Assembly (NCBI GenBank): GCA_017941355.1
Contig: JAGAWN010000149.1
Coordinates: 1-44,107, forward strand
Reading direction: 5' to 3'
Length of the DNA stretch: 44,107 nt
DNA from: Ruminiclostridium sp.
GTDB taxonomy: Bacteria > Bacillota > Clostridia > Oscillospirales > Ruminococcaceae
The notes below the pieces were generated by a model. The model searched no databases, was not told the DNA's origin, and saw only the letters and a list, made by a program, of their open reading frames with translations. Positions 1 through 44,107 of the stretch are shown piece by piece (position 1 is the stretch's first letter; every line of letters starts with the position of its first letter). The position numbers and the translations under genes are program-made.

Positions 1-1553
1 GGATACGTCCCGCGGTTGAACGGGTCTTTGTAACCCTCCTTGCCTGCTTCGTCTCCGTAGTAGATCGACGGGACACCGGGCAGGAAGAATTGCAGAACCA
101 TAGCGCATTTCATCAACACGATGCCGTATGCGTACTGCTCGTTTGAAAGCTGGTGGCAGGACTGCCATTCGCGTCCGTTCCAGCCTACGTCCTCACCGGC
201 AAGACGCGTGATCGCGCGTTCGGTGTCATGTGTCGTGAGGAAGTTCATCAATATGTCGGTCGAGGGCTTCGGATAATGCTCAACGATCGTCATAACACCG
301 TCAACAAGAGTACGCGGGTCACCGAACTTGACGTAATTCAGAACAGCCTCCTTGAACGGATAGTTCATAACGCTGTCAAGCTGACCGCCGATAAGGTAGC
401 GGCGGCGCACACCGTAGCTTTCCTTGTTGGTGGCATCCTCCCAGACTTCGCCGTATATAACGTACTCATCTCCCTTTGATTTCACCGACTTGTTCAGATT
501 GTCAATGAACTCGTCCGGCAGTTCGTCCGCAACATCGAGTCTCCAGCCGGACGCGCCGAGGTCTATCCACTTCTGCAGTATCCCGCCCTCGCCGCAGATG
601 TACTTCGTATAAGCAGGATTGTTTTCGATAACATTCGGAAGTGTGGTTATCCCCCACCACGATTCATAAACATTCGGGTACTCCATCCAGCTGTACCACT
701 CGCGGTACGGACTTTCGGGATCACGGAACGCACCGGTCTTATCGCCGTAGCGTCCGAACTTGTTGAAGTATATGGAATCCGCGCCGGTGTGCGAGAACAC
801 ACCGTCAAGAATAATGCGTATCCCCTTTTCTTTTGCTGTCTTGCAGAGATGAACAAAGTCTTCCTCGGTACCGAGCAGCGGGTCTATCTTCGAATAGTCG
901 GCTGTGCAGTAACGGTGGTTTTCGTGGCTCTCAAAGATCGGGTTCAGATAGATGATGTTGCAGCCGAGCCCCGCAATATAGTCAAGCTTTTGCTCTATTC
1001 CCTTCAGATCACCGCCGAAGTAGTCGTTATTGGTTATGTGACCGTGACTGTCGGGCTTCCAGTCGGGAATATCGTTCCAGTCAGTGTGTATCTTTCTGTC
1101 ATACGGCACATTGTTGTGTACCTCACCGCTCTTGGCGAAGCGATCGGGAAATATCTGATACATAACTCCGCCCTTGAGCCAGTCGGGAGTCGTCATGCCT
1201 TTCTCATAGACCGTAAGCTGGAACAGGTCGCCGTTGTCGATAACTCCTTCACTTGCGCCGTTCTTCTTTATATAGTGGCGGTTATGGTTTATAAGCAGCG
1301 AAAAGTAGTAGTGATGCAGTCCCAGGTCATTCGGTGAATATACACAGTTGTATTCCGTGTATCCGTCGGCTGTCTCTCCCTTATCGAGCTTTATGAAACG
1401 TTCCTTGAAGCCGGGACAGAACATAACGAGCATAGGCTCCTCCACCATAGTTTCCTCCGGAAACCTTATGGTGAACCTGCAATCCGTCTCCCGTTCAATT
1501 GCTCCGAAAGGAGTTTTGTATTCCTCCAGAAAGCAGTCAAAAATCGGTTTCAT
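1..1553 (-). CDS. GH13 alpha-glucan hydrolase (neopullulanase/cyclomaltodextrinase-like), C-terminus cut by window edge
   Basis: Hydrolyses alpha-1,4 (possibly alpha-1,6) glucans; no signal peptide is seen, so it probably acts on imported maltodextrins in the cytoplasm. The ATG at 1553 follows an AAAGGAG site. Residues 1-125 form an N-terminal beta domain; the catalytic barrel starts near VMYQIFPDRF (M131). The three GH13 catalytic acids are visible: D340 in GWRLDVADE, E369 in YGEVWED and D443 in LTTHDTER. The sequence stays open to the window edge (517 codons), so the barrel end and C-terminal beta domain lie outside. It is the last visible gene of a leftward run that includes an MBL-fold protein and an aminotransferase. 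Family is certain; exact specificity (neopullulanase, maltogenic amylase or alpha-glucosidase) is inferred. Confidence 0.93.
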   Translation of the reverse strand, partial: MKPIFDCFLEEYKTPFGAIERETDCRFTIRFPEETMVEEPMLVMFCPGFKERFIKLDKGETADGYTEYNCVYSPNDLGLHHYYFSLLINHNRHYIKKNGASEGVIDNGDLFQLTVYEKGMTTPDWLKGGVMYQIFPDRFAKSGEVHNNVPYDRKIHTDWNDIPDWKPDSHGHITNNDYFGGDLKGIEQKLDYIAGLGCNIIYLNPIFESHENHRYCTADYSKIDPLLGTEEDFVHLCKTAKEKGIRIILDGVFSHTGADSIYFNKFGRYGDKTGAFRDPESPYREWYSWMEYPNVYESWWGITTLPNVIENNPAYTKYICGEGGILQKWIDLGASGWRLDVADELPDEFIDNLNKSVKSKGDEYVIYGEVWEDATNKESYGVRRRYLIGGQLDSVMNYPFKEAVLNYVKFGDPRTLVDGVMTIVEHYPKPSTDILMNFLTTHDTERAITRLAGEDVGWNGREWQSCHQLSNEQYAYGIVLMKCAMVLQFFLPGVPSIYYGDEAGKEGYKDPFNRGTY

Positions 1554-1639
1554 AGTTGTTTGTCTCCTTTTGTTTTATGTATTGCGGTCATACCGCCTTA
1601 TATCCTCCGCCGCGGTGAAACGTCACTTTTCCGGAAAAC

Positions 1640-2488
1640 TCAGAATGTAAGCTCCTCTCCGGTTTGCAGATACTGCAGTCTGTCGCCGAGCTTCTGCTTC
1701 ATTATCCCGTAGCCGGTAAGCCCGGTGCAGTGGAACGTGTAGATAGTTCCGGTTTCGAGCGTCATTATCTCGTTCACCGTCTTTTCAACATGATCCACCG
1801 AGCAGGACAGCTTTTTGGTGGTGCTGCCCATAAGGTGGAATCCGCCGATGACCGAAAGTATCCGAGAACCAGGAAAACGCCGCATCACAGTCTTTATCAC
1901 ATTGGTTATCCCGCAGAGCGAGCAGGGCGAGATCACCACTGCGCCGGAAGTGCGGTTGTTGTCCGGGAATATGACATAGAACGATTCATGCCGGTAATCG
2001 TCGCGTACAAACTTACCGTCCTGCTTCATATAAAGCGTCTTGTCCTCGCAGTAGAATGACCTGTCGGGATGCTCGTTAGACATGGCGAAAAAGCCGGTGT
2101 CGATCTGCTGAAAGCTGTTGTACAATATAAAACTGTCAGGATGCTCCTCGTACAGATAGCCGAAATCTTTCGTGTGGGCGCGGATAAGCGACTGCTGTAT
2201 ATAGTAGTCGCCAAGACAGGATCTTTTCGCGTAGATCTTCACATTCTTGTCTGCCTTATACACAGCCTCAAGTCCGCCGGTATGGGCAAATCCGTTGTGA
2301 GAGATCATCACCGCCGCGATATCAGCCATGTTTATTCCGAGCCGCCTGGCATTGAACATGATCTTGTCGGAAGCCCCGGTATCTATCAGATACTTTATCC
2401 CGGCATTCTCTATGTACAGCGATATCCCGTGTTCGACTCTGAGCTTCTCGGACGCGCTTGTATTCTCTATAAGTGCAACTATTCTCAT
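1640..2488 (-). CDS. metallo-beta-lactamase-fold protein with degenerate metal site (COG1237-like)
   Basis: 282 aa. The overall pattern resembles the MBL-fold family that includes dihydropterin-ribofuranosyl-aminobenzene phosphate synthase: LIDTG near residue 34, a SHxxxxHTGGL loop, GGFHL, and a C-terminal FHCTG. The normal HxHxDH metal motif is changed: residues 64-69 read HNGFAH, so the second His and the Asp are lost. The usual GCSHxGI ligand segment reads PCSLCGI, so that His is lost too. H64, H69 and the His in GGFHL and FHCTG remain. It may bind one metal, a different metal, or be non-catalytic. It starts 13 nt after the aminotransferase stop, and the ribosome site is weak and distant, suggesting translational coupling. 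The substrate is unknown. Confidence 0.8.
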   Translation of the reverse strand: MRIVALIENTSASEKLRVEHGISLYIENAGIKYLIDTGASDKIMFNARRLGINMADIAAVMISHNGFAHTGGLEAVYKADKNVKIYAKRSCLGDYYIQQSLIRAHTKDFGYLYEEHPDSFILYNSFQQIDTGFFAMSNEHPDRSFYCEDKTLYMKQDGKFVRDDYRHESFYVIFPDNNRTSGAVVISPCSLCGITNVIKTVMRRFPGSRILSVIGGFHLMGSTTKKLSCSVDHVEKTVNEIMTLETGTIYTFHCTGLTGYGIMKQKLGDRLQYLQTGEELTF

Positions 2489-2501
2489 AGTTATCTGTCA
2501 G

Positions 2502-3668
2502 TTATCCCTTTGTCATTTTTTCTTTTATGCTCTCCAGTCTGTTGAGAGCTTCATTCAGAGTCTCGTTCTTCTTTGCGAAATGCAGACGAATGTAGCGGTT
2601 TTCCGGCTCCCGGAAAAAGCTGGAACCCGGCACCGCGCCGACTCCCACACGCTCCGCAAGCTTCTCGCAGAAATCGAGGTCGCTCTCATAGCCGTACTCC
2701 GAAATGTCGAGCATGATGTAGTAAGCGCCCTGCGGCACGGTATGAGAGATCCCGATACGGTCAAGTCCGTTTAAGAACAGATCCCGCTTTTCGGTATATT
2801 CTTTTTGAAGTTCCGCATAGTATCCGTCGCCGAATCTAAGACCGGTTACCGCCGCTTCCTGCAATGGTGCGGCTGCTCCTACGGTCAGAAAGTCGTGAAC
2901 TTTCTTCACTGTCTCTATAACCTCAGGACAAGCTATAACATATCCGAGTCTCCAGCCGGTTATGGAATATGTCTTGGAAAGCGAGCTGCACTGTATAACG
3001 CGCTCCCTCATTCCGGGAAGAGTGGCGATATATGTGTGTTTGTGCGGCTCGTAAACTATATGCTCATATACCTCGTCGGTGATGATGAACGAATCATACT
3101 TCACCGCAAGATCAGCTATCGTTTTCAGTTCCTCCGGCGTAAACACCTTTCCGCAGGGATTTGAGGGATTGCAGAGTATAAGCGCTTTCGGACGCTGTCT
3201 GAAAGCGGCTTCGAGAACGTCCGCGTCAAAATGAAAATCAGGCGGAACAAGCGGAACATAGATAGGCTCCGCGCCTGAAAGAATAGTGTCCGCACCGTAA
3301 TTTTCATAAAACGGCGAGAATACTATTACTTTGTCGCCGGGATCGGTGACGCTCATCATAGCAGCCATCATCGCTTCCGTACTGCCGCAGGTAACGACTA
3401 TCTCCCCGTTCGGGTCGATACTCTGACCTGAGAAGTGTTCATACTTGGCGGCGAGAGCCTCACGGAAATTCTGCGCGCCCCATGTTATGGAATACTGGTG
3501 GAAATCCTCATGCGCTACCTGCTCCAACCGTTTCAGGATATCCGCAGGCGGGTCAAAATCCGGGAATCCCTGTGAGAGATTTACAGCGCCGAACTTGTTT
3601 GAGATACGGGTCATTCTGCGGATCACCGAATCCGTGAAATCCGCCGTTCTGACTGAGAGTGAAGGCAT
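2502..3668 (-). CDS. PLP-dependent class I/II aminotransferase
   Basis: 388 aa, the full length for fold-type I aminotransferases. Visible PLP residues: N170 in NPSNPCG, D198 and Y201 in ITDEVY, Schiff-base K232 in SSLSKTYSITGWR, and R240. A C-terminal Arg in NRYIRLHFA probably binds the substrate carboxylate. The sequence style (LSQGFPDF near residue 31) matches the methionine/kynurenine/aromatic aminotransferase branch rather than classical AspC, but the amino-acid specificity cannot be read from sequence. The ATG at 3668 follows AAGGGGA. It sits between the 831-aa protein gene and the MBL-fold gene on the same strand. Confidence 0.9.
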   Translation of the reverse strand: MPSLSVRTADFTDSVIRRMTRISNKFGAVNLSQGFPDFDPPADILKRLEQVAHEDFHQYSITWGAQNFREALAAKYEHFSGQSIDPNGEIVVTCGSTEAMMAAMMSVTDPGDKVIVFSPFYENYGADTILSGAEPIYVPLVPPDFHFDADVLEAAFRQRPKALILCNPSNPCGKVFTPEELKTIADLAVKYDSFIITDEVYEHIVYEPHKHTYIATLPGMRERVIQCSSLSKTYSITGWRLGYVIACPEVIETVKKVHDFLTVGAAAPLQEAAVTGLRFGDGYYAELQKEYTEKRDLFLNGLDRIGISHTVPQGAYYIMLDISEYGYESDLDFCEKLAERVGVGAVPGSSFFREPENRYIRLHFAKKNETLNEALNRLESIKEKMTKG

Positions 3669-3721
3669 AGTGTTTTTGTCCCCTTATCGTGTAATCAGCG
3701 GTTCCATGCAGTCCGAAACCG

Positions 3722-6217
3722 TTATTCGTCATCATCGTCGTCAAGCTGCACGCGCCGCAGCAGCGGGCTTGCCTTTGACGGGCCGAACAGCGCGTTCATA
3801 ACGTGCTTGGTCTTGTGTGAAACGGGAAGTCCGTCGGAATCCACAAGGTTTTCCTCCCGTGAAAATCCGTCGTCCCGGGTCATTCCCTCAAGTATATGGG
3901 AGAAGTCCGCCTTTTCGGCAGTTTCGCTTCCGGTGCCGAGCGCGGAGCTTGCGGTATATCCCCTGTAAGCCGCAGCGGCACTTGCGGGAGCAGGCGGTTT
4001 AACTATTTCCTCGGCTGAGATCTGACCGTCAAGCTCAGGCTGTGCGGGTTCTTGCTTTTCACGGTCATATTCCTCGATAGACTGCCGCAGCTTTTCATAC
4101 GGCGACGGTTCTATGTAATCTTCCGTCTCTCCGGAAGCGAAAATGTTGCTGCGATGAGGAATAAAGACCTTCACATCATCTTCCTGACGCTGGACAGCGA
4201 TATCACTTCGCCGTCCGTATATTTCTTCGGGAGTCCGCACGTCTGTCCTCGATGTTCCCTCAACCGAGCCTTTGCGTTCCGCATCGCGGTTCTGCTTCAC
4301 CTGCGAAACAAATGAAGGCGAACGGTTTTCGTCCCCGTTCGGAATAACGACCGGGCGGGACTTCGCGGCGATGTCCTGTGCCTGTGAGGAACCGCCTTTG
4401 ATTATCCTCGATACCGGAGGCTGGCGGAACGTCTGCTGCTGATACCCGTTCTGCTGACCGTACTGGTTTACATTGCCGTAACCCTGACGTGCGGCGGCGT
4501 AGCCCTGCGGCTGTACCGATTGCACAGGGTTTACCGGCTGTACCGGCTGAACAGGCTGATTCTGCGTATTCATGCCGTACTGTGACGGATAGCTGTAAGC
4601 CTGCATTCCTGCGGGATCGTAGTTCTGCACGGGCTGTTGTCCGTATCGGAACCCGCCGTTCTGTAAGTTGTTCTGCCGTGCTTCGGCAGTCTTGCTTCTG
4701 TCAGCCGCAAATAGCTTGCGTACAGCGTCCATTGCGGCTTTTTCCGATTCCGCCAGCGTCGAAGCCGGAGCGGGAGAAGAAACACGGGTATTTACCGTTT
4801 CCCGATCTACTTTCTCAAATACGAACTTGCGGATATGCTTTCCGTTTTCGGTTATCTCGTCCTCTTCGGTTTCCGGAGATTCCGTTTGCTCCTCTTTCTT
4901 TTCAAAAAGCGGAGCGCGCTTCTTTGAAGCGAACTCGTCGCCTCTCGACAGCTCGATAAAATCATTCAGCTGCTTCTCCCCCGCTTCACCGAGCAGTATA
5001 TCGTCTTTCAGGCGGAGTTCGCGCTGATACCACATCGAGAAATCTCTCTGTGTCATATCCACATTGACTCTGGCTGCCATTTCCTTGTAAAGCGCGTCCA
5101 TTTTTGAGGTCACGGTATCCTTGTCAACATATATTATCTTTGGTTCGTCCCTGTCGTGTTCATCTTCGTCTGTTTCGATCGCAGCGGCGACCGCGGATTC
5201 CGCAAGTTCGGGATCGTCTATCTTCATAAGTTCGAGACAGGTCCCTCCGCCGTCACGCTGCAGGCGGCTGCAGTAGTCGAAATCATACTCCTCGTCCCGT
5301 ATGTAGTAATCACCACAGCGGGCGCATTTCTGCAAGTACGCGCCGCTCTGTGCGGAAACGTCGATCTCAAGGTCAATAATAGCTTTGAACGAGCCGGGAA
5401 CATAGATGTACTGCGGCACCGAACTGAGAGATTTGATGATAGTCTTTGCCATGCTGTCGTTTTTGGCGGGTATGTACTCTTTTACGGCGGCAAAGGCGTC
5501 CATAGCGATCTTGTCGGTAAGATCCGGGTTCTTCCGGAATTTGTACCCGTCTTTGTATTCGATATCCTTTAGCTGATTGCGTGCGATCTCCTTTGCTGCG
5601 GTATTCATCACAAACGGAGAATTTGGGAGTCTGCCTGCCGAAAACACACCTACTGAAGCGATCTCATTTATAGGAAATCCCTGTTCGTTTGCGGCAACAT
5701 TATACAGCAGATCAAAGTAGTTAGCGCGGGAAACCGCCTGCTGCGGCGAACTTATCTTAACGCCGAATACGAAATCCGACTTGACTCTCGCATATTCCTG
5801 GAGTTTAAGCAGATTCGTCCATTCGTTGATCGCCCTGTTGTAGCGGTAATCGGAAAGTCTGCCGAATATTGCCTTTTCAAAGGGATTGCGGCATTTCAAA
5901 AAGCTCTGCCAGAGTGTGTTCACGCCTATCTCGCTTTGCTTGCAGAGATAATCTATCCAGCAGTCAACAACTATCTTTTCAAAGGTAGTCCTCATGTTCT
6001 GCTCGTAATACTTGTGACAGCCGGATATTGAGTTTCTGATAGAATAAACATCATCTACGTTGTACTCGCCGGTTCGCGCCGCAAGTCTGCACAGATCCGT
6101 GCAGTGCTCAAGAAACAGCGAGAAATCATAGCGGCAGAAATTCATAAGGTTACTCGGATAGAACAGCGTGTAGATGTCGTTTGAGTTTTTACCGGCTATA
6201 TTAAGCTGACGAGGCAT
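3722..6217 (-). CDS. large protein of unknown function: folded N-half with Cys4 motif, disordered Q/P-rich C-half
   Basis: 831 aa from ATG 6217; a GTG at 6229 is also in frame but only 2 nt from the AAAGGA site, so the ATG fits better. Residues 1-330 look folded, and a likely zinc site uses C298, C301, C316 and C327 (CARCGDYY ... YCSR). This resembles DUF6076-type proteins, but that is a weak guess. Residues 440-830 are low complexity: acidic and Lys stretches, a Gln/Pro/Tyr-rich part around 520-600 with QPV repeats, and an acidic end (five Asp). No signal peptide or membrane helix. It lies 36 nt after the gene for a membrane protein with an acidic tail and is probably co-transcribed with it. 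Function unknown; a scaffold or regulatory role is possible. Confidence 0.75.
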   Translation of the reverse strand: MPRQLNIAGKNSNDIYTLFYPSNLMNFCRYDFSLFLEHCTDLCRLAARTGEYNVDDVYSIRNSISGCHKYYEQNMRTTFEKIVVDCWIDYLCKQSEIGVNTLWQSFLKCRNPFEKAIFGRLSDYRYNRAINEWTNLLKLQEYARVKSDFVFGVKISSPQQAVSRANYFDLLYNVAANEQGFPINEIASVGVFSAGRLPNSPFVMNTAAKEIARNQLKDIEYKDGYKFRKNPDLTDKIAMDAFAAVKEYIPAKNDSMAKTIIKSLSSVPQYIYVPGSFKAIIDLEIDVSAQSGAYLQKCARCGDYYIRDEEYDFDYCSRLQRDGGGTCLELMKIDDPELAESAVAAAIETDEDEHDRDEPKIIYVDKDTVTSKMDALYKEMAARVNVDMTQRDFSMWYQRELRLKDDILLGEAGEKQLNDFIELSRGDEFASKKRAPLFEKKEEQTESPETEEDEITENGKHIRKFVFEKVDRETVNTRVSSPAPASTLAESEKAAMDAVRKLFAADRSKTAEARQNNLQNGGFRYGQQPVQNYDPAGMQAYSYPSQYGMNTQNQPVQPVQPVNPVQSVQPQGYAAARQGYGNVNQYGQQNGYQQQTFRQPPVSRIIKGGSSQAQDIAAKSRPVVIPNGDENRSPSFVSQVKQNRDAERKGSVEGTSRTDVRTPEEIYGRRSDIAVQRQEDDVKVFIPHRSNIFASGETEDYIEPSPYEKLRQSIEEYDREKQEPAQPELDGQISAEEIVKPPAPASAAAAYRGYTASSALGTGSETAEKADFSHILEGMTRDDGFSREENLVDSDGLPVSHKTKHVMNALFGPSKASPLLRRVQLDDDDDE
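4508..4559 (-). repeat. short degenerate repeat encoding QPV/NPV/QSV units
   Basis: Several CGGCTG/CAGGCTG units spaced about 9 nt apart encode consecutive QPV-like tripeptides in the disordered region of the 831-aa protein. This is a coding repeat and likely to vary in copy number. Confidence 0.5.
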
Positions 6218-6253
6218 TATGAGGTTCACTTCCTTTCGTGGGTTTATAACAGG

Positions 6254-7174
6254 TTATTCAAAGTCGGACTCTCCCGCAGGCTCAATTACCTCCGCAACAG
6301 CGGGAGTAGTCGCAGCCGTACCGTAGTATTCCTCAATACCGACATCGTGGGATTCGTAGTAAGTGAGGACTTCGGCGTCTGTTTCTTCTTCCTCTTCCTC
6401 CGGGTTCTCACGAAGTTCCTCTGCCTGCGCGAACAGTTCTTTTATATTCTTTGCTCTGCCGTCGATGTACAACTCGTTGTTGTTAAGCCATTTATATACC
6501 ACCGATGACTGATCCATTGTAACAAGGACTTTCTGACTGTAGAGATGCTTGTAGCAGTTCAGATAAGGCAGCTTTATGTCGTCCTCTGTCTTTTCGATGT
6601 AGTATGTGGTCAGACTTCGTTCGTTTCCCGCATCATCGACATACATAACGATCCTGTATGATCCGTCCGGCGAATAGCTGTAGTTTTCGGAACGCTTGGT
6701 TATATCACATTCTGAGATCTGCAGGAAAGTCCGCACTGTAAGATTGAAATGCAGCATAGTCAGATATACAAGAGTTCCTACCACGAACATAAGCAGATAG
6801 ACAGTGCCGAGTATTGTTTTAAAAGTTTCGTTAAGCCCGGCAGCAAGAAAAGTGAACAGACAGGTCACTATAGGCGGAACAATAAGGTACCACTGACCGA
6901 AAGCAATGATCAGCAGCACGAACGCGAGTATAGGCGTCACACACACCACCAGTTTTGTGATAAACTGCTGACGTGTATAGAACATGATCCCGGCAAATAC
7001 AAAGTTCACCAGAATGTAAAGCAGAAACAGCGGAACATTGTTTACGGGTTCAAGGTAATATGCGAAAGCAAGCCAGTCAATGTAAGCCACAAATAAAGGG
7101 AGTCCGAGGGACAGCAGCGATACTGCCCTTTTTATCCATTTATTTCTCAGAATGTCAAGAATCTTATCCATCAT
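6254..7174 (-). CDS. multi-pass membrane protein with acidic cytoplasmic-type tail, function unknown
   Basis: 306 aa with about five hydrophobic helices in residues 15-150, then a soluble domain (about 155-255) containing SPDGSYRIVMYVDD, and a Glu-rich tail ending in alternating Ala/Pro and acidic residues. I do not recognise the family. Two adjacent ATGs (7174, 7171) follow GGGAAAGG; either could be used. It is the first gene after a good leftward promoter at 7279-7307 and is followed at 36 nt by the 831-aa Cys4 protein. Both have acidic disordered tails, so they may work together at the membrane, but that is inference. Confidence 0.75.
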   Translation of the reverse strand: MMDKILDILRNKWIKRAVSLLSLGLPLFVAYIDWLAFAYYLEPVNNVPLFLLYILVNFVFAGIMFYTRQQFITKLVVCVTPILAFVLLIIAFGQWYLIVPPIVTCLFTFLAAGLNETFKTILGTVYLLMFVVGTLVYLTMLHFNLTVRTFLQISECDITKRSENYSYSPDGSYRIVMYVDDAGNERSLTTYYIEKTEDDIKLPYLNCYKHLYSQKVLVTMDQSSVVYKWLNNNELYIDGRAKNIKELFAQAEELRENPEEEEEETDAEVLTYYESHDVGIEEYYGTAATTPAVAEVIEPAGESDFE

Positions 7175-7278
7175 AAACCTTTCCCGGGGACAGCAGAAAA
7201 GATCACATCTGTCAGATGTTTCACAATCCCCTTATTTATGTAAAAACTATCAGGACATAAAAAGCCAATATATTTATT

Positions 7279-7307
7279 ATTGTACACCAAAACGAGAAAA
7301 ATTTCAA
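7279..7307 (-). promoter_or_regulatory. sigma-A-type promoter for the leftward operon
   Basis: On the minus strand, -35 TTGAAA (7302-7307), 17-nt spacer, -10 TACAAT (7279-7284). It points to the gene starting at 7174 and leaves a leader of about 100 nt. The leader contains the dyad CATCTGTCAGATG near 7206. Confidence 0.6.
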
Positions 7308-7347
7308 TAGTAAATGTGAATTTTTTATAAATTACCATTAAATTTAT

Positions 7348-7393
7348 AATAACACGCGTTATTGTTCGTGTTTTAATTCAATGTGTACACATT
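7348..7393. promoter_or_regulatory. cluster of palindromes in the divergent region (operator candidates)
   Basis: The 378-bp gap between the leftward operon and the PFK gene is very AT-rich and has no gene. It holds AATAAC-N4-GTTATT (7348-7363), the overlapping AACACG-N10-CGTGTT (7351-7372), and a perfect 14-bp palindrome AATGTGTACACATT (7380-7393). They lie between the two divergent promoters, which suits a transcription-factor site. No factor can be named. Confidence 0.4.
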
Positions 7394-7510
7394 TTTGCTC
7401 AGAACAGTTCTTCATACGGTTCGTTATTTTGTCATTTGAAAACGTTTATATATATTTTTTTTTGGCTAAAACAAAGAATTTGCCAAAAACAGATGAAAAA
7501 CTGTCTTTGA

Positions 7511-7521
7511 TGTGTTATAAT
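7511..7521 (+). promoter_or_regulatory. extended -10 promoter of the PPi-PFK gene
   Basis: TGTGTTATAAT (7511-7521) carries a consensus TATAAT with an upstream TG, and there is no convincing -35 box at 16-18 nt. It sits 31 nt before the ATG at 7553, which has an AAAGGA ribosome site. Confidence 0.6.
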
Positions 7522-7552
7522 GGAATAAAGTTTATAAAGGACGGTAATAACA

Positions 7553-8770
7553 ATGAACATTGCCATTGCACAATCGGGAGGACCTACTTGCGCTATAAAC
7601 GCTTCCCTTGTGGGAGCTTTCGCGGAAGCGCTGAAAACTCCGGGAATAGACGCTATATTCGGTTCTATTAACGGTATCGAGGGAATTATAAACAACAACC
7701 TTATCGACCTGAAAAACTTCATACGTACAAATGACGATATGGAGCTGCTTAAACAAACACCTTCGACGGTTCTCGGTTCCTGCCGGTACAAGCTTCCGGA
7801 GCCGGACACAGACAGCACGGTTTATGAACAGATAATGAACTGTTTCCACAAGCACGATATACGGGCTTTTCTGTACATAGGCGGAAATGACTCAATGGAC
7901 ACGGTAATGAAGCTGTCAGCCTACGCTGAAAGCCACGGCGAAGATGTCCGTATCATAGGCATACCCAAGACTATCGACAACGATCTCTGCGCTACCGACC
8001 ATACTCCGGGATTCGGTTCCGCAGCAAAATATGTAGCCACTACTGTACAGGAGATAGTCTGTGACAGCTCCGTTTACAGCGTCGAATCCGTAACTATCAT
8101 TGAGATAATGGGACGCCACGCGGGCTGGCTCACCGCTTCCACCTGCGTTATCCGCGCAAACGGTGTGAATGCACCGCACCTCATTTATCTTCCCGAAGGC
8201 AATTTCAGCACTGCACAGTTCATAGAAGATGTAAAACGTGAACAGGCAAAGCATAAAGCACTGGTTATCGCAGTTTCCGAGGGTATCGAGCTGGACGATG
8301 AAAGCTGCCGTTCCGGCGTTACCGACAACTTCGGACATAAGTACCTCTCCGGTGTAGGAAAGCAGCTCGAAAACCTTGTCCGCGAGAAATTCGGCTGCAA
8401 AGTGCGCTCCATAGAACTGAACGTAATGCAGCGCTGCTCCTCACACATCTGTTCCAAGACCGACATAGATGAAGCTTTTGCTATAGGTGCGGCAGGAGTC
8501 CGCGCAGCGCTTGCCGGCGAGACCGGTAAAACAATGGTGTTCAGACGCATAAGCGACATTCCTTACATCATCGACATCGTATCCGTTCCTGCTTCCGAGA
8601 CAGCTAACAAAGAGAAGTTCTTCCCCAAGGAATGGATAACTCCCGACGGAACAAACGTCAACGAACAGGCTCTGCGCTACTTTCTCCCGCTCATTCAGGG
8701 CGAAAACGTCCTGCGAATGCGCAACGGTATGCCCGAGCACTTCAAGATAAAGGAAGAAGTTCTGAAATAA
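7553..8770 (+). CDS. pfp: diphosphate-dependent 6-phosphofructokinase (PPi-PFK)
   Basis: 405 aa. Reversibly phosphorylates fructose-6-phosphate with PPi in glycolysis/gluconeogenesis. The phosphate-donor loop reads GGND at 110-113 and the catalytic motif PKTIDND at 138-144, with catalytic base D142. The Lys at 139, where ATP enzymes have Gly, together with GGND in place of GGDG, marks a PPi user. MGRHAGW near 190 is the conserved substrate-binding segment. The ATG at 7553 follows AAAGGA. The stop overlaps the start of the next small gene (TAATG), so the two are translationally coupled. PPi use saves ATP in a fermenter and makes the step reversible. Confidence 0.95.
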   Translation: MNIAIAQSGGPTCAINASLVGAFAEALKTPGIDAIFGSINGIEGIINNNLIDLKNFIRTNDDMELLKQTPSTVLGSCRYKLPEPDTDSTVYEQIMNCFHKHDIRAFLYIGGNDSMDTVMKLSAYAESHGEDVRIIGIPKTIDNDLCATDHTPGFGSAAKYVATTVQEIVCDSSVYSVESVTIIEIMGRHAGWLTASTCVIRANGVNAPHLIYLPEGNFSTAQFIEDVKREQAKHKALVIAVSEGIELDDESCRSGVTDNFGHKYLSGVGKQLENLVREKFGCKVRSIELNVMQRCSSHICSKTDIDEAFAIGAAGVRAALAGETGKTMVFRRISDIPYIIDIVSVPASETANKEKFFPKEWITPDGTNVNEQALRYFLPLIQGENVLRMRNGMPEHFKIKEEVLK

Positions 8771-9015
8771 TGGCAAGGATTGAATGTAAGTGCGGTCAGA
8801 TAATTTGGAACGGAGAAACCCCAAACGATATAGAGTTCTGGGCATATTCCGACCGGACAATGGACAGCATACTCATGTCGGACAGCGTATCATCGCTGGA
8901 TTTTTCGGTCAATGCCGATTATAATGTATGGTTGTGCCCGCTGTGCAGACGGCTGTACATATTCAACGGAAAGGACAGTGTACCGCTGTATGTTTACACT
9001 CCCGAAGAAAACTGA
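8770..9015 (+). CDS. small zinc-ribbon-like protein of unknown function
   Basis: 81 aa starting MARIECKCGQ. The ATG shares its A with the PFK stop codon, which indicates translational coupling. Two Cys pairs (CKC near residue 6 and CPLC near residue 56) look like a small metal-binding ribbon. The body between them is polar and acidic. I do not recognise the family. A longer in-frame extension back into the PFK gene exists but has no ribosome site and shadows PFK codons. The 3' end overlaps the next gene. Confidence 0.65.
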   Translation: MARIECKCGQIIWNGETPNDIEFWAYSDRTMDSILMSDSVSSLDFSVNADYNVWLCPLCRRLYIFNGKDSVPLYVYTPEEN

Positions 9016-9382
9016 AGATTTCAGCGAGATCCGCGTCTATATCTGCTCTCACCTTTCCGAAAGCCGGATACCCATTGATGATATAATAACTCCCGACGTA
9101 CTGTTCACAGATATCTTTGATAGGTACAATTGCATTTATATTTACAGGCGAAAAAAGAAATACTATCTGAAAGTTGTTACAAATTATCGCTCGGAAGAAA
9201 CCACTCACAAGTTCATCGACCTCGATGAACTGACATACGGACTTGTTTCACTCCAAATGATGCGAAAGGCATACCGTGAAAACAAACTTCATCATAAAGA
9301 GGCTTATCTTGAGTATATGAAAGAAGTCGATGAAGCGTATTACAACCGCGCCGCCGAGGAATGGGAACGAACACATATATAA
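8990..9382 (+). CDS. small basic/acidic protein of unknown function
   Basis: 130 aa from ATG 8990; AAAGGA at 8970-8975 lies 14 nt upstream, which is long. An in-frame GTG at 8978 is too close to that site. The first 26 nt overlap the zinc-ribbon gene in another frame. The sequence has a Tyr/Lys-rich beta segment (YIYRRKKKYYLKV) and a helical C-terminus rich in Tyr, Glu and Arg. No domain recognised. The tight overlap suggests co-production with the 81-aa protein. A frameshifted single gene is an alternative. A strong terminator follows at once. Confidence 0.6.
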   Translation: MFTLPKKTEDFSEIRVYICSHLSESRIPIDDIITPDVLFTDIFDRYNCIYIYRRKKKYYLKVVTNYRSEETTHKFIDLDELTYGLVSLQMMRKAYRENKLHHKEAYLEYMKEVDEAYYNRAAEEWERTHI

Positions 9383-9398
9383 TTCAATACTGACATAG

Positions 9399-9430
9399 AA
9401 AACTCCCGGAATTGGTTTTCCGGGAGTTTT
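9399..9430. terminator. bidirectional intrinsic terminator
   Basis: A 13-bp perfect stem (9399-9411 with 9418-9430) with a 6-nt loop and T/A tracts on both sides. It ends the rightward PFK operon and the leftward carboxyltransferase operon. Confidence 0.9.
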
Positions 9431-9433
9431 TGT

Positions 9434-10831
9434 TTATACAGGCATAACCTTATTTGCTTTGTCGGCGTGGACGGCGTCAATGCCGTTCTGCTTGTCGCGG
9501 CGCTTTTCGAAGAACTTCTCCGCTACCTGACCGAACATCGCGTAGCTGAGAACGTCCTCGTCCTGCTGAGCCCACTTTGCGGCCTCGGCTTTGAGCTTTT
9601 CAAGCTCCGGTTCAATGAGGTCTGCGGGACGGCAGTCTATCGGCTTCTCGTCGCCAAGTATCTTCTTGCGGAACTCGGGGTCAATGGGAGCCGGAGTTTT
9701 TCCGTATTCGCCCTTTACAAGACCCTTGAATTCCTTTGTTACTGTCTTGTAGCGTTCACCCATGATAACGTTGAACACTGCTTGTGTGCCGACGATCTGT
9801 GAGGTCGGAGTTACGAGCGGCGGATAGCCCGCGTCTTTTCTTACGCGCGGAACTTCCTGCAATACCTCGTCGAACTTGTCGGATTTGCCCGCCTGTTTAA
9901 GCTGAGAAAGCAGGTTGGAGAGCATTCCGCCCGGTACCTGATAGATGAGGGCGTTTGCATCGACCGCAAGCATCTTCGGATCAAGAAGTCCGCTGTCGAG
10001 ATACTTCTTGCGAAGCTCCATGAAGTACGGACGAAGTTCTGTGAGCTGTTTGAGGTCAAGTCCGGTATCGTAGGGAGTTCCCTGCAATGCCGCAACCATA
10101 GATTCTGTCGGAGCGTGAGATGTGCCGTTTGCAAGCGGCGACATCGCGGTGTCTATACCGTCAACACCTGCCTCGATGCCTTTCAGCAGGCACATTGAAG
10201 CAAGTCCGGAGGTGTAGTGAGTGTGAAGCTGTATCGGTATCTTTACGTTAGCTTTCAGAGCCTTTACAAGTTCCTCGGTGCGGTAAGGAGTGAGAAGTGC
10301 TGCCATATCCTTGATACAGATAGAATCAGCGCCGCATTCCTCTATCTGCTTCGCGTAGTTTACATAATACTCTGTGGTGAAGATCTCTCCGAGAGTGTAG
10401 GAGATCGCTATCTGAGCGTGCGCACCCTCTTTCTTTGCAGCTTTTACGGCTGTCTGGAGATTTCTCACGTCATTAAGAGCATCGAAAATACGGATTATGT
10501 CGATACCGTTAGCTACCGACTTCTGAACAAAGTATTCGAGTACGTCATCAGCGTAATGACGGTATCCCAGCATATTCTGTCCGCGGAAAAGCATCTGAAG
10601 CTTTGTATTCGGCATTTCACGGCGCAAAGTTCTCAGTCTTTCCCACGGGTCTTCGTTGAGGAAGCGCAGGCAGGAATCGAATGTCGCACCGCCCCAGCAC
10701 TCCACGGAATAGAATCCGCACTTGTCCATTGCGCCAAGTATCGGCAGCATTTCGGGAGTTGACATACGGGTTGCGATAAGCGACTGGTGAGCGTCGCGGA
10801 GAACAGTTTCCGTTATCCTGACTTTAGCCAT
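9434..10831 (-). CDS. biotin-dependent pyruvate/oxaloacetate carboxyltransferase subunit (transcarboxylase 5S / OadA-like)
   Basis: 465 aa. Moves CO2 between carboxybiotin and pyruvate/oxaloacetate. TIM-barrel metal site and active residues: D13 in LRDAHQS, K174 (the position carbamylated in the family) in CIKDMAALL, and H203/H205 in LHTHYTSG. The second half is the PYC/OADA conserved domain. There is no C-terminal biotinyl domain; biotin is supplied by the separate 123-aa gene just upstream. The ATG at 10831 is chosen because AAAGGAC lies 8-9 nt upstream; the TTG four codons earlier abuts the site. Neighbours are BCCP and an acyl-CoA carboxyltransferase, with no biotin carboxylase or membrane beta subunit in the window. 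Confidence 0.92.
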   Translation of the reverse strand: MAKVRITETVLRDAHQSLIATRMSTPEMLPILGAMDKCGFYSVECWGGATFDSCLRFLNEDPWERLRTLRREMPNTKLQMLFRGQNMLGYRHYADDVLEYFVQKSVANGIDIIRIFDALNDVRNLQTAVKAAKKEGAHAQIAISYTLGEIFTTEYYVNYAKQIEECGADSICIKDMAALLTPYRTEELVKALKANVKIPIQLHTHYTSGLASMCLLKGIEAGVDGIDTAMSPLANGTSHAPTESMVAALQGTPYDTGLDLKQLTELRPYFMELRKKYLDSGLLDPKMLAVDANALIYQVPGGMLSNLLSQLKQAGKSDKFDEVLQEVPRVRKDAGYPPLVTPTSQIVGTQAVFNVIMGERYKTVTKEFKGLVKGEYGKTPAPIDPEFRKKILGDEKPIDCRPADLIEPELEKLKAEAAKWAQQDEDVLSYAMFGQVAEKFFEKRRDKQNGIDAVHADKANKVMPV

Positions 10832-10850
10832 TGTTATCAAGTCCTTTCAT

Positions 10851-11222
10851 TCAAGCGTTAATAGTAGCGATAACGGTTCCCGTGTTCACGGAATCGCCCT
10901 TCGATACATTGATAGAAGCGATAGTGCCGTCGCAGGGAGCGGGGATCGCGTTCTCCATTTTCATCGCTTCAACGATAACTATATCGTCGCCGTTCTTGAC
11001 CTTATCACCGACCTTAGCCTTAACGTCAACGACTGTTCCGGGCATAGGAGCCTCTACCTTGACACCGCCCTGAGCGCCTGCGGGAGCTTTGACTGCAACA
11101 GCCTTTGCAGCAGGCTTAGGAGCTGCCGGAGCAGCGGCTGCGGGAGCTTCCGCTCCTGCTTCGAGTTCCTCTACCGATACATCGTATGCTGTACCGTTTA
11201 CGGTAATGTTATATCTTTTCAT
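10851..11222 (-). CDS. biotin carboxyl carrier protein (1.3S-like)
   Basis: 123 aa. Carries carboxybiotin between two carboxyltransferases. An N-terminal segment (about 1-20) is followed by an Ala/Pro-rich flexible linker (about 21-55). The biotinyl domain has the classic EAMKMEN motif, with K88 as the biotinylation site, and VEAPMPGTV at 56-64. Length and layout equal those of the propionibacterial 1.3S subunit. The ribosome site is AAAGGAAG. It lies between the two carboxyltransferase genes with gaps of about 20 nt, so the three are one operon. Confidence 0.95.
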   Translation of the reverse strand: MKRYNITVNGTAYDVSVEELEAGAEAPAAAAPAAPKPAAKAVAVKAPAGAQGGVKVEAPMPGTVVDVKAKVGDKVKNGDDIVIVEAMKMENAIPAPCDGTIASINVSKGDSVNTGTVIATINA

Positions 11223-11243
11223 CTGTATGTCTTCCTTTCGTCA

Positions 11244-12620
11244 TCAATATACAAAGTTTATATGCTTTCTCTGGGGAGTATGAACGCGCTTGCCCTCAAG
11301 AGTGTCAATTGCGGAGAGGACAGCGGTGCGTGTGTCGTCGGGGTCTATCACTCTGTCAACGCTGCCGCGTGCCGCGAGAGTGAACACGCTTGCTTCGTTA
11401 TCCTTGTATTCCTCGATAAGTGCTGCTTCGTTGGTTCCGTCAAGTTCGTCGCCTTTCAGGAATATCACCGCAGCTTTCGGGTCTGCCGCAGCAATAACGC
11501 TGTTCTCGTAAGCCAACACTATGTCACTTGCGGGAGCGATCGCGCAGTATGCGGAACCATAAGCTTTTTCCGTAACGAGAGTTATCTTCGCTGTGGTAGC
11601 GCTTGCATATACCTGCGCGAGCTTTGCGGCATCTCTTACAGAGCCTGCAAGCTCGGCTGCCTGCGTACCGCCTATTCCCGCGCTGTCAAGCAGTGTTACG
11701 ACCGGGATAGAGAACGCGTCGCAGAATGACACGAATCTTGCTATTTTTGCGCAGTCAGCGGCGGAAAGCTTGTCGTCCGTCTTGTCGGTAGCAACAAATC
11801 CGACCGTCTTCCAGCTTATACTGCCTATCGCAGTGTATGAAGCAGCCCCCTGCTCCTTGTACAGTTCGATAACGCTGTTCTTGTCTGCGACAGCCTTTAC
11901 CATTGCATCGGCTTTGAGGTCTGCCGTTACAGCGGCTGTGTTTTCTTCATAGTAGTCGTTTCCGGAAAGCTCAAGATTGTTGGAGGGCAGGATACGGATA
12001 AGCTTCTTGACTGCTTCTATTGCAGCTTTCTCGTCCTTTTCGACTATTGCCGCAGCCCCGGCATTTGCGGCATTTGCGGCAGTTCCCGCGCCCTTGAAGC
12101 TGTCGTCCTCGGAAACAAAAGGAGCTGTCATGAAGAACTCGCTCTTCTCGGTCATTACAACAAAGTCCGCCATGCAGGCTATCATTGCTGCCGTACCGGC
12201 GCAAAGTCCCGCAACGAAAGATATCTGCGGTACCACACCGGAAAGCTTTGCAGCCGACTGTGCTATGTACGCATAAGCATCGAGCATAGCAGCGCCCTCA
12301 GCTATGTCGCCGCCCTTGCTGTCGTAGATCCCGACAACGGGAGCGCCGTTCTTGACTGCCATATCATATAGCTTGCAGAGTTTTGCGGCAGCCGTACTGT
12401 TTACTGCGCCGCCCTTTACCGAAATATCCTGTGAAAATGCGTAAACCGTAGCACCGTCAATAAGACCGTAACCGGTAACAACGCTTGCTGTTTCGCCGCC
12501 GGAGCCTACGAATTTACCCGTTTCAACGAAGCTGTCTTCGTCAAAAAGCTGCACGAGACGTTCTCTCGCCTTGCTGTCGGGTATGGACTGCTCCATTTCA
12601 GCCAATGTTTTTCTTGCCAC
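11244..12620 (-). CDS. acyl-CoA carboxyltransferase-family protein (12S/MmdA-like, diverged)
   Basis: 458 aa from GTG 12620. Crotonase-fold double carboxyltransferase, expected to exchange CO2 between biotin and an acyl-CoA such as methylmalonyl-CoA. The family pattern is clear (ARERL, VYAFSQD, KLCKLYDMAVKNGAPVVGIYDS, VTLLDSAGI, KAYGSAYCAI, KHINFVY end). It is about 50 aa shorter than typical and key loops differ: DSGGARIQEG is replaced by DSKGGDIAEG, and the usual DVPGFLPG by DSAGIGGT. Start choice: AGGAGG at 12631-12636 precedes GTG 12620. The ATG at 12674 has no ribosome site and lies almost on the predicted transcription start. The operon continues into BCCP and the 5S-like subunit. Confidence 0.88.
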   Translation of the reverse strand: MARKTLAEMEQSIPDSKARERLVQLFDEDSFVETGKFVGSGGETASVVTGYGLIDGATVYAFSQDISVKGGAVNSTAAAKLCKLYDMAVKNGAPVVGIYDSKGGDIAEGAAMLDAYAYIAQSAAKLSGVVPQISFVAGLCAGTAAMIACMADFVVMTEKSEFFMTAPFVSEDDSFKGAGTAANAANAGAAAIVEKDEKAAIEAVKKLIRILPSNNLELSGNDYYEENTAAVTADLKADAMVKAVADKNSVIELYKEQGAASYTAIGSISWKTVGFVATDKTDDKLSAADCAKIARFVSFCDAFSIPVVTLLDSAGIGGTQAAELAGSVRDAAKLAQVYASATTAKITLVTEKAYGSAYCAIAPASDIVLAYENSVIAAADPKAAVIFLKGDELDGTNEAALIEEYKDNEASVFTLAARGSVDRVIDPDDTRTAVLSAIDTLEGKRVHTPQRKHINFVY

Positions 12621-12679
12621 CTTGGAATTTCCTCCTGTATCAACGAGGGTTTTTACTCCCTCAAAATTTGCCATTTTAT

Positions 12680-12708
12680 ATTATACTACAATTCCGCAAA
12701 AAAAACAA
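12680..12708 (-). promoter_or_regulatory. promoter of the carboxyltransferase operon
   Basis: Minus strand: -35 TTGTTT (12703-12708), 17-nt spacer, -10 TATAAT (12680-12685). The predicted start of transcription is near 12673, which supports the downstream GTG (12620) as translation start. Confidence 0.65.
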
Positions 12709-12743
12709 GTCTTTTTGTGAAATTTAAATTAAATCTTCTCAAA

Positions 12744-13232
12744 TCACAAGCTTTCGATCACATTTCCGTCCTTGTCCATGCAAAAAATGAATGTTTCACC
12801 TGTGCTTATCTCCGAATAAAGATTGAACGGGTATTCCGTCACAGAATATGTCTGTGAATCGCCGGACACTATCTGCACCGAAGCAATATCCCGATCTTCG
12901 ACATGAATGACCACTCCTTGGTGCCATGTACATAGACAAGCGCCCGCATTCATCGTTGTATTCGGGTCGAAAAGCGGATCATACTCGTCATTTTCCTTGT
13001 TTTTGAATACCATATACGAGCAGGTCGGGTTCATTTCGTCGAAAGAGAACCACACAAGCGTTTCTCCCTCATCGGAAACGGAACCGCCGAATTCTAAGCC
13101 GTCACCGTGTTTTGAACACATATAATCAAGCATACCGTCTGTTCCTTTTACCGTACTCCCGGAACATGATGAAACCGATATCATGCAGATCAAGACATCG
13201 AAAGCTATTATCATCTTCAGAAATTTTTTCAT
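12744..13232 (-). CDS. small lipoprotein of unknown function
   Basis: 162 aa. Lys-rich N-terminus, hydrophobic helix and lipobox SVSSC with lipidated C23, so it should be anchored on the outer face of the membrane. The mature part is acidic, contains three further Cys (CSYMV, CLCTW) and beta-rich segments; no family recognised. ATG 13232 follows AAAGGA at good spacing, 9 nt after the VOC gene stop. It is the last gene of the long leftward run from 19757. No clear terminator is visible before the next operon's promoter. Confidence 0.75.
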   Translation of the reverse strand: MKKFLKMIIAFDVLICMISVSSCSGSTVKGTDGMLDYMCSKHGDGLEFGGSVSDEGETLVWFSFDEMNPTCSYMVFKNKENDEYDPLFDPNTTMNAGACLCTWHQGVVIHVEDRDIASVQIVSGDSQTYSVTEYPFNLYSEISTGETFIFCMDKDGNVIESL

Positions 13233-13241
13233 ATTTGTCCT

Positions 13242-13592
13242 TTAATTGACCGGTGCCGTAAGCTCGATATGATTTCCCTCACTGTCAGCGATCTCGGCTA
13301 CCCAGTTTCCATTTATTGCCGTCAGCGGGAAGCATATCTCTCTGCCGGAGAGCTTTCGCTCCAGCACTTCCCTGTTTCCGAACGATATGCTTGGCAGACA
13401 ATTGCTCCCGAAGCTGTGCTCCTCGTTCATTTTCTCATAAGCGAACAGCCCGAAACGAAATCCGTTCAATTCAAAAACGCTGTAAATATCGTCCCTTTCG
13501 GTGACAGGCTGCTCAAACAGCTCCTCATAAAAGAGTATCGCCCTGTTCATATTTTTCACGCAGATGTACAGAGAGTTAATGCTTATCTTCAC
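13242..13592 (-). CDS. VOC-fold (glyoxalase/dioxygenase superfamily) protein
   Basis: 116 aa from GTG 13592, which has GGAG seven nt upstream; a TTG at 13613 is the longer option without a site. Typical VOC signs: INSLYICVKNMNRAILFYEELF at the start (alpha-beta unit), FRFGLFAYE in the middle and the C-terminal ADSEGNHIEL strand, whose Glu would be a metal ligand. Single-domain VOC proteins act as dimers; function ranges from glyoxalase to antibiotic sequestration and cannot be assigned here. The start lies inside the end of the RNase R gene (17-nt overlap), so translation is coupled. Confidence 0.8.
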   Translation of the reverse strand: MKISINSLYICVKNMNRAILFYEELFEQPVTERDDIYSVFELNGFRFGLFAYEKMNEEHSFGSNCLPSISFGNREVLERKLSGREICFPLTAINGNWVAEIADSEGNHIELTAPVN

Positions 13593-15714
13593 TGTGATGC
13601 TCCAGCAGTTCAAAATCTATCATTCCGCTTCCCACATCAGCCGCAGCGCACTTCACACGCACCGCGTCACCTATTGTGTACGCCGTGTTTGAAAGTGTCT
13701 CCACAAGCGAGATATCGTTTGACAGTTCGTAGGTACCGACCGGCAGAGTCATGGTATCTACCCTGCCCTCTACTGTATTCGGCAGTTCCACAAAGAAACC
13801 TGCGCCGGTAACTCCGGAAATATAGCCGTCAAACTCCTCGCCGATGTGATCCTTCATAAATTCCGCCATATAGAACTTGTCGCAGTCCCGCTCTGCCGCA
13901 ACGGCAGTAAGTTCGGTGATGCTCGCCCGGTAAGCCTGCTCATGTGCAAACTTCTGATACTTCTTGATGAGACCGTCCGTTGTCATTCCCGCCACTGCGT
14001 CGGTGAGTATACGGTGTATCGAAAAGTCGGCAAGACGGCGTATGGGTGAAGTGAAGTGACTGTATTCTTTCAGTACAAGACCGAAATGACCGAGAGGTTC
14101 CTCGCTGTACTTTGCTTTCATCATCGAGCGCAGCACAAGGTTGTTGATAACGGGAGACTTCGGATCGTCCTTAACGCGCTTCAGTACAGCCGAAAGATCA
14201 CCGGCGGTGCTTTTTTCATTGATACCGGTGTTGTCAACACCGAGATCTGCCAGCGTTTCGGATAGCTGCACGAGCTTGTCCCTGTCGGGACTTTCGTGAA
14301 CACGGTAAACAAACGGGAATCCCGCCTCCATTGCGAATCTCGCCGCGCAGTTGTTTGCGCAGAGCATGAATTCTTCTATCATACGCTCAGCAAAACCGCG
14401 TGTTCGCTCGGAAATTTCGGTGCATACACCGTTTTCATCACAGACTATCTTGCTTTCCTTTGAGTCGATGTCGGGAGCGCCGCGCCCTTCACGGTTCTTT
14501 ATGAGAGTTTCGGTAAGCACGCGCATCACCGGCAGCTGCGACGATACTTCCGCGTATTTGCTTCTGATGTCATCACCGGCGGTATCGTCGAGCAGCGCGT
14601 TCACTTCGCTGTAAACCCCTTTTACGCGGGAACGTATCACAGTCTTTACGAACCGGAACTTCGTTATCTCGCCGCTGACGGCAATATCCATGATACATGA
14701 AAACGCAAGTCTGTCCTCATCGGGATTCAGCGAACATATCCCGTTGGAAAGCTGCTTCGGCAGCATAGGTATAACACGATCAGCAATATAAATGCTTGTA
14801 CCGCGGTCGTGTGCAGTCTTATCGAGAGCAGTTCCCTTCTGTACATAGTGAGAAACGTCCGCGATATGAACACCCAGCCTGCAGCCGTTCTCCGTGCGCT
14901 CAATGCTCACGGCATCGTCTATGTCTTTCGTGTCTGCGCCGTCTATCGTGAAAATTGGCAGTCCGCGCAGATCCTCGCGCTTTCTCACCTCAGCGGGATC
15001 AACTCCCGCTCGCCCGATCTTCTCGGCTTCCGCAAGAGCTTCCTCGGAAAACTCGGTTTCTATGCCCTTTTCGTCGATATACGCATCAACAGAGTTCCTT
15101 GCGTACTCCGAGCTTCCGTAAACGGATACAATGTCAGCGGTGATATCACTGTGGTGATCTGCGCGCTCATGTATCGACCAGCGTACCTTGTCGCCTTCGT
15201 GAATATCGTTCCCGTTCCAGCGTACTATGAACAGCGAATCGGTAAAGAAAGCGTCCGGGCGCAGCCGAAGCTTTCCGTTGTCGGAAACAACTGTTCCGGT
15301 CATGACACCCTCATTCTCACCGGTGATTAGCACGACCTTTGCGGTGTCGGAATCATGCTGTTCGTCCGCAAATTCAGACACGAACGCCAGCACGGTATCA
15401 CCCGGTACCGCACCCAACATATCACGTCCGCGCACGAAAAGCTCTTCCTCGGTCTTTTCATTGCGGATAAAGCCGTGAGTGCGCGCGACTTTCACAACAG
15501 TTCCGTTGAAGTAGCGGCTCGCGCCTTTGAGAATGTATCTGCCCTTTGAATGATAGATAAGTCCGTCCTTTTCCAAAGCAGAAACAACGCCCATTACGCG
15601 CTTTCTGTCTTTCTTTGCGGCACCGACAGCTTGCAGGATCGCGCCCTCGGTCAATCCCTCTTTTTTCTTTGGAAGAAGAGCTTCTATTATTTTTTGTCTG
15701 AATAAATACTTCAT
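13576..15714 (-). CDS. rnr: ribonuclease R (3'-5' exoribonuclease)
   Basis: 712 aa. Degrades structured RNA and takes part in RNA quality control. N-terminal winged-helix region (about 1-70), cold-shock domains, then the RNB catalytic domain with PIFTIDGADTKDIDDAVS, whose clustered Asp residues bind the metals. HIADVSHYV and HFTSPIRRLADFSIHR are hallmark segments. A C-terminal S1 domain (EFDGYISGVTGAGFFVEL) follows. ATG 15714 is preferred because GAGG sits 5 nt upstream; ATG 15729 is also in frame and overlaps the trmN6 stop. No Lys-rich tail. Downstream of trmN6 in the same operon. Confidence 0.95.
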   Translation of the reverse strand: MKYLFRQKIIEALLPKKKEGLTEGAILQAVGAAKKDRKRVMGVVSALEKDGLIYHSKGRYILKGASRYFNGTVVKVARTHGFIRNEKTEEELFVRGRDMLGAVPGDTVLAFVSEFADEQHDSDTAKVVLITGENEGVMTGTVVSDNGKLRLRPDAFFTDSLFIVRWNGNDIHEGDKVRWSIHERADHHSDITADIVSVYGSSEYARNSVDAYIDEKGIETEFSEEALAEAEKIGRAGVDPAEVRKREDLRGLPIFTIDGADTKDIDDAVSIERTENGCRLGVHIADVSHYVQKGTALDKTAHDRGTSIYIADRVIPMLPKQLSNGICSLNPDEDRLAFSCIMDIAVSGEITKFRFVKTVIRSRVKGVYSEVNALLDDTAGDDIRSKYAEVSSQLPVMRVLTETLIKNREGRGAPDIDSKESKIVCDENGVCTEISERTRGFAERMIEEFMLCANNCAARFAMEAGFPFVYRVHESPDRDKLVQLSETLADLGVDNTGINEKSTAGDLSAVLKRVKDDPKSPVINNLVLRSMMKAKYSEEPLGHFGLVLKEYSHFTSPIRRLADFSIHRILTDAVAGMTTDGLIKKYQKFAHEQAYRASITELTAVAAERDCDKFYMAEFMKDHIGEEFDGYISGVTGAGFFVELPNTVEGRVDTMTLPVGTYELSNDISLVETLSNTAYTIGDAVRVKCAAADVGSGMIDFELLEHHSEDKH

Positions 15715-15721
15715 TTTTACC

Positions 15722-16432
15722 TCAATCATTGATCTTTCCGAACAGCCGCGCGTTCATCTCCGTGACAGTCACCGGTTTTTCCGCGATAAGACCCGGCTTG
15801 CCGCCCTTTTTCCCGCTTACCAGCACGAGAAACGGGCGCTCGGAGGTATCGCTGTTATGCGCAAACTGCATTACCTTCGGCTCGATGCCGTATTTGCGCA
15901 TAAGGCAGAAGATGTCAGCAAGGCGCTCCGGGATATGGCACATTTTCAAATACCCTCCGTATTTCAGTAAAAGCGATGCCGCGCGTATAACGCTTTCGAG
16001 ATCGCACAGCAGTTCATGCCGCGCGTTCGCCTGAGCCTGTGACAGCCGTTCCTCACCGCAGCCGGGTCTGTAGTACGGGGGGTTCACGGTGACAAGCTCC
16101 ATTTTCCCGCGGGGAACGCGGAAAAGCTCTTCGTCCTTGGTGAGGTCTGCCTGAACGGGAAAGAATCTGTCCGTAAGTCCGTTCTTCTCAACGGTCATGC
16201 GCATAAGCTCCGCCGCTTCGTCCTGTATCTCAACTGCGTAAGTCCGTGCAGGCGGTTTTCCCCAGGCATGGAACAGCATAGGTATAATGCCGCAGCCGCT
16301 GCACAGGTCACATACGCTGTCTTTCGGTGAAGGCTTTGCGAACTCCGCCAGAAGCAGAGCGTCCGTGCCGAAGCGGTGATCCGCGCTCACATAGATATCA
16401 TGCCCGAAAAGGTCAAATACTTCCGTCTGCAT
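15722..16432 (-). CDS. trmN6: tRNA1(Val) adenine(37)-N6-methyltransferase-like protein
   Basis: 236 aa Rossmann-fold SAM methyltransferase. SAM motif DLCSGCGIIP at 42-51 and the N6-adenine catalytic motif NPPY at 117-120 are both present, and FGTDALLLAEF near 21 is typical of the YfiC/TrmN6 group. The target is predicted to be A37 of a tRNA. The ribosome site TAGGAG overlaps the stop of the upstream membrane-protein gene. The 3' end overlaps a possible RNase R start, so the genes form one unit. Confidence 0.85.
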   Translation of the reverse strand: MQTEVFDLFGHDIYVSADHRFGTDALLLAEFAKPSPKDSVCDLCSGCGIIPMLFHAWGKPPARTYAVEIQDEAAELMRMTVEKNGLTDRFFPVQADLTKDEELFRVPRGKMELVTVNPPYYRPGCGEERLSQAQANARHELLCDLESVIRAASLLLKYGGYLKMCHIPERLADIFCLMRKYGIEPKVMQFAHNSDTSERPFLVLVSGKKGGKPGLIAEKPVTVTEMNARLFGKIND

Positions 16433-16440
16433 AGCCGCTC

Positions 16441-18486
16441 CTATTCTATGACTGCCCAGTTGTCTTCGTCATCGAGACTCTCTGCGGGCATTGTGATGAC
16501 CGACGGCAGCGTATAAGTGGAAACGATCGGTGTACGTTCGGTGGTAGTGACTGACGTTTCCGGAACCGTGGTAGTGACCTCGGGGGTTGTCTGCTCTGTG
16601 GGAGCAGTCGTTTTCTCCGGTATCAGCGTTTCTTTCTCGGTCTGAAGTTCCTCCTCACCGATATCCTGAGATACCATATACGCGGAAGCTCTCTCTCCGT
16701 ATGCGTACAGCCGGAGTTCCCCGCATTCCGCTACCAACAGGAACGGTGTACGGCTGTTTTCAAGTGCCGAAACGTCCTCGCCCTTATTCACAACAAGGAA
16801 GCTGTTTTCAGGCACCGCTTCTATATCGAATGTAACTTTGACTGTTATGTTGCGGTTAAGGAACTGCAGCATAAGCGCATCATGCCTGCTTATATTGTAG
16901 GCGGTCACGGCAGGTGCGCCGTTCTGATTGTAAACGTGAGAAGAAAGTTCCGATACGGAACGGTTTTTCTCTACCGACTCAGTTCTGCAGATGGGCAGAT
17001 ATACGACGGATATGAACACAAGCGAGTACACGGTAATCATTGTCATAAGCGCAGAGATTATGATCGAACGGTACTTCTTTGTGCAGCTGATGACTACAAG
17101 CAAAACGCCCATAACGCAGAATGTCATGGACATGGTAAGCAGCAGGCTGTCGAAATTGAGCAATTCCCGGCTTGCAGCGCCTACACGAAGCGGATAAAGT
17201 CCGAGAACGGGAGCTATGCGCGTTGACTCGGATCTGAGTATCACCGGGACAGCCGTTCCTATGAACGCGATGTAGATAACGCCGAGAACGGCAGCTGCGC
17301 CGAGGATCTTGTTCATACTGATAGAATGAGTGAACAGCATTATGAGAACGAAAACCAGCGCAAACGGAACAATACCGTCAATGAACCGCCCGAACATCAT
17401 CGTGTCCTGATAAACGCCGTAACCGTCGCTTGAAAAGCGGTACATCGTACTGAACACTATCGTGAACAGAACGCTCAGCACAGAGAAGAATGCAAACACC
17501 GACAGTTCCAGTTCGTATGTCTGCGGCTCCTTGCGGTGTTTATGTTTGATGCATGCCGATATGACCGCAGCGAACAGGCAGAACGATACCGCGCCGAGTC
17601 CCCATGTGGTAGCGGCGTAGTAGTAAAGCTGCGCGCAGAGAGTCTCTGTCATGCGTTTAAGCCCGTCGCCCGAGAAGTTCTCGGCAAAAGTGTTCATAAA
17701 ATCAAAAAGTGTGTTCTTCAGCAGAGCCGGATCCTCCGCACACCACAGAACACGCTGAATTACCGTCGAAACCGCGAGAACTCCGGCAATTGCAGGTATG
17801 AGTGCGATAAAAAACGCAAACGGGTTGACAAGCTTCTTTCCGAACAGGATCCTTTCAAGTACAAGCGCCGCAATTACGGCAAGTACGACTGCCGAAAGCC
17901 TTATGTGGGCAGCGAGTGATATACCGCACACAAACCCCGTAAGCAGCGACATAAAGAAGCGTGAGGTCTTGCTGCGGCAGTCGGCGCATGAGAACACGAG
18001 CCGTATAATGAACCACGGCAGAACAATTGACACCGTTTCTGTCCACGCAAATTTGGTATGCGCAAAGTAACAGCAGTAACCGCCCGCAGCAAACGCCGTG
18101 ATTATGCACTTCCAGATCTTCCCGGTACGCATACGGTACGCGAGATAGTACGCGATAAGCGGGACAGTGCTTATAAGCATCGCGTTTATCCCGAGCATTG
18201 CGGAATACTGCACCGACGGATCCTCAAAGATCAGGATCACCGGTGTGTATATCAATCCCTGCAGAAACCCGTAGTAGTAATCCACGGATACCATTACTCC
18301 CGCCCAGCTTCTGCCGGCAAACAGGTCGGCAACGGCTATAACGGACAGTTCATTCGGGTCAACGGCAGGAAAAGACATACCTAATCCGCCGATAATGTTC
18401 AGTATAAAGAACATTATGAAAAGCGGCGGATATATCGCCTTATTGCCGTATCTTTCGTAGATCGCTCTGAGTTTTTCGTATATCAG
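16441..18486 (-). CDS. GT-C-like polytopic membrane protein with Thr/Pro-rich outer tail; apparent CTG start
   Basis: 681 aa if started at CTG 18486, or 657 aa from ATG 18414. The N-terminus has a short cytosolic helix, then a first membrane helix. VDPNELSVIAVADLFAGRSW is in the first extracytoplasmic loop, the place where GT-C glycosyltransferases carry acidic catalytic residues. About a dozen membrane helices follow, up to about residue 520, then a soluble outer domain. A Thr/Pro-rich linker (about 615-660) and an acidic end complete it. Likely a membrane glycosyltransferase or related protein; the substrate is unknown. ATG 18414 lies inside the first helix and has no ribosome site, whereas GGAGG at 18496-18500 is 9 nt before the CTG. 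Precedes trmN6 in the operon. Confidence 0.75.
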   Translation of the reverse strand: MIYEKLRAIYERYGNKAIYPPLFIMFFILNIIGGLGMSFPAVDPNELSVIAVADLFAGRSWAGVMVSVDYYYGFLQGLIYTPVILIFEDPSVQYSAMLGINAMLISTVPLIAYYLAYRMRTGKIWKCIITAFAAGGYCCYFAHTKFAWTETVSIVLPWFIIRLVFSCADCRSKTSRFFMSLLTGFVCGISLAAHIRLSAVVLAVIAALVLERILFGKKLVNPFAFFIALIPAIAGVLAVSTVIQRVLWCAEDPALLKNTLFDFMNTFAENFSGDGLKRMTETLCAQLYYYAATTWGLGAVSFCLFAAVISACIKHKHRKEPQTYELELSVFAFFSVLSVLFTIVFSTMYRFSSDGYGVYQDTMMFGRFIDGIVPFALVFVLIMLFTHSISMNKILGAAAVLGVIYIAFIGTAVPVILRSESTRIAPVLGLYPLRVGAASRELLNFDSLLLTMSMTFCVMGVLLVVISCTKKYRSIIISALMTMITVYSLVFISVVYLPICRTESVEKNRSVSELSSHVYNQNGAPAVTAYNISRHDALMLQFLNRNITVKVTFDIEAVPENSFLVVNKGEDVSALENSRTPFLLVAECGELRLYAYGERASAYMVSQDIGEEELQTEKETLIPEKTTAPTEQTTPEVTTTVPETSVTTTERTPIVSTYTLPSVITMPAESLDDEDNWAVIE

Positions 18487-18490
18487 CGGA

Positions 18491-18500
18491 CTTCACCTCC
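18491..18500 (-). promoter_or_regulatory. strong ribosome binding site deciding a non-ATG start
   Basis: GGAGGTGAAG on the minus strand. The only near-cognate codon in the right frame at normal spacing is CTG at 18486; an in-frame TGA lies within this site, so the reading frame cannot extend further upstream. Confidence 0.6.
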
Positions 18501-18518
18501 CGCGGTTATTTGTAATTG

Positions 18519-19757
18519 TCAGGAAATGAATCCCGAAACCGTCATAAACAGATTCAGCAGATAGACAAGCAGGAATATCAGGCTTATACCGCCCAGCACA
18601 TACATCATTCGCGGGTTACCGCTGTGTTCGAGGGCTGCATAGTACACGTCGGGAGGCTCGTCCTTGTACCGTTCACGCAAAGCGAGTATCTTGCTTACAG
18701 ACCAGCGCATATACAGGTAATCGTTGAACAGCAGAAGCAGTATCCTTACGGCGATCAGAATATAAGAAGTCACATTCGCAACGCCGAGCAGCGGCAGTTC
18801 AGATGTCCCTCCGCCTGTGCCGAAGAAAATTATCTGTCTGATAAGCGAGGGGACGGTAAGTACAAAAGTCATCAGTGTAAGTACCACCGCCGGTCCGGTC
18901 ATTCTCCTGTAAAAATGGTATAACGGCATAAAGAACCATGCCGAGAGATTGAGCGAGATCACCTTGCCGCTGTTCGCCATGTTCAGGAAGAGCGCAAAGA
19001 ACCGCGGTGTGCTGATATTGTTCTCACCGAGGAAGTGAACAAGCTCGTCCTGCTTAACTCCGCATACGGTCATTTCCTCACCGCTGTCCTGACTGCGGAT
19101 CGGGTGATGATGTATCATTTCGGAGAAATTGTCGAAAGCCATTTCTTTCAGCGGGATATCGTCTCCCTGCGCATTAACGGCAACTTTAGGCTTCGGCGGC
19201 GTATGCTCCGCTTCCCAGTCATAACCGGTGCCGTGCTTGTCCGCGTTCGGGCAGACCGGCTCCGCTTCCCAGCAGGAGCGGTGAACGGGAGTTCCGCAGA
19301 CCGGACAATACGCCTTGTCCTCGCCGTTGTCAAGGTCTTTGCCGCAGCGGTCACAAACCGGTCTTGCGCTTATCGTGCGGTTTCCGCCGGTACCGGTGAA
19401 ATAAGGGCGCGGCGTATGCTCGTCGGAATACGGGCATTTATGTGTCATATTATAGCAAAGTCTGTGCATCGCGGTTCCGCAGTCCGGGCAATATACTTTC
19501 TCGTCGTCCTCGGTGAACGGTTTTCCGCAGATCTCGCAGCCTGTACCGTCCTCAAAATGACGCTTCATGCGAACCGGGGCTCCCTCTCCCTGCTGCTCCT
19601 GCGCGGCGTAACGGAAATGATTTGCGCTGTTCGGACACTCTCCCCTGACATCAAAGCAGTCCTTGTGCATAGGCATTCCGCAGTCCGGACAGAATATCCG
19701 GATATCCTCATTCGTGAAGATATCCCCGCATATCACACATCTGTCGTTTTTGTCCAT
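18519..19757 (-). CDS. triple Prok-RING-like zinc-finger membrane protein (DUF2628-like C-terminus)
   Basis: 412 aa from ATG 19757 (AAAGGA six nt upstream; ATG 19772 overlaps that site). Three repeated Cys/His modules occupy about residues 5-45, 75-112 and 135-170, each with CxxCG...YCPxCGxxxHxxC...CP. They look like the prokaryotic RING-finger family, and each should bind two zinc ions. A linker follows, then about three to four membrane helices (about 280-412) with FFMPLYHFYRRM, like DUF2628 proteins. The zinc modules are likely cytoplasmic. Function unknown; protein-protein interaction or envelope regulation is possible. First gene of the operon leading to the GT-C-like protein. Confidence 0.8.
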   Translation of the reverse strand: MDKNDRCVICGDIFTNEDIRIFCPDCGMPMHKDCFDVRGECPNSANHFRYAAQEQQGEGAPVRMKRHFEDGTGCEICGKPFTEDDEKVYCPDCGTAMHRLCYNMTHKCPYSDEHTPRPYFTGTGGNRTISARPVCDRCGKDLDNGEDKAYCPVCGTPVHRSCWEAEPVCPNADKHGTGYDWEAEHTPPKPKVAVNAQGDDIPLKEMAFDNFSEMIHHHPIRSQDSGEEMTVCGVKQDELVHFLGENNISTPRFFALFLNMANSGKVISLNLSAWFFMPLYHFYRRMTGPAVVLTLMTFVLTVPSLIRQIIFFGTGGGTSELPLLGVANVTSYILIAVRILLLLFNDYLYMRWSVSKILALRERYKDEPPDVYYAALEHSGNPRMMYVLGGISLIFLLVYLLNLFMTVSGFIS

Positions 19758-19801
19758 TTCAGTTCCTTTCATATAACCGTGATTTGAACATTATTAATGA
19801 T

Positions 19802-19812
19802 ATTATAACACA
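19802..19812 (-). promoter_or_regulatory. extended -10 promoter of the zinc-finger gene operon
   Basis: Minus strand TGTGTTATAAT, the same 11-mer as at the PFK promoter. The gene start is 45 nt downstream. No good -35 was seen. Confidence 0.55.
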
Positions 19813-19871
19813 AACTGCGTATAAAATAAAGGGGTTTTTGGAAAATTTTTTCATACTTCGTGCAGTGTTAC

Positions 19872-19897
19872 AAAAAAGCTCCTCCGTGCGGAGGAGC
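19872..19897 (-). terminator. intrinsic terminator of the secreted Big2-like gene
   Basis: A 9-bp GC-rich stem (19878-19886 with 19889-19897, tip pairs probably open) followed on the minus strand by six T. It starts 11 nt after the stop codon. Confidence 0.9.
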
Positions 19898-19907
19898 GTC
19901 AGTTTTG

Positions 19908-20621
19908 TTATGATACATTGACCTGTATCTTCATTGTACTGTCATCGACAGAAGCGGTTATTGTCGCGGAACCTTTAGCCTTTGCCGTTATCTTTCCTGT
20001 TGCGGAGACTTTGGCAACCGAGGTTTTGGAGCTTTTCCACATAACGTTGTCGTCGGTAGAAGCGGAAAGAAGCGTTCCGAGCTGAATTGTATCGCCTTTC
20101 TTCATTTCCAGCGTGAAGCTTGTGATCTTTACGTCGGAAGCAGCATCGGCGGAAGGGAATGTTGCTTTTATCGAAGCTTTACCCTCATCTGTTGAATATC
20201 TCTCTATTCTTATGTAATAAGTACCCTTGCTTACACTGTATTTAACTGTTCCCGCAGCTTTTTTAAGTGTGTCTGCCCAGAGCAATTCCAGTCTTTGTTT
20301 ATCACTTGTTCCATATTTATCTCCCGTTGTTACCAATACACTGTTAAAAGGCACTACTTTTCCGCTTGAATCATAGACACGCAGTATTGTTCTGTTTCTT
20401 TCAAAAGAATAATTGATCTTCAGAGTTCCGGATTCAGATACTTTTATTTTATAATCAATAGGGCTGTTGCTTTCCGACAGCGTTTTGGAGACCCATTCAC
20501 CGCTGTTAATAGATTTTGCAGTCTTTGCAATGCTTTCTTCCGCCGAAGCGCTCACCGCAAAAACCGTCATTGCCGATACTGCCATAACGAGTGACAGAAC
20601 GATACTTAAAAGCTTTTTCAT
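19908..20621 (-). CDS. secreted protein with PPC-like and Big2 (Ig-like) domains
   Basis: 237 aa. ATG 20621 begins a clear signal peptide, MKKLLSIVLSLVMAVSAM and on to ASA-E, with cleavage near residue 26; an AAAGGAAG ribosome site lies upstream. Residues about 40-160 form a beta-sandwich like pre-peptidase C-terminal (PPC) domains (GTLKINYSF, VKYSVSKGTYYIRIERY). Residues about 165-237 are a bacterial Ig-like group 2 domain (MWKSSKTSVAKVSATGKITAKAKGSATIT). No catalytic domain or anchor is seen, so it may be an adhesive or binding protein. Its transcript has an unusually long structured leader with a terminator just before the gene. Confidence 0.85.
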   Translation of the reverse strand: MKKLLSIVLSLVMAVSAMTVFAVSASAEESIAKTAKSINSGEWVSKTLSESNSPIDYKIKVSESGTLKINYSFERNRTILRVYDSSGKVVPFNSVLVTTGDKYGTSDKQRLELLWADTLKKAAGTVKYSVSKGTYYIRIERYSTDEGKASIKATFPSADAASDVKITSFTLEMKKGDTIQLGTLLSASTDDNVMWKSSKTSVAKVSATGKITAKAKGSATITASVDDSTMKIQVNVS

Positions 20622-20667
20622 GATAGAATACTTCCTTTCTGCGGTGCATTTATTATTGCGCGCAACC

Positions 20668-20696
20668 AAAAAGTGCGCAGCAATGAAGCCGCGCAC
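20668..20696 (-). terminator. intrinsic terminator inside the leader (attenuator)
   Basis: Minus strand: GTGCGCGGC (20688-20696) pairs with GCTGCGCAC (20673-20681), 9 bp with one G-U, loop TTCATT, then five T (20668-20672). It lies 47 nt before the ATG of the gene it precedes, which is the layout of a regulated attenuator rather than an end-of-gene terminator. Confidence 0.7.
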
Positions 20697-20865
20697 CGAA
20701 AAATGCAGTCTCATTGCTGCGACACAATATCATTTTCAAAAACCAACATAGCACTGGAAATTGAAATACTGCACTTTTGCCTCTGTAAAAGTGCTAAGTT
20801 GGTTTTGAAAATCAATAATATGACAATGCCCGAAGGCACTGCGTTAAAATGATATTATGTCGCAG
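20668..20865 (-). ncRNA. candidate structured cis-regulatory leader RNA (riboswitch-like)
   Basis: Read on the minus strand from the predicted transcription start. P1 is 20 bp: 20846-20865 with 20717-20736, one G-U. Inside P1 is a hairpin, CAGTGCC/GGCATTG (20835-20841 with 20824-20830), closed by a C(UUCG)G tetraloop, then a long helix P3 (about 20790-20812 with 20746-20738 and flanking bases). A smaller hairpin, GCACTTTT/AAAAGTGC (20771-20794), competes with part of P3. After P1, CGCAGCAATGA (20711-20721) can pair perfectly with TCATTGCTGCG (20676-20686), which would break the terminator. The same CGCAG is also needed for P1. P1 and the antiterminator are therefore mutually exclusive. No known riboswitch class was recognised. 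Confidence 0.55.
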
Positions 20866-20869
20866 TAAT

Positions 20870-20898
20870 ATATTATCATAAACCGCAGAAGATTTCAA
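20870..20898 (-). promoter_or_regulatory. promoter of the leader and secreted Big2-like gene
   Basis: Minus strand: -35 TTGAAA (20893-20898), 17-nt spacer, -10 TAATAT (20870-20875). The predicted start (about 20863) is at the outer end of the P1 helix. Confidence 0.6.
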
Positions 20899-20947
20899 GC
20901 TTTTTGGAAAAAATTTATTAAAAACTTGTCTAATTAAGTTTTAACTA

Positions 20948-20976
20948 TTGAATTTCGGGATACTTTATGATATAAT
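20948..20976 (+). promoter_or_regulatory. promoter of aspS
   Basis: -35 TTGAAT (20948-20953), 17-nt spacer, -10 TATAAT (20971-20976). It leaves a leader of about 50 nt to ATG 21033. No T-box conserved motif is present. Confidence 0.75.
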
Positions 20977-21032
20977 ATATATTTGATATATTTCGCGTAT
21001 CTATGATATGCAGAAGAAAGGACAATAAAACA

Positions 21033-22805
21033 ATGGCAGACAACATGAAAGGACTTACCCGCACACATTACTGCGGAGAAGTCGAGGGCATAGGAAGCGA
21101 AGTTACCGTCGGCGGCTTCACACAGCGCATCCGTGACAAGGGCGGTCTTATCTTTATCGACCTGCGTGACAGGACAGGCATAGTTCAGCTTGTGTTCGAC
21201 GATACGACCGACAAGGCTGTTTTCGAGAAAGCAAAGTCCGTGAGAAGCGAGTATGTCCTTATGGCAAAGGGACTTCTCCGCAAGCGCGAGAGCGTGAACA
21301 CCGAGATAAAGACAGGTGATGTGGAGATACTCGTCTCCGACCTGCGCATACTTTCTAAGGCTCAGACTCCTCCCTTTGAGATCACCAACGACACCAAAGT
21401 AAACGACGAACTCAGGCTCAAATACAGATATCTTGACCTGCGCCGCAAGAAGCTGCAGGACAACATCATCATGCGGCATAAGATCGCAAAGATAGCCCGC
21501 GATTACTTCTACGAGAACGGCTTCCTTGAGATCGAGACTCCGATGATGATAAAATCCACTCCCGAGGGCGCAAGAGATTATCTCGTTCCGTCGAGAATAC
21601 ATGAGGGCAAGTTCTACGCTCTGCCGCAGTCCCCGCAGATCTACAAGCAACTCCTTATGATCTCCGGTTTTGACAGATATATCCAGCTTGCGCGCTGCTT
21701 CCGCGATGAAGACCTCCGCGCAGACAGACAGCCCGAATTTACACAGATCGACCTCGAAATGTCTTTCGTAGATGTTGACGATATCCTGAAAATTGCCGAG
21801 GGCTTCATCAGCAGACTTATGAAAGAAACGCTGAATATAGATATCCCCACTCCACTGCCGAGACTGAGCTACAACGACGCTATGAACAGATACGGCTCCG
21901 ACAAGCCGGACACCCGCTTCGGCATGGAGATAACCGATATTTCCGACATAGTGAAGGACTGCGGATTCGGCGTGTTCACCTCCGCTATACAGAACGGCGG
22001 TTCTGTCCGCGGTATCGTTGCGAAAAACGGGGCTTCCACACTCACCCGCAAGGAGATAGACAAACTGACCGAAGCTGCTAAGGGAATCGGCGCAAAGGGT
22101 CTTGCATATATCCGCTGGGTAGATGACACACCCACCTGCTCTTTCGCGAAGTTCATGACCGAGGACGAAATGAAGGCTGTACTGAAAGCTCTCGGCTGCG
22201 AAAAGGGCGATGTGGCGCTTATCGTAGCGGACAAGAACAAGGTAACTCTGCCTGTTCTCGGCGCACTGCGCTTACAGGTCGGCAAGCAGCTCGACATTAT
22301 CCCCGAAGGCTGGAACTACCTCTGGATAACGGAGTTTCCGTTCTTCGAGTACAACGAGGAGACACAGCACTGGGACGCTATGCACCACCCTTTTACCATG
22401 CCGCTTGACGAGTGCATACCTCACCTTGAGGAAAATCCGGAGAAGGTGTTCGCAAAGTGCTATGATCTTGTTCTCAACGGCGTTGAGCTGTGCAGCGGTT
22501 CTATCCGTATCAACGACCCCGAACTCCAGCAGAAGATGTTCGAGCTTCTCGGACTCACAGAGGAAGAGATCCAGGCAAAGTTCGGATTCCTTGTTGACGC
22601 ATACAAGTTTGCCGCACCTCCGCACGGCGGCATGGGTATCGGACTCGACCGTCTCGCAATGCTTATCTGCGGTGCTGACAGTCTCCGTGATGTTCTCGCG
22701 TTCCCGAAAGTCAAGGACGCAAGCGAGCTTATGAGCGACTGCCCGGCTGTGGTTGACGAGAAGCAGCTTGAAGAACTGCACATAAAGACTGTACTTTCGG
22801 AGTAA
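21033..22805 (+). CDS. aspS: aspartate--tRNA ligase
   Basis: 590 aa, the usual length for the bacterial enzyme. Charges tRNA(Asp) for translation. An N-terminal OB anticodon-binding domain (about 10-105) includes GGFTQRIRDKGGLIFIDLRD. Class II catalytic motifs: motif 2 FRDEDLRADRQPEFTQID and motif 3 GIGLDRLAMLI. Between them lies the GAD insertion domain of bacterial AspRS (about 290-410). ATG 21033 follows GAAAGGA; an upstream in-frame ATG at 21003 has no site. Whether it also charges tRNA(Asn) cannot be decided here. The ribosome site of the next gene lies in its stop region. Confidence 0.97.
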   Translation: MADNMKGLTRTHYCGEVEGIGSEVTVGGFTQRIRDKGGLIFIDLRDRTGIVQLVFDDTTDKAVFEKAKSVRSEYVLMAKGLLRKRESVNTEIKTGDVEILVSDLRILSKAQTPPFEITNDTKVNDELRLKYRYLDLRRKKLQDNIIMRHKIAKIARDYFYENGFLEIETPMMIKSTPEGARDYLVPSRIHEGKFYALPQSPQIYKQLLMISGFDRYIQLARCFRDEDLRADRQPEFTQIDLEMSFVDVDDILKIAEGFISRLMKETLNIDIPTPLPRLSYNDAMNRYGSDKPDTRFGMEITDISDIVKDCGFGVFTSAIQNGGSVRGIVAKNGASTLTRKEIDKLTEAAKGIGAKGLAYIRWVDDTPTCSFAKFMTEDEMKAVLKALGCEKGDVALIVADKNKVTLPVLGALRLQVGKQLDIIPEGWNYLWITEFPFFEYNEETQHWDAMHHPFTMPLDECIPHLEENPEKVFAKCYDLVLNGVELCSGSIRINDPELQQKMFELLGLTEEEIQAKFGFLVDAYKFAAPPHGGMGIGLDRLAMLICGADSLRDVLAFPKVKDASELMSDCPAVVDEKQLEELHIKTVLSE

Positions 22806-22811
22806 GAATAT

Positions 22812-23417
22812 ATGCGCTCAAACTACACCACATCGTTCAGCGCGGTAGATGACCGCTTCGGATTCTCCCGCAAAGGCATTTTTCTTTGCAGGAAAAAGAA
22901 TGAGGGCGTTAAGATAATGCTGTACATTCTTATTGTCGTTGTTATCACCGCGATAATATGGGGTGTCAGCATACACGCCGAGCCGAATGCCGCAAGTATG
23001 CTGTTCACGCTTGTGTTCGACGCTTTGAAGATAGCGTCGGTAATCGCTGTCCCGCTCTTTCTTGTTGGCGGTATAAGAGTTATACGAAACGGCGACACAT
23101 ACGATTTCAAAGCGGACAATGTAAAAATGCTCATAACCTGTCCGAAGATCGACTACCGCGCGGATATCTTCTATGAGAGGCTGCTGAATGTGGAGTATGT
23201 ACCGAGAACGACTTCTTCCGGTAAGATACGGGGATATGATGTTACGGTTTACTGCACGGACGGAAGATTTGAATACGAGTTTCTGTTCCCGTCTCAGGCT
23301 TCTGTACGTCACCCCGATATGACCCCGTTCCGTATGCTGGAAGAACAGGCGGGGCTGCTGGAAAGACCGGAATACATCGCCGGTCAGAGAATCGACAATG
23401 CGGGTTTCTTAGGATGA
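22812..23417 (+). CDS. small membrane protein of unknown function
   Basis: 201 aa. A polar N-terminus of about 35 residues, two hydrophobic helices (about 37-54 and 62-87), then a beta-rich soluble domain with YDFKADNVKMLITCP and RFEYEFLFPS. The overall style resembles small PH-like membrane domains, but I do not recognise the family. GGAG overlapping the aspS stop is its ribosome site, so translation is coupled to aspS. The next gene starts 21 nt downstream. Confidence 0.7.
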   Translation: MRSNYTTSFSAVDDRFGFSRKGIFLCRKKNEGVKIMLYILIVVVITAIIWGVSIHAEPNAASMLFTLVFDALKIASVIAVPLFLVGGIRVIRNGDTYDFKADNVKMLITCPKIDYRADIFYERLLNVEYVPRTTSSGKIRGYDVTVYCTDGRFEYEFLFPSQASVRHPDMTPFRMLEEQAGLLERPEYIAGQRIDNAGFLG

Positions 23418-23438
23418 ACCGCAAAGAAAGGATCACAG

Positions 23439-24671
23439 ATGAAATGCTTGTTTAAGATCGCTGCTGCCGCACTTTCAATGGCAGCACTCATTACTGCAGG
23501 TACCGGCTGTTCCGGCGGCACTGCCGACACGGCTTCCGCGCCTGCCGAAACGACTGTCACCACTACCGCTGCACCCACGGGTCCGGTTGACGGGACATAC
23601 TTTCCCGACAGCTCCAATGTAAAGCTGATCGGACGCACACACACAGAGGGCGACACTCTCTGGCTGGCACAGTCCGCAAGCGGTATCGAGTTCACTTTCA
23701 AAGGGACTTCCGCCTCGGTGGATATAGTCGGTGACGGCTCCGCTTTCGGTCAGACAGACTCAATGGCACGTTTCGCTGTTTATGTGAACGGCGAGAGAAC
23801 AGAGGACAAAATGGTTGACAACTACATGATGACCGTTGACATCTTCTCTTCCGACGAACCGCAGGACGTTACGGTAAAGATACTGAAACTCTCCGAATCC
23901 GCAAACTCTTCTTTCGGCATCAAGAACCTGAATGTCACCTGCGAGGGCGGTATCTCACCCACACCCGAAAAAGACCTGAAGATCGAGTTTGTCGGAGACT
24001 CTATAACCTGCGGCTACGGCGTTGACGACGAGGTGAAAGAGCATCACTTCTCCACCAAGACCGAGGACGCTACAAAGGCTTACGCTGTCAAAACAGCCGA
24101 GAAGCTTGACGCGGATTACAGTCTTGTAAGCTACAGCGGTCACGGTATAATCTCCGGCTACACGAGTGACCCGAACAAGCCCGTGACATCACAGCTCGTC
24201 CCCGATATATATGAGCAGTTCGCAAAATCATACGGCAGCGCGTCAAGCTACTACACCGTAGATGCGCCTTGGGATTTCAGTGCGTTCGTTCCGGATTACA
24301 TAGTTATAAACCTCGGAACCAACGATGACAGCTATGTCAAGGGCAAGCAGGAGAAGAAAGACGAGTATATCAAGGAATACGCGGAGTTTCTGAAAACCGT
24401 CCGTAAGGACAATCCCGACGCGCATATCATCGGAGCGCTCGGACTTATGGGAGATTCGCTGTATTCCTCGGTAGAAAAGGCGTTTGAGCAGTACACCGCC
24501 GATACCGGAGACACCAACGTTTCCACATTCCACCTGAGCGTACAGGATATGAACGCAAACGGTATCGCGGCTGACTGGCACCCCTCCGAAAAATCACACG
24601 AGATCGCGGCGGAAGAGCTTGCCGGTTATATAGAGTCACTTATGACCGGAACCTCTGCCGACGCGGCATAA
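23439..24671 (+). CDS. lipoprotein SGNH esterase, carbohydrate esterase family 2-like
   Basis: 410 aa. Signal peptide with lipobox TAGTGC, lipidated C24, then a Thr/Ala linker to about residue 50. Residues about 55-170 form a jelly-roll domain, followed by an SGNH hydrolase domain. Nucleophile S188 in FVGDSITCGYG, the NLGTND block (291-296), and D379/H381 in ADWHPS are visible. The jelly-roll plus SGNH order is that of CE2 acetyl-xylan/acetyl-glucan esterases, so removal of acetyl groups from plant polysaccharide at the cell surface is likely. Substrate not proven. AAAGGA precedes the ATG. A terminator follows. Confidence 0.85.
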   Translation: MKCLFKIAAAALSMAALITAGTGCSGGTADTASAPAETTVTTTAAPTGPVDGTYFPDSSNVKLIGRTHTEGDTLWLAQSASGIEFTFKGTSASVDIVGDGSAFGQTDSMARFAVYVNGERTEDKMVDNYMMTVDIFSSDEPQDVTVKILKLSESANSSFGIKNLNVTCEGGISPTPEKDLKIEFVGDSITCGYGVDDEVKEHHFSTKTEDATKAYAVKTAEKLDADYSLVSYSGHGIISGYTSDPNKPVTSQLVPDIYEQFAKSYGSASSYYTVDAPWDFSAFVPDYIVINLGTNDDSYVKGKQEKKDEYIKEYAEFLKTVRKDNPDAHIIGALGLMGDSLYSSVEKAFEQYTADTGDTNVSTFHLSVQDMNANGIAADWHPSEKSHEIAAEELAGYIESLMTGTSADAA

Positions 24672-24699
24672 GAACAACAGCTTATCCATACAAGACAGC

Positions 24700-24736
24700 A
24701 AAACTCACCTGCGATTACACGCGGGTGAGTTTTTTG
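24700..24736 (+). terminator. intrinsic terminator after the CE2-like gene
   Basis: Stem 24700-24713 with 24720-24733 (AACTCACC/GGTGAGTT core plus GCG/CGC) and loop ATTACA, followed by a T tract. It ends the aspS operon. Confidence 0.9.
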
Positions 24737-24817
24737 TTTGCCGATAGAATATACCCGACCCGTCCGACATAATATTGAGGGAAAGACTTTTTTCAAAGGA
24801 AAGGAACGGTATAAACC

Positions 24818-25735
24818 ATGAACACATATTTTCCTGAAGGAGAACTCGGGAAATGCCCCGTGAACAATGCCGGGGCTGAGGAATATATAAAAAGCGGAAC
24901 TGTCGCGGAAGCCCTGTGTGTAATGTGTAACGGAGGACATGATCTGATTGTCGCAAACGGCGATTTCAGAGGCAGGATCCCGCGTTGTGAGGGTGCTGTG
25001 GGCATCGACGACGGAACCACCCGTGACATTGCGCTTATTTCACGGGTAAACAAACCGGTGCAGTTCAGGATCCTCGGTTTTGAGCAGGACGAAAACGGCT
25101 GCAATACAGCAGTCCTTTCACGGCGGCTCGCACAGGAGGAATGTATTACAAACTACATATCGAAACTGCGCTGCGGCGATATAATCCCGGCAAAGGTGAC
25201 CCACATGGAGCAGTTCGGCGCATTCGTGGATATCGGCTGCGGACTTCCCTCTCTCGTACCCATAGACATGATCTCGGTTTCCCGGATTTCTCACCCGTCC
25301 GACAGATTCACCGTGGGACAGAACATTTACTGCGCAGTACGTTCGATCGAGGAAAACAAGATCACACTCACTCACAAAGAACTCCTCGGAACATGGCAGG
25401 AAAACGCGGACAGATACGGTATCGGAGAGACAGTAACAGGGATAGTCCGTTCGATCGAAAGCTACGGGATCTTCGTGGAGCTTGCTCCGAATCTCGCGGG
25501 ACTTGCGGAACTGAAACCGGATATTCGGGTAGGCTGCAAGGTAAGTGTTTACATAAAGGCGATAATCCCGGACAAAATGAAGATCAAGCTGATAATCGTG
25601 GATACATTTGACAGCTGCAAAAAGGAAAAGCCGTCCGACATAGATTACTTCATCACGTCGGGACGGCTTGAAAGCTGGAAATACTCGACAGCCGGAGCGG
25701 AAAAGAACATCATTACCGATTTTTGCTGTCAGTAA
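24818..25735 (+). CDS. S1-domain RNA-binding protein
   Basis: 305 aa with three S1-like OB folds: about 25-105 (weak), about 118-190 (GDIIPAKVTHMEQFGAFVDIG, clear) and about 200-270 (GETVTGIVRSIESYGIFVEL, clear). This matches the short S1 homologues (RpsA/YpfD-like) of Clostridia, thought to bind mRNA or the ribosome. AAAGGAACGG precedes ATG 24818. The last 23 nt overlap the 3' end of the convergent rarA gene. No strong promoter was recognised in the 80 nt between the terminator and the start. Confidence 0.88.
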   Translation: MNTYFPEGELGKCPVNNAGAEEYIKSGTVAEALCVMCNGGHDLIVANGDFRGRIPRCEGAVGIDDGTTRDIALISRVNKPVQFRILGFEQDENGCNTAVLSRRLAQEECITNYISKLRCGDIIPAKVTHMEQFGAFVDIGCGLPSLVPIDMISVSRISHPSDRFTVGQNIYCAVRSIEENKITLTHKELLGTWQENADRYGIGETVTGIVRSIESYGIFVELAPNLAGLAELKPDIRVGCKVSVYIKAIIPDKMKIKLIIVDTFDSCKKEKPSDIDYFITSGRLESWKYSTAGAEKNIITDFCCQ

Positions 25736-26984
25736 CGCCCTTTATCTTTCTCCGATACTCATACGCAGCCTGTTCAAACTTGTTATCGCCGAATTTGTAA
25801 TACACCCTGTCCTTTATCGCATCGGGAAGATACTGCTGCTCAACGTAGTGGTTCGGATAATCGTGCGGGTACAGATAATGCTGGCCTTTTACAGCGGCAC
25901 CCTCGCCGTCGGCATGGACGTTCTGGAGATGCCGCGGAAAATCGCCGGTATTTCCCTTTTCAACATCGTCTATCGCCGCGTTTATCCCCATATAGGCGCT
26001 GTTGGATTTCGGCGCGGTAGCAAGCAGCACCACAGCGTCGGCAAGCGGTATCCGCGCTTCCGGGAATCCGAGCTGCAAAGCGCTGTCAACGCAGGCTTTG
26101 ACTATCGGGATAGCGTTCGGATACGCAAGCCCCACGTCCTCACAGGCTATGACCAGAAGTCTCCGGCAGATAGAAGCCATATCTCCGGCAACGATCAGCC
26201 TTGCGAGATAATGGAGCGCCGCGTTCTCGTCGGAACCGCGAATAGACTTCTGGAATGCGGAGAGAATGTCGTAGTGCTGATCTCCGTCACGGTCATATTT
26301 CATTGCCGATTTCTGAGTCAGCTGCTTTGCGAGTGCGAGATCTATATTTCCGCTGTTGCACGCGAGCAGACACAGCTCCACCGTATTGATTCCCTTTCGC
26401 ACATCTCCGCCGCAGCCGGAGGCAATATACCCGAAAGCCTCGTCGGTGAATGTGTAATCCAGACCGTTCTCCTCACAGGCAATGCGGAACGCGCGTTTCA
26501 GAGCAGGAAGCAGATCCTCTTTCTCAACAGGCTTGAACTCAAAGACCGTAGACCGAGAAAGTATCGCGTTATAAACGTAGAAGTAAGGGTTTTCGGTAGT
26601 TGACGCAATAAGCGTGATATCCCCGTTTTCGATGTATTCAAGCAGGCTCTGCTGCTGTTTCTTGTTAAGGTACTGTATCTCATCGAGGTACAGCAATATC
26701 CCCTTATCCCTGCCGAATCCGAAAGACCCGCGGGAAGCTATGATCTCTTTTATGTCAGCAGTCGAACAGGAAGTCCCGTTCAGCTTGTACAGCTGCATTT
26801 CCGTGGATTCCGCGATTATGTTCGCAACCGTGGTTTTGCCGATGCCCGATGAGCCGTAGAAGATCATATTCGGGATACTGCCGCGTTCGATTATGTTGCG
26901 CAGAGGTCTTCCCTGCCCTAAAATATGCTTCTGACCTACAACGTCATCAAGTGTTTTCGGTCTTATGCTGTCCGCCAGTGGCAT
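25713..26984 (-). CDS. rarA: replication-associated recombination protein A (AAA+ ATPase)
   Basis: 423 aa. RarA/MgsA acts at stalled replication forks and is related to clamp-loader ATPases. Walker A GSSGIGKTT (44-52), Walker B ILLYLDEI (96-103), sensor region STTENPYF, then the tetramerisation domain (KSNSAYMGINAA) and the C-terminal HYLYPHDYPNHYVEQQYLP signature of the family. ATG 26984 has AAGGAG six nt upstream; an upstream in-frame ATG at 27017 lies in the previous gene's terminator. It converges on the S1-domain gene with overlapping coding ends. Confidence 0.95.
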   Translation of the reverse strand: MPLADSIRPKTLDDVVGQKHILGQGRPLRNIIERGSIPNMIFYGSSGIGKTTVANIIAESTEMQLYKLNGTSCSTADIKEIIASRGSFGFGRDKGILLYLDEIQYLNKKQQQSLLEYIENGDITLIASTTENPYFYVYNAILSRSTVFEFKPVEKEDLLPALKRAFRIACEENGLDYTFTDEAFGYIASGCGGDVRKGINTVELCLLACNSGNIDLALAKQLTQKSAMKYDRDGDQHYDILSAFQKSIRGSDENAALHYLARLIVAGDMASICRRLLVIACEDVGLAYPNAIPIVKACVDSALQLGFPEARIPLADAVVLLATAPKSNSAYMGINAAIDDVEKGNTGDFPRHLQNVHADGEGAAVKGQHYLYPHDYPNHYVEQQYLPDAIKDRVYYKFGDNKFEQAAYEYRRKIKGVTDSKNR

Positions 26985-27005
26985 AGCTTTCTCCTTATGA
27001 ATAAC

Positions 27006-27034
27006 AATGCCGCACACCGAAAATGTGCGGCATT
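27006..27034 (-). terminator. intrinsic terminator after the PRPP synthetase gene
   Basis: A perfect 11-bp stem, AATGCCGCACA/TGTGCGGCATT, with a 7-nt loop. The T tract is poor (TGTTATT), so it may be leaky and let rarA be transcribed from upstream. Confidence 0.7.
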
Positions 27035-27049
27035 TATCCGATTTATCTG

Positions 27050-28213
27050 TTAAATGTTGTCTCCGCCTTTTACGCCGTACTGCTGGAGAAGATTCTTTAT
27101 CTTGCTGTGAGGATCTATGATCTTGCTTATGGAAACATCGTGGTTGAGCGCTGTGATGAAGTAAGCTATATACTTGGAAACATCTACTTCATGGAACCAC
27201 GGTTTTGCAAGCAGTTCCGGGCAGCGGTATGTAAGGTTGGTACCAAGGACATGATCTATGATGCCCTCTTTTACAGCCTGATCGAATTTATCAACGCCGT
27301 TTGTGAATATCGGATATGTAGCGTAACCGATAATACGTCTTGCATTGCGCTTTTTAAGCTCGCTTGCAACATCAAGCATGGATTCGCCGGAGGAAATGAT
27401 ATCATCTGCAATGAATATATCCTTGCCTGCAACGGAGTTACCTAAATATTCATGCGCAACTATCGGGTTTCTGCCGTTCACTACGCGTGAGTAGTCACGG
27501 CGCTTGTAGAACATACCGAGCTGAACGCCGAGAACCGAAGCATAGTACATATTGCGGTGCATAGCGCCCTCGTCCGGGCTGACTACCGCAAATGTGTCGG
27601 GCGTTATATTCAGATCATCGACAGATCTGAACAGTGTTTTAAGTACCTGGTATGTGGGCATTACGTTATCAAAGCCTATAAGCGGTATTGCATTGCATAC
27701 TCTCGCATCGTGAGCGTCAAAACAGATTATGTTCTCAACAGACATTGCCGCAAGCTCCTGGAGCGCAACCGCGCAGTCCAGTGATTCACGGTAGTTTCTT
27801 CTGTGCTGTCTGCCGCCGTACAGAAGGGGCATAATAACGTTTATACGGTGAGCCTTACCGCTCATTGCCTGAATAATACGCTTGAGATCCTGATAATGAT
27901 CGTCCGGGGACATACAGTTTTCTCTTCCGAAAAGCGGATATGTGCAGCTGTAGTTTCCGGTGTCAACAAGGATATAGATATCGTCACCGCGTATGGATTC
28001 CTTTATCAGCGCTTTAGCATCGCCTGACGAGAAACGCGGACAGGTAGTTTCGATGAGATAGGAGTCAATGTTGATACCGCTGTCCTGCGCCCATGAAACA
28101 AGGTAATTGTTTATCTTATTGCCAAGCTCCTTAGCGCCGTCCATTGCGATGATCCCTATAGGCGCAACGGAATCCTGAGTGTTTAGCACGATCTGACTTG
28201 CTTTTGTGGTCAT
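27050..28213 (-). CDS. ribose-phosphate pyrophosphokinase-like protein (divergent)
   Basis: 387 aa from ATG 28213 (GGAG upstream; ATG 28231 lacks a site). Makes PRPP from ribose-5-phosphate and ATP if active. Two phosphoribosyltransferase-type halves are visible. Expected motifs are recognisable but altered: RQHRR where RQDRK is usual, FDAHDA for the DLHA metal site, SPDEGAMHRN, and the PRPP loop ADDIISSGESM rather than DDxxDTGGT. It is also about 70 aa longer than PrsA. It follows glyA by 24 nt, which fits one-carbon and purine supply. It may be a paralogue with changed activity or regulation. Confidence 0.8.
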   Translation of the reverse strand: MTTKASQIVLNTQDSVAPIGIIAMDGAKELGNKINNYLVSWAQDSGINIDSYLIETTCPRFSSGDAKALIKESIRGDDIYILVDTGNYSCTYPLFGRENCMSPDDHYQDLKRIIQAMSGKAHRINVIMPLLYGGRQHRRNYRESLDCAVALQELAAMSVENIICFDAHDARVCNAIPLIGFDNVMPTYQVLKTLFRSVDDLNITPDTFAVVSPDEGAMHRNMYYASVLGVQLGMFYKRRDYSRVVNGRNPIVAHEYLGNSVAGKDIFIADDIISSGESMLDVASELKKRNARRIIGYATYPIFTNGVDKFDQAVKEGIIDHVLGTNLTYRCPELLAKPWFHEVDVSKYIAYFITALNHDVSISKIIDPHSKIKNLLQQYGVKGGDNI

Positions 28214-28237
28214 GTTAATTTCTCCGTTCATTCATTA

Positions 28238-29494
28238 TTATTCATAAAGTGGGTACTTCTTGCAGATAGCAGTGACTTTCTCTCTTATCTTCTCTTTGGA
28301 ATTGTCGAAGTCTTTTGCCGTAAGATAAATGCACTCCGCGATCTCTCTCATATCGTCCTCTTTCAGACCTCTTGTGGTCACAGCGGGAGTTCCGATACGC
28401 ACGCCGCTGGTGAACGCGGGCTTCTGGGGATCGTTCGGGATAGCGTTCTTGTTTACTGTGATATATACTTCGTCAAGCTTTGTTTCAAGATCCTTGCCGG
28501 TGATATTGAAAGGACGCAGATCAACAAGCATAAGGTGGTTGTCGGTACCGCCGGAAACGAGATCGAAGCCCTTTTCGAGCAGCGAGCTTGCAAGCACGGA
28601 AGCGTTCTTCACTATCTGTCTGCCGTATTCCTTGAATTCGGGCTTCAAAGCTTCACCGAAACATACTGCCTTTGCGGCGATGACGTGCATGAGCGGTCCG
28701 CCCTGCGTGCCGGGGAATATAGCCTTGTTGATCTTCTTTGCAAGCTCCTCGTCGTTTGTGAGTATCATACCGCCGCGGGGACCGCGCAGAGTCTTGTGAG
28801 TAGTAGTTGTAACGATATCCGCATAAGGTACCGGAGACTGATGCTCGCCCGCTGCAACAAGACCCGCGATATGCGCCATATCTACCATGAAGTAAGCGCC
28901 CACGCTCTTTGCTATAGCGGAGAGTCTTTCAAAATCTATCTTTCTCGGATATGCGCTTGCACCCGCGACTATAAGCTTGGGCTTATGCTCGTTTGCAAGC
29001 TTTTCAACCTGATCGTAGTCAAGCATTCCGGTTTCGTCGTTCAGACCGTACGGAACAAAGTTGAAGTATTTGCCGGAAATGTTTACGGGAGAACCGTGAG
29101 TAAGATGTCCGCCGTGAGCAAGGCTCATTCCGAGAACCGTATCACCGGGCTGCAGAAGAGCGAAATAAACAGCGGTATTTGCCTGTGCTCCGGAATGGGG
29201 CTGAACATTGGCAAAGTTCGCGCCGAAGAGCTTCTTTGCGCGCTCGATTGCGATTGTCTCGACAACGTCAACATATTCGCAGCCGCCGTAGTAGCGCTTT
29301 CCGGGATAGCCTTCCGCGTACTTGTTGGTAAGCACACTTCCCATAGCTGCCATTACCGCCGGAGAAACTATGTTTTCACTTGCGATAAGTTCAAGATTGC
29401 GCTTCTGTCTTTTCAGCTCATCGGACATAGCGGCAGCTAACTCGCTGTCCGTCTTTTCGATAAAGCCAATTGAGTCGATCAGATCATTGTACAT
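28238..29494 (-). CDS. glyA: serine hydroxymethyltransferase
   Basis: 418 aa, normal length. Interconverts serine and glycine with tetrahydrofolate, supplying one-carbon units. PLP Lys K234 in [15 protein letters not shown]205 and H208 in [23 protein letters not shown] (57-71) is the folate/PLP hallmark segment. The ATG at 29494 has a weak GGGA site. It is transcribed from a good promoter at 29569-29597, and the leader carries two tandem hairpins. The PRPP synthetase gene follows. Confidence 0.97.
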
Positions 29495-29521
29495 ATAGAA
29501 TTCCCACTTTCTTAAAATCTG

Positions 29522-29555
29522 TCCGCATTTGCGGAAGCCTGTCCGTACAAACGGA
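29522..29555 (-). promoter_or_regulatory. two tandem hairpins in the glyA leader
   Basis: TCCGTACAAACGGA (29542-29555) and TCCGCATTTGCGGA (29522-29535) are both self-complementary hairpins. On the minus strand each is followed by CAG, giving a near-duplicated unit of about 20 nt. No T tract follows, so this is not a terminator. Possible protein- or ribosome-interaction site; no known riboswitch recognised. Confidence 0.4.
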
Positions 29556-29568
29556 ATAACACAATAAT

Positions 29569-29597
29569 ATTATAGCGAAATATGCCTAAAAAAGCAA
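29569..29597 (-). promoter_or_regulatory. promoter of glyA
   Basis: Minus strand: -35 TTGCTT (29592-29597), 17-nt spacer, -10 TATAAT (29569-29574). Confidence 0.7.
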
Positions 29598-29652
29598 GTG
29601 TTTTTTTAACAAAAATTTACAAAAAATATTCTGATTTTTCATAATTCTATGA

Positions 29653-30858
29653 CTATTTACTGAATATACCCGATGCCGGTACTCTTCCCTCGTGAATAAA
29701 CGGTCTGCCTTTGAAACCGATGCAGTTCCTTCCGCTGCCCTTAGCTATTATAAGCTGGTCATCGGCTTCATTGAGCAGCTCGGAGTATGTATTCTTGCTT
29801 TTCAGCGTTGCGGAGCCGGAAACGCCGACAGAAACGGTAACTATACCGTTACCGAAGGGCTGCGCCATTTGTTCCACGCTCTGACGGAGCTGTTCCGCAA
29901 GTTTAACAGTCTCTATCTCGTCCATATTCTCCAGGATCAGAACAAAATCGTCTCCGCCGAAACGGGATATGAGCTGTGTGTACTGCTTTGCGACTATTTT
30001 CAGACAGTTGCAGACACGGTAAAGGCAGCTGTCGCTTGCATCATATCCGTACATGTGATTGTACGCACGGAAATTGTCAATATCTATCAGAATGACAGAG
30101 ATCTTCTTTTCTCCCTTTGCCTCCGACAGTTCGGAAAACTTTGCAGATAATCCCGCTTTGTTCAGCAGTCCCGTAAGCGTGTCTTTTCTTGCGATCTGTG
30201 TGCAGCGCTCTTCGATGTTCTCAAGCCGGTATTCGCCTATTCTGATATTTGCGTAGCAGCATCGCACCACTGCCGCGATCCAAAGATAGGAAACCGTGAC
30301 CGCAGCAGCCGAGATGTAAAACATAACTTCCTTTTCATTCAGAGAACCGTAAACCGCGGGATATATAAACAACACTGCCGCGAAAAACAAGCTTTCATAA
30401 AAGTTTACAACAGGAACAGAAAACACCGCCGCAACAAATATCAGGAACGAATATGGGAACCTGCCCTCGATCTGTTCACCCGCGGATACACATAAAAAAC
30501 CTGCTGTGAACACAAGCCAGAAAAGTATGGTGAAAAGTCTCATCAGTGCATGATCTGATTCCCTGGAAAACACAGTCTTTGCGCACAGCCAGCAGAATAC
30601 CGCCGAACCCGCGATAAGCACCACCGAACCTGTCCTGGTAACCGCGGCATCAACGCCGAATATCAGTTCAAGTATTCCCGCTATCAGTGAGAATGCCGCA
30701 AAAACAACGACTCTGCCGGCATTCTTGCGTACTATATAGTTCTGCAGTGCTCTGTACGCATTGGGATCCTCTTCCTGTGCGTCCTTTTCGTATCTTCCGG
30801 TCAGAACAGCCTTTATGTTCTCGATTTTTCCGGCTATGAACGTTTTTAACTTTTCCAA
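29653..30858 (-). CDS. membrane-bound GGDEF-domain protein (putative diguanylate cyclase)
   Basis: 401 aa. Six membrane helices (about 51-200), a short signalling helix, then a GGDEF domain (about 222-385). The active-site loop is GGDDF (301-305), with metal-binding D259/D261 in LIDIDNF, so cyclic-di-GMP synthesis is plausible. The usual RxxD inhibitory site before the loop is absent. The start is TTG 30858 with GAGG eight nt upstream. It begins 16 nt after the rnfB stop and is the last gene of the rnf operon. No known sensor domain is recognised in the membrane part. Confidence 0.87.
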   Translation of the reverse strand: MEKLKTFIAGKIENIKAVLTGRYEKDAQEEDPNAYRALQNYIVRKNAGRVVVFAAFSLIAGILELIFGVDAAVTRTGSVVLIAGSAVFCWLCAKTVFSRESDHALMRLFTILFWLVFTAGFLCVSAGEQIEGRFPYSFLIFVAAVFSVPVVNFYESLFFAAVLFIYPAVYGSLNEKEVMFYISAAAVTVSYLWIAAVVRCCYANIRIGEYRLENIEERCTQIARKDTLTGLLNKAGLSAKFSELSEAKGEKKISVILIDIDNFRAYNHMYGYDASDSCLYRVCNCLKIVAKQYTQLISRFGGDDFVLILENMDEIETVKLAEQLRQSVEQMAQPFGNGIVTVSVGVSGSATLKSKNTYSELLNEADDQLIIAKGSGRNCIGFKGRPFIHEGRVPASGIFSK

Positions 30859-30874
30859 CTTTCACACCTCATTA

Positions 30875-31702
30875 TTATTCATCAGTATTGCAATTCTCAA
30901 TGACCATACCTGCCGAAACAGCTGTAATGCACTTAACGGGACAGGCTTTGACGCATACTCCGCAGCCTGTGCATTTGTTCGGGTCTATCAGCGCATGATT
31001 GCTGTCGATCGCTATAGCTCCTGACGGACACTTCTTTACACATATCCCGCAGGCTATACAGCCGTTCTTACATATCTGCCGTGTCTCTTTTCCCGTATCG
31101 AGAGAGCTGCACCTGACTATACATCTCTGACTCTCCTTAATAAGCACTATCAGCTTGTTAGGACAGGCTCGCACACACTTGCCGCAGCCTGTACAGTTGG
31201 TAGGATCAACTGCCGAAACGCCGTTGACAATACTTATACAGCCGTTTTCGCAGACTTTTACACAGTCTCCCATTCCGTGACAGCCCGCTCTGCACTTTCC
31301 TTTGCCGTTGTAGAAACGCTCTATCGCGGCGCAGCTTCCGGAGCCTATGTATGTGTATTTATCCTCTGTAGCACCGCAGTTTCCGTTGCAGCGCACAAAT
31401 GCCGTCACACGCTCCACATCACCGACTTCTATCCCCATTATACCGCCGATTTTCTTTGCAGCCGCGGCTCCTCCCGGCTTGCACAGATCGGCGGGCGCTT
31501 CTCCGGCAGCCACTGCCCTCGCATAGCCGTCACAGCCCGAATATCCGCAGCCGCCGCAGTTTGCTCCCGGAAGAGCATCGGAGATCTTCTGAACAGTCTC
31601 GTCTGTCCTGACGTAGAAAACCTTTGATGCAGCAGTCAGCAGAACTCCGATCACAGCGCCTATGACCAGAAAAAACAGGATAGGTAATACATACTCTGCC
31701 AT
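30875..31702 (-). CDS. rnfB: Rnf complex subunit B (polyferredoxin)
   Basis: 275 aa. Takes electrons from reduced ferredoxin into the Rnf complex. One N-terminal membrane helix (about 4-26), then the NCGGCGYSGC cluster motif (C49, C52, C57, C74). Several ferredoxin-type motifs follow: CRAGCHGMGDCVKVC, CTGCGKCVRACP, CKNGCIACGICVKKCP and CTGCGVCVKACP. ATG 31702 is chosen because GGAGGG lies just upstream, inside the rnfA stop region; a longer frame back to 31729 overlaps rnfA. The operon continues into the GGDEF gene. Confidence 0.96.
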   Translation of the reverse strand: MAEYVLPILFFLVIGAVIGVLLTAASKVFYVRTDETVQKISDALPGANCGGCGYSGCDGYARAVAAGEAPADLCKPGGAAAAKKIGGIMGIEVGDVERVTAFVRCNGNCGATEDKYTYIGSGSCAAIERFYNGKGKCRAGCHGMGDCVKVCENGCISIVNGVSAVDPTNCTGCGKCVRACPNKLIVLIKESQRCIVRCSSLDTGKETRQICKNGCIACGICVKKCPSGAIAIDSNHALIDPNKCTGCGVCVKACPVKCITAVSAGMVIENCNTDE

Positions 31703-31703
31703 G

Positions 31704-32306
31704 TCACCCTCCGAAAATACCGTCAACAATACCGCTGAAGCCTACGAATGACAGCGAAGTAATGGATGCCGCGATAAGTGTTACCGGCGTTCCTTCCAGC
31801 GCTTTCGGGATATCGCAGCGGCTTATGCGTTCCCGCACACCCGAGAATATCACCATTACCAGCAGAAAACCGATACCGCCCGCAAGAGCGTTTACAACAG
31901 ATTCCACAAAGCCGTATTCATTGTCGATGTTAAGGATCGTTACACCCAGCACCGCGCAGTTCGTGGTGATAAGCGGAAGATACACACCGAGAGAACTGTA
32001 CAGCGCCGGAACATACTTTTTCAGCACCATTTCCACCGTCTGAACAAATGCGGCTATGACGAGAATGAAGCAGACAGTGTTGAGATACTCGATATTAAGC
32101 GGTACAAGCACGAAATGATAGATAGGATAAGTGACCGCGCTTGCCCCGACCATTACCGCGGTTACCGCAAGCCCCATTCCGAGTGCGCCGTCCGTAGTCT
32201 TGGAAACGCCGAGGAACGGGCAGATACCATAGAACTTGTTAAGTATGAAGTTTTCGGTGAGTATTCCCGTAAACAGGATTATCATAAGATCACGAACAAG
32301 TTCCAT
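31704..32306 (-). CDS. rnfA: Rnf complex subunit A
   Basis: 200 aa integral membrane protein with six predicted helices, homologous to NqrE. It pairs with RnfE, and the two carry a shared [2Fe-2S] cluster in the membrane in this family; the Cys in FYGICPFLG (about residue 29) and the Cys in TNCAVLG (about 115) are the expected ligands. AAGGAG precedes the ATG. The start overlaps the rnfE stop and the stop lies at the rnfB ribosome site, so translation is coupled. Confidence 0.96.
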   Translation of the reverse strand: MELVRDLMIILFTGILTENFILNKFYGICPFLGVSKTTDGALGMGLAVTAVMVGASAVTYPIYHFVLVPLNIEYLNTVCFILVIAAFVQTVEMVLKKYVPALYSSLGVYLPLITTNCAVLGVTILNIDNEYGFVESVVNALAGGIGFLLVMVIFSGVRERISRCDIPKALEGTPVTLIAASITSLSFVGFSGIVDGIFGG

Positions 32307-32968
32307 TACGCACTCTCCTTGCTTTCAAGCTTTGTGCAGGCTTCGCGTGACGGACAGTTGTCGCAGCTTACCTTACGCGGCTTTTTCTTCGTTATCACAC
32401 CAAGCACCGCTATCACGCAGCCCAGTGTGAAGAACCCGCCCGCAGGCAGTATGAACAGGGTCATGGGCTGCACGAAATCCGGCATGATCTGCAACCCGAA
32501 TATCTTTCCCGTGCCGAGCAGTTCACGGATCGCTCCCACTACGATCAGAGACATAGTAAATCCCAGCCCCATTCCGAGGCCGTCCAGCACAGACGGCAGT
32601 ACCTTGTTCCTGCAGGCAAACATTTCCGCGCGCCCGAGGATTATGCAGTTCACGGTTATAAGACTCAGGAACACACCGAGGGCTTCCGCAAGATCCGGAA
32701 GAAAGCTGTCAAGCATAATGCTCACAAAAGTAACAAATCCTGCTATAATAACAATGAAACAAGGAAGTCTCACCGTATCGGGGATAACCTTTTTGAGCAG
32801 CGATATAACAAGGTTCGAGCATACAAGCACGAACGTTGTCGCAAGTCCCATTCCCAGCCCGTTCTGAGCCATTGTGGTGACCGCGAGCGTAGGACACATA
32901 CCGAGCAGCATCACAAGGTTCGGATTCTCTTTCAGCAGCCCCTTTGTGAACTCTTTCATATAACTCAT
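32306..32968 (-). CDS. rnfE: Rnf complex subunit E
   Basis: 220 aa integral membrane protein with six helices, homologous to NqrD and paired with RnfA. GMCPTLAVTT (C25) and VNCIILGR contain the expected cluster Cys residues. Some extra Cys occur near the C-terminus (CDNCPSREAC), which could bind a metal; this tail is not part of the core family. The start overlaps the rnfG stop by four bases. Confidence 0.95.
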   Translation of the reverse strand: MSYMKEFTKGLLKENPNLVMLLGMCPTLAVTTMAQNGLGMGLATTFVLVCSNLVISLLKKVIPDTVRLPCFIVIIAGFVTFVSIMLDSFLPDLAEALGVFLSLITVNCIILGRAEMFACRNKVLPSVLDGLGMGLGFTMSLIVVGAIRELLGTGKIFGLQIMPDFVQPMTLFILPAGGFFTLGCVIAVLGVITKKKPRKVSCDNCPSREACTKLESKESA

Positions 32969-33525
32969 ACACTCACCCCCAGTTCCGCATAAACGCTGAC
33001 TGCCGTATTCACAGCAGCCGCCACACCTTTTGAGGAGTATGTCGCTCCTGTCACAGCCTCGACTTCGCCGCTCACAGTCGGGGTCTTTTTCACTATCACT
33101 GCGCTGTCGGAGATACCCGCAAAACGCGCGAGAAAATCCGGATCATTGACATTCGTGCCGAGACCGGGAGTTTCGGTCATGGAGACCACCTCTATGCCCG
33201 CGACGCTGCCGTCGCTGTTCATAGCTATCAGCAGATCAAGACCGCCTTTGTTGTAACCGTTCGCCACGATCTCAAACGCGAGCGTCCCGTCGTCTTTCAA
33301 GATAAGCTTGCTTACGCTGTCCGGACGATCTATAGCGTATCCCGACTGCTTCCAGTCCGACACTATCGAATATTCGCCCTCGCCCATAAGAGAAACACAT
33401 TTTTGCATAAGCTTTTCGGTTATGATTCCCGATGTATCGACATAAGTAAGATTGTGCGCAACTATAAGAAGCGCAGAGATGATCGTAGTCACGCAGGAAA
33501 GGACTATTGCCGGTTTCGCGGTCAT
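32965..33525 (-). CDS. rnfG: Rnf complex subunit G (covalent FMN protein)
   Basis: 186 aa. One N-terminal membrane helix (about 5-25) and an outer FMN-binding domain. The flavinylation motif reads AVTGATYSS (158-166), with T162 as the expected FMN attachment residue. TETPGLGTNV (117-126) is the second FMN-domain signature. FMN attachment needs an ApbE-type transferase, which is not encoded in this window. Overlaps rnfD by four bases upstream and rnfE downstream. Confidence 0.95.
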   Translation of the reverse strand: MTAKPAIVLSCVTTIISALLIVAHNLTYVDTSGIITEKLMQKCVSLMGEGEYSIVSDWKQSGYAIDRPDSVSKLILKDDGTLAFEIVANGYNKGGLDLLIAMNSDGSVAGIEVVSMTETPGLGTNVNDPDFLARFAGISDSAVIVKKTPTVSGEVEAVTGATYSSKGVAAAVNTAVSVYAELGVSV

Positions 33526-34469
33526 TTCTGCACCCCCTTGCGGACAGCGTTCTTTGCGCCGAAGGGCTTCGGGCGTACATATCTGTCTATCAGAGGAACA
33601 AGAATGTTCATTACAAGTATTGAGAATGAAACGCCTTCGGGATACACTCCGAAAAAGCGTATCGCGGAGGTTATAAGTCCGCAGCCTACAGCGAATATCA
33701 GCTTTCCCGTCCGTGTTATAGGTGTCGTGGAATAGTCCGTAGCCATGAAGAACGCACCGATCACCAGACCTCCGGACAAAAGTTGCATAAGTACATCATG
33801 CCCGCCGATAAGCGAACACAAAGCAACTGTTCCTATAAACGCAAAAGGTGTAACGGGATCGATCAGCCCGCGTGCGACAAGATAAATACCGCCGAGGAGC
33901 AGCGCGGCTGTGCAGGTCTCGCCTATGCAGCCGCCGTGTATCCCGAGAAACAGATCGAGATATGACGGCATGATCTCCGGATCCGCAAGAGGAGTAGCAG
34001 AAGATACAGCGTCAATACCGGCAGTACCCGCGATCACCGGTGCGCTCCATGATGTCATGTATTTTCCGAATGACAGCATAAGCACTATCCGGGCGGTAAT
34101 TGCGGGATTTGCAAAATTCTGCCCGATCCCGCCGAAGAACTGCTTTACCACAACGATCGCGGCAAAACAGCCGATTGCAGCCATGTAGATCGGCAGTGCC
34201 GGCGGGAGATTCATTCCGAGCAGCACTCCGGTAACGACTGCCGAAAGGTCATATATAGTCTGTTCATGTTTTGTTATTATATTGAACAGCATTTCAAAGA
34301 TCACACAGAACGCGGCACACAGCACAACCAGCACAAGCGCTCTCAGCCCGAAGATCACCGTCCCGGCAATTACTCCCGGAAGCAGCGCGATCAGCACATT
34401 TAGCATGATCTTCTGAGTGGTGAGCGTACACCTTATGTGCGGTGACGGTTCTATCAGAAGCCCCGACAT
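33522..34469 (-). CDS. rnfD: Rnf complex subunit D (membrane FMN subunit)
   Basis: 315 aa, eight to ten membrane helices, homologous to NqrB; takes part in ion translocation. The family's covalent FMN motif SGATPL appears as SSATPL (156-161), with T159 the attachment residue and Ser in place of Gly. QNFANPAITARI (117-128) and ATDYSTTPIT are conserved family segments. AAAGGTAAG precedes the ATG. Lies between rnfC (6-nt gap) and rnfG. Confidence 0.95.
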   Translation of the reverse strand: MSGLLIEPSPHIRCTLTTQKIMLNVLIALLPGVIAGTVIFGLRALVLVVLCAAFCVIFEMLFNIITKHEQTIYDLSAVVTGVLLGMNLPPALPIYMAAIGCFAAIVVVKQFFGGIGQNFANPAITARIVLMLSFGKYMTSWSAPVIAGTAGIDAVSSATPLADPEIMPSYLDLFLGIHGGCIGETCTAALLLGGIYLVARGLIDPVTPFAFIGTVALCSLIGGHDVLMQLLSGGLVIGAFFMATDYSTTPITRTGKLIFAVGCGLITSAIRFFGVYPEGVSFSILVMNILVPLIDRYVRPKPFGAKNAVRKGVQK

Positions 34470-34475
34470 TTCATC

Positions 34476-35789
34476 TTACCTTTCATATAAAACTCTTTCT
34501 TTTACCGAAACGCTGTCTCGCAGCAGAAGCTTCGCAAGCTGGTTCTTCTCGGACAGGTTCCGTTTTGCGGGACATACATAAGAGCAGGCTCCGCAGTTCA
34601 TGCACAGGTTCACATTCAGTTTTTTCAGCCGCTCGGTGTCCTTTTTGTCAAACGCGTGCTCCAGCTCGGTAGGCATCAGTCCCATCGAGCAGGCTCTTAC
34701 ACATCTTCCGCATCGTATGCACGGTGTATCACCGTCCCTCACGGTTTCCGAAAACAGCAGCAGCGCGTTTGTCGTTTTTGTGATCGGCATTTCGGTGTCA
34801 TAGAAAGAAATGCCCATCATCGGTCCTCCGAAAAGCGCCCTGTCCGGCTGAGTCCGCAGATCCGCGGCTGCCATGATATCACAGGCGCGTGTGCCTATAG
34901 GCACCGTAACATTCATCGGTTTGTTCACGGCATTCCCGTCAACCGTAAGTCTCCTGCTTATCAGCGGCATTCCCGTTATCAGATAGTCGGAAATGAACGC
35001 CGCTGTTGAACAGTTCAGTACAACACAGCCTACCGACGACGGAAGTTCGCCCTCCATTATCGTTCTTCCGAGAGTGTTGTGGATCAGCACTTTTTCTGCA
35101 CCCTGCGGATATCTCGACGGGAGCGTTATCACATCTATATTGCTGTCAGATGAGGTGATCTCAGTCATTCTCTTTATCGCAAGAGGTTTATCGTGTTCTA
35201 TACCTATGACGGCACGCGGGATATCCAGATACTTCATTATCATACGGATTCCCTGGGCAACTTTTTCTCCCTCTTCCATAAAAGTCCTGTAATCGGAGGT
35301 TATGTACGGCTCACATTCCGCGCCGTTCACGACAAGTGTGTCTATCTTCACGGTTCCGGGGTCATAGCTGAACTTGACGTGCGTAGGAAAGCCCGCGCCG
35401 CCGAGTCCCACAGATCCGCTGCGCTTCACAGCTTCGATAAAGTCCTCTCTGCTGTCGATGAACGGCGGTATCACCTCTTCCGAAAGCACCTGCTCCGGCG
35501 ATGTCTCGATAACGAGGGCTTCGTGAAGCTTCCCGAAAACATTAAGCACCTTGGTAACACCGACTATCTTTCCGGTAACACTGGAATGTATCGGAGCCGA
35601 GATAACGGCGTCACTGTCACCGATAAGCTGTCCGGTCTTTACGGTATCTCCCACCGAAACCGTGGGTACGCACGGGACACCGCCGTGCTGCGACATTGCG
35701 ATCACAACCCTTTCCGGCAGCTTTAATCTTACGGTCTGCATCTCGGCTGCACCGTTGAGACGCGGAAGTTTTATGGAATTCAGCTTCAT
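34476..35789 (-). CDS. rnfC: Rnf complex subunit C (NADH-binding, Fe-S)
   Basis: 437 aa, the short clostridial form without the long C-terminal repeats of proteobacteria. The N-terminal domain with HGGVPCVPTVSVGDTV, then the Nuo51-type NAD/FMN region (GLGGAGFPTHVKF near 130; VNGAECEPYITSDYR), and two [4Fe-4S] motifs CIRCGRCVRAC and CMNCGACSYVCP. It transfers electrons between the complex and NAD. Its ATG overlaps the stop of the lipoprotein gene (ATGA), so the rnf genes are coupled to it. Confidence 0.96.
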   Translation of the reverse strand: MKLNSIKLPRLNGAAEMQTVRLKLPERVVIAMSQHGGVPCVPTVSVGDTVKTGQLIGDSDAVISAPIHSSVTGKIVGVTKVLNVFGKLHEALVIETSPEQVLSEEVIPPFIDSREDFIEAVKRSGSVGLGGAGFPTHVKFSYDPGTVKIDTLVVNGAECEPYITSDYRTFMEEGEKVAQGIRMIMKYLDIPRAVIGIEHDKPLAIKRMTEITSSDSNIDVITLPSRYPQGAEKVLIHNTLGRTIMEGELPSSVGCVVLNCSTAAFISDYLITGMPLISRRLTVDGNAVNKPMNVTVPIGTRACDIMAAADLRTQPDRALFGGPMMGISFYDTEMPITKTTNALLLFSETVRDGDTPCIRCGRCVRACSMGLMPTELEHAFDKKDTERLKKLNVNLCMNCGACSYVCPAKRNLSEKNQLAKLLLRDSVSVKERVLYER

Positions 35790-36733
35790 TCTCTGCCCTC
35801 CGAAAGCTCTTCAAGCAGCCCGGTGATGCGTCCGGACGGGCTTTCAAAATAGGAGTTGCTTACAACTATTATTCTGCCGTTAAGAGCAGCATCGAGACTG
35901 CCGAGAACACCGTCCGAAAGCACTTCGCTCTCCGGCACATCGCTGTTGAGAATAATAACGTCCGGCTGATCGTCTGCAAGAAGTTTCTTGTCAAATGTAT
36001 AGCCCTGTGCATCCTTGGCTATATTTTCTCCGAGAATGGAAAGCACCGAACTTTCAAAAGTATCGCCGCCCGCTATAGCACCGCCCTCAGTCACATAAAT
36101 GAATCTGCCGTAGTGATAGTCACAGGAGTTGATTTTTGTAATAATACCGGAAAAGACCTTGTTTCCGGCTTCTTCACCCTCAAACAGTCCCTCAAAGACC
36201 ATTCCGAGGGCGCAGTAAATACGTCCGAACTCTTCCACCGAGCGCGGAGCGGAAATATAAAGCACCGTTATCCCCGCGTCATTCAGCGCGGAAACGTCCT
36301 TGCCGGGGATAGATGTTGCCGTTATCAGCAGATCGGGTGACGCGGCGAGTATAGCATCGAGATCGGGCGAAGCGGGTTTTCCGTAATCGTCCAGCGCAGC
36401 GGCTGCTTCGGGATAATCGCAGTAGCTGCCACGCCCTGTCAGCCGGTCTCCGTAGCCCAGCTCGTATATCATCTCGGTCAGTCCGCTGGAAAGGCATATC
36501 ACCTTTTCCGGAGAACTCCGGATAACTGCGTCATTTATCGTTACCGGGTATTCCGAAAGCTCGGCTTCCGGGTCATCTACAATGATCGGAGCGCCGGAGA
36601 TCTCCTGTGTGTTATCTGCTTCCGTAACCTCCGGCTTTTCGCTGTCACAGCCGCAAAGAAGCATACCCGCGGCAGCAGCAAGCGCAGCGGCGGTTTTCAG
36701 AAAACCGGAATTTCTCATAACCAAATTCAGCAT
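35786..36733 (-). CDS. FecB/BtuF-like substrate-binding lipoprotein, no transporter partner nearby
   Basis: 315 aa from ATG 36733; ATG 36718 is also possible and neither has a clear ribosome site. The start lies 8 nt after the upstream ATPase stop. Signal peptide with lipobox LLCGC, then an acidic linker and a class III periplasmic-binding fold (VICLSSGLTEMIYELGYGDRL, SPDLDAILAASPDLLI, QPDVIILNSDVP), the type that binds haem, siderophores or cobalamin. No ABC permease or ATPase is in the window. Its 4-nt overlap with rnfC suggests a role tied to the Rnf complex or its metal supply; this is inference. Confidence 0.85.
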   Translation of the reverse strand: MLNLVMRNSGFLKTAAALAAAAGMLLCGCDSEKPEVTEADNTQEISGAPIIVDDPEAELSEYPVTINDAVIRSSPEKVICLSSGLTEMIYELGYGDRLTGRGSYCDYPEAAAALDDYGKPASPDLDAILAASPDLLITATSIPGKDVSALNDAGITVLYISAPRSVEEFGRIYCALGMVFEGLFEGEEAGNKVFSGIITKINSCDYHYGRFIYVTEGGAIAGGDTFESSVLSILGENIAKDAQGYTFDKKLLADDQPDVIILNSDVPESEVLSDGVLGSLDAALNGRIIVVSNSYFESPSGRITGLLEELSEGRE

Positions 36734-36740
36734 TTTATCG

Positions 36741-37898
36741 TTATCTGTCAAGCGAATCCACAAACTGCCTTGCAGTTCTCGGCGAGCGGTTGCCTTTGCG
36801 CACGGCAAAACGCTCGGCAAGCAGAGCGAACTCCTCCTTATCCATTTCAATGTTTCTGTCGTGTGCTATACGTTCGGCAATATCGAGATATGTTTTCTTG
36901 TCCGGTGCCATAAACGTGATGTACAGTCCGAATCTGTCCGCCAGCGAAGCTTTCTCGTCTCTCGCATCTGCGCCGTTATGCTCGTCGGCGTGTTCTGAAG
37001 CGGTCTCCCTGATTATATGACGGCGGTTTGTCGTTGCGTAGATAGCGCAGTTGTCAGGCATGACATTCACCGAACCCTCAAGTGCCTGCTTTAAGAACGC
37101 ATACTCGGGATCGTTGTCACCGAAGCTTATATCATCGAGGAACAGTATGAATTTAAGCGGTTTACCGCGAAGCTTTTCGTATATCTCATACAGTCCCGTA
37201 ACCGAAGATTTCGGTACAAGAACAATGCGAAGATCCGGAAACTCGTTCACTACCGCTTTCACGGTGCTGGATTTGCCGGTTCCCCTGTCTCCGTAAAGGA
37301 GAACATTGCTGTAATGCCTGCCCTCAATGAAACTTCTGGTGTTTTCGATAACGGCGTTTCGCTGCACCTCATAGTTTTTCACATCGGAAAGGCTTATCTT
37401 GTCGAAATGCTCCACTCCTCTGAACTCACCGCTCTCATAGATGAACGCCTTGTTGTATGCGAAATACGCGGAACCGTACTGCTCCATGTACTTTTCTGCC
37501 TGCTCAAAGCTTATCTCCGCGCTGCCGTTTTCGTACATAGGAAACGGGACATTCTCGGGGATACCGAACCGCGCTCTGAGTTCACCTATCAACTCATAGG
37601 CTGAGATCCTTGACAACTCGGAAAGCACGGTGAAGTCATGCCGGATATTGTATCTGAGCAGCTCGGAGTGAGTGCGCAGATACTCATTGAACAGAGGATT
37701 GTCGTCCCGCACCGTAAGCGCGGATATGTAATCGGAAAGAGTCTTTCCCTCGCACAGTACGATCTCGCAGAGCCTTGAATAAGCATTTACCGCGTTTTCT
37801 CTGCTTCCGGAAAAAACACCTGCCATGCTCTGTACTGCCTCATCGTTTTTGTACTGGGAGACAACCATTGATGAGATCATCAGTTGAACGTCTTTCAT
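36741..37898 (-). CDS. DUF815-family ATP-binding protein
   Basis: 385 aa. P-loop ATPase of the DUF815 type: an all-helical N-terminal region (1-170), Walker A YGDRGTGKSS (202-211), Walker B FILFLDDISF (250-259), TTNRRHIIRE sensor segment and LADRFGLYITF, with a C-terminal lid (RSPRTARQFVDSL). The biochemical role is unknown; AAA-like remodelling is likely. ATG 37898 has AAGGAG upstream at slightly long spacing. It has its own promoter at 37945-37973 and leads the lipoprotein-rnf-GGDEF run. Confidence 0.9.
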   Translation of the reverse strand: MKDVQLMISSMVVSQYKNDEAVQSMAGVFSGSRENAVNAYSRLCEIVLCEGKTLSDYISALTVRDDNPLFNEYLRTHSELLRYNIRHDFTVLSELSRISAYELIGELRARFGIPENVPFPMYENGSAEISFEQAEKYMEQYGSAYFAYNKAFIYESGEFRGVEHFDKISLSDVKNYEVQRNAVIENTRSFIEGRHYSNVLLYGDRGTGKSSTVKAVVNEFPDLRIVLVPKSSVTGLYEIYEKLRGKPLKFILFLDDISFGDNDPEYAFLKQALEGSVNVMPDNCAIYATTNRRHIIRETASEHADEHNGADARDEKASLADRFGLYITFMAPDKKTYLDIAERIAHDRNIEMDKEEFALLAERFAVRKGNRSPRTARQFVDSLDR

Positions 37899-37944
37899 CG
37901 GAATCTATGCTCCTTTATCGTTACAAAAAATCAATATATAGTAT

Positions 37945-37973
37945 ATTATAACTCATTCTCCCCAAAATAGCAA
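37945..37973 (-). promoter_or_regulatory. promoter for the DUF815-lipoprotein-rnf-GGDEF operon
   Basis: Minus strand: -35 TTGCTA (37968-37973), 17-nt spacer, -10 TATAAT (37945-37950). No terminator is seen between here and 29653. Confidence 0.7.
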
Positions 37974-38004
37974 TACCTTTGACCCATTTTCAGCAAAAAA
38001 ATAA

Positions 38005-38712
38005 TCAAAGACAGTCCTTTTTTGCGAACTCCTCACGCAGCTTGTCGATAGCACGCTTTTCAATGCGTGAAACATAGGAGCGCGATATTCCGAGAAGAAC
38101 GGCAACTTCCCGTTGAGTAAGCGGCTTTGAAGCTTTCCCGTCCACCGACAGACCGTATCTGCGGACTATTATGTCACGTTCACGTTCATCAAGCACGCTG
38201 TTCACAAAGCGATACAGCTTCTCGGTGTCTATTTTCAGATCAACCTCGTCGTCAACACATACATCATCGCTGAAAATGTCAGCCATTGTGATCTCGTTGC
38301 CGTTCTTGTCGGTATCTATCGGATCGTTCAGATACAACTCCGAACTGCGGTGCTTGTTCTTACGGAAATACATCTTTATCTGGTTCTGTATGCAGGTGCT
38401 TGCATAGGTGGAAAAGCTTATATCTTTCGCCGGATCAAATGTCTCCGCTGCCCGGATAAGACCTATCGTGCCTATCGACACAAGATCCTCGTTATCCCGA
38501 GACTCGCTGTAATGCTTGTTCACTATGTACGCCACAAGTCTGAGATTATGCTCGATCAGCTTGTTCCGGGCTTTCTTGTCGCCAAGCGCGGCAAGAGCGG
38601 TAAGTTCGTCCTCTTCCTTTTTTGTGAGTCTGCGCGGATAGCTGACTCCGTCAAGATGCAGCGCGAAAACAAACAGACTTTTAAGAGCTGTCCTGATAAG
38701 TTCGTCGAACAT
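38005..38712 (-). CDS. sigK: RNA polymerase sigma factor, sigma-K-like
   Basis: 235 aa from ATG 38712 (GGAGGG seven nt upstream; the longer frame to 38769 has no site). In spore formers sigma-K directs late mother-cell genes. Region 2 (NLRLVAYIVNKHYSES, SIGTIGLIRAAETFDP, FSTYASTCIQNQIKMYFRK) and region 4 (RERDIIVRRYGLS, LTQREVAVLLGISRSYVSRIEKRA) are intact. Residues 1-25 are hydrophobic and resemble the pro-sequence of pro-sigma-K. The gene is not interrupted by a skin-type element. Other late sigma factors are possible, but the N-terminus and the 'YPRRLTKKEE' junction favour sigK. Confidence 0.85.
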   Translation of the reverse strand: MFDELIRTALKSLFVFALHLDGVSYPRRLTKKEEDELTALAALGDKKARNKLIEHNLRLVAYIVNKHYSESRDNEDLVSIGTIGLIRAAETFDPAKDISFSTYASTCIQNQIKMYFRKNKHRSSELYLNDPIDTDKNGNEITMADIFSDDVCVDDEVDLKIDTEKLYRFVNSVLDERERDIIVRRYGLSVDGKASKPLTQREVAVLLGISRSYVSRIEKRAIDKLREEFAKKDCL

Positions 38713-38744
38713 TGCAAAACCCTCCGTCATTTCAATAAGTACAG

Positions 38745-38758
38745 CCGTTTTAAAACGG
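38745..38758. promoter_or_regulatory. perfect 14-bp palindrome upstream of sigK
   Basis: CCGTTTTAAAACGG, 33 nt before the sigK start. It may be an operator or a small hairpin in the leader. Confidence 0.35.
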
Positions 38759-38815
38759 GATAATACCATTCTATGAAATCTGACCCGAACTGTTTACAAA
38801 ATTTTCGACATTCTA

Positions 38816-38844
38816 TTGATTATTTCCGCATGATATGATAAAAT
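38816..38844 (+). promoter_or_regulatory. promoter of dprA
   Basis: -35 TTGATT (38816-38821), 17-nt spacer, -10 TAAAAT (38839-38844) with an upstream TG. The ATG at 38878 follows GAGAAAGG. Confidence 0.6.
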
Positions 38845-38877
38845 GAGAGAAAGTAAATCCGAGAAAGGCAGAAGAAT

Positions 38878-39759
38878 ATGAAAGAACCGATGGACAGATA
38901 TTATATCTGGCTTACCCGCGTATTAGGTACAGCAAATCCCAAGATCCACAAGCTTACAGAAAAATACGGTTCCGCCAAGCAAACCTACGAAGCGATCACA
39001 GACGGCGACATTTCGTGCCTTACAGAAGAAGAGACCGAAAAACTCGATTACGAAACGATCGACAGAGTTGACAGGCTTATTGATTACTGCCGCAAGCACG
39101 GGATAGGCATTTGTTCATTTGGCAGCAAGGAGTATCCGAAGCTGCTTGCCGAAATATACGATCCGCCCTCCGTGATCTACTACCGCGGCGACCTTTCCTG
39201 CCTCGAAGATCTGAGCCTTACGTTCATAGGCTCCCGCGAACCCACTCCTTACATTCTGAAACTATGCTCACGCATAACTGCCGATGCCGGCAAAGTCGGT
39301 ATCACGCTTGTCAGCGGAATGGCACGCGGAGTCGATCAGTGCGTACACAGCACCTGCGTGGAAAAAGGCATACGCACCGTCGGAGTCCTGGGCTGCGGAG
39401 TTGATTACGACTATCCGTACAAGAGCCGGATACTGCGCGAAAAGATCGTACTCGGAGGCGGAGCGTATATCTCCGAGCTGCTGCCTAACGACGCTCCGAC
39501 AAAGGAGTATTTCAATCCCCGCAACAGGATCCTCGCCGGTCTTACCCGCGGCACAGTGATCTTTCAAGCTGCAATAAACAGCGGTACGCTTATTACCGGT
39601 TCATACGCGGTTGACGAGAACAGAGATGTTTTCTGCGTTCCGCCGCCCGATGTTTTCAATCCCGCTTATGAGGGAGTTATCGGATTTCTGGAGGACGGCG
39701 CTATCCCTGTTTTCAATCACCTCGATATCATCAAGGAATATGTCGGACTGTATTTGTAA
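38878..39759 (+). CDS. dprA: DNA-processing protein DprA
   Basis: 293 aa. Binds incoming single-stranded DNA and loads RecA during transformation; also kept in many non-transformable bacteria. An N-terminal helical region (about 1-75), then the Rossmann-like DprA domain with FIGSREPTPY, LVSGMARGVDQCVH, LGCGVDYDYP, FNPRNRILAGLTRG and INSGTLITGSYA, all family hallmarks. The C-terminal winged helix found in many DprA proteins is missing; the protein ends soon after the Rossmann domain. It stands alone between sigK and the hydrogenase operon with its own promoter. Confidence 0.95.
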   Translation: MKEPMDRYYIWLTRVLGTANPKIHKLTEKYGSAKQTYEAITDGDISCLTEEETEKLDYETIDRVDRLIDYCRKHGIGICSFGSKEYPKLLAEIYDPPSVIYYRGDLSCLEDLSLTFIGSREPTPYILKLCSRITADAGKVGITLVSGMARGVDQCVHSTCVEKGIRTVGVLGCGVDYDYPYKSRILREKIVLGGGAYISELLPNDAPTKEYFNPRNRILAGLTRGTVIFQAAINSGTLITGSYAVDENRDVFCVPPPDVFNPAYEGVIGFLEDGAIPVFNHLDIIKEYVGLYL

Positions 39760-39820
39760 AGCACATCGGAACTATATGCGTCATCATTGATCCCAACGTT
39801 TAAAATACCTGATAACAATA

Positions 39821-39849
39821 AGAACCCTGCGGATAAACCGCAGGGTTCT
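39821..39849. terminator. bidirectional terminator between dprA and hydA
   Basis: A perfect 12-bp stem (39821-39832 with 39838-39849) and 5-nt loop, with T-rich sequence on both exits. It serves the convergent dprA and hydCBA units. Confidence 0.85.
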
Positions 39850-39861
39850 GTTGTACTTTAT

Positions 39862-41610
39862 TTACTTTCTGAGACCGGAAGCCTTGTACGATGTATGCAG
39901 ATACTCGTGAGCCTTGTGACCGCCTATCTCGCCGAGGTAATCATAAACGGACTTGATATCGTCAGTCTCGTGAGACTTTCTTATCTTGTTGGCTTCGTCG
40001 ATACTATAGAGAGCCTTTGCGCGCTCAGCACGAACATCAACGAAGTTGCGGACATCAGCCTTTACGATAACCTGACCGCCGCCGTTTACGCAGCCGCCCG
40101 GGCAAGCCATGATCTCGATGAACTGAACGTCAACTTCACCGCTCTTGACTTTTTCAAGAAGCTCTCTTGCATTCGCAAGACCGGAAGCAACCGCAACCTT
40201 GACCTTTACGCCGCCTGCTTCATATTCAGCAAACTTGACTCCCTGAACACCGCGAACTTCCTTGAACTCAACAGGGCTGTCGTTCTTTTCGCCTGTGAGC
40301 TTCCATACTGCGGTTCTGAGCGCTGCTTCCATAACACCGCCGGTAGCACCGAAGATAACAGCTGCGCCGGAGCCGCTGGACATCGGTACTTCAAACTCGC
40401 TGTCGGGAAGATCGTTAAAGCGGATACCCGCACGGTTTATCATCTTGACAAGCTCTCTCGTTGTGATGACAATATCAACATCGGGAACGCCTGCTGCGGA
40501 CTGATCCTCTCTGCCGATCTCGAACTTCTTCGCTGTACACGGCATTACAGAAACGGAAACGATGTTCTTGGGATCAATACCGTTCTTTTCTGCCCAATAT
40601 GTTTTTATCATTGCGCCTGCCATCTGCTGAGGAGATTTGCAGGTGGAGAGATTCGGGATAAACTCGGGATAGTAAGCTTCGCAGTATCTGATCCAGCCGG
40701 GTGAGCATGAGGTTATCATCGGGAGAACACCCTTGTTCTGTATTCTCTGGAGCAGCTCGTTGGATTCTTCCATTATAGTAAGGTCTGCGCCGAAGTCGGT
40801 ATCAAATACATGATCGAATCCGAGCATCTTGAGAGATGTTGCCATCTTGCCCTGAACGTTTGTTCCCATAGGATAGCCGAATGCTTCACCGAGGGAAGCG
40901 CGTACTGCGGGTGCGGTCTGAACAACGACTACCTTCTCCGGATCGTTGAGAGCAGCCCATACCTTATCGGTATCATCTTTCTCGGAAAGTGCGCCTGTCG
41001 GGCATACTGCGATACACTGACCGCAGGAAACGCAGGACGTTTCTGCAAGATCCATATCGAAAGCGCAGCCGATAGATGTCTTGAATCCGCGGTTGTTTGC
41101 GCCGATAACGCCGATACCTTGAGTAACTCCGCAGGCAGCTATACATCTGCGGCAGTTGATGCACTTGTTGTTGTCACGGTACATATGAACCGCGCTGTCG
41201 TCGATCTCATAGTGATTTCTCTCGCCCTCAAAAGCAAGTTCATCGTCAACACCGAGTTCACGGCAAAGAGCCTGAAGTTCGCACTGTCCGCTTCTTGCGC
41301 ACGAAAGGCACTTTCTGTCATGGTTGGACAGAAGGAGCTGGAGAGTTGTTCTTCTGCTCTCAAGGACTGCGGGAGAATGTGTGAGGATATTCTTGCCCTC
41401 ATCAAACTTTGACAAGGGATAAACGCAGGCAGCCACAAGGCTTCTTGCGCCGGTCATCTCCACAACGCAGATACGGCAGGCACCGATCTCATTTATATCT
41501 TTGAGCCAGCAAAGCGTAGGGATCCTTACACCGTTATCACGACAGGCTTTCAGTATGGTAGTACCCTCTTCAACGGAAACATCTACGCCGTTAATTTTAA
41601 TATTAACCAT
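39862..41610 (-). CDS. hydA: [FeFe] hydrogenase catalytic subunit of an NAD-linked HydABC complex
   Basis: 582 aa. Makes or oxidises H2 in the cytoplasm. N-terminal [2Fe-2S] (C34, C45, C48, C62), His-Cys3 [4Fe-4S] (H97, C101, C104, C110), two [4Fe-4S] sites (C150-C160 and C193-C203), then the H-cluster domain: L1 TSCSPGW (300-306), L2 MPCTAKKFE (356-364), L3 EIMACPGGCVNGG (499-511). L1 has Ser where the classical motif has a second Cys. The C-terminal small-subunit region (IRKSHETDDIKSVYDYLGE) is fused. With the NuoF-like and NuoE-like subunits next door it fits the trimeric, possibly electron-bifurcating, NAD(H)/ferredoxin enzyme. Confidence 0.95.
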   Translation of the reverse strand: MVNIKINGVDVSVEEGTTILKACRDNGVRIPTLCWLKDINEIGACRICVVEMTGARSLVAACVYPLSKFDEGKNILTHSPAVLESRRTTLQLLLSNHDRKCLSCARSGQCELQALCRELGVDDELAFEGERNHYEIDDSAVHMYRDNNKCINCRRCIAACGVTQGIGVIGANNRGFKTSIGCAFDMDLAETSCVSCGQCIAVCPTGALSEKDDTDKVWAALNDPEKVVVVQTAPAVRASLGEAFGYPMGTNVQGKMATSLKMLGFDHVFDTDFGADLTIMEESNELLQRIQNKGVLPMITSCSPGWIRYCEAYYPEFIPNLSTCKSPQQMAGAMIKTYWAEKNGIDPKNIVSVSVMPCTAKKFEIGREDQSAAGVPDVDIVITTRELVKMINRAGIRFNDLPDSEFEVPMSSGSGAAVIFGATGGVMEAALRTAVWKLTGEKNDSPVEFKEVRGVQGVKFAEYEAGGVKVKVAVASGLANARELLEKVKSGEVDVQFIEIMACPGGCVNGGGQVIVKADVRNFVDVRAERAKALYSIDEANKIRKSHETDDIKSVYDYLGEIGGHKAHEYLHTSYKASGLRK

Positions 41611-41633
41611 TATATTACTGTTCCTTTCCTGAA

Positions 41634-43424
41634 TTATTCTTTAATGATAGCGCCGAAGTTGCAGTTAGACATACAAGCACCGCACTTGATGCACTTTGCC
41701 TGATCTATAACATGAGCTTCCCTTACCTTGCCGGTGATAGCGTTTACAGGGCAGTTTCTTGCGCACTTCGTACAGCCCTTGCACTTGTCCGCAACTATCT
41801 TGTAGCTGAGAAGCTTGGAGCATACGCCTGCGGGACACTTCTTGTCCTTGATATGAGCGATATACTCGTCCTTGAAATAGCGAAGTGTGGAAAGTACAGG
41901 GTTAGGAGCAGTCTGACCGAGACCGCAGAGAGAGTTGTTCTTGATGTAGTAGCACAGCTTCTCCATCTTGTCGAGGTCTTCCATTGTTGCTTCGCCGCTG
42001 GTGATCTTTTCAAGCATTTCATAAAGACGCTTTGTACCGACACGGCAGGGAGTACATTTACCGCAGGACTCATCAACGGTGAATTCAAGGAAGAACTTGG
42101 CGATATCGACCATACAGTTGTCTTCGTCCATAACGATAAGTCCGCCTGAGCCCATCATGGAGCCGATAGCGATAAGGTTATCGTAGTCGATCGGAACATC
42201 GAGGTTCTCCGCGGGAATGCAGCCGCCGGAAGGTCCGCCGGTCTGTGCAGCCTTGAACTTCTTGCCGTTCGGGATACCGCCGCCGATCTCGAATACGATC
42301 TCACGCAGAGTTGTACCCATAGGTATTTCAACAAGTCCGGTGTTATGTATCTTACCGCCGAGCGCGAATACCTTTGTACCCTTGGATTTCTCGGTTCCCA
42401 TGGAAGCGAACCATTCTGCGCCCTTGAGGATTATCTGAGGAACGTTTGCATAAGTCTCAACGTTGTTGTTTACTGTAGGCTTGCCGAAGATACCCTTTTC
42501 TGCCGGGAACGGAGGACGGGGCTTAGGCTCACCTCTGTTGCCTTCGATAGATGTGATGAGCGCTGTTTCCTCACCGCAGACGAAAGCGCCCGCACCGAGA
42601 CGAACGTCAAGATCGAACTCAAAATCGCTGCCGAACAGCTTCTTGCGGAGGAATCCTCTCTCACGAGCCTGCTCGATAGCTACCTGGAGTCTGTGAACAG
42701 CGATAGGATACTCGGCTCTTACATAAACGAAGCCCTTGGTAGCGCCGATAGCGTAGCCTGCGATAGCCATAGCTTCGATGATAGCGTGGGGATCGCCTTC
42801 GAGAACGGAACGATCCATGAATGCGCCCGGGTCACCCTCGTCGGCGTTGCAGCATACATACTTCTGATCCGCAACGGGAACGATAGTGCGAGCCATCTGC
42901 CATTTTCTTCCGGTGGGGAATCCGCCGCCGCCGCGTCCGCGCAGACCGGAATCGCTGATCACCTTGATAACGTCCTCGGGAGTCATCTCTGTAACGACTT
43001 TTTCAAGTGCCTTATATCCGTCTTTTTCGATGTAATCATCTATATTCTCGGGATTTATGACACCGCAGTTGCGCAGAGCAACACGGTGCTGCTTCTTATA
43101 GAAAGCGGTCTGGTTATACGCGATGATCCCGTCGGGAGTCTTTGTTTCCTCATAAACGTATTCTTCTACGATTCGATCATTGATGAGGTGTTCCTCAACA
43201 ATTTTCTCGATGTGCTCTTCACTCATCATAGAATAGAATGTTCCCTCGGGGTAAACTATCATAATGGGTCCGAGAGCGCAGAGACCGAAGCAGCCTGTTC
43301 TGACTACTTTAACATGATCGGCAATACCTTTTGCTTTGATTACCTCTTCAAGCTTGTCGGCAATCTTCATACTTCCGGAAGAGGTACAGCCTGTACCGCC
43401 GCAAATTAAAACCTTACGATCCAT
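41634..43424 (-). CDS. hydB: HydB: NuoF-like flavin/NAD subunit of the hydrogenase
   Basis: 596 aa. Binds FMN and NAD(H) and passes electrons between HydC and HydA. A thioredoxin-like [2Fe-2S] domain at the N-terminus (C8, C13, C45, C49), then the NuoF core with GRGGGGFPTGRKW (FMN/NAD loop), NADEGDPGAFMDR and GAGAFVCGEETALITSIEG. The [4Fe-4S] site ESCGKCTPCRVG follows, then a C-terminal two-cluster ferredoxin (CKGCTKCARNCP, CIKCGACMSNC). The fused ferredoxin domain is typical of bifurcating HydB. It lies 24 nt upstream of hydA. Confidence 0.95.
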   Translation of the reverse strand: MDRKVLICGGTGCTSSGSMKIADKLEEVIKAKGIADHVKVVRTGCFGLCALGPIMIVYPEGTFYSMMSEEHIEKIVEEHLINDRIVEEYVYEETKTPDGIIAYNQTAFYKKQHRVALRNCGVINPENIDDYIEKDGYKALEKVVTEMTPEDVIKVISDSGLRGRGGGGFPTGRKWQMARTIVPVADQKYVCCNADEGDPGAFMDRSVLEGDPHAIIEAMAIAGYAIGATKGFVYVRAEYPIAVHRLQVAIEQARERGFLRKKLFGSDFEFDLDVRLGAGAFVCGEETALITSIEGNRGEPKPRPPFPAEKGIFGKPTVNNNVETYANVPQIILKGAEWFASMGTEKSKGTKVFALGGKIHNTGLVEIPMGTTLREIVFEIGGGIPNGKKFKAAQTGGPSGGCIPAENLDVPIDYDNLIAIGSMMGSGGLIVMDEDNCMVDIAKFFLEFTVDESCGKCTPCRVGTKRLYEMLEKITSGEATMEDLDKMEKLCYYIKNNSLCGLGQTAPNPVLSTLRYFKDEYIAHIKDKKCPAGVCSKLLSYKIVADKCKGCTKCARNCPVNAITGKVREAHVIDQAKCIKCGACMSNCNFGAIIKE

Positions 43425-43469
43425 ATTTGAATTTTCCTTTCAATTTATTGACAGTAACTGATTTTGCGT

Positions 43470-43970
43470 TCAATCCGCATATTTATCAAGAATGCCTTTG
43501 AGCTGATCGTTTGTCAGCTTTCCGTAAACATCGTCATTTACGGTCATAACAGGCGCAAGTCCGCAGGCGCCTATGCAGCGGCAAGCGTCAAGCGAGAATT
43601 TACCGTCTGCGGTGCACTGACCTTCCTCGATCCCGAGGATCTCCTTGAGTTTGTTGAATACGTCGCCGGAACCTTTAACGTAGCAAGCGGTACCGAGACA
43701 TACGGAGATGCGGTATTTTCCTTTCGGATAAAGCGAGAACTGAGCGTAGAATGTGGAAACGCCGTAAACTTTCTCCATGGGAATACCTGTTTCCTCGGAA
43801 ATAATGCTCTGCACTTCTATCGGCAGATAACCGTATATTTCCTGCGCTTTCTGAAGGATAGGCATGAGCGCGCCAGCCTGACCCTTGTGCTCGTTAATCA
43901 TACTGCGCAGCGCCTTTTCCTGCTCGGCAGTACCATTAAAAGCAACTTTTACTTTTTGTGTGGAACTCAT
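43470..43970 (-). CDS. hydC: HydC: NuoE-like [2Fe-2S] subunit of the hydrogenase
   Basis: 166 aa thioredoxin-like ferredoxin. [2Fe-2S] ligands C91, C96, C132 and C136 in VCLGTACYVKG and CRCIGACGLAP. GYLPIEVQSIISEETGIP is the family's N-terminal helix region. First gene of the hydCBA operon; the ribosome site AAAGGAGG is near-perfect, suggesting strong expression. Confidence 0.95.
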   Translation of the reverse strand: MSSTQKVKVAFNGTAEQEKALRSMINEHKGQAGALMPILQKAQEIYGYLPIEVQSIISEETGIPMEKVYGVSTFYAQFSLYPKGKYRISVCLGTACYVKGSGDVFNKLKEILGIEEGQCTADGKFSLDACRCIGACGLAPVMTVNDDVYGKLTNDQLKGILDKYAD

Positions 43971-44016
43971 TTATAGAACCTCCTTTTATTGGATCGCCGC
44001 ACAGCGTCCTTGCATT

Positions 44017-44036
44017 ATGTGAAAAATATAACACAT
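44017..44036. promoter_or_regulatory. inverted repeat ATGTG-N10-CACAT in the hydC leader
   Basis: A 20-bp dyad lying just downstream of the predicted transcription start of hydCBA. It could be an operator. It does not match the Rex consensus with TTAACAA arms. Confidence 0.35.
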
Positions 44037-44048
44037 ATACACATACTG

Positions 44049-44059
44049 ATTATAGCACA
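44049..44059 (-). promoter_or_regulatory. extended -10 promoter of hydCBA
   Basis: Minus strand TGTGCTATAAT (44049-44059), one base different from the PFK and zinc-finger operon promoters. The -35 region is weak. Leader of about 70 nt to ATG 43970. Confidence 0.6.
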
Positions 44060-44107
44060 AAACTCATAAAAAAGCTACTGATTTTATTTTACAATTTTTT
44101 ATATCAA

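Follow-up and report, generated by a model that had tools for sequence, protein, structure and literature searches.

A leader in front of a Big_2 gene is one of a large family of candidate RNA switches in gut Clostridia that is apparently undescribed

We analyzed a 44,107-nt stretch of DNA from Ruminiclostridium sp. (contig JAGAWN010000149.1), referred to here as the window. Read on the minus strand from position 20898 to 20622, one locus in the window carries a -35 box, an extended -10 element, five nucleotides, a 197-nt structured leader with a terminal T-tract and the start of a gene (Table 1). A first-pass annotation of these letters had proposed a riboswitch-like leader controlling a secreted PPC/Big2 protein. 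The Big_2 part of that assignment holds for the downstream gene, but there is no PPC match at E 0.01. By eye, the next gene downstream (18519-19772, minus strand) contains repeated zinc-ribbon-like cysteine motifs, and zinc-ribbon genes are also found behind some other leaders.

Table 1. Features of the leader locus in the window, with the loci of two-copy arrays found elsewhere in the family
Feature	Location	Strand	Basis
-35 box TTGAAA	20893..20898	-	sequence
Extended -10 TGA-TAATAT, 5 nt upstream of leader	20870..20878	-	sequence
P1 5' strand, whose first bases are the predicted site of transcription start	20846..20864	-	complementarity, P1 swap test
Local hairpin with C(UUCG)G loop, not family-wide	20823..20843	-	predicted fold
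Sensor hairpin S, 5' arm	20787..20794	-	complementarity with 20771-20778, S5:X swap test
X, 3' arm of S and complement of Y	20768..20778 (S part 20771-20778)	-	complementarity, X:Y swap test
P1 3' strand	20718..20736	-	complementarity, predicted fold
Antiterminator 5' strand; overlaps outer 4 nt of P1	20711..20721	-	complementarity, AT5:T3 swap test
Y, linker strand that pairs with X	20699..20709	-	complementarity, swap tests, shared-base count
Terminator 5' arm	20688..20696	-	complementarity, predicted fold
Antiterminator 3' strand; overlaps terminator 3' arm	20676-20686	-	complementarity
Terminator 3' arm	20673..20681	-	complementarity, predicted fold
T-tract of intrinsic terminator	20668..20672	-	sequence
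Controlled gene, 237-aa protein with signal-like N-terminus and Big_2 domain	19908..20621	-	Pfam match (Big_2 E 2.1e-10), N-terminus by sequence
Two-copy tandem arrays	L188, L160, L190, L147, L140, L153, L194, L298, L294, L296, L103, L107, L279, L318, L295, L149		

The annotation had described three helices at this locus, P1, an antiterminator and a terminator, and all three are present where it placed them. The arms of P1 are 92% complementary over 24 nt (20713-20736 with 20846-20869), those of the antiterminator 100% over 11 nt and those of the terminator 89% over 9 nt, after which five T follow on the minus strand. A further pairing, between X and Y, is 91% complementary in the window and is also a feature of the family. 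The leader as a whole (20668-20864, minus strand) has a predicted folding energy of -77.5 kcal/mol, compared to -44.9 ± 3.7 kcal/mol for 200 shuffled sequences (z -8.8, none of the 200 as good). Two elements that had been noted inside P1, the long helix and the hairpin with the C(UUCG)G loop, both appear in this predicted fold. As a general element, however, the UUCG loop has to be given up: among the matches listed, the interior of the leader differs in other copies.

A plain DNA search with the window leader as the query gave matches in at least 32 of 99 genomes, its own included, mostly over the 3' strand of P1 and the terminator. This count is a lower bound, at most seven candidates having been scored per genome. 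Nearly all of the retrieved copies have the same order of parts (among the matches listed). From 59 copies, we built a covariance model (R1) in which P1 and the terminator were the only pairs supplied; eight of 67 leaders were left out of its seed alignment (A1). At E <= 0.001, and with 9 or 10 candidates scored per genome, R1 had hits in 20 of the 40 genus genomes, 34 of 297 in a sample of the family, 99 of 295 in a sample of the order and 79 of 291 in a sample of the class. In a sample of the phylum (n = 299, some class members included), the only genome matched was that of the window, so this sample serves also as a negative control for the model.

The window's own genome has eight copies by R1. 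Six genomes picked as copy-rich, with 150 candidates scored, gave 27, 30, 23, 14, 13 and 10 copies, the highest number, 30, being that of genome G885. A pattern scan of the named genome collection returned at least 120 loci, and R1 confirmed 117 of those listed, of which 116 are from class Clostridia and one is unclassified. Judged by eye from their titles, the confirmed loci listed come mostly from metagenome-assembled genomes of the ruminant or rabbit gut. The three loci without R1 confirmation among the matches listed are from Tepidimonas, Kordia and Sulfurovum. Going by its title, locus L236 comes from Pseudoflavonifractor sp. MSJ-30, a candidate for a cultured carrier. Once a leader that had been wrongly assigned (L007) and six weak shadows on the antisense strand were taken out, 299 copies that were distinct by exact ends only merged into 291 distinct copies, or 288 without near-identical ones.

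Copies are also found on predicted viral DNA. In IMG/VR, 19 of 23 predicted viral contigs with the pattern (L238-L260) carry a confirmed copy, and an unannotated phage record from human faeces (MT835845.1, L362) is 73% identical to one viral-contig leader over 92% of its length. The viral-contig leaders often precede small genes of unknown function; when nine of the downstream proteins were searched against PHROG and anti-phage collections, there was one strong match, to phrog_29396 (unknown function), and the others were weak. With one leader as the query, no plasmid copies were found.

The order of the unit is constant, with an extended -10 promoter followed by P1, hairpin S, the 3' strand of P1, a linker, the intrinsic terminator T and usually a start codon. 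The promoter that had been recognized next to P1 (TTGAAA-17-TAATAT) stops 5 nt short of it, and exactly this gap separates the -10 element from P1 in 253 of 285 copies, compared to 24% in shuffles. The extended TG is present in 264 of the 285 (6% in shuffles), a -10 element with at least 5/6 matches in 242 (11% in shuffles) and a -35 element with at least 4/6 matches in 203. On the downstream side, 224 of 280 copies have a same-strand start codon with a ribosome site no more than 150 nt away, as opposed to 33 of 276 for an upstream-antisense control; the remaining 56 of 280 have no start codon by the rule used. Leaders have a median length of 162 nt, and from terminator to start codon the median distance is 27.5 nt. 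There are 17 tandem arrays, one with four copies (L146) and 16 with two (Table 1). Among the 35 array members that could be measured, the extended TG combined with a 5- or 6-nt gap is found in 32, and a -10 element with at least 5/6 matches in 25.

Genes behind the leaders are varied. We scanned 140 of the 241 distinct predicted downstream proteins (146 taken at random, six of them dropped by hand; a few ORFs overlap or are doubtful) and found matches to 81 Pfam families in total, the commonest being LRR_5 (BspA-type repeats, 27), followed by Big_2 (6), PASTA (5), fn3 (4) and double zinc ribbons (4). The family is thus not tied to PPC/Big2 genes, as had been supposed from the window. Among 218 distinct downstream proteins, 139 look exported or membrane-anchored when a rough rule is applied to their N-termini. 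Behind the leaders of G885 lie genes for many secreted proteins that are related to one another and for several small proteins (at L327 and L338-L341) that resemble regulators of the AbrB/SpoVT type with a zinc-ribbon tail.

Support for the individual helices comes from a swap-partner duplex test, in which the duplex energy of a copy's own strands is compared with that of strands swapped between copies. This test could be applied to 123 of 206 leader sequences (118 distinct loci), the other 83 having failed the motif anchors. A copy's own strands pair better for P1 (z -25.7), S5:X (-18.3), X:Y (-14.6), AT5:T3 (-12.0) and T5:T3 (-6.0), with none of 2000 permutations as good, whereas the unproposed pairings S5:Y (+0.8) and P5:Y (-1.1) served as controls and gave no signal in the same 123 leaders. 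In a set clustered to 75 leaders, in which P1, S5:X, X:Y and the upper antiterminator were covered, z was -22.9 for P1, -14.7 for S5:X and -13.3 for X:Y, and three controls were null; the plain T5:T3 and lower antiterminator pairings were covered in the set of 123 only. The upper antiterminator against the terminator loop, two strands with no other evident reason to pair, gave z of about -8.3 to -9.0 in the clustered set.

Column counts in A1 (59 copies) agree, with 96.6% of cells paired and 11 pairs changed on both sides. Cells changed on both sides number 57, compared to 16.8 after shuffling, and the covariation score is 0.217, compared to 0.168 for shuffled alignments and at most 0.086 for slid structures. 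The number of further pair types is unexceptional in A1, being reached by 72 of 500 shuffles. The lower X:Y pairs (GCTC:GAGC) are paired in 84% of cases. Within G885, the sequences of P1 and of the terminator are very different between copies, and by eye the arms are still complementary. In 29 of the 30 G885 leaders (one was skipped), own partners are on average better than swapped ones, with z of -5.8 for X:Y and -5.4 for the antiterminator, which favours action in cis; yet the own partner ranks first in no more than 5 of 29 copies for X:Y and 4 of 29 for the antiterminator, so that some pairing between copies may occur. At the level of sequence, then, five helices covary, namely P1, S, X:Y, the antiterminator and the terminator, and the control pairings do not. 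The first-pass annotation had pointed to a covariance-model search of related genomes, and this search recovered a family with compensatory changes in P1, the antiterminator and the terminator. Its proposal that the strands of these three helices are mutually exclusive is supported as well, each helix covarying.

Several bases of the leader take part in more than one of these helices. In 119 of 123 leaders, at least three linker bases are common to X:Y and the antiterminator, and the two pairings therefore compete. Likewise, X takes part in both S and X:Y, and the terminator 3' arm in both the terminator and the antiterminator. Given the shared linker bases, X:Y would go together with the terminator (off) and S with the antiterminator (on). 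No more than 4 nt of the P1 3' strand are used by the antiterminator in the window, so that P1 need not be the switching helix and can largely persist in both states.

On these mutually exclusive pairings, and on the fixed place of the unit between promoter and gene throughout the family, we base the following model. Transcription would start at the edge of P1, which would fold as a scaffold around the sensor hairpin S. Two choices would then be made. X may pair with the 5' arm of S or with the linker strand Y, in which case X:Y would cross P1 as a pseudoknot; the 3' arm of the terminator may pair with its 5' counterpart or with the antiterminator strand, a segment reaching from the outer end of P1 into the linker. 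S together with the antiterminator would give read-through, and X:Y together with the terminator would stop transcription at the T-tract of the leader. The switch that the first-pass annotation had envisaged thus keeps its own promoter, its exclusive helices and its covariation, but X:Y and the sensor hairpin had been overlooked.

In 101 copies, nearest-neighbour estimates, which leave tertiary contacts aside, put the terminator 4.3 ± 3.4 kcal/mol ahead of the antiterminator, and the terminator fold is the more stable in 87% of these copies. The combination of X:Y and T is favoured over that of S and the antiterminator by 7.6 ± 4.8 kcal/mol, as a rough sum. These energies suggest a default-off state with regulated read-through, in which RNA polymerase would pass into the gene when a cellular signal either holds S or unbalances X:Y. 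A cis-acting transcription-attenuation leader that is off by default, with X:Y occupying the antiterminator strand, is in our judgment probably the correct explanation.

None of this corresponds to a class that we could recognize, as the annotation had also stated. No Rfam match was obtained at the gathering threshold in the window with the 4227 families of Rfam 15. Across 13 loci the only matches were five tRNAs outside the leaders, and 20 further loci gave none; matches below threshold are to unrelated families. The c-di-GMP riboswitches (RF01051, RF01786) occur in several copies per genome, before surface or secreted genes. The leader family shares both of these properties, but the leaders tested have no Rfam match. 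In addition, 26 of 79 leader-positive genomes of the class sample have no GGDEF match, including G885 (30 leaders), G865 (14) and G637 (8); we therefore rejected c-di-GMP as the signal. Unlike in the class sample, GGDEF is present in all 40 genomes of the genus (G000-G039), where leader-richer genomes tend to have more GGDEF proteins, possibly an effect of genome size or clade. With amino-acid attenuators and uORF leaders, the family has terminator-antiterminator alternatives in common, but unlike them it has no conserved leader peptide.

Pseudoknotted riboswitches with intrinsic-terminator expression platforms include the preQ1 and crcB (fluoride) types. The family resembles these terminator-type riboswitches in having a 5' leader, alternative helices that share strands, an intrinsic terminator before the gene and a possible pseudoknot, and it differs in having no Rfam match, two coupled strand switches, a promoter that is part of the unit and varied genes, many of them for surface proteins. 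The crcB motif is treated in PMC2864571. Candidates of the terminator type in PMC11109978, PMC8632094, PMC8040213 and PMC2864571 are similar in being structured leaders with terminators that were found computationally; in the passages of these sources that were searched, this unit is not described. We found no published description of the unit in these passages or in the titles and abstract openings of the literature searched, though an unnamed entry among the 3161 candidates of PMC8040213 might correspond to it. The window leader is a member of a large candidate RNA-switch family of gut Clostridia, found before surface-protein and other accessory genes and apparently undescribed. Sequence and covariation give it general traits of a riboswitch, a conserved structured leader before genes and mutually exclusive helices in the expression platform. 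It would work like a terminator-type riboswitch or an attenuator with putative ligand binding, and "riboswitch" in the strict, ligand-bound sense is a candidate label.

As the driver of such a leader, a small molecule or a host protein fits, and a leader peptide or c-di-GMP fits poorly. A small molecule could bind the P1/X:Y pseudoknot (off) or the S-containing fold (on), making the leader an orphan riboswitch; we consider this a serious candidate that falls just short of an even chance. Alternative pairings that feed an intrinsic terminator, the occurrence of as many as 30 copies in one genome in front of varied genes and the 17 tandem arrays, one of four copies, are all in its favour, as is the scarcity of leaders with a ribosome site and a short ORF. 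Against it, strict conservation is seen by eye at few of the unpaired bases, with no obvious strongly conserved unpaired core, which is weak for an aptamer, and the genes behind the leaders are too diverse to point to one metabolite. More tentatively, the same attenuation leader might be controlled by a host RNA-binding protein that acts as an antiterminator or terminator factor. The scattered genes and the copies on predicted viral contigs fit a factor encoded by the host, and in many copies the sequence of P1 is conserved beyond the needs of pairing (A1 column counts). The wide differences in P1 sequence between G885 copies are awkward for sequence-specific binding, however, and LoaP is disfavoured because none of the 40 genus genomes exceeds the NF033641 cut-off of 125 bits. 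NusG-like proteins scoring 104-117 bits against that cut-off are present in four of the 40, one of which (G016) has no leaders.

Other explanations dispense with sensing or with regulation altogether. Because the estimated energies favour the terminator by about 4 kcal/mol, and X:Y together with T by 7.6 kcal/mol, a near-constitutive terminator is possible, and the leader could then be a constitutive attenuator or the source of a short trans-acting RNA. Its predicted terminated product is about 160-200 nt and well folded, and cross-pairing between copies is energetically possible. We consider this reading unlikely, given that the antiterminator and X:Y covary although a plain terminator needs neither, and that strands on average pair better with partners from their own copy. 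Attenuation by ribosomes on a leader peptide would account for a terminator/antiterminator geometry like that of classical attenuators, but a Shine-Dalgarno sequence with an ORF of at least five codons occurs in only 6 of 291 leaders; with no conserved translated short ORF, this mechanism was rejected as extremely improbable. Many copies per genome and an inverted-repeat structure might also suggest a dispersed repeat, MITE or REP-like, that merely resembles a leader. The annotation had named many copies as a sign of a MITE, and many there are; yet they lie between a promoter at a fixed position and a start codon on the same strand, far more often than in the control, and they are strongly divergent with compensatory changes. 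On grounds of gene position, strand and covariation we rejected the MITE/REP reading, which we regard as very unlikely.

The leader thus seems to be a regulatory RNA that is repeated many times over in rumen and gut Clostridia, bacteria for which metagenome-assembled genomes are the main source of knowledge. Its presence marks out genes for LRR, Ig-like and lipoprotein surface proteins as well as accessory genes, and offers a handle on surface-protein choice in bacteria that are largely uncultured. For a riboswitch-like element, the fixed unit of promoter plus leader, the tandem arrays of up to four and the presence on predicted viral contigs are unusual. There is a fair chance, though less than an even one, that the family is a new class of pseudoknot riboswitch that senses a signalling compound widespread in gut Clostridia and sets which surface or secreted proteins are displayed, through tens of copies in some genomes and through copies on phages. 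The five-helix model makes sharp predictions that are directly testable in vitro.

A run of TTTT(T)CG follows the sensor hairpin, in the X region, in 45 of 123 leaders (for example L020 and L021), compared to 3% of shuffled sequences, and hints at a pause site for RNA polymerase.
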